A program made the translations under genes and the position numbers. From Paeniglutamicibacter psychrophenolicus (GTDB taxonomy: Bacteria > Actinomycetota > Actinomycetes > Actinomycetales > Micrococcaceae): a stretch of DNA of 64,000 nucleotides. Under the pieces are notes generated by a model, which saw only the letters and a program-made list of their open reading frames with translations, was not told where the DNA came from and did not search any database. The stretch covers positions 1,550,001 through 1,614,000 of the forward strand of contig NZ_JAGIOE010000001.1 in NCBI RefSeq assembly GCF_017876575.1, read 5' to 3'. Positions 1 to 64,000 of this stretch are shown in pieces. Position 1 is the first letter of the stretch; each line of letters begins with the position of its first letter.

Positions 1-876
1 ATCATCCTCAAGCTTGCACCCGGTGACGAGGCCACCTCCGCCCTGGGCGAAGGCGCCAGCGCGGCGGCCAAGGACGCCTACCGCGCCGAACGCGGGCTGA
101 ACGACCCGCTGGTCATCCAGTACGTCTCCTTCCTGGGCCGGCTGATCCGCCTGGACTTCGGCGTGACCACCCCGCCGGCCCGCCCGGTCGGCGAAATGAT
201 CGCCAACGCGTTCCCGCTGACCCTGCAGCTGACCTTCTTCGGCGTGCTGATCGCCGTGGTGATCTCCCTGGTCTTCGGCGTGCTCGGCGCCCTCTATCGC
301 GACCGCTGGCCAGACCAGCTGGTCCGCGTCTTCTCCATTGCCGCGATCGCCACCCCGTCCTTCTGGCTGGGCATCCTGCTGATCCAGTGGCTCGCCCTGG
401 GCGCCAACCCGCTGTTCCCCTCCGGCGGCGCCGCCGCCGCGGGCACCGGGCTCGGCGGCTGGCTCGCCCACATGACCCTTCCGGCACTCGCGCTGGCCAT
501 CCCGGTCTCCGCCTCGCTGATCCGGGTGGTGCGCACCTCGATGGTCGAGGAACTCGACAAGGACTACGTCCGCACCGCCATCGGCAACGGCGTCCCGCGC
601 GGCGAGGTGCTCACCCGCAACGTGCTGCGCAACGCGCTGGTCACCCCGGTCACGGTGCTGGGCCTGCGCATCGGGTACCTGCTGGGAGGTGCCGTGGTGA
701 TCGAGATGATCTTCTCGCTGCCCGGCATGGGCCAGCTGATCATGAACGGCATCACCAACTCCGACGTGAACCTGGTCCAGGGCGTGGTGCTGGCCATCGC
801 GGTCACCTTCGTGCTGGTCAACATCGCCGTGGACCTGCTCTACCTGCTCATCAACCCGCGCATCAGGACGGTGTAA
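1..876 (+). CDS. siaF: ABC transporter permease, DppB/SiaF-like (5' end outside window)
   Basis: Membrane permease of a dipeptide/oligopeptide-type ABC importer. The frame is open from base 1, so the N-terminus lies upstream. The visible 291 residues show several hydrophobic segments and the permease coupling region (ELDKDYVRTA and the following conserved stretch). The next gene starts 4 bp after this stop, and the downstream genes are nanA, nanK and nanE. From family knowledge this order resembles the Corynebacterium glutamicum SiaEFGI sialic acid importer, whose members are peptide-transporter relatives. The substrate assignment is therefore contextual; a peptide substrate cannot be excluded from this protein alone. 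The binding protein (SiaE equivalent) is presumably just upstream. Confidence 0.8.
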   Translation: MILKLAPGDEATSALGEGASAAAKDAYRAERGLNDPLVIQYVSFLGRLIRLDFGVTTPPARPVGEMIANAFPLTLQLTFFGVLIAVVISLVFGVLGALYRDRWPDQLVRVFSIAAIATPSFWLGILLIQWLALGANPLFPSGGAAAAGTGLGGWLAHMTLPALALAIPVSASLIRVVRTSMVEELDKDYVRTAIGNGVPRGEVLTRNVLRNALVTPVTVLGLRIGYLLGGAVVIEMIFSLPGMGQLIMNGITNSDVNLVQGVVLAIAVTFVLVNIAVDLLYLLINPRIRTV

Positions 877-880
877 CTTC

Positions 881-2890
881 ATGGCTCCCCTCGCCCCCCG
901 CAACGGACTTGTCGCCCGCCTGAGTGCCGGCGGCACGCGCTTCACCGCGCTGCCGCTGGGCTCCAAGATCTCCCTGGCCTTCCTGGTGCTGATCGCCCTC
1001 GCGGCACTCTTCGCCCCGCTGCTGGCCCCGCAGGACCCGCTGGCCTCCGGCATCCCCGCCCAGGGCCCCAGCGCCGAGAACCCCTTCGGCACCGACCGGC
1101 TGGGCCGCGACATCCTCTCCCGGCTGCTCTTCGGCGCACAGGCCTCGCTGCTGGTCGGCCTGGGCTCGGTTGCCCTGGCCCTTCTCATGGGCGGGCTGCT
1201 CGGCGCGCTTGCCGCCACCAGCGCCAAGTGGGCCAACGAGACCATCATGCGCATCATGGACATGCTCATGGCCTTCCCCGGCATCGCCCTGGCCGCGGCG
1301 CTGCTGGCCTCGCTGGGCAACTCGCTGCCGGTGATCATCCTGTCGATCGCCATCATCTACACCCCGCAGATCGCCCGCGTGGTCCGCGCCAACGTGCTGG
1401 CCCAGTGGGGCGAGGACTACGTGCGCGCCGAACGCGTCATCGGCGCCGGGCGCTTCTACATCCTGGGCACCCACGTGCTGCGCAACTGCGCGGCACCGGT
1501 GCTGGTGTTCGCCACCATCATGGTCGCCGACGCGATCATCCTCGAGGCCTCGCTCTCCTTCCTGGGCGCAGGCATCCAGGACCCGGCACCAAGCTGGGGC
1601 AATGTGATCTCGTACGGGCGCACCCTGGTGCTCAACGGCGCCTGGTGGGCCACCACCTTCGCCGGCGTGACCATCCTGCTGACCGTGCTGGCGCTGAACA
1701 TCCTGGCCGAGGGCATGACCGATGCACTGGTGAACCCCAAGTCCACCAGGAAGTCGGCCTCCACCTCGGAGCGGGCCGCGGCCAAGGCCGCCAAGCCGGC
1801 CGTCGACACCGCCGCCCTGGCCCGCCTGCGCTCCGAGCTCGAGCTGCTCGCGGCCACCGAGGCCAAGCGCACCGACCGACTGGTGCTCGATTCCTCGAAC
1901 GGGGAACCGAAAACCATCCTGGAGGTTGCGAACCTCTCGATCCGCTTCCCGGCCCGCTTCGGCGAGACCCGGATCGTGGACAACGTCTCCTTCACCGTCC
2001 GCGAGGGCGAGACCATGGCGCTGGTCGGGGAATCGGGCTGCGGCAAGTCCATCACCTCGCTGGCCATCATGGGCCTGCTGCCGGACACCGCGGTCGTCAC
2101 CGGGTCGATCAAGTTCAACGGCAAGGAACTGCTGCCCGTTTCTCCCGACGGGAACCACCTCGCCGGGGACGACAAGGTCTACAAGGGACTGCGCGGCGAG
2201 CAGATCGCGATGGTCTACCAGGATGCGCTCTCCTCGCTGAACCCCTCGATGCTCGTGGGCGACCAGCTTCGCCAGCTGACCCGCCGCGGCGGGCGCACCA
2301 GCCCGGAGGAGCTGCTGCGCCTGGTCAAGCTCGACCCGGTGCGCACGCTGCGCTCCTACCCGCACGAGCTTTCCGGCGGCCAGCGCCAGCGCGTGCTGAT
2401 CGCCATGGCGCTTTCCCGCAAGCCCAAGCTCGTGGTCTGCGACGAGCCGACCACCGCACTGGATGTCACGGTCCAGAAGCAGGTCGTTGACCTGCTCAAC
2501 GAACTGCGCGAATCGCTGGGCTTCGCAATGGTCTTCGTCAGCCACGACCTGGCGCTGGTCGCCTCGCTGGCGCACCGCGTGACGGTGATGTACGCCGGCC
2601 AGGTCGTCGAATCCGGCCCGGTCCCGGCGGTGCTCGCCGCCCCGGCGCACGAGTACACCCAGGGCCTGCTCGGAGCGGTGCTCTCGATCGAATCCGGCGC
2701 CACGCGCCTGCACCAGATCCCCGGCACGGTTCCCTCCCCGTACTCGTTCGCCGCCGGGGACAGGTTCGCCGAACGCTCCCAGCGCGCCGCGGCGGATCCG
2801 AACCGTCCCACCGACTTCGTGCCGGCCGGGGAGCACCCGGAACACTTCTGGGCCAGCCACGAACCAGTTTCCCCAGGAGTCTCGCGATGA
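881..2890 (+). CDS. siaG: Fused ABC permease-ATPase (SiaG/DppC-DppD-like)
   Basis: A 669-residue fusion of a DppC-type permease (about residues 1-285, with the GEDYVRAER coupling loop) to a complete ABC ATPase. A charged linker follows at about 285-345. The ATPase shows Walker A GESGCGKS near residue 383, signature LSGGQRQR near 497 and Walker B VVCDEPTTALD near 517, plus the C-terminal oligopeptide-transporter extension. In most dipeptide systems these are two proteins. The fusion is a known feature of the corynebacterial SiaG sialate transporter. The ATG is 4 bp after the upstream stop, and the end overlaps the next start (ATGA), indicating translational coupling. Confidence 0.88.
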   Translation: MAPLAPRNGLVARLSAGGTRFTALPLGSKISLAFLVLIALAALFAPLLAPQDPLASGIPAQGPSAENPFGTDRLGRDILSRLLFGAQASLLVGLGSVALALLMGGLLGALAATSAKWANETIMRIMDMLMAFPGIALAAALLASLGNSLPVIILSIAIIYTPQIARVVRANVLAQWGEDYVRAERVIGAGRFYILGTHVLRNCAAPVLVFATIMVADAIILEASLSFLGAGIQDPAPSWGNVISYGRTLVLNGAWWATTFAGVTILLTVLALNILAEGMTDALVNPKSTRKSASTSERAAAKAAKPAVDTAALARLRSELELLAATEAKRTDRLVLDSSNGEPKTILEVANLSIRFPARFGETRIVDNVSFTVREGETMALVGESGCGKSITSLAIMGLLPDTAVVTGSIKFNGKELLPVSPDGNHLAGDDKVYKGLRGEQIAMVYQDALSSLNPSMLVGDQLRQLTRRGGRTSPEELLRLVKLDPVRTLRSYPHELSGGQRQRVLIAMALSRKPKLVVCDEPTTALDVTVQKQVVDLLNELRESLGFAMVFVSHDLALVASLAHRVTVMYAGQVVESGPVPAVLAAPAHEYTQGLLGAVLSIESGATRLHQIPGTVPSPYSFAAGDRFAERSQRAAADPNRPTDFVPAGEHPEHFWASHEPVSPGVSR

Positions 2891-3693
2891 GCAACGCATC
2901 CACCACCCCCGTCGTTGAGCTGCGCGACATCCATGTGCACCACCGGGCCCGTGGCGGCAAGCTCTTCAAGCCGAACATCGTCAAGGCCGTGAACGGCGTG
3001 GACTTCTCCGTCTCGCGCGGGGAAACCGTGGGCATCGTGGGCGAGTCCGGTTGCGGCAAGTCCACCCTCGCCTCGGTGCTGGTGGGCCTGCAGGAACCGA
3101 CCAGCGGCCAGGTGCTCTTCCGCGGCAAGGACGCGGCCAAGCGCAACGCCGCGGGACGCAAGGAATTCGGCCGCTCGGTGGCCGTGGTCTTCCAGGACCC
3201 CTCCACCGCGCTGAACCCGCGCATGACCATCAGCGACATCCTCACCGACCCGCTGAAGATCCACGGCATCGGCAACGCGGCATCCCGCGCGGCCAAGGTC
3301 GCGGACCTGCTCTCCGTGGTGGGCCTGCCGGCCTCGGCCGCCTCCGCGATGCCCAACCAGGTCTCCGGCGGGCAGCGCCAGCGCGTGGCCATCGCCCGCG
3401 CCCTGGCCCTGGACCCGGACGTGATCGTCGCCGACGAGCCGACCAGCGCGCTGGACGTCTCGGTGCGCGCCCAGGTGCTGAACCTGCTCACCGACCTGAA
3501 GACCACACTGAACCTCGGCATGGTGTTCATCTCCCACGACATCCAGACCGTGCGCTACATCTCCGACCGGATCTGCGTGATGAACGCGGGCAAGATCGTC
3601 GAATCGGGCACCGCGGAGCAGGTCTTCGAGAACCCGTCGGACCCCTACACCCGCACGCTGCTCGGCGCGGCCCCCACGCTGCTGCAGCACTAA
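2887..3693 (+). CDS. siaI: ABC transporter ATP-binding protein (SiaI/DppF-like)
   Basis: Second ATPase of the importer, 268 residues. Walker A GESGCGKST lies near residue 52, signature VSGGQRQR near 159 and Walker B IVADEPTSALD near 180, followed by the H-loop (FISHD). The C-terminus carries the oligopeptide-type tail (SDPYTRTLLGAAP). It overlaps the stop of the fused permease-ATPase by 4 bp, and an 89-bp gap then leads to nanA on the same strand. It would form the ATPase pair with the C-terminal half of the upstream fusion. The sialate substrate is inferred from the neighbours. Confidence 0.86.
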   Translation: MSNASTTPVVELRDIHVHHRARGGKLFKPNIVKAVNGVDFSVSRGETVGIVGESGCGKSTLASVLVGLQEPTSGQVLFRGKDAAKRNAAGRKEFGRSVAVVFQDPSTALNPRMTISDILTDPLKIHGIGNAASRAAKVADLLSVVGLPASAASAMPNQVSGGQRQRVAIARALALDPDVIVADEPTSALDVSVRAQVLNLLTDLKTTLNLGMVFISHDIQTVRYISDRICVMNAGKIVESGTAEQVFENPSDPYTRTLLGAAPTLLQH

Positions 3694-3782
3694 AGACCCG
3701 GCGGGCGGGAACGCGGCACCACACATCCGCGCCCCGCCGCCACCCTCCACACCAGGCAACACCCTAAAAGAAAGATTTTCTC

Positions 3783-4715
3783 GTGGCATTCGCTAACAAC
3801 CCCAAGTACTCCGGCGTCATCCCCCCGGTCGTGACCCCGCGCACCGCGGATGGGGCCATCGATGTGGCGGGCCTGAAGGCCGTGGTCGAACACCTCATCT
3901 CCGGGGGCGTCACCGGCCTGTTCGTGCTCGGTTCCTCCGGCGAGGTCCCGTACCTGACCAACACCGAGCGCGAGCTCGTGGTCACCACCATCAACGCGGC
4001 CAACGCCGGCCGCGTCCCGCTGGTCGTGGGCGCCAACGAGCAGACCACCAACCGCGTCATCGAGGAAGGCCGCAAGATGGTCGAACTCGGCGCCGACGCC
4101 CTGGTCGTCACCACCCCGTACTACGCGCTGTCCAACGCCGCCGAGGTCGAGGCGCACTTCCGCGCCATCCACGCCGCCCTGCAGGTCGACATCTTCGCCT
4201 ACGACGTGCCGGTGCGCACCCACGTCAAGCTGTCGGTGGCCACCGCCGTGGCCCTGGCCCAGGACGGGGTCATCGTCGGGGTCAAGGATTCCTCGGGCGA
4301 CGACGTCTCCTTCCGCCAGCTGCTGCTGGCAACCCGCGACATCGAGGGCTTCTCGGTCTTCACCGGCCACGAGGTCGTCGTCGACGGCGCGCTGCTGGGC
4401 GGCGCGCACGGCGTGGTCCCGGGCCTGGGCAACGTCGACCCGGCCGGCTACCGCCGCCTCTTCGACGCCGCGGCCGCCGGCGACTTCGCCACCGCCGCCA
4501 AGGAACAGGACCGCCTGGCCCGCGTCTTTGACATCGTCTACACCCCGGATTCCGCACGCGTCTCGGGAGGCGCAGCGGGCCTGGGCGCCTTCAAGACCGC
4601 ACTGGTCGCCCAGGGCGTCATCGATTGCAACAAGATGAGCGTCCCGATGGTGGACCTGAACGACTCCGAGGCCACCGCGATCACCGCGATCCTCGCCGAG
4701 ACCGGCCTGCTCTAG
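3783..4715 (+). CDS. nanA: N-acetylneuraminate lyase, DHDPS/NAL family
   Basis: Class I aldolase of the dihydrodipicolinate synthase/N-acetylneuraminate lyase family, 310 residues, the usual length. The substrate-carboxylate motif is GSSGEVP. A tyrosine (FAYDVPV) and the Schiff-base lysine in GVKDSSGDD are in the expected order. The GTG start is favoured because the next in-frame start would remove the first beta strand. Only a weak purine stretch precedes it. DHDPS, NAL and related lyases share these motifs, so sequence alone does not settle the substrate. The adjacent ROK kinase and NanE make sialate cleavage to N-acetylmannosamine and pyruvate the best reading. Confidence 0.8.
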   Translation: MAFANNPKYSGVIPPVVTPRTADGAIDVAGLKAVVEHLISGGVTGLFVLGSSGEVPYLTNTERELVVTTINAANAGRVPLVVGANEQTTNRVIEEGRKMVELGADALVVTTPYYALSNAAEVEAHFRAIHAALQVDIFAYDVPVRTHVKLSVATAVALAQDGVIVGVKDSSGDDVSFRQLLLATRDIEGFSVFTGHEVVVDGALLGGAHGVVPGLGNVDPAGYRRLFDAAAAGDFATAAKEQDRLARVFDIVYTPDSARVSGGAAGLGAFKTALVAQGVIDCNKMSVPMVDLNDSEATAITAILAETGLL

Positions 4716-4721
4716 GCGTCC

Positions 4722-5693
4722 ATGGACTACGCAACAGCATTGGTGCGCCCCGGGATTCCGGGGCGCACCGCCGCGTTCGGCATCGATTTGGGCGGCACCA
4801 AGATCGCCGCCGGGCTGGTTGACGCCGCCGGCACCGTGCTGGCCGCCGCCTCGGTCCCGACCCCCGCCACCGCCGGCGCACGGGCGGTCCTGGACGCCGT
4901 GGCAACGCTGGTGGCCGAGCTTTCGGCCACCGAAGCCGCGGCGAACCTGCACATCATCGGCCTGGGCCTGGGCGCCGCCGGGGTCATCGACCCGGCCACC
5001 GCCCGGGTGCTCTCGGCCACCGACACCATTGCGCGCTGGGCCGGCACCGACCTGGCCGCCGAGCTGTACACCCGCACCAACCTGCCCGTGCGTGCGGTCA
5101 ACGACGTGCACGCCCACGGCCTCGGCGAGGCCTGGTGCGGCGCCGCCGCGGGCAAGGCCAACGTGCTGTTGCTGGCCGTGGGCACCGGAGTGGGCGGCTC
5201 GCACCTGCTGCACGGGGTGCCGCAGACCGGCGCGCACCACGTCGGCGGGCACATGGGGCACTTCGCCTCCCCGCTGGCCACCGGGGTGCCCTGCTCCTGC
5301 GGGCGCACCGGCCACCTGGAGGCCATCGCCGCGGGCCCCGGAATCCACCGCAACTACCTGCGCCTGGGCGGCGATCCGTCCGTTCCCGACACCCGCGAAC
5401 TGACAGCCCGCGCCTATGCGGGGGACCGGTTGGCTCTTGCGGCTCTGCGTACCGGGGCGCTGGCCGCCGGGATCGCCGCCGGTTCGCTGGCCAACATCCT
5501 GGACCCGGAGGCGATCGTGCTCTCCGGGGGCATGAGCGGGGCCGGAACCCTGTGGTGGGATGGTGTGCGGGAAGGCTTCGCCACCGAGGCCATCGACCCG
5601 CTGGCGCACCTGGAACTGCTTCCCGCGGCCCTGGGGAACGACGCGGCGCTGATCGGCGCCGCCGGCCTCTTCCTGGCCCCGACCGATAGATAA
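4722..5693 (+). CDS. nanK: ROK-family sugar kinase, probable N-acetylmannosamine kinase
   Basis: ATP-dependent sugar kinase of the ROK family (323 residues). The N-terminal phosphate loop is FGIDLGGTKIAAGLV. The ROK zinc site is recognisable, with GHMGHF followed by CSCGRTGHLE; the third cysteine of the usual CxCGxxGCxE is a histidine here. It lies 6 bp after nanA and 10 bp before nanE, so the expected reaction is phosphorylation of N-acetylmannosamine to its 6-phosphate. ROK proteins also include glucokinases and repressors. No helix-turn-helix is present, so a repressor role is unlikely. Confidence 0.8.
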   Translation: MDYATALVRPGIPGRTAAFGIDLGGTKIAAGLVDAAGTVLAAASVPTPATAGARAVLDAVATLVAELSATEAAANLHIIGLGLGAAGVIDPATARVLSATDTIARWAGTDLAAELYTRTNLPVRAVNDVHAHGLGEAWCGAAAGKANVLLLAVGTGVGGSHLLHGVPQTGAHHVGGHMGHFASPLATGVPCSCGRTGHLEAIAAGPGIHRNYLRLGGDPSVPDTRELTARAYAGDRLALAALRTGALAAGIAAGSLANILDPEAIVLSGGMSGAGTLWWDGVREGFATEAIDPLAHLELLPAALGNDAALIGAAGLFLAPTDR

Positions 5694-5703
5694 AGGAACA
5701 CCC

Positions 5704-6387
5704 ATGCTCTTGACCCCCGCCGAACTCGAGGCCCTGCGCGGACGCCTGATCGTCTCCGCGCAGGCCTACCCGGGCGAGCCCATGCGCACCCCCACCACGA
5801 TGGCGCAGGTCGCCGCATCCGCAGTCATCGGGGGAGCCGCTGCCATCCGCGTGCAGGGCATCGCGGATGTGCAATTCACCCGCAGCGCCGTGGAGGTGCC
5901 GGTGATCGGGCTCTGGAAGGACGGGCACGAGGGCGTCTTCATCACCCCCACGGCCCGCCATGCGCTGGCCGTGGCCCATGCCGGGGCGCACATCGTCGCG
6001 CTGGACGGCACCCGCCGGGCACGCCCGGACGGATTGTCGCTGCAGCAGACCATCGAGCTGGTCCACGCCGAATCCCACGCCCTGGTCATGGCTGACTGCG
6101 GGTCGCTGGAAGACGCGCTGAACGCGGCCGAGGCCGGGGCCGACCTGGTCGGGACCACGCTGGCGGGCTACTCGGGGGAACGGCCCAAGACCGAGGGCCC
6201 GGACCTGGAGCTGCTGGCGGCCATCGCCGCCGCAGGTCTTTCGGTGCCGCTGGTCGCCGAGGGCCGCATCCACACCCCGGCCCAGGCCCGCGCGGCCCTG
6301 GACGCCGGGGCGTTTGCCGTGGTGGTCGGCACCGCGATCACCCACCCGGCAACCATCACCGGCTGGTTCGACGCAGCGCTGCGCTAA
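5704..6387 (+). CDS. nanE: N-acetylmannosamine-6-phosphate 2-epimerase
   Basis: TIM-barrel epimerase converting N-acetylmannosamine-6-P to N-acetylglucosamine-6-P in sialate catabolism. At 227 residues it has the family length. Signature stretches are LIVSAQAYPGEPM at the start, AIRVQG, VIGLWKDGH, ALDGTRRARPDG, DCGSLEDAL, TTLAGYSGE and the phosphate loop VAEGRIHTP. A purine-rich AAAGGAA site precedes the ATG. As the most substrate-specific member of the cluster, it identifies the whole operon. Its stop overlaps the convergent downstream gene by 4 bp. Confidence 0.92.
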   Translation: MLLTPAELEALRGRLIVSAQAYPGEPMRTPTTMAQVAASAVIGGAAAIRVQGIADVQFTRSAVEVPVIGLWKDGHEGVFITPTARHALAVAHAGAHIVALDGTRRARPDGLSLQQTIELVHAESHALVMADCGSLEDALNAAEAGADLVGTTLAGYSGERPKTEGPDLELLAAIAAAGLSVPLVAEGRIHTPAQARAALDAGAFAVVVGTAITHPATITGWFDAALR

Positions 6388-6764
6388 CGCCGGTCCTCGT
6401 GGGTGACCAGCGACTCGGCGGTGTTCACGACCTGCTGGGCATGCAGGCGCGCAATGAAGTCCATGGGCCGTTCCTCGTCCAGCGCCCGGTTCGGCGACAT
6501 GAGCCAGTCGACAGCCGCCTGCGGGTCCTCCAGGGGCTGCAGGGTCAGCCAGACCCGGTAGCCCAGGCGCAGCCGCTGCTCCGTCATGGTGTCCGGTTCC
6601 GTGCTGTCCGGGTGGGCCCAGCGGTGCGGTGCGGTGGCGTCATTCGTGCCGGCCAGCTGCTGCACCGCGGGAGCGCCGATGGCATCAACCAAGGTGCGGA
6701 CGATGTCATGGATGTCTGTCCGTGTTGCTTCGACATATACGGCACTGTGGTTCAACTCTTTCAT
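6384..6764 (-). CDS. MbcA/ParS/Xre-type antitoxin-like protein (DUF2384-like), no toxin beside it
   Basis: 126 residues. The N-terminal half (DIHDIVRTLVDAIG, QQLAGTNDATAPHRWAHPDS) resembles the divergent helix-turn-helix of MbcA/ParS antitoxins. The C-terminal half (WLTL, AVDWLMSPNRAL, RPMDFIARL) matches the toxin-binding domain pattern of a tryptophan-leucine, an asparagine and a proline-aspartate block. Such genes normally pair with a RES-domain toxin. Here the neighbours are nanE, overlapping convergently by 4 bp, and a divergent qorB-like gene, with no RES gene visible. It may be a solitary regulator or a remnant of a toxin-antitoxin pair. The family call rests on pattern recognition only. 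Confidence 0.55.
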   Translation of the reverse strand: MKELNHSAVYVEATRTDIHDIVRTLVDAIGAPAVQQLAGTNDATAPHRWAHPDSTEPDTMTEQRLRLGYRVWLTLQPLEDPQAAVDWLMSPNRALDEERPMDFIARLHAQQVVNTAESLVTHEDRR

Positions 6765-6885
6765 GCCTTAAGCATCGTCCTGCCGGGCCCGAAAATCCAT
6801 GGGCATTCGCGGTCTTTTTGCCCAGCCGGGGACACGGTTCTTGGCTCGCTGTACCCCGGGGCCGTTTCAGTGATGGAATGGAGAC

Positions 6886-7761
6886 ATGATCATTGTTCCC
6901 CCGCCGCTGGCCGTCACCGGGTCCACCGGAAAGCTCGGCGGCAAGGTCGCCGCCATGCTCGCCGCCGCGGGTGTGAAGCAGCGCTTGCTGGCCAGGACCC
7001 CGCGCAAGGCCCCGCCGCTTCACGGCGCCACGGTGCTGGCGGCCGCGTACGAGAACACCTCCGCCACGCGCACGGCGCTTGCCGGGGCCGAGACGGTGTT
7101 CATGGTCTCGGCCTCCGAGTCCCTGGATCGGCTCGAGAAGCACTGCGACTTCGTTGATGCGGCACTCGAGGCCGGGGTCCGCCACCTGGTGTATGTCTCG
7201 TTCGTCGGTGCCGCCCAGGACGCGGTGTTCACCCTGGCCCGGGACCACTTCGCCACCGAGGAGTACATCCGGGCCTCGGGCCTGGACTTCACCTTCCTGC
7301 GGGACAACCTCTATGCCGACTTCCTGCCGGGGCTGGTGGGAACGGACGGGGCCATCCGCGGACCCGCCGGCGCGGGCAGGGTGGCGGTGGTGGCCCAGCA
7401 CGACATCGCACGCACCGCCGTGGCGATCCTGCGCGACCCGGCACCGCATGCCGGCGCGACCTACGAGCTGACCGGCCCGGACGCCCTTTCCCTGGACGAA
7501 GTGGCCCGGGAGCTGGGGGAGGCCCGCGGGGAGCCGGTCTCCTACATCGATGAGGGCGTTGAGGAGGCCTATGCCTCGCGGGCACCGTACGGGGCGCCGA
7601 AGTGGCAGGTGGAGGCCTGGGTTTCCACCTACCTCTCGATTGCCGCCGGGGCCATGGAACGCGTCAGCGGCGACATCGAGGCGATCACCGGGGTGCCGCC
7701 GATGACGTTTGCGCAGTTGCTGGCAACCCTGCCGCGAGCAGCCTCAGGACACGAGGGTTGA
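6886..7761 (+). CDS. NmrA-like NAD(P)H-binding oxidoreductase (QorB/YtfG-like)
   Basis: Atypical short-chain dehydrogenase, 291 residues. The dinucleotide loop near residue 11 (TGSTGKLGGKV) and the HLVYVSFVGA segment are typical of NmrA/QorB quinone oxidoreductases. The C-terminal half (LDEVARELGE, PVSYIDE, WVSTYLSIAAG, ITGVPPMTF) is the substrate lobe of that family. A good GGAG ribosome site precedes the ATG. It is apparently monocistronic, and its last 18 bp overlap the convergent Zn-hydrolase gene. A decayed relative is present at 15180-15522. Confidence 0.8.
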   Translation: MIIVPPPLAVTGSTGKLGGKVAAMLAAAGVKQRLLARTPRKAPPLHGATVLAAAYENTSATRTALAGAETVFMVSASESLDRLEKHCDFVDAALEAGVRHLVYVSFVGAAQDAVFTLARDHFATEEYIRASGLDFTFLRDNLYADFLPGLVGTDGAIRGPAGAGRVAVVAQHDIARTAVAILRDPAPHAGATYELTGPDALSLDEVARELGEARGEPVSYIDEGVEEAYASRAPYGAPKWQVEAWVSTYLSIAAGAMERVSGDIEAITGVPPMTFAQLLATLPRAASGHEG

Positions 7762-9036
7762 ACCCCCGGCCGGTTCCTCCACGATTCCGGATGGCGAGAC
7801 GAATTCGCCGCGCACCACACGCGCCAGCACCTCGGTGAGCAGGTCGACACCTTTGAGCATGTCCGCGTCGTAGGTCAGCTCGCGTTCATTGTGGCTGATG
7901 CCCTCGACGCTGGGCACGAAGAGCATGATGGTCGGGACGATGTCCTTCATGTTCGTCGAGTCGTGGCCCGCCAGGGTGCGCACCACCCCGTGGCTCAGGC
8001 CCAGTGATTCGGCGGCCCGCGCCGCCAGCTCCAGCCCGGCCTTGTCGTAGGCCTTGGCGCCCCACACGTGCTCCTTGCCGCGCTCGATCCGCACGTTGGC
8101 CATCTTCTCGATTCCTTCGATGCGGGCGTGCAGGTCGGCATCCGCGGCGGCCAGCACGTCGGGGTCGGTGGAGCGCACATCCACCAGCAGGTTCACGCGG
8201 CTTGCCACCACCACGGGGGAGTTGGGGAAGACGGTGAACTCGCCGCAGGAGGTGATGACCATGTGCTCGTCCGTGGAGTGTGCCAGCGCGATCTCGCGGG
8301 CGGCCACCACCAGCGCGGAGGCGCCCAGCAGTGCGTCCCGGCGGTCGGCAATGATCGTCGCGCCGGTGTGTGCCTGGTCCCCGTGCACCGTGAACTCGTA
8401 CTTGTTCGCGCCCCAGGTCGACTCGACCAGGCCGATGCTCAGGCCGCGGTCTTCCAGGGAGCGGCCCTGCTCGATGTGGATCTCCACGTAGGCGGCCACG
8501 GGCAGCTCGAAGTCGCCGATGGTCCCGATGGCCTCGAGCGCCTCGCGCACGGTGGTGCCGGCCGGGTCGGCGGTTTCCAGGACCTGCGCCGCCGAAAGCT
8601 TGCCGGTGTAGACCGAGCTGCCCATCATCGAGGGCTTGAACCTGCAGCCCTCCTCGTTGAACCAATTGATGACCACAATGTTGAACAGCGCGGTGCCATT
8701 GGTTCCGTCGAGGGATTGCCTCACGCGCTGTGCTGCATGCGCCCCGGCCAGCACGCCGTAGGCGCCGTCGAAGCGGCCGCCCAACGGCTGGGAATCCAGG
8801 TGCGAGCCCACCGCGATCCACGGGGCGCCGGGGTTCAGCTCGAGCATCGAGTACTGGTTGCCGACCGCGTCGTAGCGCACGGTGAAGCCGTGGCCCTCCA
8901 CCAGGCCGCGGAACCAGTTGCGGGTCTGCCCGTCGGCCACGGTGGCCGCCTGGCGGTCCACTCCGCCGCCGGCTGTCGCGCCGTGGCTGCTCATCGAGGT
9001 GAAATCGGCAAGGAATGGATTGTTGGTCGGGGTCAT
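7744..9036 (-). CDS. M20-type Zn-dependent amidohydrolase (HyuC/AllC-like)
   Basis: Hydrolase of the N-carbamoyl-L-amino acid hydrolase/allantoate amidohydrolase group, 430 residues. Visible metal ligands are the histidine and aspartate of GSHLDSQPLGGRFDGAYG, the glutamates of NWFNEEGCRF, and the histidine-aspartate of LAGHDST; EGISHNERE gives the C-terminal histidine. The start at 9036 is chosen because AGGAGA lies just upstream; a longer frame adds a proline-rich stretch with no resemblance to the family. It is the last gene of a four-gene leftward operon. It likely cleaves a carbamoyl or ureido amide made by the upstream amidohydrolase, but the exact substrate is unknown. Confidence 0.85.
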   Translation of the reverse strand: MTPTNNPFLADFTSMSSHGATAGGGVDRQAATVADGQTRNWFRGLVEGHGFTVRYDAVGNQYSMLELNPGAPWIAVGSHLDSQPLGGRFDGAYGVLAGAHAAQRVRQSLDGTNGTALFNIVVINWFNEEGCRFKPSMMGSSVYTGKLSAAQVLETADPAGTTVREALEAIGTIGDFELPVAAYVEIHIEQGRSLEDRGLSIGLVESTWGANKYEFTVHGDQAHTGATIIADRRDALLGASALVVAAREIALAHSTDEHMVITSCGEFTVFPNSPVVVASRVNLLVDVRSTDPDVLAAADADLHARIEGIEKMANVRIERGKEHVWGAKAYDKAGLELAARAAESLGLSHGVVRTLAGHDSTNMKDIVPTIMLFVPSVEGISHNERELTYDADMLKGVDLLTEVLARVVRGEFVSPSGIVEEPAGGSTLVS

Positions 9037-9076
9037 GGTCTCTCCTGCAAAGTGGTGGGGGCGGGGAACGGGGGGC

Positions 9077-10744
9077 TCAGGCGGTGGCGGGAACTGCGGC
9101 GGCGGAGCGCGCGTAGCTGGACTTTCCGCCGACGAAGGTGCCCAGGATTTCGAGCGCGGCAATGTCCTGGGTTTGCAGCGGGGATTCGGAAAGCACCACG
9201 AAGTCCGCGAGCTTGCCGCGGGCCAGGGACCCGCGGTCGGCGAACAGTCCGGTGGCCTTGGCCGCATTGACGGTGTAGAGACGCAGCGCCTCGCCCGGGC
9301 TCAGGCATTCGGCGGCCCCGCCGAGCACCTTGCCGGTTTCGGTCCTGCGGTCCACGGCCGAGGCCATGGCCCGGCGCACGTTGTTGTCGGCCACCGGAAG
9401 ATCCGAGCTGCCGGCGGCCAGGACGCCCGCCTCCAGCAGCGATTGGCCCCGGTAGAGCCAGCCCTCGCGCCCGGGCCCGACGAGCGTGGCGAACTGGTCG
9501 CCCAGCGGGCCGATGAAGGAGGCCTGCGGGGTCACCGCGATCCCGTGCCTGGCCACGGCCGCGACCTGGTCGGGGCGGGCGATGCCGAAGTGCTCGATGC
9601 GGTTGGGCAGCGCGTTGGGGCCGTGCTTCTCCTGCAGCCCGGAGATGATCTCGATGGCCAGGTCGATGGCCGCGTCCCCGATGGCGTGCAGGGCCACGGG
9701 CCAGCCGGAGCGGTAGGCGGCGGAGATCCGGTCGCGGTAGGCCCGGGGGTCATCGAGCAGGTAGCCGCTGTTGTGCAGGTGCCCGCAATAGTCCTCGGTC
9801 ACCGCGGCGGTGGCCCCCAGCAGGGAGCCGTCCATGAACACCTTGACCGGGCCCAAAGAGAGGTGCTCGTTGCCGAATCCGGCCGTCACGCCCAGGTCCA
9901 GCCCCAGCCCGGTTCCGCTGCCGTGGGCATCGGTGGGGTGTGACTCCTGCTCGCGCAGCGCGTCGAGCGTCGGCATCAGTTGGGCGCGGGCATGCAGCTT
10001 CCCGGCGGCCAGCGCCTTTTGGTAGGCGGTGACTTCCACGGGGGAGTGGCCGATCCAGCCGCCGCCGATGCCGGCCTCGGTGAAGGAAGTGATGCCTTCG
10101 GCGGCGTAACGGGACGTTGCGGCATCCAGGGCCCCGACGATCTGCTCCACGGAGTAGGGCAGGAGCATCTTCTGGATGATGCCCTGGGCCGCTTCCTCGA
10201 CCAGCCCGGTGGGCGATCCTTGCGCATCGCGCACCACGGCGCCGCCCACGGGATCGGCAAAGCCGGGTTCCAGGGCCCCGGCCAGGGCGAGGGTGGCGGT
10301 GTTGGTGATCGAGGCGTGCCCGGAGATATGGCGCAGGTACAGCGGGCGGTCCCCGGTGATCGCGTCGAGCCGCAGGATGTCGGGGAACGCACCGCCGTGG
10401 TTCTTGTGGTTGAATCCGGTGCCGTTGAGCCACACGCCCGGCTTGCCGGCCAGCCGATCCATCTCGTCTTCGAGCAGCGCGTAGAGTTCCTCGAGCCCGC
10501 GTGCTTCCGAGAGGTCCAGGGCATCGAGTCCCAGCCCCCACCAGGTGGTGTGGCAGTGGGCATCGATGAAGCCCGGGGTGATGGTGGCATCGCCGAAGTC
10601 CTCGATGCGATCGGCCGTGCACCCGGAAAGCTCCTCGTCGAATCCGACGATGCGCCCGGAGATGATTCCCATCTCGCGGGCAGAGGGGCGTGCCTCGTCC
10701 ATGGTCAGGATGCTGCCGGCACGGACCAATAGATCGAGTCTCAT
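9077..10744 (-). CDS. YtcJ-like metal-dependent amidohydrolase
   Basis: Amidohydrolase_3/YtcJ-type enzyme, 555 residues. Features in order are the N-terminal beta sandwich, the first metal-binding motif PGFIDAHCHT near residue 58, HISGHAS, the GHLHNSGYL region, ALHAIGDAAID, and the NRIEHFG motif. The C-terminal strand (GKLADFVVLSESP) is the family's closing motif. Members hydrolyse amide or ester bonds of varied compounds. It overlaps the ThDP-enzyme stop by 4 bp and lies 40 bp upstream of the M20 hydrolase, so the two may act in sequence. The substrate is not deducible. Confidence 0.83.
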   Translation of the reverse strand: MRLDLLVRAGSILTMDEARPSAREMGIISGRIVGFDEELSGCTADRIEDFGDATITPGFIDAHCHTTWWGLGLDALDLSEARGLEELYALLEDEMDRLAGKPGVWLNGTGFNHKNHGGAFPDILRLDAITGDRPLYLRHISGHASITNTATLALAGALEPGFADPVGGAVVRDAQGSPTGLVEEAAQGIIQKMLLPYSVEQIVGALDAATSRYAAEGITSFTEAGIGGGWIGHSPVEVTAYQKALAAGKLHARAQLMPTLDALREQESHPTDAHGSGTGLGLDLGVTAGFGNEHLSLGPVKVFMDGSLLGATAAVTEDYCGHLHNSGYLLDDPRAYRDRISAAYRSGWPVALHAIGDAAIDLAIEIISGLQEKHGPNALPNRIEHFGIARPDQVAAVARHGIAVTPQASFIGPLGDQFATLVGPGREGWLYRGQSLLEAGVLAAGSSDLPVADNNVRRAMASAVDRRTETGKVLGGAAECLSPGEALRLYTVNAAKATGLFADRGSLARGKLADFVVLSESPLQTQDIAALEILGTFVGGKSSYARSAAAVPATA

Positions 10745-12396
10745 GCGTTGGCCCCCGCACTGTTTTCAACGGTGTGGTGTGCCACGGTGCCCGGGCCCAT
10801 GGTGGTTGGGTCGGTTTTCAGGTGCAGCACCGCCGGCAGGCCGCTGGCCAGGGCCCTTTCCAGGGCCGGGGCAAAGTCCTCGGTTGACTCGACGAATTCG
10901 CCGTGGCCGCCGAACGAAGCAATCCACTGCGCGAAGTTGGGATTGGTCATCGTGGTGCCGGAGGGGCGCTGAGGGTAGTGCCGTTGCTGGTGGTCGACGA
11001 TCGTGCCGAAGATCCCGTTGTCCGCCACGATGACCAACGGGGTGCCTCCGTGGGCAAAGGACACGGCCAGTTCCTGGGCGTTCATGAAGAAATCCCCGTC
11101 GCCGCAGATGGCCACGACGTGGCGGCCCGGATGCATGATGCTTGCCGCCACGGCCGCCGGAACGGAGAGTCCCATGGCACCGTTGCGTGGTCCCACCAGT
11201 GACTTGGGTCCGTGGTGGGACAGGTAGCGGTGGCCCCACAGGGTTGCATTGCCCGCGCCGTAGGTCAGGATCCGGTCCGCATCCAGTGCAGCTTCCAGGG
11301 ATTCGAAGGCGATGCCCAGATCCACGCCGATGCCGCCATCGGCTCCGGGGACAATGAAGTCCAGCTGCTCGGCGCGCAGTGTTTCCATCCACTGCGGGCC
11401 GCGCGAACCGCGGACCTGCTCGCCGGCGGGAAGCGCCGCAACAAGTTGTGCGGGGCTAACTCCCAGGTGCGCATCGATGCGTCCGGCGTGGCCGGTCAGC
11501 TCGGCATCGGCGGTCACCACGATGGTCGGGGTGTTCAGGGCAGCCGTGTAGCCCTCGGAGAGCACGTCGCCGCGGGTGCAGCCGATGAAGACCAGCAGGT
11601 CTGCATCGTTCAGTGCCTTGACGGTGCGTTCGGCACGGCCGTAGCCCAGCCATCCGGCGTAGGCGGGAGCATCATGATCGATTGCATCGTAGGCGCGCCA
11701 GTCCGCAAGCACCGGGGTGTGTGCCGCGGCAGCGAAGTTCGCAAGTGCAGCAGAACTTTGCGCATCCCAGGCATCGCCACCGACGATGATCGCCGGCCGG
11801 GTTGCTTCGCGCAGCAGGGACGTCAACGATTCGAGGCCCGCACTCGAGGGGGAGGCCTCCGGAAGTGGCAGGACGGTGGGGAGGGGGGAATCGGTCGTGC
11901 GGACCAGGACGTCCTCGGGCAGCCCGACCACGACGGGTCCCGGGCGTCCGGTGGAGGCCAGGCGCATGGCCCGCGCGACCACGTCGCCGGCCTGGTGCTC
12001 GTCATCGAGCACAAACACCGCCTTGGCGGTGGTGGAGAACCAACCCTCCAGGCTGAACTCCTGGAACGAGTCGCGTCCGCGGTCTGCCAGCGGGATCAAT
12101 CCGACAAACAGCACCATCGCGGTGGCGTCCTGCCATGCGGTGTGGATCGCGATCATGGCGTTGGCGGCACCGGGGCCGCGGGTGACCATGGCAATGCCGG
12201 GCACGCTTCCCAGCCTGCCCTCGGCCAGGGCCATGAAGCCGGCCCCGCCCTCGTGGCGGGTGACGACGGTGTGGATCGGGGAATCGTGAAGTCCGTCGAG
12301 CACATCGAGGTAGCTTTCACCCGGAACCGCGTAGATGCGCTCCACGCCGTGGGCTTCGAGGGTCTTGACGATGAGGTGGCCGGCTGACATGGTCAT
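10741..12396 (-). CDS. Thiamine diphosphate-dependent enzyme, acetolactate-synthase-like
   Basis: 551 residues with the three-domain ThDP fold. The catalytic glutamate is in YAVPGESYLD near residue 24. A central Rossmann-like domain follows, then the ThDP/Mg motif GDGDFF through VADNG in the last third. The family includes acetolactate synthases, glyoxylate carboligases, benzoylformate decarboxylases and sulfo- or oxo-acid enzymes. Biosynthetic acetolactate synthase is unlikely because no small subunit (ilvN) is nearby and the setting is catabolic. It is second in the operon after the MHS transporter and overlaps the amidohydrolase start by 4 bp. Confidence 0.8.
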   Translation of the reverse strand: MTMSAGHLIVKTLEAHGVERIYAVPGESYLDVLDGLHDSPIHTVVTRHEGGAGFMALAEGRLGSVPGIAMVTRGPGAANAMIAIHTAWQDATAMVLFVGLIPLADRGRDSFQEFSLEGWFSTTAKAVFVLDDEHQAGDVVARAMRLASTGRPGPVVVGLPEDVLVRTTDSPLPTVLPLPEASPSSAGLESLTSLLREATRPAIIVGGDAWDAQSSAALANFAAAAHTPVLADWRAYDAIDHDAPAYAGWLGYGRAERTVKALNDADLLVFIGCTRGDVLSEGYTAALNTPTIVVTADAELTGHAGRIDAHLGVSPAQLVAALPAGEQVRGSRGPQWMETLRAEQLDFIVPGADGGIGVDLGIAFESLEAALDADRILTYGAGNATLWGHRYLSHHGPKSLVGPRNGAMGLSVPAAVAASIMHPGRHVVAICGDGDFFMNAQELAVSFAHGGTPLVIVADNGIFGTIVDHQQRHYPQRPSGTTMTNPNFAQWIASFGGHGEFVESTEDFAPALERALASGLPAVLHLKTDPTTMGPGTVAHHTVENSAGANA

Positions 12397-12498
12397 GGGC
12401 TGTCGTGGTCCTTTGTGGTGGAGCGTAAGAATGGGGAACTGAAGCGGTATGCACCGCAGGATTTAGGTGGGGGTCCTGCGGTGCACACCGAAGGGTCG

Positions 12499-13821
12499 CT
12501 AGTGCTTGAAGCCGGGAAGGTCGACGCTGAGCTTCGGGGCGATGACGCCCGCAACCGCGGTGAACAGCGAGAGGAAGACCAGCATGGCTGCCGCCGGCCA
12601 CCAGCGGTTGGAAGCGGCGGCGACCAGGGCGGTGGCTGCCAGCGGGATGAACCCGGAGATCATCCCGGCGGTGTTCTGGGCGAAACCGACACCGGTGTAG
12701 CGGGTCTTGGCGGGGAACAGGCCGGTGAGCACCGTGCCGGAGGCCGCGTAGGGAAGGGAGAGCGCCGCGACGGCCAGGGTCATGCCGGAAATGACCAGCA
12801 CGTCGTTGCCCGAATCGATGAGCATGAAGGCGGGCCAGGCGATGATGGCGGAGAAGATGCCGCCGTAGGTGATGACCTTGGAGGAGCCGAAGCGCTCGCC
12901 GAGGCGGCCGCCAAGGATCAGTACCGGGATTTCCACCACGGCGGCAATGATGCCGCCCAGCAGCATGAGGGAGCGCTCGTATTCCAGCACATTGACCCCG
13001 TACCAGACCACGAACGCGGTGACCAGGTAGAAGCCTCCGATGCCCAGCATGCCGGCTGCCATGCCGATGATGATGTGCTTCCATGATTCCTTGAGCGTGG
13101 TGCGGATCGGGGCCTTCTCGGTCTCGCCCTTCTCCATCAGTTCCTTGAACACGGGGGACTCGTCAAGGCGGCTGCGGATGTACAGTGCCACGAGCAGCAT
13201 CGGAATCGCGGCCAGGAACGGGATGCGCCAGCCCCAGGCATCGAAGCTCTCCTGGGACAGGAACACCGTCATCAGGAAGAAGCCTCCCGAGGAGAGAATG
13301 GTGCCAATGGGCGAACCGATCTGCGGAAGGGCCGCGTAACGGGCACGGCGGTGCAGCGGCGCGTTTTCCACCACGATGGTCATGGCGCCGGACCATTCGC
13401 CGCCCACGAACAGGCCCTGGGCGATGCGCAGCAGAACCAGCAGGACCGGGGCTGCGATGCCGATGGCCGCGTAGGTCGGCAGCAAGCCGATCAGGCCGGT
13501 GATGATGCCGATGCCGACGATGGTGACCATGAGTGTCTTGCGGCGCCCGATCTTGTCACCCATCACCCCGAAGATCATTCCGCCGATGGGGCGGGCCACG
13601 AGTCCCACGCCGAAGGTGGCGAAGGCTGCCATTGCGGCAGCCGTGGCGTTCTGGCTGTCGAAGAACTGGATGTTGAATACCAGCGCGGCGGCGGCGCTGA
13701 AGAGGAAGAAGTCGTACCACTCCATGGCGGTGCCAATGAGGGCGCCAATGGCAACCTTGGTGGCCTCCTTGTCGGAGATCTGCCGTGTTGCACCCGCTTC
13801 GAGTGTTCCAGTGTGGGTCAT
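12499..13821 (-). CDS. MFS transporter, metabolite:H+ symporter (MHS) type
   Basis: 440-residue, 12-helix symporter of the MHS/ShiA-like group. Signatures are AMEWYDFFLFS in helix 1, RPIGGMIFGVMGDKIGRRKTL in the helix 2-3 loop, and RIAQGLFVGGEWSG in helix 4. The start at 13821 (MTHTGTLEAG) is preferred: upstream residues are hydrophilic and unrelated, and homologues begin just before the first helix. It is the first gene of the leftward operon 13821-7744 and presumably brings in the substrate that the three downstream enzymes process. The divergent PucR-type regulator is 162 bp away. Confidence 0.86.
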   Translation of the reverse strand: MTHTGTLEAGATRQISDKEATKVAIGALIGTAMEWYDFFLFSAAAALVFNIQFFDSQNATAAAMAAFATFGVGLVARPIGGMIFGVMGDKIGRRKTLMVTIVGIGIITGLIGLLPTYAAIGIAAPVLLVLLRIAQGLFVGGEWSGAMTIVVENAPLHRRARYAALPQIGSPIGTILSSGGFFLMTVFLSQESFDAWGWRIPFLAAIPMLLVALYIRSRLDESPVFKELMEKGETEKAPIRTTLKESWKHIIIGMAAGMLGIGGFYLVTAFVVWYGVNVLEYERSLMLLGGIIAAVVEIPVLILGGRLGERFGSSKVITYGGIFSAIIAWPAFMLIDSGNDVLVISGMTLAVAALSLPYAASGTVLTGLFPAKTRYTGVGFAQNTAGMISGFIPLAATALVAAASNRWWPAAAMLVFLSLFTAVAGVIAPKLSVDLPGFKH

Positions 13822-13983
13822 GGGATTTTTCTGCCTGATCTCAAGGGGAGGCCCGGTGCGTTGCTGCAAGCCATCCGGATTGTGGGGATGATGAATATCT
13901 TGCCAAGGATCCACCGTGATGCGCCGCACGATTCACAACGAGTTCCACGCCACAAACGGTGCAAAAGCACATAATATGATCGA

Positions 13984-15168
13984 ATGGCACTGAACCAAGG
14001 CTCCGAAAGCAAGCAAAACGGCCAACCTGGCGATTCAGGGCGCTGGAGCGCCCTGCTGGATGGGTTGGACGTCGTAAAGCTGACCGACGAATTCATAGCT
14101 CGCCTGGGCGCCATTTCGATCTATGCCCAATCACCGTTGCCGATCAGTGAGATCAGGCGCACCGGCAGCGCATCGTTCGAGGCGCTGATCCTGGCCATGA
14201 AGGCGGACGACGACGAACCGGGCTACCTGCGCGAACGCGATGCCATCGCGCTGGATGTGGGCGTCTCCAGGGCGCGGGCAGGAGTTCCCATCGAGGCGCT
14301 GATGACCGCAATCCGCTTGGACTTCTCGGTGATCTGGGAAGCCATTACCGCCATTGCCGCGCCCGCAGACTCGCAATTGCTCGTCGAGCACACCGCCCGT
14401 GTCTGGGAAGTCGTAGACGGCTACGCGGGGGAAACCCAGAGGGCCTATGTCGCCGAGCTGGCCAGGATCCAGGCGGAGGCCGCAAGCAAGAGGCAGGGCT
14501 ACCTGGCCACGCTCTTTAGCGAGAAAAAATTGGCGCCTTCCGCGTTGGACCGGATAGCAGAGGAACTCGGCCAGGACCCCGGCACCGAATATGTGGTCGC
14601 GGTCGCGCCGTGGGACCATATTCCTGCACTGCGACTTGCGTTGGCCAATGCGCAGGCGAGCAACCAGGTGTTCACCTATTCCATGGCGGATGCACTTGTG
14701 GTTTTTTATCCACTCGAGGAGCGTGCCGGCTCGGAGGCCCAGCGGCTCAACGAGAGCCTTGGGCGACTCTCCTGCGGCTTGATAGGGGAGGGCTGCCTGT
14801 TGGAGCAGGTTCCGCACGCCGCCGCCGTGGCCGCCGCGTTGGCAAGGCTGCTGGAGCCGACGGAAGATGGCGCAATGACTTGGGCCCGGGGATGGGCGCG
14901 CATGGCCCGGCGAGAGCTGGAACGGGCGGGAGCTCCGGGGCTGGGCGAGGTGGAGCGCGCGCTGGACCACTGCGGCGCGACCGAGCGTCGTCGACTGGGC
15001 GAAGCGGTGCAGGCCTACCTGCAAACCGGGAGCATTGCGCATGCCGCCGAACAGCTGTACTGCCACCGCAACACCTTGATGAACCGACTCAAACGCTTCG
15101 CCCAACTAACCGGAGTGGACCCCACCATTCCCGTCCAGGCGGCACGACTGGTGGTGGGTTGGTCGTAG
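13984..15168 (+). CDS. PucR/CdaR-type transcriptional regulator
   Basis: 394 residues. The N-terminal sensory region is unassigned. The C-terminus carries the PucR-family helix-turn-helix: LGEAVQAYLQTGSIAHAAEQ, then YCHRNTLMNRLKRFAQLTG near residues 340-380. Members activate purine, allantoin, hydantoin or aromatic amine catabolism genes, usually next to or divergent from their targets, which fits the leftward transporter/amidohydrolase operon. No Shine-Dalgarno sequence is seen before the ATG. A TAATAT at 13972-13977 would place the transcript start at about the ATG, so a leaderless message is possible. The tail region 15180-15522 is a decayed qorB. Confidence 0.83.
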   Translation: MALNQGSESKQNGQPGDSGRWSALLDGLDVVKLTDEFIARLGAISIYAQSPLPISEIRRTGSASFEALILAMKADDDEPGYLRERDAIALDVGVSRARAGVPIEALMTAIRLDFSVIWEAITAIAAPADSQLLVEHTARVWEVVDGYAGETQRAYVAELARIQAEAASKRQGYLATLFSEKKLAPSALDRIAEELGQDPGTEYVVAVAPWDHIPALRLALANAQASNQVFTYSMADALVVFYPLEERAGSEAQRLNESLGRLSCGLIGEGCLLEQVPHAAAVAAALARLLEPTEDGAMTWARGWARMARRELERAGAPGLGEVERALDHCGATERRRLGEAVQAYLQTGSIAHAAEQLYCHRNTLMNRLKRFAQLTGVDPTIPVQAARLVVGWS

Positions 15169-15179
15169 GAGCCAGCAGG

Positions 15180-15522
15180 CTCGGGCGGGGTCGCAGTGAC
15201 GGTGCAGCGCGATCTCGCGCGGCCATGGCGTTGGTGCGTGATCCTGCCGGGCGTGTTGGTGCAACCTGCGAGCGGGGCTGTCGCGAAGGCCCTTCCCTCG
15301 ACGAGGTGGCTTGGGTGCCAGTGGCGGTCCATGGACGGCCGGTTTCCGAAGTCGTTGAAGCGTTTGCCTCGCGGGAACCTGGCAAGTCCCCGAGATGGCA
15401 GGGCGCAACGGGGTTCCACCTATCTGTCGGATGCCTCCGGGACAATTGAGCATGACCCGGCGACATCGAGGCCATCACCGCGGTCCCGTCGAAGGTTTTG
15501 GTCCAGCTTCTGGAGTCTTAGC
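15180..15522 (+). pseudogene. Decayed 3' part of a QorB-like oxidoreductase gene
   Basis: The region encodes, in alternating frames, a recognisable copy of the C-terminal third of the QorB-like protein at 6886-7761. Matching blocks are VAVTVQRDLAR, ALVRDPAGRVGATCE, PSLDEVA, GRPVSEVVEAFASREPGKSPRWQ in part, STYLSDASGTIE and GDIEAITAVP. The blocks switch frame at about 15220, 15415 and 15455, and stop codons interrupt the main frame. No 5' two-thirds are visible; the similarity starts about 12 bp after the pucR stop. It is therefore a truncated, frameshifted relic rather than a gene. The pairing was made by eye against the intact copy. Confidence 0.75.
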
Positions 15523-15638
15523 TGGCAGGCCGTTCATGGACCTAGGGTGCATTTGCCGACGATCGGAGCCCTTTCATTCAGTTAGAATATTTTTTCTATT
15601 GCTTGCCAACATGTCTTCTAATTGACGTCGTTTAGTTC

Positions 15639-15644
15639 TATAAT
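15639..15644 (+). promoter_or_regulatory. Consensus -10 element of a probably leaderless HNH gene
   Basis: TATAAT sits in an AT-rich patch and ends 6 bp before the ATG at 15651, so transcription should begin at or near the start codon. No Shine-Dalgarno sequence lies between. TTGACG at 15622 is only 11 bp upstream of the -10, too close to be the matching -35. Confidence 0.5.
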
Positions 15645-15650
15645 TGTGGT

Positions 15651-17063
15651 ATGGCAACGGCGTCATCGAGCAGCAGCAACCCGCTTCATGGGACCGCGAT
15701 GTCGACCGCCGGTCAAGCCCCCACTTATGATGCGCTGGTGCTTGCGGGAGTTGACTTGGATGCGATGGTGGCCGAGCACGTGTCACGCACCGGCATTGAC
15801 GGGATCCGCTGCGTGGCCTCGGCCGTGAACGCTGCCCCACTGCACGAGGGAACTCACCCGGCGATTGAATCCTTGGGGGCTTTGGAGGCCCTGAAAACGG
15901 CCACATGGGCGAAGCAAGTAGCGCAAGCGGTGGCCTTCGAGGATACTGTGATCGCCGAGCGTGTGGAAGCAGGGACGCGGAAGAACAACCCCGCGTGGGG
16001 AACCCGCGGTGAAGTGGCTCTGGCTTTGCATGTTTCCCCGGACAGCGGGGCCAGCTTCATGAACAACTCGCGGCTCCTGGCCGAAGATCTGCCCAGCACC
16101 CTCCGGGGCATGCGTTCCGGACTGATCACGTTCGAGCAAGCCCTGGTGGTGGTTTCTGGCGTGCGTGACCTGCGGGTCGAAAACCGGCAGCTGATTGATG
16201 CGCTGCTGTGGAACGGGCAGCAATCCTGCTTCGAGGCTGGAACCGCCATGTTGAGGGACCGGATCCATTGCTGGGCGCTGGCCCTGGAACCCAAGGCTGC
16301 TGCGGATCTGGAGGATCTTGCTATCAAGCGCCGCTACTTCGATGGCTACCAAATTGATGACTACACCGTGAAATTCGGCGGCAGATTGCCCCTGGAGCAG
16401 GGCCTGCCGATGTTGCAGGCTATACGCAACGCAGTGGACAAGCCCAGGAGTGCGGAAGACGACCGGTCCCGGGCCCAAGTGGCCGCTGACACCGCATTCG
16501 AGAAGATAACGGGCACCAAGGCGGGAGACAGTGTTCCTGTCGAACTCCTGCTGGTGATGAATGCCGAGAACCTGACCGAAGATGCCCAGCACCCGGTGCT
16601 GGTTCCCGGCCATGGTTTCCTCAGTGCAGCCAAGGGCCTCGAACTGTTGGCAGGGAGCCCGGAAAATCCATTGGACACCTGGCTTCGGAACCTATATGTG
16701 GCCCCGGAGACCGGGAAATTGGTGGCCATGGAATCCACCGGGCGGCTCTTCACCGGGCAGCTCAAGAAATTCATCAAGGTCCGTGACCAATATTGCCGGA
16801 CCCCCTTTTGCAACGGCAGGATCCAGGAACTTGACCATGTGGTTCAGGTGAGCCGTGACGGGAAAACCACCGAAGAAAATTCATCGGGACGCTGCAAACG
16901 CTGCAACATGACCAAGGAAGCGCCAGGCTGGAAGGAATCCCCCATTTCCGGCGCCGGCCGGCATGCCTTCGAGATCACCACGCCCAGCAGCCACACCTAC
17001 ATCTCGATGGCACCGGCCCAGATAAATGGATCGGGCCCCCAGTGGCCACCCAAGCGGCTATAG
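15651..17063 (+). CDS. DUF222/HNH endonuclease-domain protein (13E12-repeat type)
   Basis: 470 residues. The central part (residues about 60-330) is the DUF222-like helical region common in actinobacteria. The C-terminal HNH nuclease site near residues 380-430 reads DQYCRTPFCNGRIQELDHVVQ, then GRCKRCNMTKE, giving the two CxxC zinc pairs and the DH catalytic pair. These multicopy actinobacterial proteins have no agreed role and are often regarded as selfish or mobile nucleases. It stands alone, is less GC-rich at its 5' edge than its neighbours, and lies next to a pseudogene, so insertion at this site is plausible. Confidence 0.85.
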   Translation: MATASSSSSNPLHGTAMSTAGQAPTYDALVLAGVDLDAMVAEHVSRTGIDGIRCVASAVNAAPLHEGTHPAIESLGALEALKTATWAKQVAQAVAFEDTVIAERVEAGTRKNNPAWGTRGEVALALHVSPDSGASFMNNSRLLAEDLPSTLRGMRSGLITFEQALVVVSGVRDLRVENRQLIDALLWNGQQSCFEAGTAMLRDRIHCWALALEPKAAADLEDLAIKRRYFDGYQIDDYTVKFGGRLPLEQGLPMLQAIRNAVDKPRSAEDDRSRAQVAADTAFEKITGTKAGDSVPVELLLVMNAENLTEDAQHPVLVPGHGFLSAAKGLELLAGSPENPLDTWLRNLYVAPETGKLVAMESTGRLFTGQLKKFIKVRDQYCRTPFCNGRIQELDHVVQVSRDGKTTEENSSGRCKRCNMTKEAPGWKESPISGAGRHAFEITTPSSHTYISMAPAQINGSGPQWPPKRL

Positions 17064-17092
17064 ACGCCCACTTCCAAGCGCGGAAGCCATCA

Positions 17093-17116
17093 CCGGGAAC
17101 ACGCATGTGCTCCCGG
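17093..17116 (+). terminator. Hairpin after the HNH gene
   Basis: CCGGGAACAC, loop GCAT, GTGCTCCCGG. Nine of ten positions pair, with a single A/C mismatch. It begins 30 bp after the stop. No T-run follows, so it may be a weak or factor-assisted terminator. Confidence 0.4.
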
Positions 17117-17193
17117 CATATCCATGGGCTCGAGCCTTCGAATCGCTGAAATTTTCCTCGGATTCGTGGTGGGAACCGGGAGGGCACTAGATT

Positions 17194-17778
17194 ATGGGAA
17201 TGCCACAAGCAACCCCAATCACCGTATCGATAACCCGGACGGTACTTCCAGAACATCACCGTCGTTTCAATGCCTGGGTCCAGGCCGGCCAGGTGCTGGC
17301 CCGGGAGTGGGACGGCTACCTTGGATCCGGATGGATCCGCACCGCTCCCGACTCCAACGAATGGCATGTCCTCTACCGGTTCTCCTCCGCCAAGGCCTTG
17401 GCGGCGTGGGACGAATCCGAGGAACGTCGCTGGTGGATCGACAGCGCGGCCGAACTAGTGGAGATCACCAAGGTCGAACACCGCACCGGAATCGAGGGCT
17501 GGTTCGAACAGCCCGGGGACACGAACCTCACCATTGCAGAGACCGTGGTGCCGCCGCGCTGGAAGCAAGCGGTCAGCATCTTCCTGCCGTTCTTCCCGCT
17601 GAGCCTGCTGTCCAACTTCCTGCTGATGCCCTTCTTGGGGGATTGGCCGCTGGTACTGGCGGTGCTGCTGAATATATGTATTCTCACCCCGCTGATGACC
17701 TACATCTTCCTGCCGGTAACCACGCAGTTGCTGCGACCATGGTTGCACAAACCGCGGCGGGACAAACGCAAGAAGTGA
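17194..17778 (+). CDS. ABM-domain protein with C-terminal membrane segments
   Basis: 194 residues. The first 100 form an antibiotic-biosynthesis-monooxygenase-like ferredoxin fold: VSITRTVLPEHHRRFNAWV, then GWIRTAPDSNEWHVLYRF, then ERRWWID. Two hydrophobic helices follow at about 130-150 and 155-178, and the end is a basic tail (KPRRDKRKK). This combination is seen in uncharacterised ABM proteins (COG3224-like); no reaction is established. The basic tail should face the cytoplasm. It is a single gene closed by the strong hairpin at 17798-17833. Confidence 0.7.
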   Translation: MGMPQATPITVSITRTVLPEHHRRFNAWVQAGQVLAREWDGYLGSGWIRTAPDSNEWHVLYRFSSAKALAAWDESEERRWWIDSAAELVEITKVEHRTGIEGWFEQPGDTNLTIAETVVPPRWKQAVSIFLPFFPLSLLSNFLLMPFLGDWPLVLAVLLNICILTPLMTYIFLPVTTQLLRPWLHKPRRDKRKK

Positions 17779-17797
17779 TCTGGTAGGCCGTGAAAAA

Positions 17798-17833
17798 CGG
17801 GTGGGCGCAGACCCCGCGGTCTGCGCCCACCCG
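17798..17833. terminator. Bidirectional terminator between the ABM gene and ddh
   Basis: Perfect 16-bp stem with loop CCGC; the left arm begins CGGGTGGGCGCAGACC. On the minus strand the stem is followed by a T-run (complement of GAAAAA at 17792-17797), so it fits an intrinsic terminator for ddh. It also closes the convergent ABM gene. Confidence 0.85.
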
Positions 17834-17855
17834 AAGAACAAAGTCTTGCTGCGAA

Positions 17856-18839
17856 CTACAGCAGCTCTGCGCGCAGTTGCTCCGGGGACTTCGGCGACAG
17901 CAGGCCCGGGGCCACATCGAAGACGGTCTTGGCACCGATCTGGCCGGCCTGGTTCATCTTGTGCACCGCACGGGCGTAGGCCACCAGCACGCTGGAGGTG
18001 AACTCAGGGTTGGACTGCAGGGTCAGCGAATATTCGATGACTTGGGAGTGCTCGTCGGTGGTGTTGCCGCTGCGGAAGACAAAGCCGCCGTGCGGCATGG
18101 AGGAATGCTCCGAGGCCAGGGTGGCGGCATCGATGAAGTTCACGGTGGTGTCGTACTGGTCGAAGTAGTGCTCCATGGTCACGATGGCCTCGCGCACCGC
18201 CTCGGCGTCGGCGCCGTCCTCGAGCACCACGAAGCACTCACGCACGTGCTTCTCGCGGGTGCTCAGGGTCGGGCGTTCGCCCGCGCGTACCTTGGCGATG
18301 GCCTCGGTGCTGGGGATCGTGTACTGGACGCCGCCGGCAACGCCGGGCACCCTGCGGATGGCGTCGGAGTGGCCCTGGCTCAGGCCGCGGCCCCAGAAGG
18401 TGTAGGTTTCGCCGTCGGGAAGCAACGCCTCGCCGTAGACGCGGTTGATGGAGAACATGCCCGGGTCCCAGCCCGCGGAGATCAGCGCGGTCTTGCCGGC
18501 TGAGGTGGCCGGGGCATCGACTGCGGCGAAGTGCTCGGGGATCTTGGCGTGGGTGTCGAAGCTGTCGACGGTGTTGAACATGGCGGCCAAGGCCGGACCC
18601 TGCTCGGGCAGGTCGGACTTCGAGCCTCCGCACAGGACCAGCACGTCGATGTCTTCGGTATGCTGGGCCAGCTCATCCATATGGAAGGCCGTGGCACCTC
18701 CGGGAAGGGACAATGCTGCCGGGTCGCGTCGGGTGTAGACGCCGACCAACTCCATGTCGGGGTTCTTGGCAATGGCTGCCTGCACCCCGCGTCCCAGGTT
18801 TCCATAACCGGCAATGCCAATGCGGATTGATGCTCCCAC
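17856..18839 (-). CDS. ddh: meso-diaminopimelate D-dehydrogenase
   Basis: NADP-dependent enzyme making meso-diaminopimelate from tetrahydrodipicolinate and ammonia in one step. The 327 residues closely follow the corynebacterial enzyme: GIAGYGNLGRGVQ dinucleotide loop, VLCGGSKSDLPEQ, SAGWDPGMFSINRVYGEA, FWGRGLSQGHSDAIRRVPGV, NFIDAATLASEHSSMPHGG, and a C-terminal VAPGLLSP. GTG at 18839 is chosen as start because GAGG lies 6 bp upstream. A GTG 12 bp further out would add only four residues. The gene is monocistronic and flanked by the 16-bp terminator. Confidence 0.93.
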   Translation of the reverse strand: MGASIRIGIAGYGNLGRGVQAAIAKNPDMELVGVYTRRDPAALSLPGGATAFHMDELAQHTEDIDVLVLCGGSKSDLPEQGPALAAMFNTVDSFDTHAKIPEHFAAVDAPATSAGKTALISAGWDPGMFSINRVYGEALLPDGETYTFWGRGLSQGHSDAIRRVPGVAGGVQYTIPSTEAIAKVRAGERPTLSTREKHVRECFVVLEDGADAEAVREAIVTMEHYFDQYDTTVNFIDAATLASEHSSMPHGGFVFRSGNTTDEHSQVIEYSLTLQSNPEFTSSVLVAYARAVHKMNQAGQIGAKTVFDVAPGLLSPKSPEQLRAELL

Positions 18840-18969
18840 TAAATTCCTCACTTCAAACTATTCTTGCGACCCCTCACACGCTAGTGCCTGCGGGGCCCGA
18901 ACACCTAGAACGGTGACGGGCACCGGAACGGAACACCGCTCGAACCGGTCTGCGTGGGGGACCGTGTCG

Positions 18970-19452
18970 CTAGCCCGGGAGATTGGCTTCGATTGCGCGA
19001 ATGATTTCGGGGTCATCGGGCACGGTCTGCGGGCGGAATCGCCGGACTTCGCCCGAGGGCATCAGCAGGAACTTCTCGAAGTTCCACGTGATGCGCGCTG
19101 CCTTGCCGGAAGCGTCCTTCGTCTTCTTCAGCTCGGTGTACAGCGGGTGTTCATGCTTGCCGTTGACCCGAATGCGGTCGAAGACCGGGAAGGTGACGCC
19201 GTAGGTGCTCGAGCAGAACTCCGCGATCGCCTCGTTGCTGGACAGTTCCTGCAGGAACTGGTTGCTGGGGAAGCCGAGCACGGTGAAACCGCGGTTTCCG
19301 TAGGTGCGTTGCAGCTGTTCAAGCTGCGCGTATTGCGGGGTGAGCCCGCAACGCGAAGCGACATTGACCAGAAGGACTACCTGACTGGCGTAGGCATCGA
19401 GGTTTGTCATCGTTCCATCCATTTTTGCGATGGGAATGGTGTTGATGTTCAT
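18970..19452 (-). CDS. Glutathione peroxidase-family (thioredoxin-dependent) peroxidase
   Basis: 160 residues, typical of non-selenium bacterial GPx. The peroxidatic cysteine is C35 in NVASRCGLTPQ. The conserved glutamine is in GFPSNQF and the tryptophan-asparagine in ITWNFEKF; a further cysteine in EFCSSTYG fits the resolving position of thioredoxin-dependent forms. The start at 19452 (MNINTIPIAK) matches the family start; the longer open frame adds unrelated residues. It probably detoxifies hydroperoxides in the cytoplasm. A hairpin upstream at 19556-19598 separates it from the heptad-repeat gene on the same strand. Confidence 0.88.
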   Translation of the reverse strand: MNINTIPIAKMDGTMTNLDAYASQVVLLVNVASRCGLTPQYAQLEQLQRTYGNRGFTVLGFPSNQFLQELSSNEAIAEFCSSTYGVTFPVFDRIRVNGKHEHPLYTELKKTKDASGKAARITWNFEKFLLMPSGEVRRFRPQTVPDDPEIIRAIEANLPG

Positions 19453-19555
19453 GCAAGGTACAGCAACGAGGGGGGTGTCTTGCATTCCCGATGGTGCACG
19501 TTTTTCAGGGTTTCCTGGTTCGAGGTGCTTGAAACCAACGGCTGCAACGGGGAAA

Positions 19556-19598
19556 GCGCAGGCGGAGCGGCCCCAAACCGGGGCCACACCACCTGCGC
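19556..19598 (-). terminator. Hairpin downstream of the heptad-repeat gene
   Basis: Outer arms GCGCAGG/CCTGCGC and inner GGCCCC/GGGGCC, with a few mismatches between and a 5-base loop. It lies 36 bp beyond the stop at 19635 on the minus strand and is followed there by GCTTTCCCC. It likely isolates that gene from the peroxidase gene. Confidence 0.5.
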
Positions 19599-19634
19599 CT
19601 CCTTTCAACGCATGGGTGCGATGGGAACCGCGTT

Positions 19635-22043
19635 CTAGCCGCGCAGGTACCTGCGGTTGCGGACCATGACCAACACAGGGATCAGCAACAATGCCAGTGG
19701 GATGAGCAGCAGCAGCGCGCTGGGGCCACTGCTGATCTTGGCCGCCGAGACCGCCTGCGTGCTGGCTTCCAGCCTCGAAGTGCCGCTGGCCAGCTGCGTG
19801 GAACCCTCCGAGAGGGTGGACAGGCCGGTGGCGAGCTGGGAGTTGCCATCGGCCAGCTTCGCCGCACCTTCATCGAGCTTGGTGGCTCCGCTGGACAGGT
19901 CCGCGGAACCCTTGCGCAGGGCCTCGAGGCCGAACGCCAGTGTTTCGGTGCCGCCTGCGAGCTTTGCCGCACCGGCGTCGAGGTCTTCGGCGCCGCGGGC
20001 TAGTTTTGCATTGCCTGCAGCCAGGCTGCCGGCACCGCTCTTGACCTTGGCTGCACCTGCTGCTGCCGAGCCGGCGCCCTGGGCCAGGGCGGGGGTGTTG
20101 GCCGCCAGCTTGGAGGTTCCGTCCTTGAGCTCGCCGGTTCCTGCGGCCAGCTTGTCCGTCCCTGCCGCAAGCTTCTTGCCGCCCGCTGCCAGATCCTTGG
20201 CGCCGGTGTTGAGCTTGGCTGCCCCGGCATCCAGGGCCGAGGTGCCGGCCGCTAGCTTGGTTCCGCCCTGTGCCAGGGCTTCGGCACCGGTGCCGAGCTT
20301 GCCGGCTCCTTCTTCCAGCGAAGCGGTTCCCTGCGCCAGGGCACCGGCCCCGGTGCTGAGCTTGGTGGTGCCGGCCGCCAAGGCATCGGTGCCCTCGGCC
20401 AGCTGCGAGGCGCCGTTGCCCAGTGAACCCAGGCCCGCCAACAGTCCCTTGGAAGAATCGTTGAACCCGGCGTCGAGTTGGCCGAGTCCCGCGTTGAGGT
20501 TCTTGGCGCCGGCATCCAGGTCGGTGGCCCCGGCCTTCAGCGCGCCAATGCCCTGGCCCAGGGCCTTGGAGCCTTCGCTGAGTTTCCCCAGCCCTCCATC
20601 GAGCCGCGCGGCACCGGTCTTCAGCGCCTGTGCGCCGTCGTCCAGCGCGGCTGTCTGTTCTGGAAGGGACCTGGTTCCAGCCTTCAGGGTATCCATGCCC
20701 TGCGCGAGCTGCTTGCTGCCGGCGGCAAGATCCTGGGCGCCGGCGGACAGGTTGGTGGTGCCGGCGTGCAGCTTCTTCAACCCGCCGTTGAGGTCCTGGG
20801 AACCCGAACTCAGGGCGTTGACCTTCTCCAGCAACAGGCCCGCTGGCACTGCCGGGTTTTCTTTCACGAATGCTGCCAGGTCCTCGAGGCCGCCAGCGAG
20901 GCGTGCGCTTCCGGCGGCCAGTTCGGAGGTCTTCGCATCGGCCGTGGCCAGCCCGTCGGACAGGTTCTTGGCACCGGCCTCGACGCCGGAGGCACCCTGT
21001 TGCGCCGCGACGATCCCGCCTCGCAATTGCGGTGCGGCGGCGGCCAGCGACTTGGTGCCCGCGGCCAGCTTGGTGCTTCCGGAGGCCAGCTGACCCGAGC
21101 CGTCCTTCAGGCCCGCCACGCCTTCGAGCAGGGCGGGAGCCTTGGAGGCAAGTTCCTCGACGCCGCCAAGCAGCTTGCCGCTTCCGGCGGCCAAGGCACC
21201 GGATCCGGCCGCGGCGCTCGAGGTGCCATACGCGAGTTTTTGCGCGCCCGCGTTTGCCGCCTGAGTTCCGGCGGCGAGTTTCTGCGCGCCGTCCCGGGTG
21301 GCATCCGCACCGGCAGCTACCTGCTGCGCGCCGGCGGACAGGTCCTGGGCTCCGGCGTTGGCCTGGCCCGTTCCCAGGCCCAGCTTCGCCATTCCCGTGG
21401 ACAGTTCGAGGGATCCGGCCTTGATCGACTGCGCGCCGGAGTCCAGCGTGGCGGTGCCCGTGGCCAGCGAGTCGGTGCCGGCGGCGAGCTTGGTCGAACC
21501 CGCACTCAGTGCACCTGCACCTCTATGTGCATCCTTGGCACCGGTGGCCAGCTTGCCGGCACCGGCATCGAGCTTGCCCGCCGCAGCGTCGAGGGAAAGG
21601 GCTCCCGCGGCAAGCTTGTCCACGCCCGTTGCCAGGTCGCCGGCCCCGCTGCCCAGCTTGGAGGCGCCTGCCGCGGCATCCCGGGCACCGAGGGAAAGCT
21701 TTGAGGTGCCCGCGTGCAGGGAGGTCGCGCCGTCGCCGAGCTTGCCGGCGCCCGCAGCGGCATCTTGGGCCCCTTCGGCCAGCTTCTGCGCGCCGGTGGA
21801 CAGGGCACCGGTGCCGTTGGCCAGCTCCGTGGCTCCGGAGGCTGCTGCGCCGGAGCCGTCGGCCAGCTTGGCGACCCCGTCATTGGCCTTGCCCATGCCG
21901 TTGTTCAACTCGGAGGCGCCGGTGGCGACCTGCGAGGAGAACATTGCGTAGAACGCCACGAAGGCGATCAGGAACAGGCCGAGCAAAACCGTGATGACGG
22001 CATGCAGCAACGTGTGCCGCTTGGCGGCAATATGTGCATTCAA
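19635..22043 (-). CDS. Membrane-anchored heptad-repeat protein (xxxLxxG repeats)
   Basis: 802 residues. The parts are a short cytoplasmic N-terminus, a membrane helix at about 12-36, then about 100 tandem seven-residue units (alanine-rich, Leu at position 4 and Gly at 7, e.g. GAQKLAEGAQ) to about residue 765, a second membrane helix near 773-795 and an RNRRYLRG tail. The same heptad occurs as a shorter stretch in YhgE/Pip-family and ABC-2-like membrane proteins. Here almost the whole protein is repeat and no ABC-2 permease domain remains. The topology suggests a long extracytoplasmic rod held by both ends. The start is TTG at 22043 with AAGGAG upstream. The function is unknown. Confidence 0.82.
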   Translation of the reverse strand: MNAHIAAKRHTLLHAVITVLLGLFLIAFVAFYAMFSSQVATGASELNNGMGKANDGVAKLADGSGAAASGATELANGTGALSTGAQKLAEGAQDAAAGAGKLGDGATSLHAGTSKLSLGARDAAAGASKLGSGAGDLATGVDKLAAGALSLDAAAGKLDAGAGKLATGAKDAHRGAGALSAGSTKLAAGTDSLATGTATLDSGAQSIKAGSLELSTGMAKLGLGTGQANAGAQDLSAGAQQVAAGADATRDGAQKLAAGTQAANAGAQKLAYGTSSAAAGSGALAAGSGKLLGGVEELASKAPALLEGVAGLKDGSGQLASGSTKLAAGTKSLAAAAPQLRGGIVAAQQGASGVEAGAKNLSDGLATADAKTSELAAGSARLAGGLEDLAAFVKENPAVPAGLLLEKVNALSSGSQDLNGGLKKLHAGTTNLSAGAQDLAAGSKQLAQGMDTLKAGTRSLPEQTAALDDGAQALKTGAARLDGGLGKLSEGSKALGQGIGALKAGATDLDAGAKNLNAGLGQLDAGFNDSSKGLLAGLGSLGNGASQLAEGTDALAAGTTKLSTGAGALAQGTASLEEGAGKLGTGAEALAQGGTKLAAGTSALDAGAAKLNTGAKDLAAGGKKLAAGTDKLAAGTGELKDGTSKLAANTPALAQGAGSAAAGAAKVKSGAGSLAAGNAKLARGAEDLDAGAAKLAGGTETLAFGLEALRKGSADLSSGATKLDEGAAKLADGNSQLATGLSTLSEGSTQLASGTSRLEASTQAVSAAKISSGPSALLLLIPLALLLIPVLVMVRNRRYLRG
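19750..21911 (-). repeat. About 100 tandem 21-bp coding heptads
   Basis: Imperfect 21-bp units encode xxxLxxG heptads throughout the gene. The units vary at nucleotide level, mostly in synonymous and outer positions, so the array looks old and held by protein constraint rather than recently amplified. Confidence 0.8.
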
Positions 22044-22220
22044 CTGGACTCCTTGGGGGGAAAATCGTTGGATGGTGCAGTGTCTTGCCGCAGCGTTTTT
22101 GGGCGCACCGAAGTACGCCGAGCACTGCGGCAGGGTGGATCGGGAGGATCAGCGGCCGGCGGCCGGAAGGACCCGGGTTCGAGCTGTGATGGGAGTAACA
22201 AAATGGGCTAGACCCATTGA

Positions 22221-22238
22221 ACTTACTCGCGGGTAGGT
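22221..22238. promoter_or_regulatory. Imperfect palindrome 1, putative operator
   Basis: ACTTACTCGCGGGTAGGT matches its own complement at 14 of 18 positions. It lies between the divergent heptad-repeat and FMN-oxidoreductase genes. The form is typical of TetR-like operators; the regulator is not in the window. Confidence 0.55.
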
Positions 22239-22260
22239 TTGCAAGCGTTTTGGGGAAAAA

Positions 22261-22278
22261 ACTTACCCGACAGTAGGT
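22261..22278. promoter_or_regulatory. Palindrome 2, same half-sites as palindrome 1
   Basis: ACTTACCCGACAGTAGGT repeats the ACTTAC...GTAGGT frame of the site at 22221, exactly 40 bp further on, close to four helical turns. The core differs while the half-sites are kept, as expected for a protein-binding site. Confidence 0.55.
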
Positions 22279-22394
22279 TGTGACCTCTTTTGGGTTTTTG
22301 CTTGGGCCTTCGCAAATGCCCTTCAGTTGGTGCCAGTTGGTGCCGGATTCCTGAATCGGCCCAAACGGCGCGCGAAAGTTGTAGGCTCGCAGGC

Positions 22395-24152
22395 ATGGTG
22401 AGATTCCTGATTATCGCGTTGTTGTCATTGCTCGGCTTCATCACGATCGTTGCCGCGTCCTTCGGCCGCGATGGATGGTGGGCGATTGCGGCGCTGGCCT
22501 TGTTGCTGCTGGGGCTGGGCATCCACGACGTGATCCAGACCAAGCACGCGATCCTGAGAAACTTCCCGGTGCTCGGACGCATGCGCTTCCTCTTCGAGTC
22601 CATCCGCCCCGAGATCCAGCAGTACTTCATTGAGCGGAACACCGACGGACGGCCCTTTGACCGCGACACCCGCTCGCTGGTCTACGCTCGTGCCAAGGGC
22701 GCCGACAGCCACAAGGCCTTCGGCACCGAACGCGACGTCAACGAGGTCGGCTACGAATTCCTGCTGCATTCCACCGCCCCGGTGCCAGTCAGTGGCGAAC
22801 AGCACCGGGTGCGGATCGGCGGACCGGACTGCACCCAGCCCTACGACATGTCGCTGATGAACGTCTCCTCCATGAGCTTCGGGGCGCTGTCCAAGAACGC
22901 GGTGCTGGCCATGAACAAGGGCGCTGCCATGGGCGGGTTCGTCCAGGAAACCGGAGAGGGCGGACTGGCCCCGTACCACTTGGAGCACGGGGCGGACATT
23001 TTCTGGGAAATCGGGTCCGGGTACTTCGGCTGCAGGGATGCGGAAGGAAACTTTGACCCCGAAGTCTTCGCCCAAAAGGCGGCCAACGAACACGTCAAGG
23101 GCATCACCATCAAGCTCTCCCAGGGTGCCAAGCCGGGATTGGGCGGGGTGCTTCCGGCGGCCAAGATCACCCCGGAAATCGCCGAGACCCGCGGGGTTCC
23201 GATGGGCGTGGACTGCATTTCCCCGGCATCGCACTCGGCCTTCGGCACCCCGGCCGAACTCATGGAGTTCGTTGCCCGGCTACGGGAGCTTTCCGGCGGC
23301 AAGCCGATCGGCTACAAGTTCTGCGTGGGGTCGCGCACCGACGTGCTGGCCATGTGCAAGGCCATGCTGGAAACGGGGATCACCCCCGATTTCATCACCA
23401 TCGACGGTTCCGAGGGCGGCACGGGTGCCGCCCCGCTGGAGTACGAGGACCACATGGGCACCCCGCTGACCGAGGGGCTGATGCTGGTACACAACGCCCT
23501 GGTCGGCAGCGGGCTGCGCGGCAGGATCCGGCTGGGTGCCGCCGGAAAGATCGCCACCGGCTCCGACGTGGTCAAGCGACTGATCCAGGGCGCCGACTTC
23601 ACCTTCAGCGCGCGCGCCATGATGATGGCCACCGGATGCATCCAGGCGCAGAAATGCCACACCAACCGCTGCCCGGTCGGCGTGGCCACCCAGGACCCGC
23701 GGCTGATGCGGGCGCTGGACGTCACGGACAAGGGCAACCGCGTCTACAACTACCACAAGCTCACCGTCCAGGAGGCCGCGCAGCTGATGGCCTCGATGGG
23801 CGTGGGGGCTCCCGGCCAGCTGAATCTGCGGATGCTGCGCCGGCGCACCGACCAGTTCAGCACGCGCAGCTACGCCGGCCTGCACAACTGGCTGTCCCCC
23901 GGGGTACTGCTTGAGGACCCGCCACGCGGCTGGGCACAGGATTGGGCGGAAGCCGACTCCGGCACCTTCGGCGAACACGTACCGCTGCTGTGGTCGCATG
24001 ACCGCGAACCGGCCCCGGTGATTGCCGGGACGGTGCCGACCAAGCGCGTGGAACCCAAGGACTCCACGCACCACACCGTGGCCCCGGTGCATCCCAACGC
24101 CGAACGGCCCGAGGGACGCCCGGCACCCAAGGCCACGCCCAAGGCAGGCTAA
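22395..24152 (+). CDS. FMN-binding glutamate-synthase-like membrane-anchored oxidoreductase
   Basis: 585 residues. Two N-terminal hydrophobic helices (about 3-22 and 27-45) precede a glutamate-synthase central/FMN barrel. Visible motifs are SMSFGALSKNA, GGFVQETGEGGL, IKLSQGAKPGLGG, FITIDGSEGGTGAAP, LGAAGKIATGSDV, and the 3Fe-4S cysteines CIQAQKCHTNRCPVG near residue 415. It lacks the amidotransferase domain and NADPH subunit of true GltB. This stand-alone family has no settled reaction. The membrane anchor suggests electron transfer at the membrane. The start at 22395 is taken because upstream codons are not helix-like. Confidence 0.85.
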   Translation: MVRFLIIALLSLLGFITIVAASFGRDGWWAIAALALLLLGLGIHDVIQTKHAILRNFPVLGRMRFLFESIRPEIQQYFIERNTDGRPFDRDTRSLVYARAKGADSHKAFGTERDVNEVGYEFLLHSTAPVPVSGEQHRVRIGGPDCTQPYDMSLMNVSSMSFGALSKNAVLAMNKGAAMGGFVQETGEGGLAPYHLEHGADIFWEIGSGYFGCRDAEGNFDPEVFAQKAANEHVKGITIKLSQGAKPGLGGVLPAAKITPEIAETRGVPMGVDCISPASHSAFGTPAELMEFVARLRELSGGKPIGYKFCVGSRTDVLAMCKAMLETGITPDFITIDGSEGGTGAAPLEYEDHMGTPLTEGLMLVHNALVGSGLRGRIRLGAAGKIATGSDVVKRLIQGADFTFSARAMMMATGCIQAQKCHTNRCPVGVATQDPRLMRALDVTDKGNRVYNYHKLTVQEAAQLMASMGVGAPGQLNLRMLRRRTDQFSTRSYAGLHNWLSPGVLLEDPPRGWAQDWAEADSGTFGEHVPLLWSHDREPAPVIAGTVPTKRVEPKDSTHHTVAPVHPNAERPEGRPAPKATPKAG

Positions 24153-24202
24153 CTTCGTCATGAATGCGTAGGGCCGGGCAGCCCAGCGGAATAATTGCCA
24201 CC

Positions 24203-25396
24203 ATGGACGCACCCGGAACCGCACCGAAAATCGGATTCCCCTCGGTGCTTGCCCACGCCTTCTTCCTGCAGGGCGCGGTGTACCTGGTGCGCCCTGCAAC
24301 CTCCTACAAGGCGCTCGAGCTGGGGGTGAACCCCGGGCTGCTGGGACTGGTCGTGGCCAGCTTCTCGATCCTGCCGGTTTTCCTGGCCATCGCCATCGGG
24401 CGCGCCACCGACAGGGGACGCGAAAAGCAGGTGCTGCTCGGCGGCGCGGGGCTGATGCTGGCCTCGGGCGCCGGGTTGCTCTTTGCCGCACCCTCGCTCC
24501 CGGCACTGCTGGGCTGGAACGTGGTCCTGGGCGTGGGCCACCTGATGAGCATCATCGGGGAACAAGGCCGGCTGGCCTCGGCCAATGCCCGGAACATGGA
24601 TAAGGTCTTCGGCTTCTACACCATGGTCACAGCGGTGGCGCAGGCCGCGGCCCCGCTGCTGCTGGGGTTCCTGGGAGGGGCGGCGGTGAACCCGGACACC
24701 GCGGTGCTGCTGGGCGCCTACCTGCTGGCCACCGCCGCGATGCTGGTGGCCACCTTCTTCATGGTGCGGCACTCGGTCCCGGTGGCTCCCGGCGGCTCCA
24801 AGGCCCCGGTGAAGCTGGGCACCGCGTTGAAGGTCGCACCCGCCGCCCGCAACACGCTCATCGCCTCGATCGGGCTGAGCATGATGGTGCTGTGCAGCAT
24901 CGACCTGCTGCAGGTCTACCTTCCGGCGCTTGGCGTCGAACGGGGGATCCCCACGCAAACCATCGGCGGGTTGCTGGCGCTGCGTGCCGCGGCCACGGTG
25001 CTCTCCCGGCTGGGCATGGACCGATTGGTCCGCGCCGTGGGCAGGGCCCGGCTGTTGTTGGTTTCCACGGGTGCTTCGGCGCTGCTGGTCGGTCTGCTGG
25101 TGCTGGATCTGCCGGTGCCCGCGGTGGCGGCGCTGCTGGCGGCGGCCGGTTTGGGCCTGGGGCTGGGGCAGCCGCTGAGCATGACCGTGGTGTCCACCGC
25201 GGCCACGGAGGGCACCCGCGGGACCTGGATGTCGATCCGGCTGCTGGGCAACAGGCTGGGCCAGGCCGTGATCCCGGTGGGCGTGGGCGTCTTTGCCACC
25301 TCGCTGGGCGCCGGGGGAGTGTTCCTGGTCCTGGGCACGCTCATGGGGGCGGCGACGCTCGGGTCGATCGCGCCGCTGCGCACCTTGCGGAAGTGA
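24203..25396 (+). CDS. MFS transporter, unassigned substrate
   Basis: 397 residues, about 12 hydrophobic segments. The helix 2-3 loop is IGRATDRGREKQVLLG, a loose form of the MFS GxxxDRxGR motif, and VLSRLGMDRLVRAVGRAR supplies the equivalent in the second half. No substrate family is recognisable. It lies 50 bp downstream of the FMN oxidoreductase on the same strand and could share its transcript. It ends 5 bp before the convergent hydrolase gene. The start at 24203 gives a short hydrophilic N-terminus before helix 1; no clear ribosome site is visible. Confidence 0.75.
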   Translation: MDAPGTAPKIGFPSVLAHAFFLQGAVYLVRPATSYKALELGVNPGLLGLVVASFSILPVFLAIAIGRATDRGREKQVLLGGAGLMLASGAGLLFAAPSLPALLGWNVVLGVGHLMSIIGEQGRLASANARNMDKVFGFYTMVTAVAQAAAPLLLGFLGGAAVNPDTAVLLGAYLLATAAMLVATFFMVRHSVPVAPGGSKAPVKLGTALKVAPAARNTLIASIGLSMMVLCSIDLLQVYLPALGVERGIPTQTIGGLLALRAAATVLSRLGMDRLVRAVGRARLLLVSTGASALLVGLLVLDLPVPAVAALLAAAGLGLGLGQPLSMTVVSTAATEGTRGTWMSIRLLGNRLGQAVIPVGVGVFATSLGAGGVFLVLGTLMGAATLGSIAPLRTLRK

Positions 25397-25401
25397 AGTG
25401 G

Positions 25402-26475
25402 CTACGGGGCCTCGGCAACGACCGCGGCAACCGCGGCGGTGTCCACCTCATCCAGCCGGGCCGGGTTCCACGCGGGGTTCCGGTCCTTGTCGATGACCTG
25501 GGCGCGAATGCCCTCGGCGAGGTCGGGGCGGTGCATCAGGTAACCGGCGACCCGCAGCTCGCGATCCAGCGCAGAGCGCAGGTGGTCCTCGGCGCGCGCG
25601 GCCCGCACCGCGGCCAACGCGCATTCAAGCGACGTGGGGCTGTTCGCCCGGATCGCCGCGGCGGCCTCGGCGGCGGCGCCGTGGCCCATCGCGTCGAGGC
25701 GCTCCAGGATCCCGGCCAGATCCGGCGCGGAAAACGCAGCATCGATCCACGGCCTTGCCGCGGCCAGCCCGGATGCGGCGAAGGACCCGAAAAGCACCTC
25801 GAGCCCGGAGGCGATCTCGGCTGCCGGCATCGCCTCGAAGTCCGCCAGCGAGTCGATGGCCTCCTCGAAGCGATCGGATTCCACCATCATGTCCGCGAAG
25901 CCCAGCTCCACGGCATCGGCACCGCTGAAGGTGGAGGCGGTGAGCACCAGGTATTCGCCCAGGTGCCCCGGAGCGCGGCCCATCAGGTGAGTGCCACCCA
26001 CGTCGGGGCTGTAGCCGATGCGGGTCTCGGGCATCGCGAAGCGCGCTTCGGGGGTGGTGATGCGGATCGAGGCGTGCGCGGACAGCCCGATCCCGCCACC
26101 CATGCACAACCCGTGGACCAGGGTGAGCACCGGCTTGGGGTAGGAGGAGATCATCTCGTTCAGGTCGAACTCCAGGCTCAATAGCTCCAGGAAGCTGTCG
26201 GGGTTCGGCCCGGTGACGGCCTCGTGGAAGCCCTTGATGTCCCCTCCGGCGCAGAAGCCGCGCTCCCCGGCACCGCGCAGCACCACCATGGAGACGGTCG
26301 GGTCATGCGCCCAGGCGGTGAACACCTCGGTGAGTTCCTTCAGCATCGGCAGGGTCAACGCATTGATGGCCTCGGGACGGTGCAGCTCGATCAGGCCCAG
26401 CGGCCCGGTGCGGGTGGAATGGATCAGGGATGTGATGGCGATCGTCCTTCGATGGTTCCGTGGGGTTGCTGCCAA
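25402..26475 (-). CDS. 3-hydroxyisobutyryl-CoA hydrolase-like (crotonase fold)
   Basis: Crotonase-superfamily enzyme of valine catabolism type. Visible motifs are LIELHRPEAINALTLPML, GAGERGFCAGGDIKGFHE, LVHGLCMGGGIGLSAHAS, and FAMPETRIGYSPDVGGTHLM with the catalytic glutamate and aspartate. The C-terminus carries the hydrolase extension (VIDKDRNPAWNP), which separates it from plain enoyl-CoA hydratases. The 5' end is unclear. No ATG, GTG or TTG lies within the 18 codons before the family start; the nearest are TTG at 26475 (used here) and GTG at 26508. An AAGGA site precedes an ATC at about the expected start. Confidence 0.78.
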   Translation of the reverse strand: MAATPRNHRRTIAITSLIHSTRTGPLGLIELHRPEAINALTLPMLKELTEVFTAWAHDPTVSMVVLRGAGERGFCAGGDIKGFHEAVTGPNPDSFLELLSLEFDLNEMISSYPKPVLTLVHGLCMGGGIGLSAHASIRITTPEARFAMPETRIGYSPDVGGTHLMGRAPGHLGEYLVLTASTFSGADAVELGFADMMVESDRFEEAIDSLADFEAMPAAEIASGLEVLFGSFAASGLAAARPWIDAAFSAPDLAGILERLDAMGHGAAAEAAAAIRANSPTSLECALAAVRAARAEDHLRSALDRELRVAGYLMHRPDLAEGIRAQVIDKDRNPAWNPARLDEVDTAAVAAVVAEAP

Positions 26476-26642
26476 GATATCGCCGATGCACCCCGAATGT
26501 GAAACCACCGGCGCGGCAACATCGCCGACTTGAACAGCGGGACACCGCTGCTTCGCCGGTATCCTGAACAGGAATTCACCACACCGGAGCGGTGCACCGC
26601 CGCACCCGAGGGAAGCACTGCGCAAGGGAGCACTCCTCAGCC

Positions 26643-27032
26643 ATGGGATCGACCAAGGACAACGACGAACGCGGGTCCATTGCCAGACGTGTGCTGCCCG
26701 GCGGCAAGGAACCCGATCCGCGTTTCACCCTGGCCAACGAGCGTACGTTCCTGGCCTGGATCCGCACCGCCCTGGCGTTCCTGGCCGGAGGCATCGCACT
26801 TGAGGCATTCGCCGCCGACGCCTTCCCGGGCCCGCTGCGCACCGGGATCTCGGTGCTGCTGATCGTGATCGGCATGCTGGTCAGTGCCGGTGCGGCCCTG
26901 CGCTGGCGGAGGATCGAGATGTCGATGCGCCATTCACGGCCGCTGCCGTTGCCGCTGATCGTTCCCCTTCTGGGCCTGGGCGCGGCCCTGGCCGCCGCGG
27001 TGGTGGCCGTGCTGATCGCCCTGGACCGATGA
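26643..27032 (+). CDS. YidH/DUF202-family membrane protein
   Basis: 129 residues with the DUF202 signature: a conserved RFTLANERTFLAWIRTALAF stretch followed by membrane helices at about 45-60, 67-88 and 102-126. The function of DUF202 proteins is unknown. The start at 26643 gives the charged N-terminus usual for the family. The stop overlaps the start of the next DUF202 gene by 4 bp, so the two are translated together and may form one complex. Confidence 0.82.
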   Translation: MGSTKDNDERGSIARRVLPGGKEPDPRFTLANERTFLAWIRTALAFLAGGIALEAFAADAFPGPLRTGISVLLIVIGMLVSAGAALRWRRIEMSMRHSRPLPLPLIVPLLGLGAALAAAVVAVLIALDR

Positions 27033-27364
27033 GCGCCGGCCCGCGGGCGCCGATCCACCAGGATCCCGGGCTGCAGCCCGAACGCACCGTGATGTCCTGG
27101 GGGCGGACCACGCTCGCGCTGTGCGTCGCGGCCCTGGTGTTCCTGCGCTGGCTGCCGCACTACGGGGCGGGAATCCTGGCCATGGTCGTGTTGGCGACGG
27201 CTGCCGCCGGGGGCATCTACGCCACCCAGCGCCGCCGCTACGCACGCTCCTCCCGCGGGATCAGCTCCGAGCTCTTGCACGCCGACGTCGTGGCCGTGCT
27301 GTCCATCAGCGCACTGGTGCTGGGTCTGGGCGTGATCGGGATCCTCGTGGTGCTGGGCCCGTAG
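27029..27364 (+). CDS. Second DUF202-family membrane protein
   Basis: 111 residues with a shorter DUF202 pattern: GLQPERTVMSWGRTTLALCV, then membrane helices at about 26-44, 46-64 and 88-108. DUF202 genes commonly occur as such tandem long/short pairs. It overlaps the preceding gene by 4 bp (ATGA). 119 bp separate it from the secreted SpoIID-like gene, so the DUF202 pair probably ends its own unit. Confidence 0.75.
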   Translation: MSAGPRAPIHQDPGLQPERTVMSWGRTTLALCVAALVFLRWLPHYGAGILAMVVLATAAAGGIYATQRRRYARSSRGISSELLHADVVAVLSISALVLGLGVIGILVVLGP

Positions 27365-27483
27365 CGCCCGAAACCGGCAGGTCATCTGGGGTAACGGCCG
27401 CTGGCCGGTGGCATATGATCGGTAGTTGATGTTCCGTCGGGAAAACGCCCGGTTCCCCGCCGCACCGAGGTCCAAGGATCAAC

Positions 27484-30090
27484 ATGAGAAAAACCGCCCT
27501 GGCCGTATCGGCCGTGCTGATTGCCGCACTGCTGGTTCCCGGCGTCCCTGCCCTGGCCGTGGCCCCCGCCAGCGCCGCCGTGGCCACCGCGAGCACCAAG
27601 GACACCAACAAGGCCTACCTGGCCAAGGCCGCCAAGGCGCTCGGCGGGGCCGACGCGGCAACGGGCAAGCTCAGGGACGGGACGCTGTGGCGGTCGCACC
27701 GCGACGGCATCGTGGTGTACTCCGACAAGCGCCGCGCGCTGACGGTGCGCAACGCGATGGCCCGGGCGTGGGCGGACACCGGCTGGGAAAACGGCCGCTT
27801 CGGCTACCCGGCGGGCGAGCAATACAAATCGGGGGCCGACACCCGGCAAAACTTCGGCGGCGGCGTCATCGGCGTGCGCCCCAACGGAACCTCGTACTGG
27901 CTGCCCAAGGCCCCGAAGCTCCCGGACTTCACCGTCACCGGGGCCGGCTGGGGACACGGCGTGGGCATGAGCCAATACGGGGCCCGGGCCATGGCCGCCG
28001 AGGGCAAGAGCGCCACCGGCATCCTGCAGTACTACTACAACCCCGCCAAGGTCACCGCCGGCAAGAGTGCACCGGCCGGAGACATCCGGGTGCAGGTGCT
28101 CAAGTCAACCAGCAGCTCCCTGGCCGTTGCCGGCGCGCGCATGCGCGTCACCGACCCGGCGGCCAGGAAGACCTACACCGCCCCGGCCGGCTCCACGCTC
28201 ACCCTGAAGCGCAGCGGCTCGCAACTGTCCTACGTGCTGAAGACCGCCGCCGGATACGACGTCATCCCGCGCGATGCGAACAAGGACGGGGTCAACGACA
28301 AGGACCCCGCACCGCAGGAAAACAAGACCAGCGGCAAGCTGCGGATCACCTGGGAGGGCACGCGCGCCTGGGCCTCGTCCAAGCGCGCCTCCATCTCCAT
28401 CCCCAAGGCCAACGCCGAGTCCTCGGCGCCGGGGCTCTACCGCCACGGATACCTGGAAGCTGGACTGCTCAAGGACCAGGTGAACCTGGTGACTTCGCTG
28501 CGGCTGAACGACGAATACCTCTACGGCCTGGCCGAGGTCCCGTCCTCCTGGCCTTCCGCGGTGCTGCAGGCCCAGGCCATCGCCGGGCGCACCTACGCCA
28601 TGCGCAAGGTCACCAGGCTCAAGGAATCCTGCGACTGCAACGTCACCGACGAGGTCCAGGACCAGAAATTCACCGGCTGGACGAAGGAAAACGAACAGCC
28701 CGGCTACGGGGCCAGGTGGAAGGCGGCGGTGAACGCGACGCTGACGCGCAACGCCGCGGGCGTGCCCACCTCCGGCAAGGTCGTCACCTACGCCGGGCGG
28801 CTGGCCGAGACCCTGTACTCGTCCTCGACCGGCGGGGCCACCCGCAACAGCGAGGACGTATGGGGCGGGGCCGCGCTGCCCTACCTGCGCTCGCGCACCG
28901 ACCCCTGGTCGCTGAAGGCCAGCGCCAACAACCCCTACCGGACCTGGACCCAGCGCACCTCCCAGCGGGACATGGCCAAGGTCTTCGGACTGAACGATGT
29001 GGTGGGCGTGAAGTTCACCCGTGCCAAGGACCTGACCATCAGCTCGGCCACCGCCAGGACCTCCTCCGGGGCGGCCAAGACCCTGGCGGGGAACGCCTTC
29101 CGCTCCTGGGCCTCCGGCATCGGCGCGCACTCGGCCTGGATCACCGGCATCAAGGCCAGCACTACCGTCCCCAAGGCCACGGCCATCAACCCCCGGAACT
29201 TCTGCACCACCACGGTGAAACCCGGGACGAGCCTTGCCAAGGCCGCCTCCAAGGCCCGCGACGGGGCAGTCATCTGCCTGAAGGCCGGAACGCACAAGGC
29301 CGGCAACGTGGTGCTCAAGCCGCGCCAAACCCTCATCGGGCACACCCGCTCCAATACCCGGCTCAACGGGACCATCTCGGTCACCACGAAGAAGTCCGGC
29401 AAGCTGCACCGGATCGGCACGGCGCGTATCCCCGCCAAGGCCCCCACAAGGCTTTCCTGCAACACCTCGAGCCAGTGCAACTCCGCGCAGGTGCTCTTCG
29501 CCAACGGGGCCCAGCTGACCGCGGTCTCCTCCAAGTCCAGGGTCAAGGCCGGAACGTACTGGATCGACCACAGGAACCGGTCCATCTTCACGTCCAAGGC
29601 AAGCAGCAAGAAGTACAAGTACACCCTGGCCACCACGGCGCGCGCGGCAACGCTGGGCACGTGGGCGCGGATGGGCAACGTGACCGTGTCCGGCTACGCC
29701 AACCCGGGCAACACCGGGGCGGTGTGGCTGCGCGGCGCACACTCCACGCTGAGCGGCTCGACCGTCGCCTCGAACCACGGCATCGGCGTGCAATCCAACG
29801 GCCAGGCCACGGCGGTCCTGGACTCCTTCGTCCGGCGCAACGGCCAGGCGGGCATCAGTGCCTCGGGCGGGAAGAACACCGTGGTGCGGGGCACCGAGGT
29901 CGGCAAGAACGGATGGGCAGGCTTCAGGCCCGCGACCTTCACCGGCGGCATCGCCGCCTCCAACAAGGCCACGGTAAAGGTATCGGCCTCCAGGATCCTG
30001 GACAACAGGGGAGCGGGGACCCGCGGGGTGCGCGCCAAGAAGGGTGCCAAGGTCTCTGTCGTTTCCAGCACGGTGCGCGGAAACAGGTAG
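27484..30090 (+). CDS. Secreted SpoIID/LytB-domain protein with LGFP-like and beta-helix regions
   Basis: 868 residues. A signal peptide covers about 1-31 and ends near ALAVAPASAAVA. An LGFP-like wall-binding segment follows (WENGRFGYPAGEQY, residues about 95-130). The SpoIID/LytB amidase-enhancer domain starts at GAGWGHGVGMSQYGARAMA near 153 and continues through YLYGLAEVPSSWPSAVLQAQA near 345. From about 575 to the end the sequence is a pectate-lyase-like right-handed beta-helix (VICLKAGTHKAGNVVL, then repeated strand-turn units). A GGATC site precedes the ATG. It probably acts on peptidoglycan or wall polysaccharide outside the cell; the helix substrate is unknown. Confidence 0.83.
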   Translation: MRKTALAVSAVLIAALLVPGVPALAVAPASAAVATASTKDTNKAYLAKAAKALGGADAATGKLRDGTLWRSHRDGIVVYSDKRRALTVRNAMARAWADTGWENGRFGYPAGEQYKSGADTRQNFGGGVIGVRPNGTSYWLPKAPKLPDFTVTGAGWGHGVGMSQYGARAMAAEGKSATGILQYYYNPAKVTAGKSAPAGDIRVQVLKSTSSSLAVAGARMRVTDPAARKTYTAPAGSTLTLKRSGSQLSYVLKTAAGYDVIPRDANKDGVNDKDPAPQENKTSGKLRITWEGTRAWASSKRASISIPKANAESSAPGLYRHGYLEAGLLKDQVNLVTSLRLNDEYLYGLAEVPSSWPSAVLQAQAIAGRTYAMRKVTRLKESCDCNVTDEVQDQKFTGWTKENEQPGYGARWKAAVNATLTRNAAGVPTSGKVVTYAGRLAETLYSSSTGGATRNSEDVWGGAALPYLRSRTDPWSLKASANNPYRTWTQRTSQRDMAKVFGLNDVVGVKFTRAKDLTISSATARTSSGAAKTLAGNAFRSWASGIGAHSAWITGIKASTTVPKATAINPRNFCTTTVKPGTSLAKAASKARDGAVICLKAGTHKAGNVVLKPRQTLIGHTRSNTRLNGTISVTTKKSGKLHRIGTARIPAKAPTRLSCNTSSQCNSAQVLFANGAQLTAVSSKSRVKAGTYWIDHRNRSIFTSKASSKKYKYTLATTARAATLGTWARMGNVTVSGYANPGNTGAVWLRGAHSTLSGSTVASNHGIGVQSNGQATAVLDSFVRRNGQAGISASGGKNTVVRGTEVGKNGWAGFRPATFTGGIAASNKATVKVSASRILDNRGAGTRGVRAKKGAKVSVVSSTVRGNR

Positions 30091-30094
30091 GGCG

Positions 30095-31030
30095 CTAGCG
30101 GCGCCTGGGCCCGATGGCGGTTTCCGCCAGCACCTTGGTCAGCCGGTCCATGAACACCCCGGTCTTGGGGTTGTCCCTGCCTTCGGGCCGCAGCGCGAAG
30201 ATGCTGCGGGCCAGGCGGATTTCCGGGGCGTCAATGACCTGGATGCCCTCGGGGGCCCGCAGCATGGCCAGCTCGGGGACCAGGGCCGCGCCCAGCCCCG
30301 CGGCGACCATGTGCAGCGAGGCGTTGAAGTCATCGGAGTGGGCGACCACGCGCGGGTGGATGTTGAAGGCGGCAAAGAGCCGGGAGATCACCGTTGCATC
30401 GGACGTGCCAGGATGGTGCATGATCCAGGGCATGTCGGCCAGCTGGGAAGCGGAAAAGACCGAGGAACCATCGAGATTCCAGGCGGCGGGGACCACGACG
30501 CGGAACGGGTCGTCGCCCAGCCACTGGCGCTCGAGCTGCGCCGGCCAGGCCAGTCCGGCCTGTCCGACCTGGAAGATCAGCGCCAAATCCAGTTCCCCGT
30601 CCCGGCGCAACCCGGTGATGGTCTGGTGCGGTTCGCCCACGTTCACGCGCAGCGCTATGCCCAGCCGGTCCCATTCCTTGGAGCCGAGCAGCCGCGGCAG
30701 GGCGAAGGTGGCCAGTGACGGGAAGATCCCGATGCGCAGTTCCTGCAGCGGCTTGCCGCTGGGGTCAAGGTCGGGGGTGGAGGTCGCTGCCATGAGCGCA
30801 TCGATGTCGGTGAGCACGCGCTTGGCGTGGCGCACCATGGTCAGCGCGGCGGGCGTCGGCTCGATGCTCTTGGCACTTCGGGCAAAGAGCGTGGTTGAGG
30901 TGTCTCGTTCCAGGGCCGACATCTGCTGGGAGACCGCCGAGGGCGTGTAGCCCAGGGCCAGGGCGGCGGCGGCGAAGGACTTGTGCCTCACCACTTCCAG
31001 CAGGGTGCGCAGATGAACCGGATTGACCAC
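30095..31030 (-). CDS. LysR-family transcriptional regulator
   Basis: 311 residues. The N-terminal winged helix-turn-helix (LRTLLEVVRHKSFAAAALAL, then TPSAVSQQMSALERD) is typical, followed by the two-lobed effector domain from about residue 90. GTG at 31030 is taken as start, with AGGAG 8 bp upstream. It converges on the SpoIID-type gene with a 4-bp gap. Upstream lies the small acidic gene on the same strand, 84 bp away, so there is no divergent target that would betray its function. Confidence 0.85.
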   Translation of the reverse strand: MVNPVHLRTLLEVVRHKSFAAAALALGYTPSAVSQQMSALERDTSTTLFARSAKSIEPTPAALTMVRHAKRVLTDIDALMAATSTPDLDPSGKPLQELRIGIFPSLATFALPRLLGSKEWDRLGIALRVNVGEPHQTITGLRRDGELDLALIFQVGQAGLAWPAQLERQWLGDDPFRVVVPAAWNLDGSSVFSASQLADMPWIMHHPGTSDATVISRLFAAFNIHPRVVAHSDDFNASLHMVAAGLGAALVPELAMLRAPEGIQVIDAPEIRLARSIFALRPEGRDNPKTGVFMDRLTKVLAETAIGPRRR

Positions 31031-31114
31031 GTAAGGACTCCTGTGCCTGGGAACGGGTTGAGGGCGCGAACCGGTGAGGCTCGCGCTCCCATCAATCCTA
31101 GGCGGACAGGGAAG

Positions 31115-31372
31115 CTATTCGGTTTCCTCGGCGAGGACTTCCTCTTCGGTCCATTCCTCTTCGACGGTTTCCTCGTCGTCGTCCTGGTCCTGCGCGGTGA
31201 GGTCGTCATCGAGCAGGTACAGGTGCTTGCGCAGCGGATCCAGGGCGGTCATGGTCTCCGGGCTGTCGGAGGAACCCTCGTAGGGCTGGCCGTCACGGCC
31301 GTCGTCCGGCTCGTACATGTCGTCGTCAATCGGCTCGTCAAAGATGGTGTCATCAAAGCTGTTGCCCATCAT
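31115..31372 (-). CDS. Small highly acidic protein of unknown function
   Basis: 85 residues, about a third Asp/Glu, ending in an almost continuous acidic tail (DDDEETVEEEWTEEEVLAEE). It has no membrane helix, signal peptide or known motif. An AGAGGG site precedes two adjacent ATGs; either could be used. It is probably a real gene because the ribosome site and the skewed but coherent composition agree. A nucleic-acid mimic or chaperone-like role would be guesswork. Confidence 0.55.
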   Translation of the reverse strand: MMGNSFDDTIFDEPIDDDMYEPDDGRDGQPYEGSSDSPETMTALDPLRKHLYLLDDDLTAQDQDDDEETVEEEWTEEEVLAEETE

Positions 31373-31506
31373 GTCCCTCTTTCCTCGATCGTGCGGGATT
31401 TGCGGCTGAACCCCGATTGATTACAGCCTATGTTGACTCGACGCGTATGGGAATGGGCACTTTTTCGCGGGCGGATCCGGGTGCCGGCGCGCGGTAGGGT
31501 CGACAT

Positions 31507-32001
31507 ATGGACAGCGACACCACACCCAGGTTCTTCACCCCGGCCATCAGCCGCCCGGCATTGCTTGCCGCGGCCGGAAGGATCCTGGCACCTGCCTTGT
31601 GGCTGGGATTGCTGATCGGGATTTCCTTCATCGAGACGCCGCTGAAGTTCCTGGCCCCGGGCATGACCCTGGCCCTGGGGCTCGGGATCGGGCAGCTGGT
31701 GTTCGCCGCCATGAACATCGTGGAGGTCGTGTTCTTCATCGTGCTCGCTGCCTCCTGCATCAAGCGCGGCCTGGACAGGGCATTCCTGTGGGTCGTCGCG
31801 TCGACAGGACTGGTGCTGCTGGCCAAGGTAGCATTGATCCGCCCGTTCCTGGCCAAGCGCACCGAGGCGGTGCTGGCCGGTGTCGAGGCCGGCGGATCGA
31901 GCTGGCACTACTTCTACATCGCCGCCGATGGGCTGCTGACCGTCTTGCTGGTCACGCTGCTGGTGATGGGCGTGCGCCGCTGGGTCCTCCCGGGACGTTG
32001 A
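31507..32001 (+). CDS. Four-helix membrane protein, DUF4149/TMEM205-like
   Basis: 164 residues with hydrophobic segments at about 27-45, 52-78, 92-112 and 132-154. The segment ALWLGLLIGISFIETPLKFL, with FAAMNIVEVV following, resembles DUF4149-type proteins but the match is loose. The start at 31507 has AGGG about 7 bp upstream. A large inverted repeat begins 25 bp after the stop. The function is unknown. Confidence 0.65.
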   Translation: MDSDTTPRFFTPAISRPALLAAAGRILAPALWLGLLIGISFIETPLKFLAPGMTLALGLGIGQLVFAAMNIVEVVFFIVLAASCIKRGLDRAFLWVVASTGLVLLAKVALIRPFLAKRTEAVLAGVEAGGSSWHYFYIAADGLLTVLLVTLLVMGVRRWVLPGR

Positions 32002-32026
32002 GCCGGGCGGGCACCGGGGCACAAGA

Positions 32027-32090
32027 AGGCCGCGCCGTGCAGAAGCCGGTGAACACGCAGGTGTTCGGGGGCCTTCGCACGACGCGGCCT
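32027..32090 (+). terminator. Long interrupted inverted repeat after the DUF4149-like gene
   Basis: Arms AGGCCGCG.CGTGC and GCACG.CGCGGCCT enclose an inner GAACAC/GTGTTC pair. The structure is followed by GTTTGGTT. It is best read as a terminator for the + gene. It also marks where the transposase remnant on the other strand becomes unreadable. Confidence 0.5.
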
Positions 32091-32094
32091 GTTT

Positions 32095-33270
32095 GGTTGC
32101 GGCGCAGGTCGGGATATTGGAGCCAATCCAACGGGAAAAGCGTTCGTTCCAACCTGCCCAGCTCCCGCAGCGCGTGGCGAGGCCGTTTTGGCGTGGGTAG
32201 GCGCCGAGCTTGCGCATCATCAAGGATGCGGTCACGGGGCCTGTCTTATGGATGTGGCCAGCCGGAGGATTTCATCCCAGTGCGCGGTGATGGTCTTGGT
32301 GTTGATGGTTCCTCCGATCAGCGGCGCCAGAGTGGCAGGTCCTGGCGCATTGGTAGGTGTGTAGAAGCGGGTGTCGCCGATGTTGCGGATCCGGGGTGCG
32401 AACCGGTATCCGAGCAGATCCATGAGGGCGAAGAGATGGTCGGTGAACCCTGCGGTGTCGGTGCAATGCTCCTGGATCGCCAGGTCGGGCTCGTGATACA
32501 GCAGCCCGTCCAAGACGTAGGTCGCGTCGCGGTCCCCGACGTTGATGAGTTTGCTGTGGAAGGGCGAATATTTATCCGAGACGTGGGTGTAGATCATTCG
32601 TCCGGGTTCGGCCCCGTACTTCGGGTTCACATGCCCGGTGGAATCGGCATGGCTTCCGGCACGGAAGCGCTGCCCGTCCGAGGAAGATGTGGCGCCGTCC
32701 CCCAGTGCGCGCCGAATGGGTGTGCGTGCTGGGTATTGACCAGCTCGACCAGGGCGGCACTATATGTTTCATCCCGGATGTGGGAAGCCTGCTGGCGGTC
32801 CAGTGGGGCGTAGATGACGCCGGTGCATGACTCGGACATCTTCGTCAATCCCAGGTTGATTCCATCGGCCAGGATTGCGGTGAGCAGAAGCTGATTGTCC
32901 TTGGAGGGTTGGCCGGACTTGAGGTTGGTGAAGTGGAGGGTGAAGCCCGTCCAGCCGTCTGTTTTCTTCAACAGGTCGGTGATTCGTATCCGCGGGAACA
33001 TGGCGCAGGCCCGGTCGATCAAGGGCTACGCGTGTTGCGGCACGATCGTCTCGAGCGGGGTGATCTTCACGCCGCTGGCAGTGATCAGCACCCCGGGCGG
33101 TTCATCACGGGAGACAAGAGAGTTGACTTGGTGCAGACGTTCGCCGTCGATGATCTCCAGGCGTACTACGAAAGTCTCACAGTTCTCGGTCCCACGCTGA
33201 GGCAGTCGCCAACTGGCATGGGTCCGGAGATCGCCGTCGTACTCGATGGCATTTGCAGCAACCTGATCTA
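32095..33270 (-). pseudogene. Tn3-family transposase remnant, multiply frameshifted
   Basis: On the minus strand, Tn3-transposase blocks occur in order but in different frames. They are EYDGDLRTHASWRLPQRGTE, then a TAG stop at 33026-33028, then [19 protein letters not shown] with [19 protein letters not shown] frame change in the CCCCC at 32699-32703 precedes [17 protein letters not shown] and [15 protein letters not shown], with [12 protein letters not shown] and [18 protein letters not shown]. Another frame change near 32237 precedes TASLMMRKLGAYPRQNGLA, and one more near 32160 precedes ERTLFPLDWLQ. The N-terminal half of a full Tn3 transposase (about 1000 residues) is absent, and no terminal inverted repeats or resolvase are seen. 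Confidence 0.85.
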
Positions 33271-33320
33271 GGTCGTCTTCATAGTCCGTTGAGCACGACG
33301 GCGGTGCGCCAGGGAGTGGT

Positions 33321-34163
33321 TTAGCTCCAGGTCTTGGCGCGCAACCCGTGGGCTCCCAGGTAGCGCGGGGAAGTGGGTTCGGTCCACCCGTTGGTCAAGT
33401 CCTCGTCGAGGGCGTAGACGGACACGTTCAGTGGGTGGCAGTTCTCCACGGGGTCCTCATTGCCGGAGCCAAACATGGGCTGGGACAGATCGCCACCGGG
33501 GCAGGTCGAGAGGGCTACGAGCAGGTCCTGCTCGGCGAAGAACTCGAAGTGGTCCCCCGGCTGGGCGGGACATGTCTTCATGAAGTACTCGTCCCGGTCG
33601 TTGAGGCCGGTGCACTGGAAGACGTTGAGCACGTCGTGCACGTCGAACTCGGTCAGTCCGAACGGGAGAACCGCGCGCACGAGGTTGGAGTGGCAGTGGT
33701 AGTCGAAGCTCACGTCGTTGAGCATCTGCGACACGTAGGGGTCGCAGCGTGTGCCCAGCGTGTCGTGCAACCGCCCGCCCTCAGCGTCGGTCCCGTAGTC
33801 GGCGAGGGTGTCGCCCACGATGGTTGCCATGGGCCGCAGGAATGGCAGGGTCGACCAGAGGCGGTCATAGGTGCTCAGGTGTGCGGCCTGAAGCTGGCGG
33901 GTGCGGGCCGCCCAGAAGCGTTCGCGAGGATCATGGAGGTTCCACATGTTCAGGTCGCCGACCTGTGGGCCATCAACGGTGGAAATCCGGCACACGTGGC
34001 CGGCAGGCACTTCCCACGCCTGCCCAGAGCGGATCTGGACCGTGAATTCCTGCACCAGGGTGCGCTTTTCGGTCTGCTCACCGATGCGTTTGTAGAAGTC
34101 CTGGTCGACTTTCAGGGCGGTGCCTTGGTAGGCGGCTTCGGTCAAGCGTGGATCGGCGGTCAT
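33321..34163 (-). CDS. DUF1989 / urea carboxylase-associated family protein
   Basis: 280 residues of the DUF1989 family: WEVPAGHVCRISTVDGPQVGD, LHDPRERFWAARTR, DTLGTRCDPY, YHCHSNLVRAV and FECF-like FNVFQCTGLN blocks. Conserved Cys/His residues suggest a metal site. Members sit beside urea carboxylase or other nitrogen-compound genes, and some act on carboxyguanidine-type intermediates; this one has no urea carboxylase beside it. AAGGAG precedes the ATG. It lies 44 bp after the GntR-type regulator on the same strand and is probably co-transcribed under the operator at 34888. Confidence 0.8.
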   Translation of the reverse strand: MTADPRLTEAAYQGTALKVDQDFYKRIGEQTEKRTLVQEFTVQIRSGQAWEVPAGHVCRISTVDGPQVGDLNMWNLHDPRERFWAARTRQLQAAHLSTYDRLWSTLPFLRPMATIVGDTLADYGTDAEGGRLHDTLGTRCDPYVSQMLNDVSFDYHCHSNLVRAVLPFGLTEFDVHDVLNVFQCTGLNDRDEYFMKTCPAQPGDHFEFFAEQDLLVALSTCPGGDLSQPMFGSGNEDPVENCHPLNVSVYALDEDLTNGWTEPTSPRYLGAHGLRAKTWS

Positions 34164-34207
34164 GTGGGCTCCTTATACTGGGGTGAACGTTGGGATGCGG
34201 GCGGGAT

Positions 34208-34873
34208 CTAGGGGTGGTTGCGCTGGGCTGCGCGCACTGCATCGACGACGGCCGCCTCGGAATCGGCCAGGTAGCCCAGCAGTTCGATCTCGGCGGACTC
34301 CCGCCGGCCGGCCAACAACAGATCGGCAATGGATCGATCGCGGTCAACCCACTGCGCTTGGAACGCCGCTTCATCGGGCATGACGGCGAAGGCCAGTCGG
34401 AGCTGGGCGGCCATGCCGGCGAAGAATCGGTCCAGTCGGGCAGACCCGGCCAGGGCGACGAGCGCCGAGTGGAAGGCCAAGCTGGCCGTTCCAGCATCGC
34501 GCCACTGCTGCAGGCGCCGATCCTCAATGCTGGCCTGGGCTGCTTCGTCCAATCGCCGCAGCGTGGCGTCGCTTGCTTGACTGCTGGCCCGAACCCCACC
34601 GACCTCAAGGATCCGCCGGGCAGCGTAGATGTCCGAAACATCCGCGGGTGTCAGCACCCGCACCGAGGCGCCGGCATTGACCGTTGAGGCGACCAGCCCG
34701 TCGTTGACGAGCAGGCGCAGTGCCTCCCGGACGCTGTTGCGGGAAACGCCGTGCTCGGGGGCTAGGGCCCGGTCCATTAGGCGTGTGCCCGGGGGCAGTT
34801 CGCCACGCAGTATCTGCAGGCGCAACTTCTCACGAACCCTGCCGGAAGCGCTGGTGTCGTCGTCCTCTATCAT
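34208..34873 (-). CDS. GntR-family regulator, FadR/FCD type
   Basis: 221 residues. The N-terminal winged helix (VREKLRLQILRGELPPGTRL, then HGVSRNSVREALRLL) is followed by a helical FCD effector domain; DIYAARRILEVGGVR marks its start. The start at 34873 is supported by the family N-terminus; no ribosome site precedes it. The perfect operator at 34888-34900 begins 14 bp upstream and would cover its own promoter. It is divergent from the NRAMP-like gene and co-directional with the DUF1989 gene, so it most likely represses all three. Confidence 0.87.
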   Translation of the reverse strand: MIEDDDTSASGRVREKLRLQILRGELPPGTRLMDRALAPEHGVSRNSVREALRLLVNDGLVASTVNAGASVRVLTPADVSDIYAARRILEVGGVRASSQASDATLRRLDEAAQASIEDRRLQQWRDAGTASLAFHSALVALAGSARLDRFFAGMAAQLRLAFAVMPDEAAFQAQWVDRDRSIADLLLAGRRESAEIELLGYLADSEAAVVDAVRAAQRNHP

Positions 34874-34887
34874 GTATCGAAGATAAC

Positions 34888-34900
34888 ATGGTTCAACCAT
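34888..34900. promoter_or_regulatory. FCD/GntR operator copy 1
   Basis: ATGGTTCAACCAT is a perfect 6-1-6 palindrome and contains the TGGTnnnACCA core typical of FadR-subfamily sites. It lies 14 bp upstream of the regulator's start codon, consistent with autorepression. Confidence 0.78.
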
Positions 34901-34994
34901 TCCAACGGCATGAAAATGATTCTTGGACCAATTTTCGCTCCAATAGCGTAGATGGGACGACTCATTTCTGAATTTTGTCGAAATGCTCTTGCCA

Positions 34995-35007
34995 GATGGT
35001 TCAACCA
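34995..35007. promoter_or_regulatory. FCD/GntR operator copy 2
   Basis: The identical 13-bp ATGGTTCAACCAT, 107 bp from copy 1 and 53 bp upstream of the NRAMP-like start codon. The identity of two perfect palindromes in one divergent region is unlikely by chance. Confidence 0.78.
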
Positions 35008-35060
35008 TCCATAGTGTGGGGCATCACAAGATTATTGCCGCCATTGTTGAGGAGAACATC

Positions 35061-36356
35061 ATGAAGGAAGCGCAGCCAGGAGCACCGGAGGCCTCCGGGA
35101 CACTCAGGGTCAGGCCCGCCCTGCAGCAGGGCCGTGGCAAGCGGCATTCACGCTTCGGTCCCGGCCTGATCATTGCCGCTTCCTTCATTGGACCTGGGAC
35201 AATCACGACGTCGATCGTCACCGGGGCCTCGTATGGGTTCACACTGGCCTGGGCCGTGGTTTTTTCGATCATCGCGACCATCGTGTTGCAGGAGATGAGC
35301 GGGCGACTGGGAATCGCCACGCGGTTGAGTTTGGGTGAGGCCCTGCGTACGGTGTTTGCCTCGAAGCTGGCGCGCGGGATCATGGTGGTGCTGGTCGTGG
35401 CCGCCATCGGCATCGGTGGGGCCAGCTACGCGGGCGGGGACACCACGGGAACGGCCCTGGCGCTCAACACCGTCACAGGGCTGGACATGCGCATACTGGT
35501 CGTGGTCCTGCTCGTGTTCATCGGGACGCTGCTGTGGACCGGGAGCTATAAGGCCATCGAGGTCGTGCTGACAATCATGGTGGTCATCTTGGGCGGCATC
35601 TTCTTGCTCACTGCCATCGCGGTGCGTCCTCCCGTTGGAGAGATGCTCGCCGGAATGTTGATTCCTACCGTGCCATCAGGGGCCATGCTCACGACCATCG
35701 CCCTGATTGGCACGACAGTGGTTCCCTATAACTTGTTTTTGCAGTCGAGTTTGGTCCAGGAAAAGTGGGGCAGGGAGCTGGATCCACGCGCTTCGATCCG
35801 GGAATCCCGGGTGGATACCGCGGTGTCCATCTCGGTTGGCGGCCTGATCACCCTCGCAGTCATGGCCACAGCCATGGGGGCAATGTACCTGAACGGGTTG
35901 GCAGCCGAGACCGGCGAGGACCTCACGCGCGCGCTGGAACCCCTGCTCGGCGACGCCTCGCCATGGGTCTTTGCCACCGGTCTATTCGCGGCCGGCTTCA
36001 CTTCCGCCGTGGCCGGACCGCTGGGCGCCGCCTACGCGATCAGCGGCACGCTGGGACGCAGCACCGACCTCAGGAGCACGCCGGCACGCGCCGTGTGGAT
36101 CGGCATCCTGATCGTTGGCGGACTGATTGCGGTCACGGGCACTAATCCCGTACAGATGATCATCATCGCACAGGCAGCCAACGGCCTGCTGCTCCCGATC
36201 ATCGCGATCTTCCTAATGGTAGTGATGAACAACAAACAACTGATGGGAGCCTACCGCAACGGCCCGCTGGCCAACGTCTTTGGCTGGATCATTTGCCTCG
36301 TTGTCACTGGTCTGGCGGGCTACCAGCTTGGCGATCTGGGCGGACTGTGGGGGTAG
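35061..36356 (+). CDS. NRAMP-related transporter lacking the metal-binding motifs
   Basis: 431 residues, about 11 hydrophobic helices with NRAMP-fold spacing (GPGLIIAASFIGPGTITTS in helix 1). The metal-site motifs are changed: DPGN reads GPGT (residues about 46-49) and the MPHN of helix 6 reads VPYN (221-224). Transition-metal transport is therefore doubtful. Related proteins such as Bacillus YcsG sit in organic-acid or oxoproline clusters, and here the module contains DUF1989. A nitrogenous organic substrate is the better guess. The start at 35061 has GAGGAGA 7 bp upstream; a longer frame would run through the operator. Confidence 0.82.
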   Translation: MKEAQPGAPEASGTLRVRPALQQGRGKRHSRFGPGLIIAASFIGPGTITTSIVTGASYGFTLAWAVVFSIIATIVLQEMSGRLGIATRLSLGEALRTVFASKLARGIMVVLVVAAIGIGGASYAGGDTTGTALALNTVTGLDMRILVVVLLVFIGTLLWTGSYKAIEVVLTIMVVILGGIFLLTAIAVRPPVGEMLAGMLIPTVPSGAMLTTIALIGTTVVPYNLFLQSSLVQEKWGRELDPRASIRESRVDTAVSISVGGLITLAVMATAMGAMYLNGLAAETGEDLTRALEPLLGDASPWVFATGLFAAGFTSAVAGPLGAAYAISGTLGRSTDLRSTPARAVWIGILIVGGLIAVTGTNPVQMIIIAQAANGLLLPIIAIFLMVVMNNKQLMGAYRNGPLANVFGWIICLVVTGLAGYQLGDLGGLWG

Positions 36357-36694
36357 ACCGCAGTTTTCCACCAGTTCGATCGGGGCTCGAGGGTTCCCGA
36401 TTCCCCTTCGATCAAGGATCATGAGGGCATACTTGGATCCTGTCGATCGTGGCGAAGCGTCAAATAGAGCATCACGGGTAGGGGCGCGCCGTTTGGGTGC
36501 ACCCCTACTTTGTGGTGGTGCCGCGGTCTCCACCGTGAACTCCAACCCCGAAGGCTGGGGTAAACGAGCAATGCTGCTCCTTTGCTACCCAAATACCGGC
36601 TACAAACCGGGCCGAATACTGTTCAACGGCTGCACACTTCGGGCGAAAAATCGCACAGACGTCGGATATTCGACTTTTTCACAAGCCACCCCTG
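36357..36694. other. 338-bp gap with no recognised element
   Basis: No credible reading frame or RNA motif was found between the NRAMP-like gene and the convergent LLM oxidoreductase gene. Small inverted repeats such as CCGG.TACAAA.CCGG near 36596 are unremarkable. It may contain decayed sequence. Confidence 0.4.
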
Positions 36695-37690
<996 letters not shown>

Positions 37691-37777
37691 ATAGGCGGCA
37701 ACCAGCGCCCGCCCGCATTCATTCCCCGGCATCGGGCACGCCACACCGCGACCGGGTCCGGGCGTAGGCTTTGGGGC

Positions 37778-38440
37778 ATGAGGCGGATTCCGTTGATGAT
37801 GGCGCCCGGACTGCTGGCCTGTTTCCTGGGCGCCTGCACCACCCTTGTGCCCGATCCGCCCGAACCTGCGCCCTCCACCCAGGCGAACGCCCAGCCACTT
37901 CCGCTACCCGGCGATTGCCCGCAGGCCGGCGCGGTCGAACCGGTGAAGGGCATCGCGGCGGGGACCGATGCCCAGATTGCCGCGGACCTGTTGGCTGCGG
38001 TGGGGCGGTGGACCAACGCCGGAACGGCAATGGTCACCAATGAACCGGCCTGGATCGGCCCCGGGGTGCGCGGGCATTGCCTGGCGGACCTGGCCGAGGC
38101 ACTCGGGCGGATCTACGGACCGGTGCTGTTTGCCGGGAACGCGGACGAGACGCTGGCGAGTTTTCGGTCCGAGGTTGTGCAGGAGAACCTGGCGAACCTG
38201 AAAACCGCGCAGGAGCAGGGCCGGGCCACCGATGCCAAGCGGGAACTGGTGCTGATCCAGCAGTCGTCGCAATCGGAGTCCGGGACATTCTTGAATCTCG
38301 TCGTGCGCCGGTTCGAGAGCGGGTCGATCCAGCCGGCAGGCATGGAGACATGGTTCGTCATCGTGGGGCCGCCGGAATCGCAAAACCTAGTGTTCCACCT
38401 GGAGAGAAAGGCGAGCCCGCACGGATCGTTCAGTTGGTGA
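37778..38440 (+). CDS. Putative lipoprotein of unknown function
   Basis: 220 residues. A short signal peptide ends in the lipobox LGAC with the modified cysteine near residue 20, then a proline-rich linker ([11 protein letters not shown]) and a globular domain of about 170 residues with no recognised family. GGGG precedes the ATG. It would be anchored on the outer face of the membrane. A bidirectional hairpin closes the gene at 38462-38492. Confidence 0.68.
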
Positions 38441-38461
38441 GGCGCAAATCGTTAAACAGCA

Positions 38462-38492
38462 AGGGCGCCACTCCCGTAAGGAGTGACGCCCT
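38462..38492. terminator. Hairpin between lipoprotein gene and cold-shock gene
   Basis: AGGGCG.CACTCC, loop CGTAA, GGAGTG.CGCCCT with one mismatch. It lies between two convergent genes (stops at 38440 and 38532) and can serve both, though T-runs are weak. Confidence 0.7.
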
Positions 38493-38531
38493 CGCCTAGT
38501 CAGCTAAAAGCCGCAGGTGATGATCCGGAGC

Positions 38532-38735
38532 TTAGACAGCGCGGATATCGGTGGCCTGCAGGCCCTTCTGGCCCTGGGTAACTTCGAACTCTACGCGCTG
38601 GCCCTCTTCGAGCGAGCGGAAGCCGTTCGACTGAATGGCGGAGTAGTGTGCAAAGACATCATCCGAGTTGTCGTCCGGAGCGATGAAGCCGAAGCCCTTT
38701 TCGGCGTTGAACCACTTAACGGTACCTGTTGCCAT
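38532..38735 (-). CDS. cspA: Cold-shock protein, CspA family
   Basis: 67 residues, a complete cold-shock OB fold. The start is [16 protein letters not shown] (RNP1 is KGFGFI) with RNP2 as VFAHYSAI. It binds single-stranded RNA or DNA and eases translation at low temperature or in growth transitions. The start is fixed by the family N-terminus. The roughly 240 bp upstream to the next gene is gene-free, compatible with the long regulatory leader usual for csp genes. Confidence 0.95.
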
Positions 38736-38980
38736 GATGGGTGTGTCCTTTCGAGACTGTCCTGAAATGGGACGTAGGGGAGCGAACTCCACTGTGGAAT
38801 TCACTTGCAGCTACGTGATTCAACGCGGTTCAGAAAGGTACTCGCCCCGGCAACGGGGTATTTGCACTGCTTTACTGCGAGAAAAACTAGAACTACAAGC
38901 TCAACGGTACGCTACTTAGCGCCGAGTTACTACCATCGGGGTACTTTCGAGACAAAATTAGCCCGAAAAACCCCGTTTGT

Positions 38981-39772
38981 TTACCTCTTGGTGGACTGGT
39001 GATACCGGTTGACAACGATATCCACCAGCTCCTTCGGAGGACGTTGCGTGGAATCCAAAAGGGGAGCGCTCAGCACGTCGGGGGCGCATTTGGCCGCCAT
39101 TTGGGCGAAGTGTCCCGGTGCCAGCAGGTAGCTGGCCACCACCGTGCGCCGCCCCGGATTGTGTGATCGGGCATAGGCGAGCGCATCTTCCAGGCGAGGT
39201 TCCTCCGCTGAGATGTAGGCAACAGTCACCGGCACCTGCAAGCTGCCCGCAAGCAGCTGTGCCATGGTGCGGCAGTCGTTGACCCCCACCGGATCCGTGG
39301 TTCCGGCGCAGGCCATGATCACCGCCTCCCCGGGAACCCAGCCCGCCTGCAGTAGCCTCCGGTGCATCACCGCCGCAAGGGAAGCATCGGGGCCCAATGG
39401 GGCGGCCACGGTGGTGCCCGCGCGCAGGGCAGCGGCGGCGCCCAGATCTTTTGAGGCATGGGTTCCGGCAGATAGCAGGAGGGGAATCAGGGTGGCCCGA
39501 TTCCCGGGGTTCATGGTGGGTGACGCCATCAGGTCTTCCACGCGTGGCCGCTGCACGTCAACAAAAGCGCCGTGCACCGTGATGCCGTCAAGCGCCCTGG
39601 CCACCTCCTCAACCAGGGAGAGCACGGCTGCGCTCCCGGAGGGACTATCCGTCCCGTGCGACACCGCCACCAGATCCGGGTAGGGATCGGCTTCCATCCA
39701 GCCGAGCCATGCCGAATGTTCAAGGCGTGGTGCCAATTGCGTGCTGTTGCGTGGTGCGGCGTCGATGCTCAT
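38981..39772 (-). CDS. CbiX/SirB-like sirohydrochlorin chelatase
   Basis: 263 residues with a duplicated chelatase half-domain. The first half opens with DLVAVSHGTDSPSG (metal-binding histidine) and LIPLLLSAGTH (second histidine). The second half has VIMACAGTTDPVG and VVASYLLAPGHFA. Its expected job is iron insertion into sirohydrochlorin to make siroheme for nitrite reductase. It overlaps nirD by 4 bp and follows it, so chelatase and NirD share a transcript while the methyltransferase is across the divergent promoter with nirB. Confidence 0.82.
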   Translation of the reverse strand: MSIDAAPRNSTQLAPRLEHSAWLGWMEADPYPDLVAVSHGTDSPSGSAAVLSLVEEVARALDGITVHGAFVDVQRPRVEDLMASPTMNPGNRATLIPLLLSAGTHASKDLGAAAALRAGTTVAAPLGPDASLAAVMHRRLLQAGWVPGEAVIMACAGTTDPVGVNDCRTMAQLLAGSLQVPVTVAYISAEEPRLEDALAYARSHNPGRRTVVASYLLAPGHFAQMAAKCAPDVLSAPLLDSTQRPPKELVDIVVNRYHQSTKR

Positions 39773-40146
39773 TGCCCGGCCTCCATCCAGAGCGTGTCAT
39801 CCAGGCGGTGCACGGCGAAGACCGGCAGTGGAGCAGTGGCCGCGCTGAGGCATGCGCCGGTGTCCAACCGGTACACCTCCTTGTGCAGCGGGCAGGCAAT
39901 GGTGGGAACCCGGGACCCGTCGATGGTCCTGTCTCCGAGAATGCCGCGTGCCATGACCTTGGCGCCGGAACCCGGGCAGTGGTGTGAGGTGGCGAAGTAC
40001 TCATCGGACTCGGTGCGGTACATGGCGACCTGAGTGCCGTCGACCCATGCGGCTTCACCCCACCCCGGTTCGAGGTCTCCGGCGTTGCACACGGCCACCA
40101 TGGGCGTGGTGCCCTCGAGCGTGGTTTCTTGAACTGATGCACTCAT
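39769..40146 (-). CDS. nirD: Nitrite reductase small subunit NirD
   Basis: 125-residue Rieske-like subunit of the assimilatory NADH nitrite reductase. It carries the NirD pattern VAVCNAGDLEPGWGEAAWVDGTQVA in part, then TSHHCPGSGAKVMARGILGD and CPLHKEVYRLDTG. Only one cysteine/histidine pair of a Rieske site is left, as in other NirD proteins that bind no cluster. The start at 40146 has AAAGGAC 6 bp upstream; an upstream ATG would bury that site in coding sequence. Unusually, it is not behind nirB but divergent from it. Confidence 0.88.
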   Translation of the reverse strand: MSASVQETTLEGTTPMVAVCNAGDLEPGWGEAAWVDGTQVAMYRTESDEYFATSHHCPGSGAKVMARGILGDRTIDGSRVPTIACPLHKEVYRLDTGACLSAATAPLPVFAVHRLDDTLWMEAGQ

Positions 40147-40484
40147 CGCTTGTCCTTTCATCGGGGTGTTTATTCGATGAATCGAGCTTGGCAGGGGCTT
40201 GTTACAGCGGTGCGGGTCGGATATTGCCGGTGGGTAAATCCCGGCTCACGAGTGGGGGCCGGGCCCGTGAACACCGTGCGAGCGGTGCAACCACTTCCGG
40301 CACGCCCAACTTTCGGTCCTTCTATTTCGAACGTGTTTCCCGATTCTCACGAGTTGGTATGCGTGGGGGATAGAGAGTTGTCCTGAATGAAACAAAGAGG
40401 AAATTGGTAGGCAAAGCGCGTTTCCTAGGCTGAAGGCAATCAAGCACGCGTCACAAGCGCAAGAGTGAAAGTCGGGTAACAGGC
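40147..40484. other. nirD-nirB divergent control region
   Basis: 338 bp with no credible gene. It contains GTGAG-AATCGG-GAAAC (minus strand, 40335-40350), one base from the GlnR a/b-box form GTnAC-n6-GAAAC, and a second GAAAC at 40389. No convincing -10/-35 pairs could be fixed. Confidence 0.5.
40335..40350 (-). promoter_or_regulatory. Possible GlnR-type box
   Basis: Reads GTGAGAATCGGGAAAC on the minus strand. One mismatch in the a-half against GTnAC-n6-GAAAC. The nitrite-assimilation setting makes nitrogen control plausible, but such short boxes arise by chance. Confidence 0.3.
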
Positions 40485-43118
40485 ATGGGTACAGGAAACG
40501 GCATACGCCGCATCGTAGTCATCGGTGGCGGTCCAGCCGCACATCGCTTCACCGAAGCCATGGCAAAACGTGAACCAAGCAATCTCGAAATCACCGTACT
40601 GACCGAGGAAGCGCACGTTCCCTATGACCGGGTTGCCCTGACCAAGGCGCTGACCAATACCTCGGTGGACCTCACGCTGGGGGATCCGGGACTCTGGGCC
40701 CGTGAAAACGTCACCCTTGAAACCGGTGCCGGCGTGAAAACACTGGACAGCATCAACAAGCACGTGACCACCCACGATGGGCGCAGCTTCGGCTACGACG
40801 AACTGGTCCTGGCCACCGGATCGAATGCGGCAACTCTGCCGATCCCGGGCAACGAGCACACCCACGTGTACCGCACGCTCGAAGATGTCTGGGCGATCAA
40901 CGCCGGCATTCGGAGCCTCGCCGCCCAACTGGGGCGCAAGCCCGTGGTCGCCACCATCGGTGGCGGACTGCTGGGGCTGGAGGCGGCTGCCGGCTCCCAG
41001 TCATTGGGTGCCGAGGCAGTGGTCATCGATGGCGGCAAATGGCTGATGGGCACCCAGCTGGATGAGGGCGCCGGCCAGGCCATGGGCCGACTGATCGCGC
41101 AGACCGGATTCACGGTCCATGGCGGGGTCTTCCCCAAGGAAGTCACCACCGAAACGGTGAACGGCATTGACAAGGTCACCGGCGTGCTGATGGCCGATGA
41201 CAAACACATCGCCGCCGACATGGTCATCGTCTCAATCGGTGTGCGTCCCCGTGATGAGCTGGCCCGGAACCACAACCAGGTCCTTGAAGAAAGCAGCATG
41301 CAGGCGCCGGTCTTTGGCATCGGTCCGCGCGGCGGCATTGAGATCGACGAGCACTGCGCCACCGCTGTGCCCAACGTCTGGGCCATCGGTGAGGTAGCAA
41401 ACTTTGGCGGCATGTGCATCGGACTGGTGGCCCCGGCCAACGCCATGGCCGAGGTGCTCGCGGCCCACCTGCAGGGCGGTGACGCCGAATTCACAGGCTT
41501 CGACACCGCCACCAAGCTCAAGCTCTCCGGGGTTGACGTGGCAAGCTTCGGTGACGGGTTCGCCCGCACCGAGGGAGCGTTGGAGGTCGTCTACGCGGAC
41601 GCGGCCCGCGGCCTGTACCAAAAGATCGTCGTCTCCGCCGACGCCAAGGTCCTGCTTGGCGGCATCTTTGTGGGGGATGCCAGCCCGTACCAGTCCCTGC
41701 GCCCGCTGCTGGGCCGCGAGCTGCCCGCCGAGGCCGGCGCCTACCTCAGCGCACTGGGCGGCGAGGTACCCGACGGGGAACTGCCCGATGACGCGGTGCT
41801 GTGTTCCTGCAACGGCGTGTCCGTCGGATCCATCAAGGACGCCGTGGGTGGCTGCGGGTCCTGCGAGGGCAGCGAACCGGTCAACGACCTGGCCTCGCTG
41901 AAGACCTGCACCCGGGCCGGAACCCAGTGCGGATCCTGTGTCCCGATGCTCAAGAAGCTCATGGAATCGGAGATGACCAAGAACGGCGTCGTCGTTTCCA
42001 CCGCCATGTGCGAGCACTTCGAGCTCTCGCGCTCCGAGCTCTTCGAGGCCGTCCAAGTTGCCGGGCTGCACAGCTACCCGCAGATCATGGAGCGCTTCGG
42101 AAAGGGCAGTGGCTGCGACATCTGCAAGCCGGTGATCGCCTCGGTCCTGGCCTCGCAGACCTCGGGCCACCCGATGGAGGCCGGCCTGGCCGGCGCGCAG
42201 GACACCAACGACCGCGTCATGGCCAACATGCAGAAGGACGGCACCTACTCGGTGGTCCCGCGCATCCCCGGCGGGGAGATCACCCCGGAAAAGCTCGGCG
42301 TGATCGCCGCGGTCGCGGCGAAGTACAAGCTGTACACCAAGCTCACCGGCGGGCTGCGCATCGACATGTTCGGCGCCCGGCTCGAGCAGCTGCCGGAAAT
42401 CTGGAAGGAACTGGTGGACGCCGGCTTCGAGTCCGGGCAGGCCTACGGCAAGTCGCTGCGCAACGTGAAGACCTGCGTCGGGTCCTCCTGGTGCCGCTAC
42501 GGGATGCTGGACTCGGTGGCCATGGGCATCGAAATGGAGCTGCGCTACCGCGGGCTGCGCGCCCCGCACAAGTTCAAGATGGGCGTCTCGGGCTGTGCCC
42601 GCGAATGCGCCGAGGCCCGCGCCAAGGACGTGGGAGTCATCGCCACCGCCGAGGGCTGGAACCTCTACGTGGGCGGCAACGGCGGGGCGAACCCCGCGCA
42701 CGGGCAGTTGCTGGCCGGCGGGATCGACGACGCGACGCTGATCCGCTACATCGATCGGTACCTGATGTACTACATCCGCACCGCGGACAAGCTCCAGCGC
42801 ACCGCGCACTGGATGCAGGACCTGGACGGCGGCATCACCCATGTGCAGCGCGTGGTCGTCGAGGACTCCCTGGGCCTGGGCGCGGAGCTGGAGGCCGCCA
42901 TGGAAACCCACGTGGGCAACTACCAGGACGAATGGGCAGCCACGCTCGCGGACCCGGAAAAGCTGCGCCGCTTCCGCTCCTTCGTCAACGCCCCGGAACA
43001 GGCCGACCCCGACCTGCACTACGTGCCCGAACGCGGGCAGCACCGCCCCGCCGAGCCGGTGCGCCTCGGCGCCACCATCTCCATCGGCGCCCCGACCACG
43101 ACCCTGGAGTCCTCATGA
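40485..43118 (+). CDS. nirB: Assimilatory NADH nitrite reductase large subunit NirB
   Basis: 877 residues, cytoplasmic, reducing nitrite to ammonium with NADH. Domain order: FAD loop VVIGGGPAAHRF near residue 11; NADH loop IGGGLLGLEAA near 160; two BFD-like Fe-S segments, CSCNGVSVG through CGSCV (about 440-490) and a second ending GSGCDICKP (about 505-555). The siroheme/4Fe-4S half has CVGSSWCRYG near 663 and GVSGCARECAE near 700, giving four cluster cysteines. The stop overlaps the next gene by 4 bp, coupling it to siroheme synthesis. Confidence 0.94.
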   Translation: MGTGNGIRRIVVIGGGPAAHRFTEAMAKREPSNLEITVLTEEAHVPYDRVALTKALTNTSVDLTLGDPGLWARENVTLETGAGVKTLDSINKHVTTHDGRSFGYDELVLATGSNAATLPIPGNEHTHVYRTLEDVWAINAGIRSLAAQLGRKPVVATIGGGLLGLEAAAGSQSLGAEAVVIDGGKWLMGTQLDEGAGQAMGRLIAQTGFTVHGGVFPKEVTTETVNGIDKVTGVLMADDKHIAADMVIVSIGVRPRDELARNHNQVLEESSMQAPVFGIGPRGGIEIDEHCATAVPNVWAIGEVANFGGMCIGLVAPANAMAEVLAAHLQGGDAEFTGFDTATKLKLSGVDVASFGDGFARTEGALEVVYADAARGLYQKIVVSADAKVLLGGIFVGDASPYQSLRPLLGRELPAEAGAYLSALGGEVPDGELPDDAVLCSCNGVSVGSIKDAVGGCGSCEGSEPVNDLASLKTCTRAGTQCGSCVPMLKKLMESEMTKNGVVVSTAMCEHFELSRSELFEAVQVAGLHSYPQIMERFGKGSGCDICKPVIASVLASQTSGHPMEAGLAGAQDTNDRVMANMQKDGTYSVVPRIPGGEITPEKLGVIAAVAAKYKLYTKLTGGLRIDMFGARLEQLPEIWKELVDAGFESGQAYGKSLRNVKTCVGSSWCRYGMLDSVAMGIEMELRYRGLRAPHKFKMGVSGCARECAEARAKDVGVIATAEGWNLYVGGNGGANPAHGQLLAGGIDDATLIRYIDRYLMYYIRTADKLQRTAHWMQDLDGGITHVQRVVVEDSLGLGAELEAAMETHVGNYQDEWAATLADPEKLRRFRSFVNAPEQADPDLHYVPERGQHRPAEPVRLGATISIGAPTTTLESS

Positions 43119-44137
43119 ACATCACCGGACTGCAACTGCACGGCCAATTCGTCCTGGTCGCCGGCGCCCGCTGGGCCGCCCGCCACGTGGTGGCACGCTA
43201 CGTGTCCGCCGGAGCGCTGGTGTTGCGGGTGCACCACCCCCACGAGCTGGAGGACCACCGGCAGATGCTGGCCTCGGTCCGGCTGCTGGTGGCCGTCGAT
43301 GACGGCGCCCCGGGCTGGGAGGTGCTTGATGGCCTGGCCAGGCGCGAATCGATCCTGCTTTCACGCGAACCCGCGGCCTCGCGCAACGGCAGCATCACGC
43401 TGCTGGGCGGGGGCCCGGGAAGCAGCGACCTGCTCACGGTGCGCGGCGCCGCCGCGCTGGCGAACGCGGACGTGGTCTTCCACGACCGGCTGGGCCCGGG
43501 GGAAGACCTGGCCGCAATGGCACCCGGAGCGCAGCTGGTCGACGTGGGCAAGGCCCCCGGGAACCACAAGGTGCCCCAGGAACGCATCAACCTGCTGCTC
43601 ATCGCCGAGGCCCGGGCCGGGCGCACCGTGGTGCGGCTCAAGGGCGGGGATCCCTTCGTCTTCGGCCGCGGCTCCGAGGAACGCGACGCCGCGCTGGCCG
43701 CGGGCATCCCGGTCACGGTGGTGCCGGGGATCAGCAGCGCGATCTCGGTGCCCGGCGCCGCCGGGATCCCGGTGACAGCGCGCGGGGTTTCGAAGTCCTT
43801 CACCGTCATCTCGGGCCACGACCCCTTCACCGAGGCGGAGCTGGTGCACCTTGCCGGCATCGGCGGGACGCTGGTGGTGCTCATGGGCGTGGCCACGCTG
43901 CAGCAAAACGTCGCCGGGCTGCTGCGCCGCGGCCTGGCGCCCGACACTCCGGCGGCCATCATCGAACGCGGCTTCGCGGACACCCAGCGCAGCACCCGCG
44001 CCACCCTGGGCACGCTCGCGGAAGCCGCGCGGGCCGCGGGCTGCTCGAACCCGGCGGTCATCGTCATCGGGTCCGTCGCGGCCCTGGGTGTCGGCACCGA
44101 CGACATCGCCGCACTGCTGCCGGCGGCAGCGCGATGA
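43115..44137 (+). CDS. cobA: Uroporphyrinogen-III C-methyltransferase with degenerate N-terminal domain
   Basis: 340 residues. From about residue 95 it is a full SUMT: ITLLGGGPGSSDLLTVRG, VVFHDRL, DVGKAPGNHKVPQ, LVRLKGGDPFVFGRGSEE in part, VVPGISSAISVPGAAGIPVT. It makes precorrin-2 for siroheme. The first 95 residues resemble a shrunken Met8/CysG dehydrogenase: GQFVLVAGARWAARHVVARY sits where GGGxVAxR should be, but the glycine loop is spoiled and the domain is half size. The start overlaps the nirB stop (ATGA) and the end overlaps nnaR. Confidence 0.87.
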   Translation: MNITGLQLHGQFVLVAGARWAARHVVARYVSAGALVLRVHHPHELEDHRQMLASVRLLVAVDDGAPGWEVLDGLARRESILLSREPAASRNGSITLLGGGPGSSDLLTVRGAAALANADVVFHDRLGPGEDLAAMAPGAQLVDVGKAPGNHKVPQERINLLLIAEARAGRTVVRLKGGDPFVFGRGSEERDAALAAGIPVTVVPGISSAISVPGAAGIPVTARGVSKSFTVISGHDPFTEAELVHLAGIGGTLVVLMGVATLQQNVAGLLRRGLAPDTPAAIIERGFADTQRSTRATLGTLAEAARAAGCSNPAVIVIGSVAALGVGTDDIAALLPAAAR

Positions 44138-45255
44138 GCGCGGCGGCAACCGCAACGACCGGGGTGCTGTCCGGATTCCGCATCGCGGTGACCTCCCAGC
44201 GGCGCTCGGCCGAGTTCATCGAGGCCCTTGAGCGACGGGGCGCGCAGGTGCTGCACGCCCCCGCCCTGGCCACCGCCCCGCTGCAGGGCGAGGCGGAGCT
44301 GCTTGGAAGCACCCGCCGGGTCCTGGAGCTGCGCCCGGACCATGTACTGGTGTGCACCGCCTACGGGTTCCGCCGCTGGTTCGAATCCGCGGAGGCCGCC
44401 GGGATGGGCGAGGAGCTGGCCGAGGTGCTGCACGCCTCAAGGATCCACGTGCGCGGGCCCAAGGCCCTGGGTGCGGTGCGCGCGCTGGGCTTTGACGCCG
44501 AGTCGGTGGCGGCCGATGAGCTGACCGGCACGCTGGTGGCACAGCTGGCCCCGGGCCTGGCCGGGAAATCGGTGGTGCTGCAGCACCACGGGCACCCGGA
44601 CACCGAGGCCACCGCCGCACTGCTGGCGGCCGGCGCCACGGAGGTGGTGGGGATCAGCCCCTACCGCTGGGTGGCCCCGGAGGAGCCCGGGAGGCTCGAG
44701 GTGCTGCTGCGTGCGCTGTGTTCCGGCTCGCTGGACGTGCTCACCTTCACCAGCGCCCCGGCGGTGCTCGCCCTGCTGGAGGCCGCGCGCCTGCATGATT
44801 GCGGCGACGAGGTGCTCGCTGCCCTGCAGTCCACGGTGTGCACCGTGGCGGTGGGGCCGGTGACCGCCGCCCCGCTGCGGGAGATGGGCATCGAGCCGCT
44901 GGTGCCCGAGCGGCACCGGATGGGGGCGATGATCCGCACGCTGGTGGAGCACCTGGGGACCAACGGGTCGATCCAATGCGCCACGGCGCTCGGGAACCTG
45001 AGGCTGCGCGGGGACACCGTGAAGTTGGAGGGGGCGGGGGAGGCCCGGGAACTGGGGGAGTCGCAGCTGCGGATCTTCAAGTCCCTGGTCTCGGCCGGGG
45101 GCAACGTGGTGGCCCGGCCCGCGCTGGCGGCGCTGCTGCCCGCCGGCTCCTCGGACCACGCGCTGGACATGGCGGTGAGCCGGCTGCGCCGGGCGCTGCC
45201 CGATGCCCGGCTCATCTCCACGGTCCTCAAGCGCGGTTACCGGCTCAACACCTGA
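44134..45255 (+). CDS. nnaR: NnaR-type regulator: HemD-like domain fused to winged helix
   Basis: 373 residues. Residues about 10-265 are a uroporphyrinogen-III-synthase-like domain (RIAVTSQRRSAEFIEALERRG, SVVLQHHGHPD, LTFTSAPAVLALLE). The last 95 residues are an OmpR-like winged helix (LRIFKSLVSAGGNVV, ALDMAVSRLRRALPD, LISTVLKRGYRLNT). This architecture matches NnaR, an activator that works with GlnR on nitrite-assimilation genes in Streptomyces and mycobacteria. Co-transcription with nirB and the methyltransferase supports the call. Whether the HemD part still makes uroporphyrinogen III is uncertain. Confidence 0.86.
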   Translation: MSAAATATTGVLSGFRIAVTSQRRSAEFIEALERRGAQVLHAPALATAPLQGEAELLGSTRRVLELRPDHVLVCTAYGFRRWFESAEAAGMGEELAEVLHASRIHVRGPKALGAVRALGFDAESVAADELTGTLVAQLAPGLAGKSVVLQHHGHPDTEATAALLAAGATEVVGISPYRWVAPEEPGRLEVLLRALCSGSLDVLTFTSAPAVLALLEAARLHDCGDEVLAALQSTVCTVAVGPVTAAPLREMGIEPLVPERHRMGAMIRTLVEHLGTNGSIQCATALGNLRLRGDTVKLEGAGEARELGESQLRIFKSLVSAGGNVVARPALAALLPAGSSDHALDMAVSRLRRALPDARLISTVLKRGYRLNT

Positions 45256-45268
45256 GCCGGCACAGCGA

Positions 45269-46816
45269 CTAGGCCCGGGGCCGCTCCTTGACCGAGCGCA
45301 GCGCGATCGCCACGATCACCGCGGAGGCCAGGGCCAGCACCATGGCGATGGCCGAGGTGTAGACCACGCCCTTGTCGAAGGCGTGCGCGGCGGATTCCAG
45401 CAGCCTGCCGGCAGCCGGCTCGCCCAGGGACCTGGCCACCTCGTGTGCGCCGCCCAGGGTCTGCCGGGCGGTTTCGACCGCGGCCTCCCCCAGCTGTCCG
45501 GGGAGCTGGATGTTGCTGCGGTATGCGGCGTTGAGGATCGAGCCGAGCACGGCCGTGCCGAGCACCGAGCCCACCTCGTAGGCGGTTTCGGAGATCGCCG
45601 AGGCGGCACCGGCCTGTGCCGGGGGCACCGCGGCCAGTGCCATGTCGTTGGACAGGGTCTCGCTCATGCCCACGCCCGCGCCCAGCACGCCGAAAGCCAC
45701 CATGAGCATCGGCACCGATCCGGACTGGCCGGTGAGCATCACGATGCCGTAGGCCAGCGCGTTCATGACCAGCCCCCACACCATCACGTGCTTGACCTCG
45801 AAGCGCCGGGTCAGGCGCACCGCCAGCAGGCCGAAGCCCACCGTCAGCGCCAGCCCGGGAAGCATCAGCACCCCGGCCATCATCGGGGTGTAGCCGGCAA
45901 CCAGCTGCAGGTGCTGGGAGATGAAGTAGATGAAGCCGACCAGCGCGAAGATGCTCAGCAGGTTCACCGCCAGGGCCGCGGAGAAGGACGGGTTGGCAAA
46001 CAGGCGCACATCCAGCATCGGGTTGGCGCGCCCCAGCTGGCGCCGGGTGAAGGCCACCCCGGCGGCAAGCCCCACGGCAATGGCAAGGCACGGCAGCACC
46101 GGGGATCCGGCATTGGTCAGTTCCTTGATGCCGTAGACGATCGGCAGCAGGGTCATGATGGCCAGCCCGATGGAGATCGGGTCGATGGCACCGGGGTTCG
46201 GGTCGCGGGATTCGGGGACCAGTGCCGGGGCCAGCACCAGCAGCGGCAGCAGCATCGGGACGGCCAGCAGGAAGACCGAGCCCCACCAGTAGTGCTCGAG
46301 CAGGAAGCCGCCGACGATCGGGCCCAGGGCGGCGCCGCCGGAGAACCCGGCGGCCCAGATGGCGATGGCCTTGCGGCGTTCGAGGGGGTCGGTGAAGATG
46401 TTGCGGATCAGCGAGAGCGTCGCGGGCATCAGCATCGCGCCGAAGATGCCCAGCAGGGCGCGTGCGGCGATGAGCTGCTCGGCGCTGGTGGCAAAGGCGG
46501 CGGCCGCGGAGATCGCGGCGAACCCGCTGGATCCGACCAACAGCAGCTTGCGGCGGCCGAACCTGTCGCCGAGCGATCCCATGGGCACCAACAGGCCGGC
46601 GAGCACCAATGGGTAGATGTCAATGATCCACAGCAGCTGGTTTCCGCTGGGCGTCAGGGCCTCCGAGAGCGCGGGAACGGCGAAGCTGAGCACCGTGTTG
46701 TCGACCGAGATCAGCAGGACCGGGAACATGAGCACGGCAAGGGCCGCCCAGCGTCGGCGGTGCATGGAGCCGGTGATCGTCTGCGTGGATGGGCGGCTCA
46801 GGCGGGGAGTGCTCAT
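45269..46816 (-). CDS. MFS drug-efflux pump, DHA2 (EmrB/QacA) type
   Basis: 515 residues, about 14 hydrophobic helices. Signatures are SVDNTVLSFAVPAL (helix 1, DHA2 motif), GSLGDRFGRRKLLLVG in the helix 2-3 loop, and GPIVGGFLLEHYWWGSVFL (antiporter motif C, helix 5). Such pumps expel cationic antiseptics and drugs. The start at 46816 gives a short N-terminus; upstream codons run into the operator region. The divergent TetR-type gene, a strong palindrome and a fitting promoter in between show a classical repressor-pump pair. Confidence 0.88.
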   Translation of the reverse strand: MSTPRLSRPSTQTITGSMHRRRWAALAVLMFPVLLISVDNTVLSFAVPALSEALTPSGNQLLWIIDIYPLVLAGLLVPMGSLGDRFGRRKLLLVGSSGFAAISAAAAFATSAEQLIAARALLGIFGAMLMPATLSLIRNIFTDPLERRKAIAIWAAGFSGGAALGPIVGGFLLEHYWWGSVFLLAVPMLLPLLVLAPALVPESRDPNPGAIDPISIGLAIMTLLPIVYGIKELTNAGSPVLPCLAIAVGLAAGVAFTRRQLGRANPMLDVRLFANPSFSAALAVNLLSIFALVGFIYFISQHLQLVAGYTPMMAGVLMLPGLALTVGFGLLAVRLTRRFEVKHVMVWGLVMNALAYGIVMLTGQSGSVPMLMVAFGVLGAGVGMSETLSNDMALAAVPPAQAGAASAISETAYEVGSVLGTAVLGSILNAAYRSNIQLPGQLGEAAVETARQTLGGAHEVARSLGEPAAGRLLESAAHAFDKGVVYTSAIAMVLALASAVIVAIALRSVKERPRA

Positions 46817-46860
46817 GGGGATCTGTTTCCTGGAAAGGTATGTGCGGGTTGACAACAATA

Positions 46861-46884
46861 ACTGTACCGTCCAGACGGTACAGT
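46861..46884. promoter_or_regulatory. 24-bp TetR-type operator
   Basis: Arms ACTGTACCGTC and GACGGTACAGT are exact complements around a central CA. The site lies between the divergent efflux and TetR genes, 45 bp from the pump's ATG and 43 bp from the regulator's. Confidence 0.88.
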
Positions 46885-46889
46885 TTCAA
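46861..46889 (-). promoter_or_regulatory. Promoter of the DHA2 efflux gene, overlapped by the operator
   Basis: On the minus strand, TTGAAA (46884-46889) and TACAGT (46861-46866) are 17 bp apart. The spacer and -10 lie inside the palindrome, so a bound TetR dimer would block RNA polymerase. Confidence 0.65.
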
Positions 46890-46926
46890 TGTGACGATGC
46901 CTACAGGAAAGGATAAGGTTCAGTAC

Positions 46927-47469
46927 ATGTCTCGACCGCCATTAGCCAAGGAAAAGATCGTCGACGCCTACGCCTCGATGCTCTGCGACGAGGGCGAGCG
47001 CGCTGCGACCATCGAAGCCACCGCCGCACGCGCCGGGGTCTCCAAAGGCGGACTGCTTTACCACTTTGCCTCCAAGGAGGCCCTGGCGCAGGCCGTCATC
47101 GAAGGGCTGCTCCAGGCGCACGCCGAAGACCTGGAACGCATGTCGGCATCCCCGGAGGGCGCCTCGCGGTACTTCGTGCGCACCTCGACCATCATCGGCA
47201 GCGAACTGGACAGGTACTTCCTGGCCGTGCTGCGCCTGGCCCAATCCGGGCACGAGCCCTCCATCGAGGCGCTGGACGTGGTGCACGCCGGATGGCTGGA
47301 TTTGATCCGCGTCGAGGTGAAGGACAAGTACGTGGCCGAAACCATCATGCTCATCGGCGAGGGGCTGTACTACCAAACCTCCATGCCCGGGCCCTGGTCC
47401 AAGGGGACCTTCGCCAAGGACCTGGAACACCTGCTGCTCCAGGTGGAACGACTCAAGAACGGTAACTAA
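46927..47469 (+). CDS. TetR/AcrR-family repressor
   Basis: 180 residues. The helix-turn-helix is at the N-terminus: KEKIVDAYASMLCDEGERAA, then IEATAARAGVSKGGLLYHFASKEALAQAV, the classic TetR pattern. A helical ligand-binding domain follows. The start at 46927 has GGATAAGG 8 bp upstream; an in-frame ATG at 46897 would put that site inside the gene. It faces the efflux pump across the 24-bp operator. The next gene, a CynX-like transporter, begins 5 bp after its stop and is probably co-transcribed. Confidence 0.88.
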   Translation: MSRPPLAKEKIVDAYASMLCDEGERAATIEATAARAGVSKGGLLYHFASKEALAQAVIEGLLQAHAEDLERMSASPEGASRYFVRTSTIIGSELDRYFLAVLRLAQSGHEPSIEALDVVHAGWLDLIRVEVKDKYVAETIMLIGEGLYYQTSMPGPWSKGTFAKDLEHLLLQVERLKNGN

Positions 47470-47474
47470 GCTCC

Positions 47475-48734
47475 ATGGCACTGACCCCACCCCGACAAAA
47501 ACTGGCCGGCCGGATCGGTGCGTTGCTGGGCATCATCCTGATGGCCCTGTCCCTGCGCGCGGCCGTCGTCTCGGTGCCCCCGCTGCTGGGAAGCATCGGT
47601 CCGGAACTGGGATTCGATTCCTTCTCCACCGGCCTGCTGGCCATGCTGGCCCCCGTCGTCTTTGCCGGGTTCGGGCTGCTGACCCCGCGCCTGATCCGCT
47701 GGTGGGGGCTGGAGAAGGTGCTGGTGGCAGCGGTCCTGCTGGCCGTGGCAGGGCAGCTGCTGCGCGCCGCGATGGGGGATGTGACAAGCTTCCTGCTGCT
47801 CTCGGTCATCACCCTGGCCGGCTACGGCATGGGCAACGTGGTGCTGCCGCCGCTGGTGAAGAAGTACTTCCCCGACTACCTGGCGATCGTCACCTCGGGC
47901 TACGTCACGATGCTTGCGGTGGGCACCTGGATGGCCCCGCAATTCTCCGTGCCGCTGTCCAACGCCACGGGCAACTGGCGCACCTCCATCGCCGCCTGGG
48001 CGCTGCTGTCGGCGGTGGTCCTGGTGCCCTGGGGCATCCAGATCTTCAGGGACCGCAAGAGCCCGCGCCCGGACACCCCGCTGGTCAACGGGCTGGTGGC
48101 AGCGCCCCCGGCACGGATCAACCCGTGGAAGTCCCCGGTGGCCTGGGGCCTGGCCATCTTCCTGGCCGGCAACTCGGCCCAGACCTACGTCTACTTCACC
48201 TGGATGCCGCCCTACCTCTCGGAGCAGGGGCTGGACACCATGGCCGCCGGTTCGATGCTGGCCCTGTTCGCGATCCTGGGCCTTCCGGTGAGCCTGCTGG
48301 TGCCCTTGTGGGTTCCGCGCCTGCGCCACCCGATCGTGGCGGTGCTGGTCTTCACGGTCTTCTGGATCACCGGCCACCTGGGCCTGTATCTCTCGCCGAC
48401 CGAGCACACCGTGCTGTGGGTCATCTCCGCCGGCCTGGGCCAGGGCACCTTCGCCATTGCCCTGCTGATGATGAACCTGCGCTCGCGCAGCACCTACGGC
48501 TCCGGCGTGCTGGCCGGCTTCAGCCAGGGGCTGGGCTATGCCGGCGCGGCGATCGCCCCGCTGCTCTTTGGCATCGTCAAGGACGCCACCGGCGGCTGGA
48601 GCGCCTCGTTCGCGATGCTCGGTATCTGCATCGTGGTGATGCTCACCGGTGCGGTGATGATCAACGGCCCGCGCAAGATCGAGGACGGCCAGGGCGAGGC
48701 CGAACACCTCGGCGAGCTCGAACGCGTCACCTGA
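47475..48734 (+). CDS. MFS transporter, CynX/NimT-like
   Basis: 419 residues, 12 hydrophobic helices. The N-terminal LRAAVVSVPPLLGSIGPELG, then FAGFGLLTPRLIRWWGLEK and GNVVLPPLVKKYFPDYLAIV, are typical of the CynX (cyanate permease) branch. In the C-terminal half GSGVLAGFSQGLGYAGAAIAP is the matching motif. Substrates in this branch are cyanate, 2-nitroimidazole and unknown solutes. It is 5 bp after the TetR gene and thus likely under the same repressor as the divergent pump, suggesting a role in export or toxic-solute handling. Confidence 0.82.
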   Translation: MALTPPRQKLAGRIGALLGIILMALSLRAAVVSVPPLLGSIGPELGFDSFSTGLLAMLAPVVFAGFGLLTPRLIRWWGLEKVLVAAVLLAVAGQLLRAAMGDVTSFLLLSVITLAGYGMGNVVLPPLVKKYFPDYLAIVTSGYVTMLAVGTWMAPQFSVPLSNATGNWRTSIAAWALLSAVVLVPWGIQIFRDRKSPRPDTPLVNGLVAAPPARINPWKSPVAWGLAIFLAGNSAQTYVYFTWMPPYLSEQGLDTMAAGSMLALFAILGLPVSLLVPLWVPRLRHPIVAVLVFTVFWITGHLGLYLSPTEHTVLWVISAGLGQGTFAIALLMMNLRSRSTYGSGVLAGFSQGLGYAGAAIAPLLFGIVKDATGGWSASFAMLGICIVVMLTGAVMINGPRKIEDGQGEAEHLGELERVT

Positions 48735-48747
48735 GCCGGACCGGCCC

Positions 48748-49374
48748 CTAATGCAGTTCTGCGTCGCGGTGCCAGGACCCGACGGCCTTGGGCACGCGCC
48801 AGCGGAACTTCAGCGAGAGCACGCGCAGGATGAAGACCACGGCCGCCACGGCCAGCTCCCACACCCAGCCCCTCACGCCGAGGACCCACAACCCGGCCAT
48901 GAGTCCGGCACCCAGCATGGCCGGGACCGCGTAGAGGTCGCGCGGGTCAAAGATCGAGGGGGTCTTGTTGGCGACCACGTCGCGCAGCAGTCCGCCGCCC
49001 ACCGCTGTGGTGACGCCCAGCAGCGTGGCGGCAAAGGGATTCATCCCCGCCTCCAGCGCCTTGATGGTGCCGGCGGTGCAGAACAGGGCCAGGCCGGCGG
49101 CGTCAAAGACCAGCAGCGGCCGCTTCAGCCGCTGCACTCCGGGGGCCACGAAGTAGACCAGCAGCGCGGCCAGGGTCGGTGGAATGAAGTAGTACGGGTT
49201 CTCGAATGCGGTGGGCACCACGCCCAGGATCACGTCGCGCACGATGCCGCCGCCGATCCCGGTCAACCCGGCCAGCAGCAGGGAACCGACGATGTCGAAA
49301 CCGCGCCGCGCGGCCAGCAGCGACCCGGAGACGCCAAAGAAAAAGACCCCCAGGAGGTCAAAGAGCAGGGGCAT
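48748..49374 (-). CDS. TRIC-type cation channel family protein (YicG-like)
   Basis: 208 residues in two repeats of three helices. Each repeat ends with the family motif: GIGGGIVRDVILG near residue 42 and AVGGGLLRDVVANKTP near 128. Prokaryotic TRIC proteins form homotrimeric monovalent cation channels. ATG at 49374 is used; a TTG six bases upstream is also in frame with GAGG nearer to it. It converges on the CynX-like gene with a 13-bp gap and stands alone. Confidence 0.88.
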   Translation of the reverse strand: MPLLFDLLGVFFFGVSGSLLAARRGFDIVGSLLLAGLTGIGGGIVRDVILGVVPTAFENPYYFIPPTLAALLVYFVAPGVQRLKRPLLVFDAAGLALFCTAGTIKALEAGMNPFAATLLGVTTAVGGGLLRDVVANKTPSIFDPRDLYAVPAMLGAGLMAGLWVLGVRGWVWELAVAAVVFILRVLSLKFRWRVPKAVGSWHRDAELH

Positions 49375-49460
49375 GGTCAACGGGTCGTATCCTCGGGTTT
49401 CATGTTCGTGGGCGGTGCGGCAGTGGAGGTTCCATTACAACATGGGCCGCTGCGGCGGGT

Positions 49461-50012
49461 TCACCGCGCAAGGACGCGAAGGGCAACCAGGACCTTGTTG
49501 ACGGTGTTCATGTTCCGGGTGGTCACCAGCGTGGAGGATGCCACCTTGGCGAAGTGCTTCGCCAGGGGCGTGCCCAGGGAATCCCCGCGCGGCACCTCCC
49601 AGCAGATGCACGAGCCCAGCTGCGCCACGCGCTCGGAATCGCCGGGTGCGGGGGCGCTGCCCAGGATCTCGCCGGCATCCCGGTCGCCGGGCGTGAACAC
49701 CAGGTAGCGGTGCCGCTGGACCCCGTCATCGGGGGATTCGAAGGGGTAGTTCTCCGTGATCGATTCCAGCTGGTCCCCGTCCTGGACGATCACGCCGATG
49801 TCCCGGCCGTAATGCTCCAGCAGGGCCTGCTCGATTCTTTCCTTCACGCGCGAGGGATCGGATTCGTCGGCTCCGACCACCACGTTGCCGCTGGCCAGCA
49901 GGGTCTTCACCGGCGCGAAACCGGCCTCCTGCAGCAGCGCAGCGAGGTCCTTCATCAGCACCTTGACCCCGCCGACGTTGACCCCGCGCAGGAAAACAGC
50001 ATAGAAGATCAT
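49461..50012 (-). CDS. DUF1697-domain protein
   Basis: 183 residues. The family pattern is present: FYAVFLRGVNVGGVKVLMKDL, AGFAPVKTLLASGNVVV, and a C-terminal SLGTPLAKHFAK with TTRNMNTVNKVL. DUF1697 proteins are widespread, cytoplasmic and of unknown function. The start at 50012 corresponds to the family N-terminus; the longer frame upstream is unrelated. A hairpin at 50061-50118 separates it from the NRAMP-like gene on the same strand. Confidence 0.88.
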   Translation of the reverse strand: MIFYAVFLRGVNVGGVKVLMKDLAALLQEAGFAPVKTLLASGNVVVGADESDPSRVKERIEQALLEHYGRDIGVIVQDGDQLESITENYPFESPDDGVQRHRYLVFTPGDRDAGEILGSAPAPGDSERVAQLGSCICWEVPRGDSLGTPLAKHFAKVASSTLVTTRNMNTVNKVLVALRVLAR

Positions 50013-50060
50013 GGGGCCAAGTCTGCGCCGCGGGCCATGGTGCTGTCCATCTGCGCCTTC

Positions 50061-50118
50061 ACGCACGAACGGGGCCGCACCCGCGAAAAACGGATACGGC
50101 CCCGGGGGATTCGTGCGT
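50061..50118 (-). terminator. Long hairpin after the second NRAMP-like gene
   Basis: Arms ACGCACGAA/TTCGTGCGT and GGGGCCG/CGGCCCC pair perfectly, separated by a short asymmetric bulge, with a loop of about 19 bases. It lies just downstream of the stop at 50137 on the minus strand. No T-run follows. Confidence 0.55.
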
Positions 50119-50136
50119 TGCGCCGAACGGTGAGTG

Positions 50137-51444
50137 CTAGCCCTCCCAGAGCGGCGAGGCTGCCTTGTACAGCTGTTGGACGCCCAGGGAAATGAACAGG
50201 GCGGCGGTGATGGCCAGCAGGACGTTGGTGTGGACCTTGTTGGCCCAGACCTTGGGGATCCGCTTGCCGTTGAGCAGGCCCAGCAGGGTCACGGCGAGGA
50301 ACGGCATGAACAGCGAACCGAGCACGCCGTAGGCCAGGATCAGGGCGATCGGCTTGTCCAGCAGGAACAGCACCATCGGCGGGAAGGTCAGCCACAGCAC
50401 GTAGAACTTGAAGTACTTGCCGCCCACGCGGGTGTCCGGGTGCCCGGATTCCTTGCCGCGGATGTTGCCCCAGAAGTCGGCGAACATCAGCGAGACGCCG
50501 TTCCACACCCCGATGATCGAGGAGAAGGAAGCGGCCCAGAATCCGATGAGGAACCCGGTGCCGACCACGTCGCCGTACTTCTCGTTCAGCACGGTGGTCA
50601 GGTCCAGCAGCCCGGCATCGCCGGCGCTCAGCGAGACGCCCGCGGCGCGCACTACCTCGGCGCCGACGATCAGCATGGCGATCACGAAGATGCCGGTGAT
50701 CACGTAGGCCATGGAGTTGTCGATCCGCATGACCTTCATCCACTTGGGCGTGTACCAGCCCTTTTCCCGCAGCCAGTAGCCGTAGGCGGCCAGGGTGATG
50801 GTGCCGCCGACGCCTCCGGCCAGCGCCAGGGTGTAGACCACGCCGCCCTTGGGGATCATCGGGATCAGGCCGGAGAACATCTCGGGGATGTTCGGCGCGG
50901 CAATGATCGCCAGACCGACGACGGTGACGAACATGATGCCTACCAGCACCGCGGTGATCTTCTCGAAGAAGGAGTAGCGGCCGAACCAGACCATGGCGAA
51001 GCCGGCCAGGCCCATCAGGACCGCCCAGATCTTCAGGTCCACGCCCGGGAACAGGGCGGCCAGCGGCATTGCCGCCGAGGACATCGCGGTGGCTCCGTAG
51101 ACGAAGCCCCAGATGATGATGTACGGGCCGAAGTACCAGGTGGTCCACTTGCCCAGGGACTTCCAGCCCTCGAAGATGGTCTTGCCGGTGGCCAGGGTGA
51201 AGCGCCCGGCGCCCTCGACCAGGATGATCTTCAGGATGACGCCGAGGATCACCGCCCAGAGCAGCGCATAGCCGTAGCGCGAGCCGGCCACCAGAGTGGC
51301 GACCATGTCTGCGGCGCCGACGCCGGTGGCCGCGACGACCAGGCCGGGGCCGACGATCTTCCATTTGGCCGGCTTGCCGCCGTCGTCGTCGATGCGGTCG
51401 GCGTGCAACGCCTTGACCGCTGGTGCATTCTCTTCTGTTGGCAT
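50137..51444 (-). CDS. NRAMP-related transporter, second copy type
   Basis: 435 residues with NRAMP-like helix spacing (GPGLVVAATGVGAADMVATL in helix 1, residues about 32-51). The DPGN metal motif is replaced by a GAAD-like stretch, and helix 6 reads LAAYGYW where MPHN is expected, so canonical Mn/Fe transport is doubtful. It differs strongly from the protein at 35061 and represents another branch of the superfamily. The start at 51444 is preferred to in-frame codons further out, which encode an unrelated basic stretch. It stands alone with no regulator next to it. Confidence 0.78.
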   Translation of the reverse strand: MPTEENAPAVKALHADRIDDDGGKPAKWKIVGPGLVVAATGVGAADMVATLVAGSRYGYALLWAVILGVILKIILVEGAGRFTLATGKTIFEGWKSLGKWTTWYFGPYIIIWGFVYGATAMSSAAMPLAALFPGVDLKIWAVLMGLAGFAMVWFGRYSFFEKITAVLVGIMFVTVVGLAIIAAPNIPEMFSGLIPMIPKGGVVYTLALAGGVGGTITLAAYGYWLREKGWYTPKWMKVMRIDNSMAYVITGIFVIAMLIVGAEVVRAAGVSLSAGDAGLLDLTTVLNEKYGDVVGTGFLIGFWAASFSSIIGVWNGVSLMFADFWGNIRGKESGHPDTRVGGKYFKFYVLWLTFPPMVLFLLDKPIALILAYGVLGSLFMPFLAVTLLGLLNGKRIPKVWANKVHTNVLLAITAALFISLGVQQLYKAASPLWEG

Positions 51445-51850
51445 CTGCCTTCGGTTCCTAACCGGTTGAATTTGCCGTGGGTGCGCGCGGTGCCGCTTTG
51501 CACGGCGGCGCGTCCATGTCGATTCCGCATCCCGCTGGCGGGCCGGCATGTTGCCCGGGGGACGAATCGTGGAATTCTCCATTGTTTTCTCTGGGAACCG
51601 GGCCGGGATCCATGCCGCTTCCTTGCGGCATTCCCCTGCCGCGTTTCCAGCGCGAGAGTCACATCACAGGAAACGTTATAGGTGATCGCATACACAATCG
51701 CCCTTGCGGGGTGTTTCCTAACACTTCCTTAGGAATCGGCGAGCGGTTCCCGGGCCTTGTGCCCGGGCAGCGCCCGTCGCCGGAGTGGAAGGAAAAATCC
51801 CTTGTCGGGTGATGATTCACTCCTGGAGCGGGGAGGACTAGGATCGCATC
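51445..51850. other. 406-bp divergent region with two hairpins
   Basis: It lies between the second NRAMP-like gene and the S9 peptidase. TTCCTAA/TTAGGAA arms at 51715-51735 (7-base spacer) and CCCGGGC/GCCCGGG at 51749-51767 are perfect repeats. No known riboswitch motif was recognised on either strand. Confidence 0.5.
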
Positions 51851-53809
51851 ATGACATCGCGTTTGCCCTATGGCTCCTGGCCCTCGCCCATTTCCGCCTC
51901 ACAGGTGGCTGCCGGCACCACGCCGGTGGGAGGCGGTGGATTCGTCGGGGATGAATTGTGGTGGCTCGAGGGCCGCCCGGCCGAGGGCGGGCGGCTGACG
52001 GTCCTGGCCCGGGCCGCTGCATCCGACTCACCGGCGCGCGAACTCGTGGCCGCACCCTTCAACGTCCGCAGCCGCGTGAATGAATACGGCGGAGCGTCCT
52101 GGGCCGCAGTGGGCACCGGGGACGGGCATCAGCTGGTGTTCGCGAACTTCCGCGACCAGCGCCTCTACCTCGTCGATGCCCACGGCGGCACGCCCGTTCC
52201 CCTGACCCCGGAGTCATCCGGGGCCGACGGGGAACCGGCCCTGCGCTTCGCCGAGATCATCCAGGGACCCGCCGGGCACGTGCTGGCCATCTGCGAGGAC
52301 CACCGCACACAGCTGCGCCGCTACATCGCCGCGATCCCGCTCGACGGCTCCGCCGCCGCGGATCCCGACGCGCTGAAAGAGGTCACGGCCTCCTCGCGCT
52401 TTGTCGCGGCCCCGCGGCTGAACCCCTCGGGCACCCGGATCAGCTGGATTTCCTGGGAACACCCGCAGATGCCCTGGGACGGAACCGAACTGCATGTGGC
52501 CGACCTCAAAGAACTGGCGGCCGTGCACGACACGGTGCTGGCCGGTTCCACCACCGAATCGGTGATGCAACCCGAATGGCTCGACGAGGACCGGCTCGTG
52601 TTCATCTCCGACCGCAACGGCTGGTGGAACCCCTACCTGCACGATCTGTCCTCCTCGTCCCAGCGCCCGCTGTGCGAAAGGGAAGAGGAATTCGCCGGAC
52701 CGCTGTGGACCGTGGGCCAGAATTGGTACAAGGTCATCGACGCCGACACCCTGCTTCTGACCCACGGCACCCACGGAAGCTCGCTGGCCACGCTGGATGT
52801 TCCCAGCGGCAAGCTGCAGCAGCTCGTGCTGCCCTTCACCCGCATCTCGCCCACCGGGCTGCGCGGAAACGAGCTGCTGGCCACCGCCACCTCGCTGGTT
52901 CAGGGCGACGGGCTGCGGCTGATCGACCTGGACACCCTGGCGGTGCAGGACATCTCCCTGGCCCTGAAGGACCTGCCCGATCCCGAGGCGCTGCCCGGCG
53001 CCGAGGCCATGGAATTCACCGCCGCCGACGGCTCGCGCGTCTACGCCCACGTGTACGAGCCGAGGCTCGGAAACCTCACCGGGTCCACGGACGAGCTGCC
53101 GCCCTACGTGGCCTTCGTGCACGGCGGACCCACCTCCCAGGCGTTCGCGCAGCTCTCGCTGTCGATCGCCTACTACACCTCCCGCGGCATCGGGGTCGTG
53201 GATGTGAACTACGGAGGATCCACCGGGTTCGGCCGCGCCTACCGCCAGCGACTGAACGGGCAATGGGGAGTGGTCGATGTCCAGGACACCGTCGCGGTGC
53301 TCGAGGGCCTGGCCGCCGCCGGCATGGCGGATCCGAAGCGCCTGGCCATCGAGGGCGGGAGTGCCGGAGGCTGGACCGTGCTGTCCGCGCTGACCACCAC
53401 CAAGACCTTTTCCGCGGGCATTTCCCGCTACGGGGTTTCGGACCTGGTCGGCTTGGTGCGCGACACCCACGACTTCGAATCGCGTTACATGGACTCGCTG
53501 GTCGGCCCCTACCCGGAGGCCGCCGAGCTCTACGCGCAACGCGCGCCGATCAACCACGTTGCGGACATCAGCTGCCCGGTGCTGCTGCTGCAGGGGGACC
53601 AGGACAAGGTGGTGCCCCCGGCCCAGTCCCGGGTGGTTGCCGATGCTCTGGCCGCCAACGGCATCCCGCACGCCTACGTGCTTTACGAGGGCGAGCAACA
53701 CGGCTTCCGCCGCGCCGAGAACATCGTCAACGCGCTGGAAACCTCCCTCGGCTTCTATGCCGCGGTCTTCGGCTTCGAATCCGACGTCCCGGTGCTCAAG
53801 CTCAGCTAG
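51851..53809 (+). CDS. S9-family serine peptidase (acylaminoacyl/prolyl oligopeptidase type)
   Basis: 652 residues. An N-terminal beta-propeller (about 20-370) is followed by an alpha/beta hydrolase. The nucleophile is the serine of EGGSAGGWTVL near residue 503, the acid the aspartate of QGDQDKVVPP near 584, and the histidine that of GEQHGFRRAE near 617. The oxyanion region is FVHGGPTSQ. No signal peptide is visible, so it acts in the cytoplasm on short peptides. The oxidase gene 54 bp downstream on the same strand may be co-transcribed. Confidence 0.9.
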   Translation: MTSRLPYGSWPSPISASQVAAGTTPVGGGGFVGDELWWLEGRPAEGGRLTVLARAAASDSPARELVAAPFNVRSRVNEYGGASWAAVGTGDGHQLVFANFRDQRLYLVDAHGGTPVPLTPESSGADGEPALRFAEIIQGPAGHVLAICEDHRTQLRRYIAAIPLDGSAAADPDALKEVTASSRFVAAPRLNPSGTRISWISWEHPQMPWDGTELHVADLKELAAVHDTVLAGSTTESVMQPEWLDEDRLVFISDRNGWWNPYLHDLSSSSQRPLCEREEEFAGPLWTVGQNWYKVIDADTLLLTHGTHGSSLATLDVPSGKLQQLVLPFTRISPTGLRGNELLATATSLVQGDGLRLIDLDTLAVQDISLALKDLPDPEALPGAEAMEFTAADGSRVYAHVYEPRLGNLTGSTDELPPYVAFVHGGPTSQAFAQLSLSIAYYTSRGIGVVDVNYGGSTGFGRAYRQRLNGQWGVVDVQDTVAVLEGLAAAGMADPKRLAIEGGSAGGWTVLSALTTTKTFSAGISRYGVSDLVGLVRDTHDFESRYMDSLVGPYPEAAELYAQRAPINHVADISCPVLLLQGDQDKVVPPAQSRVVADALAANGIPHAYVLYEGEQHGFRRAENIVNALETSLGFYAAVFGFESDVPVLKLS

Positions 53810-53863
53810 CCACCACGCAGCCTTCCGCCCGCACGCCCGCCCAACGCAAGGACAATCCGAAGA

Positions 53864-55252
53864 ATGACCACCAACGGGAACGTGTCGTTTTGGTATGCCG
53901 AGGACGGGCTTCCGGCCCCGCGCCCGGCGCTCGCCGGGGACCTGGAGGTCGATGTGGCCATCGTCGGGGCCGGGTACACCGGGCTGTGGAGCGCCTACTA
54001 CCTGGCCAAGGCCGATCCGTCGCTGCGCATCGCGGTGCTCGAGTCCCGCTTCGCCGGGTTCGGCGCCTCGGGTCGCAACGGCGGTTGGCTGGCCAACACC
54101 ATCACCGGCGGACGTGACGGGTACGTCAAGAGCCACGGCCGTGCCCTGGTGGGGGACTTCCAGCGGATGCTCAACGACACCGTCGACGAGGTCATCAAGG
54201 TTGCCGCGGACGAGGGCATCGACGCACACGTTAACAAGGGCGGGGAACTGCTGGTGGCCCGCAACCCTGCGCAACTCGGCCGGCTCGAGGCCATGGCCGC
54301 GGAGCAGCTGAGGTGGCCGGAGGATGACGCGGTGCGGCTTTCGGCCGCAGCGACGCGTGAGCGGATCAACGTGGCCGGCGCCCTGGGTTCGATGCACATC
54401 CCGCATTGCGCCCGCATCCATCCGGCGAAGCTGGTACGCGGGCTGGCCGAGGCGGTTGAACGCCGCGGCGTCACCATCTATGAGAACACCCTGGTCACCG
54501 AGATCAACGCCGGGGCCAGCGGGGCACCTGCCGCCGCGGTGACCGAACGCGGGACCGTGCGCGCCGCACACATCCTGCGGGCCACCGAGGGCTTCACCGC
54601 GAACCTGGCGGGGGCGCACCGCGACTGGCTGCCGATGAACTCCTCGATGATCGTCACCGAGCCGCTGGATGCGGGTACCTGGGAGCAGATCGGCTGGGAG
54701 GGGTGCGAGACCCTGGAGGATTTCGCCCACGCGTATGTGTACCTGCAGCGCACGGCCGACGGCCGCATCGCCATCGGCGGCCGCGGGGTGCCCTACCGCT
54801 TTGGCTCGCGCACCGACATGGACGGGGCAACCCAGCCCAAGACCATCAAGGCGCTGACCGGGATCCTGCACGAGATGTTCCCGGCGGCGGGAGGGGCCCG
54901 GATCGAGCATGCCTGGTCCGGGGTCTTGGGGGTGCCGCGCGATTGGCGGGCGACGGTGAACTACGACCCGGCCACGGGCCTGGGCTTTGCCGGGGGATAT
55001 GTCGGCACCGGGGTCACCGCGACCAACCTGGCCGGCCGGACGCTCACGGACCTGGTGCTGGGGCGGGACACCAAGGCCACCGTCATGCCGTGGGTCAACC
55101 GCACCGTGCGCCGCTGGGAACCCGAGCCGGTGCGCTGGCTCGGGGTCCAGGGCATGTACGCCATGTACCACCGGGCCGATGCCCAGGAAAGGGACGGCAG
55201 GGCCGCCACCGCCCCGATCGCACGGCTCGCGGATCTGGTCTCCGGCCGGTAG
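53864..55252 (+). CDS. FAD-dependent amine oxidase, PuuB/DadA-like
   Basis: 462 residues of the D-amino-acid-oxidase (DAO) fold. The FAD loop is VAIVGAGYTGLWSAYYLAK near residue 30. GASGRNGGWL near 71 is the hallmark of PuuB (gamma-glutamylputrescine oxidoreductase) relatives, and GYVGTGVTATNLAGRTLTDL near 378 is the C-terminal FAD contact. It probably oxidises an amine or amino acid, releasing hydrogen peroxide. There are no other putrescine genes beside it, so the exact substrate is open. It follows the S9 peptidase and converges on the small regulator with a 3-bp gap. Confidence 0.83.
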   Translation: MTTNGNVSFWYAEDGLPAPRPALAGDLEVDVAIVGAGYTGLWSAYYLAKADPSLRIAVLESRFAGFGASGRNGGWLANTITGGRDGYVKSHGRALVGDFQRMLNDTVDEVIKVAADEGIDAHVNKGGELLVARNPAQLGRLEAMAAEQLRWPEDDAVRLSAAATRERINVAGALGSMHIPHCARIHPAKLVRGLAEAVERRGVTIYENTLVTEINAGASGAPAAAVTERGTVRAAHILRATEGFTANLAGAHRDWLPMNSSMIVTEPLDAGTWEQIGWEGCETLEDFAHAYVYLQRTADGRIAIGGRGVPYRFGSRTDMDGATQPKTIKALTGILHEMFPAAGGARIEHAWSGVLGVPRDWRATVNYDPATGLGFAGGYVGTGVTATNLAGRTLTDLVLGRDTKATVMPWVNRTVRRWEPEPVRWLGVQGMYAMYHRADAQERDGRAATAPIARLADLVSGR

Positions 55253-55255
55253 GAC

Positions 55256-55570
55256 TCAGCCGCCGGAGGCGATGGCCTGCAGCGCGGCCAGGTGCCGGGC
55301 CCACGTCTCCCGCCCGGCCTTGGTCAGCGAGAGCCAGGTGCGCGGACGCTTGCCGATGTAGCCCTTTCGGATGCGCACGATGCCCGCGGCCTCCAAGGCG
55401 GAGGCCTGGCGGCTGAGCACCGAGTCGCTGACCTGCAGGTGGTCGCGAAGCACCGCGAACTCCGTCTCGTCCGTGGCGGCGAGCGCGGCGGCCATCGAGA
55501 AGCGCACCGGGTGCGCGAGGTCCTCGGCCAGCTGGTGGCGGGGGTGCGAAGGAATCTCCGGCGTGCTCAC
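55256..55570 (-). CDS. Small winged-helix regulator (PF13601/ArsR-MarR-like)
   Basis: 104 residues, almost only a winged helix: HQLAEDLAHPVRFSMAAALA, then FAVLRDHLQVSDSVLSRQASALEAAGIVRIRKG with the wing at RPRTWLSLTKAG. The GTG start at 55570 overlaps the stop of the upstream membrane gene (GTGA) and is thus translationally coupled. One-domain regulators of this type often control the adjacent membrane-protein gene, as may be the case here. Confidence 0.82.
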   Translation of the reverse strand: MSTPEIPSHPRHQLAEDLAHPVRFSMAAALAATDETEFAVLRDHLQVSDSVLSRQASALEAAGIVRIRKGYIGKRPRTWLSLTKAGRETWARHLAALQAIASGG

Positions 55571-56004
55571 TTGGAGGCCTCGGTCCAGGCACCGACGACG
55601 GTGGCGATCGTGATGGCGGCCGCGGTGGCGGCGAAGAACCACAAGTCATCGGCAAAGAAGTTGAGCCCGACGACGCAGCCGATGCCCCACAACACGGCCC
55701 AGACTCCGATGCAGATGCCCCAGCGGACGGTGAAGCCCTGCTTGGTGGACCTGCCGAAGTACAGCATCACGGCCATGAAGATGCCCAGCCAGGCGAGCAT
55801 CCCGACCATGGGGATCCAGATCAGTGACTCGTCGACCCGGCCGACGAGCCAAAACGCGAGCAGCGACAGCGAAGAAATGGCGCCCAAGCCCAACAGCATC
55901 GTGATGTGCGGCCAGCTGGCACCGGAGCGCGAGGCGGCGCCGAGCCGGCCCGCCTCGTTGAGCAGGTCCCGGGCGGCTGATGGTGAAAGCTTGTTGTTGT
56001 CCAT
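55567..56004 (-). CDS. Four-helix membrane protein coupled to the small regulator
   Basis: 145 residues. A hydrophilic head of about 30 residues (LSPSAARDLLNEAGRLGAAS) precedes hydrophobic segments at about 34-53, 62-83, 92-114 and 117-140. No known family was recognised. A textbook AAGGAG lies 7 bp upstream of the ATG. It is the first gene of a two-gene unit with the winged-helix protein, and the pair is a common actinobacterial arrangement of unknown function. Confidence 0.75.
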   Translation of the reverse strand: MDNNKLSPSAARDLLNEAGRLGAASRSGASWPHITMLLGLGAISSLSLLAFWLVGRVDESLIWIPMVGMLAWLGIFMAVMLYFGRSTKQGFTVRWGICIGVWAVLWGIGCVVGLNFFADDLWFFAATAAAITIATVVGAWTEASK

Positions 56005-56263
56005 GGCGGTCTCCTTGCGGATGGTTGCTGGGGATCCAGCGCTTAAACCATGGTACGTAAATACTTTCCAATATAGCAAGTACTTTTCGAATCGGATTGG
56101 GACTGCCCTGCATATGGCGGAAGCGGCCGGAGATTTTTCCTCGGGCAGCGGTTTGGGGGACGGGCCGGGCAAGCGAGGGGCGGAGCGTCCGCGAACCGGG
56201 CGAACAAGTTGTTCGGTTCCGGCCGCGGGCGCCCCGCCCCGTCGTGCAAGGTGGTGCATGCCT

Positions 56264-57607
56264 CTAGTCGAACGATGCCTCGTGCTCGAAGTTTTCCGCC
56301 GGAGCCGGCGTCTCGACGATCCGCTTCGGGATCAGCGCGACCGCAATGGCCGCCACCACGCCAACGATGGCGAAGAAGATGAAGTTGAACTCGAAGCTCA
56401 GTCCCGTCGAGGCAATCCAGCCGCCGATGATCGGCCCGGAGATGGCACCGATGCGGGCGAACGACAGGGCCCAGCCGGTGGCGGTGCCGCGCTGGGCGGC
56501 CGGGTAGTAGTCGGCAATGTATCCGGTGAGCACCAGGGAGGTGGAGATCGATCCGATGCCGGCAAACGCCACAAAGCAGAGGTTCACGAACATGGTGTTC
56601 GGGAACATCAGCAACAGGATGCCGCCGGCGCCGAGCAGGTAGAAGAGCACCAGGATGGTCTTCTGCCCGTATTTGTCGGCGAGGAAGCCCAGAACCAGGC
56701 CGCCGATGGCGGAGGCCAGGGAGAACACGAGCAGGAAGGCCAGGGAGGATCCCAGGTCGTAGCCTGCCTTGCGCATGATCTGCGGCAACCAGGTGTTCAG
56801 GCCATAGACCAGCACCATCCCGCAGAACAGCGAGATCCAGAAGAACACCGTGGAGCGCAGATACTTGCCGGAGAACATGGAGGCCATGACCTCGCGCCAA
56901 GGGATCCTCCGGCCCGGGTTCGCCGGCGCCACCGGCCGGTAGTTGCGCACCTTCAACTTCGCGGCCAGGGCCTTGGCCTCGGGGATCCTGCCCTTGGCCA
57001 CCAGGTATTCAAGGGATTCGGGAACGAGCCAAGCGACCACCGGAAGGATCAAGATCGGCAGCGTGCCCACGGCAATCACCCAACGCCAGCCAAGCGTCGG
57101 CAGCAACGCCATGGCCACCAGGGCCGCGGCGACGATGCCCAGCGAATATCCCGAGTACATGATTCCGTAGTTCAGCGACCGCTTCCTGGGTGCCGAGTAT
57201 TCGATCGTCAGTGCCGCGGCGACGGGAATGATTCCGCCCATGCCCAGGCCGCCGAGAAAGCGGAACAAGCCAAACATCTCCGGGGTCGGGGCCAGGGCGG
57301 CCCCGGCCTGGGTGATGGTGAAGATCGCCATCGAGAGCAGGAGCATCCTGCGCCGACCGATGACATCGCTCAGGGTTCCGATGAACAGGGCACCAAAAAG
57401 CATGCCGACCAGCGCGTAGGCGCCCAGTCCGCCAAGCTGCAACGGGGTCAGTGACCATTCCTGGTACTCGGCCAACGCCGGCAGGACGGCGCCAAGGACT
57501 CCAACGTCGTAGCCTTCGGCCAGGATCGCCAGCCAACAGGCAAAGAGGACCACCGAGGTGGTGCGTTTGGGGATGTTCCAGTCGGTGCTGGTTTGTGTTG
57601 CCGCCAT
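56264..57607 (-). CDS. MFS transporter, aromatic acid:H+ symporter (AAHS) type
   Basis: 447 residues, 12 helices. FACWLAILAEGYDVGVLGAVLP in helix 1 has the DxG motif of PcaK/BenK-type carriers. The helix 2-3 loop reads GTLSDVIGRRRMLLLS, and FRFLGGLGMGGIIPVAAAL is the helix 4 motif. It probably imports an aromatic or related acid. GAGGAG lies about 9 bp upstream of the ATG. The divergent neighbour, 94 bp away, is a hotdog thioesterase, compatible with aryl-CoA metabolism. Confidence 0.85.
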   Translation of the reverse strand: MAATQTSTDWNIPKRTTSVVLFACWLAILAEGYDVGVLGAVLPALAEYQEWSLTPLQLGGLGAYALVGMLFGALFIGTLSDVIGRRRMLLLSMAIFTITQAGAALAPTPEMFGLFRFLGGLGMGGIIPVAAALTIEYSAPRKRSLNYGIMYSGYSLGIVAAALVAMALLPTLGWRWVIAVGTLPILILPVVAWLVPESLEYLVAKGRIPEAKALAAKLKVRNYRPVAPANPGRRIPWREVMASMFSGKYLRSTVFFWISLFCGMVLVYGLNTWLPQIMRKAGYDLGSSLAFLLVFSLASAIGGLVLGFLADKYGQKTILVLFYLLGAGGILLLMFPNTMFVNLCFVAFAGIGSISTSLVLTGYIADYYPAAQRGTATGWALSFARIGAISGPIIGGWIASTGLSFEFNFIFFAIVGVVAAIAVALIPKRIVETPAPAENFEHEASFD

Positions 57608-57701
57608 GCTTAGGGCTCCTCATGTGAAGGGGTCAAGTCTTGAAGGAGGTGGAACAACGAACGCTTGTATTATGTCGTTAAGGTGACGTGCGTAACAATA
57701 G

Positions 57702-58202
57702 ATGGATGGAGAAAACTTTACGATGATCGGAAATTCGGATGATACGGGTGCACCGCAAGAGTCTGCCGTTGCGGATGCGGCAGAGGAATTCCTCGCCGCT
57801 GGCTTGGCCGGCAGCGTGCTTGATCGCCACATCGAATGGATCGACACCGATGCGGCAGGACATCAACACAACTCCGTGGTCATGCGGTTTGTCGAGGCCG
57901 CCGAAGCCAAGCTCTTTCGGGAGCTCGGAGTTGTTTCCTACTTCGGAAATGCACCTCGGGTACGTCATGAAATCGACTACCGCGCAAAACTCTACTTCGG
58001 GCAACGCGTGAGCACCGCAGTGGCCATTGAACATGTCGGAACCTCCTCCATGTCCTTTGCCTTCAAGGTCTGGGGGCATCCACACGAAGGCCGCCAAGCC
58101 GTACTTGCGGCCGAGGGCCGCTTTGTTACGGTTTGCGTGCCGGAAGGCACCGAAAAATCGGCGCCCTGGCCCGCAGGGATCCGACGGGCCCTGTCAATGT
58201 AG
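57702..58202 (+). CDS. Hotdog-fold acyl-CoA thioesterase, 4HBT/YbgC-like
   Basis: 166 residues. The family motif appears as IEWIDTDAAGHQHNSVVMRFVEAAE, where the Asp of DTDAAGH is the catalytic residue of YbgC/4-hydroxybenzoyl-CoA thioesterases. VRHEIDYRAKLYFGQRV and AAEGRFVTV complete the hotdog strands. The start is uncertain: ATG at 57702, or ATG at 57723 preceded by GGAG. Divergent from the AAHS transporter and upstream of a LysR gene, it likely cleaves an aryl- or acyl-CoA. Confidence 0.82.
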   Translation: MDGENFTMIGNSDDTGAPQESAVADAAEEFLAAGLAGSVLDRHIEWIDTDAAGHQHNSVVMRFVEAAEAKLFRELGVVSYFGNAPRVRHEIDYRAKLYFGQRVSTAVAIEHVGTSSMSFAFKVWGHPHEGRQAVLAAEGRFVTVCVPEGTEKSAPWPAGIRRALSM

Positions 58203-58567
58203 AGGCAAACATTGCCGGGAGCACAGGGATTCAAGTCTGCTTGAGCTTTGCTCAGTAGCTGCCAATAATGAAGCCATTACTAGGGTGAAACGGTTTCGGC
58301 TCGTCCGCTGTACTTCCGGCATCTCCGTGTAGAACGAGGCAGGTTACCTAGGAAAGGGAACCTGAGCAAAGCTGGCTCAGGCCGAATTCTTGGGATATCC
58401 ACGTCCCATGCCGCGCGTGGGCGGCACAACCACGCTTTCGGATTGCGAAACTCATTTCAGCGAGAGCCTTGGGCGATTCGTGAGCCGGCACCTCGGCGTG
58501 TTTGGTCGGCTGTGGCAATGGTGCATGCTGCGAAATCCTGTGATGACCGACACTGTAGGATCGGAGC
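58203..58567. other. 365-bp region upstream of the LysR gene with TGAGC repeats
   Basis: No credible gene. TGAGC-TTT-GCTCA at 58242-58254 is a perfect palindrome. CCTGAGC-n7-GCTCAGG at 58361-58381 is another using the same half. Between them lie 106 bp of ordinary sequence. Confidence 0.5.
58242..58381. promoter_or_regulatory. Paired TGAGC palindromes
   Basis: The two palindromes share TGAGCAAAGCT in opposite orientation (58362-58373 against 58244-58255, 12 bp). They could be operators for a dimeric regulator or a terminator for the thioesterase gene. The sequence alone does not decide. Confidence 0.4.
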
Positions 58568-59515
58568 ATGGATTTGCGGGCTTTGATGGGCAGCCATTTG
58601 AAGTTGCGCCATCTGATTCTTGTACTGGCCGTCGCCGAGTACCGAAGCCTGGCTCGAACGGCAACGGAACTCTTCTTGACCCAACCGGCACTGAGTCGTG
58701 CCCTGCGGGAAGCCGAGTCGGCGGTGGGCGTGGCCCTCTTTGAACGAACCCGGCACGGAATGGTCCCCACAACTGCGGGGGTTGCGTATTTGGAACATGC
58801 GCTCGTAATCGTCGGACAGGCCGAGGTTCTTCGCCGCCGTCTGGAGGAACTCACGGATCCTCAAGGTGGGTCCGTGAGCATCGGGGCTTTCGTGACCGGG
58901 GCAAATCTCTTGGTACCCCGGGCCGTGGCACGATTGGCAAACGCGCGGCCGAAGACGAATGTGCGAATCAGCGAGGCACCGCCAGATACCCTGATCCAGG
59001 AGCTGATCTCCGGAGACCTGGACCTGCTGGTTGGACGCATTACACGCCACGCCAGCACGTCGGCTTTGACTCTGGTCCCGCTCTACCGAGAGCCCTACAG
59101 AATCGTCGCAGCCACTGGACACCCTGCTCTTCTGCCGGGAGCATCGAATCTGGCGGACCTTGCAGCTTTTCCCTGGGCCATGCCGGTTGCAGGTACGCCG
59201 CTGTATGACACGCTCGTGGACGAGTTCCGCAAAACGGGCACGGCGATGCCCGATCACCAAGTCGAGTGTGCGACCCCTGCACCGTTGAGAACCTTGGTTG
59301 TCGAAGCGGGATACCTGACTGTAATGCAGGAGTCGATGGCCGCCGCAGATCCAGATTTCAGGATGCACCCCCTCGTCATTGAGGGCCTTGCGCAAGATGT
59401 GGGATACATGTTGAGTCCGGATCGGCCCCTGACATCCGCCGCCCAACTTTTGGTGGACTGCCTGCATGAAGAAAGCAAGCGCATCATTCGCGAACTCTCT
59501 GCCGCGAGCCCTTGA
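58568..59515 (+). CDS. LysR-family regulator, GbpR/PcaQ-like
   Basis: 315 residues. The N-terminal DNA-binding part reads LKLRHLILVLAVAEYRSLARTA in part, then LFLTQPALSRALREAESAVGVALFERTRHG, the pattern of GbpR/PcaQ-type members (sugar or aromatic acid regulators). The effector domain begins near residue 95 (VSIGAFVTGANLLVPRAV). GGAG precedes the ATG. It is flanked by catabolic units on both sides and is the natural candidate to control the leftward acyl-CoA operon at 59781-64000 or the thioesterase. Confidence 0.87.
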   Translation: MDLRALMGSHLKLRHLILVLAVAEYRSLARTATELFLTQPALSRALREAESAVGVALFERTRHGMVPTTAGVAYLEHALVIVGQAEVLRRRLEELTDPQGGSVSIGAFVTGANLLVPRAVARLANARPKTNVRISEAPPDTLIQELISGDLDLLVGRITRHASTSALTLVPLYREPYRIVAATGHPALLPGASNLADLAAFPWAMPVAGTPLYDTLVDEFRKTGTAMPDHQVECATPAPLRTLVVEAGYLTVMQESMAAADPDFRMHPLVIEGLAQDVGYMLSPDRPLTSAAQLLVDCLHEESKRIIRELSAASP

Positions 59516-59678
59516 CCAGTTCCACCGTCCGAGTTGAGCCGTATTGTCCAGTAATTCTTGGAGGTGTCATGCGTTGCCGGCGCGATTCGCGGCTCTCTGT
59601 CGTTTGACTTCCCGTGGCTTGGCCACGACCCGCGGCAGGTTCTATTGGCCTTTGCCTGGTTGGAATCACGGTGTAGCA

Positions 59679-59736
59679 AACGGACGATGCGGACGTCGGC
59701 GGGAAAACCCGCTCGACGTCCGCATCGTCCGTTTTT
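59679..59736. terminator. 25-bp stem terminator between LysR gene and the acyl-CoA operon
   Basis: The arms begin AACGGACGATGCGGACG, with an AAAA loop and a single bulged T; TTTTT follows on the plus strand. It can also stop the leftward operon ending at 59781. Confidence 0.88.
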
Positions 59737-59780
59737 CCCATCCGGCCGTAGACACACGACGGCTCACGGCCGAGCCCGGA

Positions 59781-60401
59781 CTAGCCCACTCGGATAGCCA
59801 GTCCGGTCGATGCCCCGGTTTCACCAGCTTCGGAAACCACGACTCGAGCCCCGCGCTTCAATGCGGCCTCGGAAAGCACCCTAGCAAGGTCTGATTCCAA
59901 ACCATTTAGGATGAGCGTTCGTCCTTGCACGTCCGATACGAAGTCGTTCGCAACTGGCCTGGATCCGTTGCTAGAGACGCCGTCCAATGACTCGTCCACG
60001 CTGGCAACGACGACGGCGCACCCGGCCTCATCAAAGCGAAGGCTCATTGTCACGGGTTCGCCCACCGAACACGAGGGCAGCACATGGCAAACAACCGATA
60101 TTCCCATCGGCGAGGCGACAATTCCCGTGCGCCACGGCAGGCGTTCCCTAAAGTACGGCTCGTTGCTGGAGTGAATAAAAGTTTCGGCAATAAGTGTCCC
60201 TGCCGGATCCACTTCTCCCCAAGCCATCGATTCACCGAGACAGTGATGGCATGCGTCGCGCGGCGGGTATTGAACCATTCCGCATTCGACACATTCCTGC
60301 AGAATGAATTTTCCTGAAACTGCGCCGATCAAGAGACCCGTGGCGGTTGTACTGCGGGCAATTGGCGGTATGTGGGACGAAGTTTCCACTGTCGTTGTCA
60401 T
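59781..60401 (-). CDS. DUF35/ChsH2-like OB-fold protein with unusual C-terminal tail
   Basis: 206 residues. A zinc ribbon CVECGMVQYPPRDACHHC (residues about 37-54, two CxxC pairs) precedes an OB fold to about 130, the DUF35 pattern of thiolase partners such as ChsH2. The last 75 residues are extra: GRTLILNGLESDLARVLSEA, then GARVVVSEAG, like the first strand-helix-strand of a short-chain dehydrogenase with its TGxxxGIG loop lost. The gene overlaps the thiolase-like gene by 4 bp, so it is very likely its complex partner. The tail's role is unknown. Confidence 0.8.
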   Translation of the reverse strand: MTTTVETSSHIPPIARSTTATGLLIGAVSGKFILQECVECGMVQYPPRDACHHCLGESMAWGEVDPAGTLIAETFIHSSNEPYFRERLPWRTGIVASPMGISVVCHVLPSCSVGEPVTMSLRFDEAGCAVVVASVDESLDGVSSNGSRPVANDFVSDVQGRTLILNGLESDLARVLSEAALKRGARVVVSEAGETGASTGLAIRVG

Positions 60402-61573
60402 GCACGCTCCTTGGCTAGGATGGCCGCGGCCGAGCACAAACCGCGGTCGTAATTGATCATTCCGAACCCGGAAACCAAGCCGGCCCGCGCGTCCTTTACT
60501 TGGCGACCGACCGTGGAACCGAGAACTTGGCGAATGGCTTCCACCGTACCCAGATGCCCGCCGGCGGCCCCGGCCTGCCCCGTCGACAGCTGGCCGCCCG
60601 AGGTATTATGCGGAAACGTTCCGTCCGTGGTGAAAGAATGCCGCCGAACGAACTCCGGCCCCTCGCCCTTACTGCAGAAACCGAGGTCCTCGAACTGCAT
60701 CATCGAAATGACCGGGTAGTCGTCATAGGTCTGGACCACATCGATGTCGTCATGCCGAAGTCCCGACATGTCCCAGAGCTCGTCTATGTCGACCTGCCAT
60801 CCTCCACGCGTTTGGATTTCATCTTCCTGGAATGCATTGTGGCGCTCTATTGCCCCCAACAGGTGCGCGTAGTCCAGTCCGAGTTCCTTCGCCGTGTCTT
60901 CATGCATCACGAGATAGGCTTCGGCCCCCGAGCATGGCATGACGCAATCGAAAAGCCGGAGCGGATCGGCAATGGGCCGGCTGTTCAGGTACTCATCCAT
61001 GGTCAGTGGCTTCTTGAACAATGCGTTGGGATTGGACAGTGCATTTTCACGCTGCGAAATGGCGAGCTTACCGAAATCCTTTTCCGTGGCACCGTATGCA
61101 CGCATGTAGTAATCCGTGAGCATGGCAAAACTTGCATTGGGACCGGCACCGCCGTAGGGGTACGCACCGTCCTGGGCGAAACGGCTGAATGAAGTGACCA
61201 GGTCCCGAAAGGCACCGGGCCGGTTGATGTCTGCTCCGATGCAGGCCACGATGCCTGCATCGCCCGCCTGCACTGCCCGGGCTGCCCTGCGGAGACCAAC
61301 AACGCTTGATGCCCCTCCCAGGGAAATTCCATCAAGCCAGCGCAGTTCCAAGCCCAGATGTTGCGTCATTGCCACCGGGCTGTCGGGTGCCAAGGTGAAG
61401 GAAGCAAGGGACAGCCCATCGATCTGGTTCTTGGGGATTCCTGCTTCATCGCAAAGGGCCCTGAGGGCTTTACCGATCCACCACTGCACAGGCTGTTCGG
61501 AGTTCCGCGTGTAGGGCACGGTCACCGGAGTCGCGACAACCACGCCTTCGTAGTTTTTCCTTGCAACGCTCAT
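60398..61573 (-). CDS. Thiolase-like protein without the catalytic cysteine (Ltp2/SCP-x type)
   Basis: 391 residues with the two-lobed thiolase fold (LGGASSVVGLRRAARAV, GADINRPG, TYDDYPVISMMQFEDLGFC, GGQLSTGQAGAAGGHLGTVEAI). The N-terminal nucleophilic cysteine position is GGAS, and the usual GHP histidine motif reads GQA, so classical thiolysis is not expected. Cysteine-less relatives such as Ltp2 are retro-aldolases that need a DUF35 partner, exactly the overlapping downstream gene. An aldol cleavage of a beta-hydroxyacyl-CoA is the best hypothesis. The start overlaps the MHS transporter stop. Confidence 0.82.
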   Translation of the reverse strand: MSVARKNYEGVVVATPVTVPYTRNSEQPVQWWIGKALRALCDEAGIPKNQIDGLSLASFTLAPDSPVAMTQHLGLELRWLDGISLGGASSVVGLRRAARAVQAGDAGIVACIGADINRPGAFRDLVTSFSRFAQDGAYPYGGAGPNASFAMLTDYYMRAYGATEKDFGKLAISQRENALSNPNALFKKPLTMDEYLNSRPIADPLRLFDCVMPCSGAEAYLVMHEDTAKELGLDYAHLLGAIERHNAFQEDEIQTRGGWQVDIDELWDMSGLRHDDIDVVQTYDDYPVISMMQFEDLGFCSKGEGPEFVRRHSFTTDGTFPHNTSGGQLSTGQAGAAGGHLGTVEAIRQVLGSTVGRQVKDARAGLVSGFGMINYDRGLCSAAAILAKERA

Positions 61574-62934
61574 TTGTTTGTTCCCGTCCCGAGTGTGTCC
61601 AGCGCGACGGGTGACTTGGCCGTCGAGTCCTCTGACCGAGCCGGGCGCATGTCACCCACCTTGCCTGACAAGGCGAGAGCCAGCAAGGTTATGCAGGCAA
61701 GGCCGATGGCATAAATTGCGACCGGGACGTAACTGTCGAATTTGATTAGCAATGCCGTCGCGATCAGAGGAGCCAAGCCACCCGCGAAGACTGCGGCAAC
61801 TTCATGGGCGATGGACATTCCGGAATAGCGGATCTTGGCGTCGAAGAGTTCGTGGAAGAACGCTGGCTGTGTTCCGATCATTGCTGCATGGCAGACGCCA
61901 TTGGCAATGAAATAGGCCAGGATGACCAGCGTATTTGAGTTGGATCCGATCATGGCAAAGAACGGGAATGCGATGACCACAAGCATCACTGCGCCGAACG
62001 CATAGACCTTGCGCCGGCCGATTTTGTCGGACAGGTGACCAAAGAACAGGGTCATGCCGAACGAGAAGAGCATCGAGAGCATGACACCGGCAAGCAAGAT
62101 GCCCCTGTCGACGCCAACGTGCACACCGTAGACGATTGAGAACGAAAGGAAGAGGTATGAACCACCATTCTCGGCAACGCGCAGTCCCATTCCCACGAGG
62201 ATTTCTTTGGGGTGGGTTTTGATGGCTTCGATGAACGGGAGCCGGTGGCTAGTTGCCTGGGCATCGCCTTTCTTGAAGTCCTGGTTATCAGGCAATCGGA
62301 ATCGAATGTACATCCCAACACCGAAGATCAGCACGGAAAGCAGGAATGGGAGACGCCAACCCCAGCTAAGGAACTGTTCCTCTGGCAACAGCTGAACCAG
62401 GAAGAACGCACCCGCTGATAAGACGAAGCCGAGCGAGACGCCGGACTGGCTGAAGGCAGAGAGCAGCCCCCGGCGGCTGCTGCCCGTGTTCTCGCTAATC
62501 AGCAGGACACCTCCGCCCCATTCGCCGCCGGCAGCGATGCCTTGCACTACGCGGAGGACAAGGAGAAGGATCGGGGCAAAGATTCCGATTTGGGCGTAGG
62601 TCGGCAGCAATCCCATGATGAATGTCGCAGCACCCATGATTGAAAGAGTGAGGACCAATGAGGTCTTGCGGCTAATCTTGTCCCCAATGTGGCCGAAAAT
62701 GATTCCGCCAATTGGCCGGGCCGCGAAGCCGACGGCAAATCCTGCGAAAGCGCCCATCGTGGCGACGAGTGGATCTGTGTCAGGGGGAAAGAAGAGCTTG
62801 CCTAGGACGAGCGAGGCGGCTGTTGCATAGAGAAAGAAGTCATACCATTCAAGGGCACTGCCGAACAATGAAGCCACAACGTACTGCTTGACGCTTTTCT
62901 GGCCGCTGACGGCCGAAACTTTTGAGAAAGTCAT
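61570..62934 (-). CDS. MFS transporter, MHS type, second in window
   Basis: 454 residues. SALEWYDFFLYATAASLV in helix 1, RPIGGIIFGHIGDKISRKTSL in the helix 2-3 loop and RVVQGIAAGGEWGGGVLL in helix 4 are MHS hallmarks. AGAGGAG precedes the ATG. It lies between the acyl-CoA ligase (48 bp upstream) and the thiolase-like gene (4-bp overlap), so it should import the acid that the ligase activates. It resembles the transporter at 12499-13821 in family but not closely in sequence. Confidence 0.88.
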   Translation of the reverse strand: MTFSKVSAVSGQKSVKQYVVASLFGSALEWYDFFLYATAASLVLGKLFFPPDTDPLVATMGAFAGFAVGFAARPIGGIIFGHIGDKISRKTSLVLTLSIMGAATFIMGLLPTYAQIGIFAPILLLVLRVVQGIAAGGEWGGGVLLISENTGSSRRGLLSAFSQSGVSLGFVLSAGAFFLVQLLPEEQFLSWGWRLPFLLSVLIFGVGMYIRFRLPDNQDFKKGDAQATSHRLPFIEAIKTHPKEILVGMGLRVAENGGSYLFLSFSIVYGVHVGVDRGILLAGVMLSMLFSFGMTLFFGHLSDKIGRRKVYAFGAVMLVVIAFPFFAMIGSNSNTLVILAYFIANGVCHAAMIGTQPAFFHELFDAKIRYSGMSIAHEVAAVFAGGLAPLIATALLIKFDSYVPVAIYAIGLACITLLALALSGKVGDMRPARSEDSTAKSPVALDTLGTGTNK

Positions 62935-62982
62935 GAGAATTCTCCTCTAAGGGTGGTTGCTTAAAGTGGTAGGGGGCCAGGT

Positions 62983-64000
62983 CTAGCGGACCAGTACGTA
63001 GCCTGAGTGCTCGCGGTCCCACGTGTTAGGCGTAATACCTGTCTCGCGCAGTTTGAACTTTCGGATTTTGCCGTTCTCAGTTGTAGGCAATGTGTTCACG
63101 AAATCGATAAATCGTGGCACGGCGAAATATGCGATGAGGGGCTGGCAGTGATCCATGAGCTCCGATGGCGTCAAGGTCGCATTGTCGTGCAGTATGACCG
63201 AGGCCATCACTTCATCTTCTGCGAGTTCCGATTTCACCGGGTAGACAGCGACGTTTTTCACTGCCGGATGTGTGCCAATAGCCTGCTCGACTTCATACGA
63301 CGAGATGTTCTCTCCGCGGCGTCGGATTACGTCCTTGATCCGGTCCATGAACCTGAAGTATCCGTCGACGTCTTGGATAACACGGTCGCCAGTATGGAGC
63401 CAGAGGTTCCTCCAACTTTCAACCGTCTTGTCGGGCATTCCGAAGTATCCGGTTGCGAATGCAAAACTGTCGCTGGCGCGAAGCAGCAACTCGCCAGGTG
63501 TGCCAATGGACACTTCAACGTCGAGTTCGTCGACAATTCTTGCTTCGAAGCCCGGGCGGAGCTTCCCCATCGTGCCGCGCTTTCGCTCGGACTGGGGGGA
63601 ACCAATCACGAAGTTCGATTCTGTGGAGGCAAATCCGTCGAGTAGGACGGTCCCAAATCTTTCTTCGAACTCGCTGGCCGCTTCGGCCGGAACACCAGGT
63701 GCAAGAATGACCCGCAGGCCATGATCGTTGTCGTTCTCCGTTTTCGGTGTAGACAACAGAATTGGAACCATCGCACCTAAAAGATACGTCACCGTGGCAC
63801 CCGAATTCTGGATGGAGCGCAGAAACCCCGAGGCAGAGAATTTCGTTTCAACGAAAATCGAAGATCCAGTTAGCAGTGCTTGGAAGAAGGTGCTCAAGGC
63901 ATTCGTGTGGAACAACGGGAGCGTGGTGAGCAACTTATCGCCTTGAACAATCTCCAGGATGTTGGCGTTGTGGAATGCCCACCAGAAATATTGGGCGTGC
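62983..64000 (-). CDS. AMP-forming acyl-CoA synthetase (5' end outside window)
   Basis: The 339 visible C-terminal residues belong to the ANL superfamily: LLTTLPLFHTNALSTFFQALL, VILAPGVPAEAASEFEERFG in part, LLDGFASTESN, LHTGDRVIQDVDGYFRFMDRIKDVIRRRGENISSYEVEQAI and a C-terminal lysine motif (TTENGKIRKFKLRE). It activates a carboxylic acid to its CoA ester; long-chain or bile/sterol-like acids are possible. The reading frame stays open to the window edge, with the N-terminal part and start codon beyond it. It heads the leftward operon of ligase, transporter, thiolase-like and DUF35 genes. Confidence 0.9.
   Translation of the reverse strand, partial: HAQYFWWAFHNANILEIVQGDKLLTTLPLFHTNALSTFFQALLTGSSIFVETKFSASGFLRSIQNSGATVTYLLGAMVPILLSTPKTENDNDHGLRVILAPGVPAEAASEFEERFGTVLLDGFASTESNFVIGSPQSERKRGTMGKLRPGFEARIVDELDVEVSIGTPGELLLRASDSFAFATGYFGMPDKTVESWRNLWLHTGDRVIQDVDGYFRFMDRIKDVIRRRGENISSYEVEQAIGTHPAVKNVAVYPVKSELAEDEVMASVILHDNATLTPSELMDHCQPLIAYFAVPRFIDFVNTLPTTENGKIRKFKLRETGITPNTWDREHSGYVLVR

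Follow-up and report, generated by a model that had tools for sequence, protein, structure and literature searches.

The close arrangement of a transcriptional regulator, a DUF1989 protein and an NRAMP-fold carrier, with two identical palindromes between the divergent genes, raises the question of which compound such a small regulon handles and into which pathway this compound might be channeled. The locus lies in a stretch of 64,000 nucleotides from Paeniglutamicibacter psychrophenolicus, which is referred to here as the window.

Genes and operators of the module

The DUF1989 gene (33321..34163, minus strand) encodes 280 aa, a proposed Zn-Cys3 deiminase. It is separated by 44 bp from the gene of a GntR-type regulator with an FCD domain on the same strand (34208..34873, minus strand; 221 aa, starting with MIEDDD), in which both PF00392 and PF07729 score above their cut-offs. 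The two genes probably form one transcript. The carrier gene (35061..36356, plus strand; 431 aa) is divergent from them, and its product belongs to the NRAMP family, with 288.2 bits for PF01566 against a cut-off of 29.8. The strandless site ATGGTTCAACCAT occurs at 34888..34900, 14 bases upstream of the regulator start (operator 1), and again at 34996..35008 (operator 2). The sequence-only reading had described an FCD-type GntR protein, a DUF1989 protein and an NRAMP-like carrier with two identical perfect 13-bp palindromes, and this is confirmed in the sequence; the 53 bp that it placed before the carrier start correspond to 52 bases between operator 2 and this start. When read mechanically to its greatest length, the regulator frame (to 35008) begins within operator 2, which reads ATG-GTT-GAA-CCA on the minus strand, and the carrier frame (from 34983), read in the same way, also crosses operator 2. 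Tn3-family transposase fragments (32232..33022, minus strand; PF01526 in two ORFs) adjoin the module and lie outside its function. They are a mark of a mobile past, with 85% matching DNA in P. psychrophenolicus.

In exact form, the operators are confined to the module. When up to two mismatches are allowed, ATGGTTCAACCAT is found in the window only at these two sites, each reported on both strands, with a chance expectation of 0.73 matches. In the whole genome (4,907,766 bases), exact ATGGTTSAACCAT is limited to the two module sites, and three more sites appear with one mismatch. Mononucleotide shuffling of the 187-bp intergenic region yielded two identical perfect 13-bp palindromes in 0 of 20,000 shuffles and at least one palindrome in 943 of 20,000. 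The operators of the FadR/FCD subfamily of GntR regulators have the form TNGTNNNACNA; GntR and FCD domains are both present in the module regulator, and TGGTTCAACCA fits this form. The earlier proposal of a small two-operator regulon is supported, and it is almost certain that the three genes and the two operators form a real regulon.

Relation to 5-oxoproline salvage

In Corynebacterium glutamicum, the 5-oxoproline repressor PxpR has the reporter-verified operator AGATTGTTCAACAATCT (PMC13274462). The module operator ATGGTTCAACCAT departs from this site by one symmetric substitution and is thus not an exact AGATTGTTCAACAATCT, and exact ATTGTTCAACAAT is found at another (pxp) locus of the same genome. 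This second, canonical-looking pxp regulon lies about 89 kb from the module. It includes pxpABC, absent from the module and present at about C1:1490.6-1494.7 kb, and its PxpA-PxpBC-biotin carboxylase set lies behind a PxpR-type operator. One genome would hence hold two related repressors with operators one base apart per half-site. The module had been called self-contained; this term is too strong, because PxpABC, which would probably act next, has its genes about 89 kb from the module.

Absence of the operator from other genomes having the same genes had been named earlier as a refuting result; this was examined in a set of 81 DUF1989 loci (1.285 Mb), and the proposal was not refuted. The exact site accompanies the same three genes in two genomes, Brevibacterium casei (one copy) and Paeniglutamicibacter psychrophenolicus (locus L065, two copies), and operator variants stand beside FCD and DUF1989 genes in further genera. 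With at most one mismatch, ATTGTTSAACAAT occurs 28 times in the 81 loci, and all 28 occurrences fall between -100 and 350 bp relative to the called start of a DUF1989, FCD, ABC or NRAMP gene. In the 22 loci where FCD adjoins DUF1989, GTT ranked first of 64 half-cores ahead of the FCD gene (13 loci; runner-up 6/22). In the other nine loci no site precedes the FCD gene; five of them (L104, L118, L119, L128, L143) carry sites before an ABC gene, and the remaining four (L098, L100, L114, L129) gave no site of that core.

The gene neighborhoods point toward the same pathway. In 15 of the 81 loci, pxpA follows 3' of DUF1989 on the same strand, starting at -3 to 84 bp, although these 15 are not independent because many are related actinobacterial genomes; pxpA lies within the fetched flank in 22/81. 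In Arthrobacter sp. H14 (L041/L114), FCD-DUF1989 is divergent from NRAMP-pxpA-pxpBC-accBC, and in L046, L048 and L053 DUF1989 stands in one run with pxpA-pxpBC-accBC-FCD. Several counts speak against the explanation preferred below. PxpA is not enriched with DUF1989 by genome (18/22 vs 159/175, p 0.25), and no PxpA was found in four DUF1989-positive genomes (G049, G073, G125, G140). No FCD, PxpA, SBP, NRAMP or EctC match was found in the flank of 38/81 loci, where some contigs end early, and in five of the eight orthologue-bearing genomes of genus g13 the neighbors of DUF1989 are 2-oxoacid dehydrogenase E1/E2 genes instead. Comparative genomics suggests that the module probably feeds, or belongs to, 5-oxoproline metabolism.

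The proposed enzyme step and its alternatives

Three cysteines of the DUF1989 protein (Cys140, Cys157 and Cys221) are invariant in 38 sequences and make up a putative three-Cys zinc site. The CgdAB proteins are also members of DUF1989 (PMC11271267). There is a little under an even chance that the module enzyme yields 5-oxoproline by deimination; its proposed deiminase role is carried over from a distant relative. The module could be a satellite of 5-oxoproline salvage that is induced by its own substrate. The PxpR-related FCD repressor would shut both operators and so block the regulator-DUF1989 operon and the divergent carrier, until the FCD domain takes up the imported compound and the repressor comes off the DNA. 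The NRAMP-fold carrier, with its metal motifs lost, would import the compound. DUF1989, as a zinc enzyme of the carboxyguanidine-deiminase/TMAO-demethylase family, would hydrolyse the C=N of this compound to ammonia and 5-oxoproline, which the PxpA-PxpBC-biotin carboxylase set about 89 kb away would convert to glutamate. The likeliest compound may be 5-amino-3,4-dihydro-2H-pyrrole-2-carboxylate (ADPC), the cyclic amidine of glutamine and a side product of ectoine synthase; that ADPC itself is the DUF1989 substrate is a tentative suggestion. ADPC has so far been described as a synthetic compatible solute.

EctC converts glutamine to ADPC in a reversible reaction (PMC5924519). Its activity on glutamine is reported as very weak, with the equilibrium on the glutamine side, and this speaks against the ADPC reading. 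An EctC gene lies near DUF1989 in 6/81 loci: as a solo gene 33-55 bp upstream (L104, L118), within an ectABCD set upstream (L092, L103) or at a distance of 1.7 kb (L125, L133). In L207 (genome G739), DUF1989-FCD is immediately preceded by one exact core, and a second marks the upstream end of a gene run that reads solute-binding protein-permease/ATPase-amidase-EctC. Among 197 family genomes, EctC occurs in 15/22 DUF1989-positive and 42/175 other genomes (Fisher p 5.8e-5, which ignores descent). Against ADPC, DUF1989 above 45 bits was found in none of 55 fetched EctC regions, 12 of them without EctA or EctB matches; these regions cover 57 of the 59 EctC matches listed from 369 sampled genomes, all but the two of G491. 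The window genome also has no EctC match, and therefore ADPC would need an outside source.

One competing explanation is a plain second 5-oxoproline regulon, in which the FCD protein would respond to 5-oxoproline or D-5-oxoproline and the carrier would be an importer like PxpT, with an accessory role for DUF1989 such as racemisation or clearance of damaged forms. This is possible but rather doubtful. It agrees with the operator being one symmetric base off that of PxpR, with the requirement of the NRAMP-family PxpT for growth of C. glutamicum on 5-oxoproline, with the module-type carrier standing first in the pxpABC run of Arthrobacter sp. H14 (54% identity to the module carrier), and with the runs of L046, L048 and L053 that join DUF1989, pxp genes and a pxp-clade regulator. 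However, a canonical set is already present in the window genome. In a midpoint-rooted tree of 26 FCD proteins, without support values and with C. glutamicum PxpR left out, the module regulator falls outside the clade of pxpABC-associated proteins (own genome, L046, L048, L053 and the first L088 gene), and its conserved C-terminal pattern differs from theirs. The identity between the module carrier and the NRAMP type of these same loci is also low, at about 22-25%. NRAMP metal transporters carry the motifs DPGN in TM1 and MPH in TM6. In an alignment to the solved transporter 10KY, the module carrier has GPGT and VPY at these places, which makes it quite improbable that it supplies Mn or Zn for a DUF1989 metalloenzyme, even though it belongs to the NRAMP family, PxpT's authors left metal transport possible, and YcsG of a B. 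subtilis pxp operon has been reported as a Mn importer (PMC10448178).

The guanidine/urea link proposed in the sequence-only reading, with DUF1989 as a carboxyguanidine deiminase, does not stand up well. Apart from the membership of CgdAB in the family, the evidence is adverse: the module protein reaches 48.6 bits for UAAP2 (curated cut-off 284.7) and 46.6 bits for UAAP1 (205.95), a single gene replaces the A/B pair, nothing in 32000-37800 reaches the gathering score of any Rfam family, the guanidine riboswitches among them, and the recurring partners are pxpA, the 5-oxoprolinase gene, and an FCD regulator with PxpR-type sites. It is the least probable of these explanations. Turnover of ectoine or hydroxyectoine, with DUF1989 opening or trimming ectoine or N-acetyl-diaminobutyrate, is also improbable, if a little less so than metal supply. 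DUF1989 does follow ectABCD in two loci (L092, L103) and has ect genes nearby in L125/L133, and EhuA is the best match for the ATPase part of the fused ABC protein (301.2 bits, cut-off 345.4), but pxpA directly downstream in 15/81 loci is left unaccounted for, and EctC is missing from 7/22 DUF1989-positive family genomes, the window's included.

The most far-reaching reading is a dedicated natural ADPC pathway, at a probability of roughly 0.3. It would comprise deimination to 5-oxoproline by DUF1989, a repressor of its own, NRAMP-fold or ABC carriers swapped between lineages and a 5-oxoprolinase sink; some Burkholderiales-type genomes would add an orphan EctC to the same regulon. The genes, the operators and their conservation, the regulator tree and the adjacency to pxpA and ectC are directly established, whereas repression, the transported substrate, the deimination and ADPC are inferred. 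The earlier idea of an undescribed small pathway finds support as an undescribed enzyme step. If the reading is true, it gives a function to one DUF1989 clade and some orphan EctC proteins, one answer to what the latter do, and the small field that studies 5-oxoproline metabolism gains one more enzyme step. One clade of this uncharacterised domain family, for which a structure has been solved (3DI4), would also receive a testable function.

Comparison with known systems

The role of orphan EctC proteins is called unresolved or not yet clear in passages of PMC5924519 and PMC6344544. In L104, L118 and L207, such a solo gene, DUF1989 and PxpR-type sites belong to one gene cluster, whereas the window genome has none and DUF1989 appears in 0/12 sampled regions without EctA or EctB matches. 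Trimethylamine N-oxide demethylase combines a Zn-Cys3 DUF1989 domain with GcvT; the module protein has no GcvT domain and scores 30.1 bits against a cut-off of 1100. It belongs to the same Pfam family as the carboxyguanidine deiminase CgdAB (UAAP1/UAAP2) and, judged from the family, shares its three-Cys zinc site, but it is a single protein far below the UAAP cut-offs and has no riboswitch match. SPO0365 of Ruegeria (Silicibacter) pomeroyi (PDB 3DI4) has the same fold and 46% identity over the aligned length; its PDB entry names no function.

PxpR/pxpTABC, as described in PMC13274462, likewise pairs a GntR repressor with a C-terminal ligand domain with a divergent NRAMP-family carrier preceded by a palindromic site, from which that of the module differs by one symmetric base, and a canonical-looking version is present in the module's genome. 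The module differs in its regulator, outside the pxp-associated FCD clade, in its NRAMP type, unlike that of the pxp loci compared, and in having DUF1989 on the regulator side and no pxpABC. It also has two operators, one at the regulator itself, whereas autoregulation of PxpR was judged unlikely by its authors (PMC13274462). The regulatory switch thus resembles the published PxpR system, while the enzyme step would be a new proposal.

Layout, operators and ancestry of the module

A divergent intergenic region (34874-35060) separates two leftward genes on the minus strand, encoding an FCD-type GntR regulator (34208-34873) and its paired DUF1989 protein (33321-34163), from a rightward NRAMP-family carrier gene on the plus strand (35061-36356). 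The sequence-only reading had described these genes as a regulon with a 13-bp repeat, and this was borne out. Two exact copies of ATGGTTCAACCAT are found in the divergent region (34888-34900 and 34996-35008), and none of 20,000 mononucleotide shuffles of that region produced two identical perfect 13-mers. In a scan of the whole 4.9-Mb genome, these were the only exact copies, while three further places carried one mismatch. The FCD-DUF1989-NRAMP module can be considered a real regulon (probability about 0.95). On the minus strand, both operators read ATGGTTGAACCAT, which a gene caller can take as a start (M-V-E-P); in a mechanical ORF list, the regulator was lengthened by such a false start at 35008.

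The nearest named relative is Paeniglutamicibacter psychrophenolicus, with 96% DNA identity across 33148-36710, and remnants of a Tn3 transposase are located to the left of the module in both. The split Tn3-family ORFs adjoin the module at 32232-33022, with matching DNA in P. psychrophenolicus. The next relatives belong to Brevibacterium; in B. casei (locus L069), the complete three-gene set can be aligned at 74% DNA identity and is accompanied by one exact operator. The DUF1989 orthologue occurs in 3 of 12 sampled same-genus genomes, the window's own included, in one of the three at 69% identity. The module was likely acquired horizontally.

DUF1989 neighbourhoods and the probable link to 5-oxoproline

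The window and 80 named loci (the best of 584 relatives) gave 81 DUF1989 loci. The neighbours included an FCD regulator (23 loci; one weak match, L100), the 5-oxoprolinase PxpA (22), PxpB/C (17), a single ABC type of solute-binding protein (15), NRAMP (7; one weak match, L090), biotin carboxylase (6), and the ectoine synthase EctC (6). By our count from the neighbour table, at least one of FCD, PxpA, solute-binding protein, NRAMP, and EctC was present in 43 of the 81 loci; all five were absent from the flank covered in the other 38, which counts against a 5-oxoproline reading. In 15 of the 81 loci, many of them from related freshwater-type actinobacterial genomes, pxpA starts -3 to 84 bp downstream of DUF1989 on the same strand. 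In Arthrobacter sp. H14, FCD-DUF1989 and NRAMP-pxpA-pxpBC-accBC form a divergon, and three genomes of one genus (g13; L046, L048, L053) have a single run of DUF1989 with pxpA-pxpBC-accBC-FCD. Genes for 2-oxoacid dehydrogenase (E1-beta, E2) adjoin DUF1989 in five of the eight orthologue-bearing g13 genomes (L047, L049-L052), which also counts against the link; calls in these five gave no adjoining 5-oxoprolinase cluster.

In a family survey of 197 genomes, DUF1989 was matched in 25, with an orthologue (62-100% identity) in 22. PxpA was similarly frequent in DUF1989-positive (18/22) and other genomes (159/175) and had no match in four DUF1989-positive genomes; both results count against the link.

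Candidate reaction and carrier

The window DUF1989 protein keeps the three zinc-holding cysteines of the family, and its predicted model agrees with the structure of SPO0365 (3DI4). Its profile score does not place it among UAAP proteins. The characterised relatives are the carboxyguanidine deiminase CgdAB (PMC11271267) and TMAO demethylase. By analogy with CgdAB, the reaction may be a deimination; that DUF1989 makes 5-oxoproline in this way has somewhat less than even odds.

Because two partner types of DUF1989, 5-oxoprolinase and ectoine synthase, need joining, 5-amino-3,4-dihydro-2H-pyrrole-2-carboxylate (ADPC), the cyclic amidine of glutamine, was proposed as a substrate that DUF1989 would turn into 5-oxoproline. 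ADPC is the most likely compound, at well below even odds, and this step is the bold part of the interpretation. EctC is reported to convert glutamine to ADPC, weakly and reversibly (PMC5924519, in part), and exchange of the exocyclic nitrogen for the oxygen of water would, on chemical reasoning, give 5-oxoproline. EctC accompanies DUF1989 in Streptomyces (ectABCD-DUF1989; L092, L103) and in Micrococcaceae (L125, L133). In Alcaligenaceae (L104, L118), a solo EctC gene shares an operon with ABC, amidase, DUF1989, and FCD genes. Within the family, EctC occurs in 15/22 DUF1989-positive and 42/175 other genomes, a count that ignores common descent. Two results count against ADPC: EctC had no match in the window's genome, with a model that matched it in 7 of 12 other genomes, and EctC genes in general showed no link to DUF1989 (0 of 55 regions). 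At L281 (4946-6700, minus strand), a solo EctC gene is followed directly by an amidase-like gene, without DUF1989.

According to PMC10448178 (in part), YcsG imports manganese, and metal transport by the carrier is therefore kept as a minor rival, but the window carrier has GPGT and VPY in place of the NRAMP metal motifs. It is about 22% identical to the NRAMP type accompanying pxp genes in L046, L048, L053, and L088, and 25% in L084. The own genome has five NRAMP-family genes; one of them, the second in the window (50239-51297, minus strand; 130.6 bits), is about 24% identical to the module carrier.

Operator spread and relation to the PxpR system

In the available text of a report published in May 2026 (PMC13274462), PxpR of Corynebacterium glutamicum binds 5-oxoproline (KD 726 nM) and represses pxpTABC through AGATTGTTCAACAATCT, whose mutation or deletion raised reporter output 6.5-fold; PxpT belongs to the NRAMP family. 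With at most one mismatch, ATTGTTSAACAAT has 28 copies in the 81 loci, and each lies in the range -100 to 350 bp from the called start of a DUF1989, FCD, ABC, or NRAMP gene. The loci concerned belong to Actinomycetota and Proteobacteria (Alcaligenaceae, Trinickia, Caballeronia, Halotalea, Pokkaliibacter). An exact ATTGTT core is present on both arms in genome G739 (L207). Across the 81 loci, exact ATGGTTSAACCAT occurs in the window, L065, and L069; near two one-mismatch copies (L101, L113), there is no DUF1989, FCD, ABC, or NRAMP gene. Upstream of FCD genes, the half-core GTT ranked first of 64 tested (13/22 loci versus 6 for the runner-up); of the nine loci without it, five carry sites ahead of the ABC gene, and in the other four none was found. 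Gulosibacter sediminis (L088) has two adjoining divergons. In one, with ATTGTTCAACAAC, NRAMP-pxp genes face an FCD gene whose product belongs to the pxp-associated clade; in the other, with ACTGTTSAACAGT two times, FCD-DUF1989 faces ABC genes.

About 89 kb from the module, the own genome (contig C1) carries pxpA-pxpBC-accBC-GntR (about 1489.8-1494.7 kb), with exact ATTGTTCAACAAT 54 bp before pxpA. An NRAMP carrier and a D-glutamate-cyclase gene (about C1:1475.3-1477.4 kb) lie behind two one-mismatch copies. The own genome's canonical 5-oxoproline genes (C1:1475-1495 kb; L058, L064) fall into two groups separated by about 12 kb, with ATTGTT-type sites common to both; a further ATTGTT-type site, with one mismatch, is at C1:1933725-1933737 (L148). 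In a midpoint-rooted tree of 26 FCD proteins, read without support values, the GntR of the pxp cluster groups with the first L088 protein and with those of L046, L048, and L053; the window regulator falls among the other DUF1989 partners. The split is no clean partner rule because the L046, L048, and L053 regulators also share runs with DUF1989. Our guess, from two genomes, is that differing operators keep the two regulators apart. The window module is a relative of the known PxpR system, from which it differs in its new enzyme and shifted operator.
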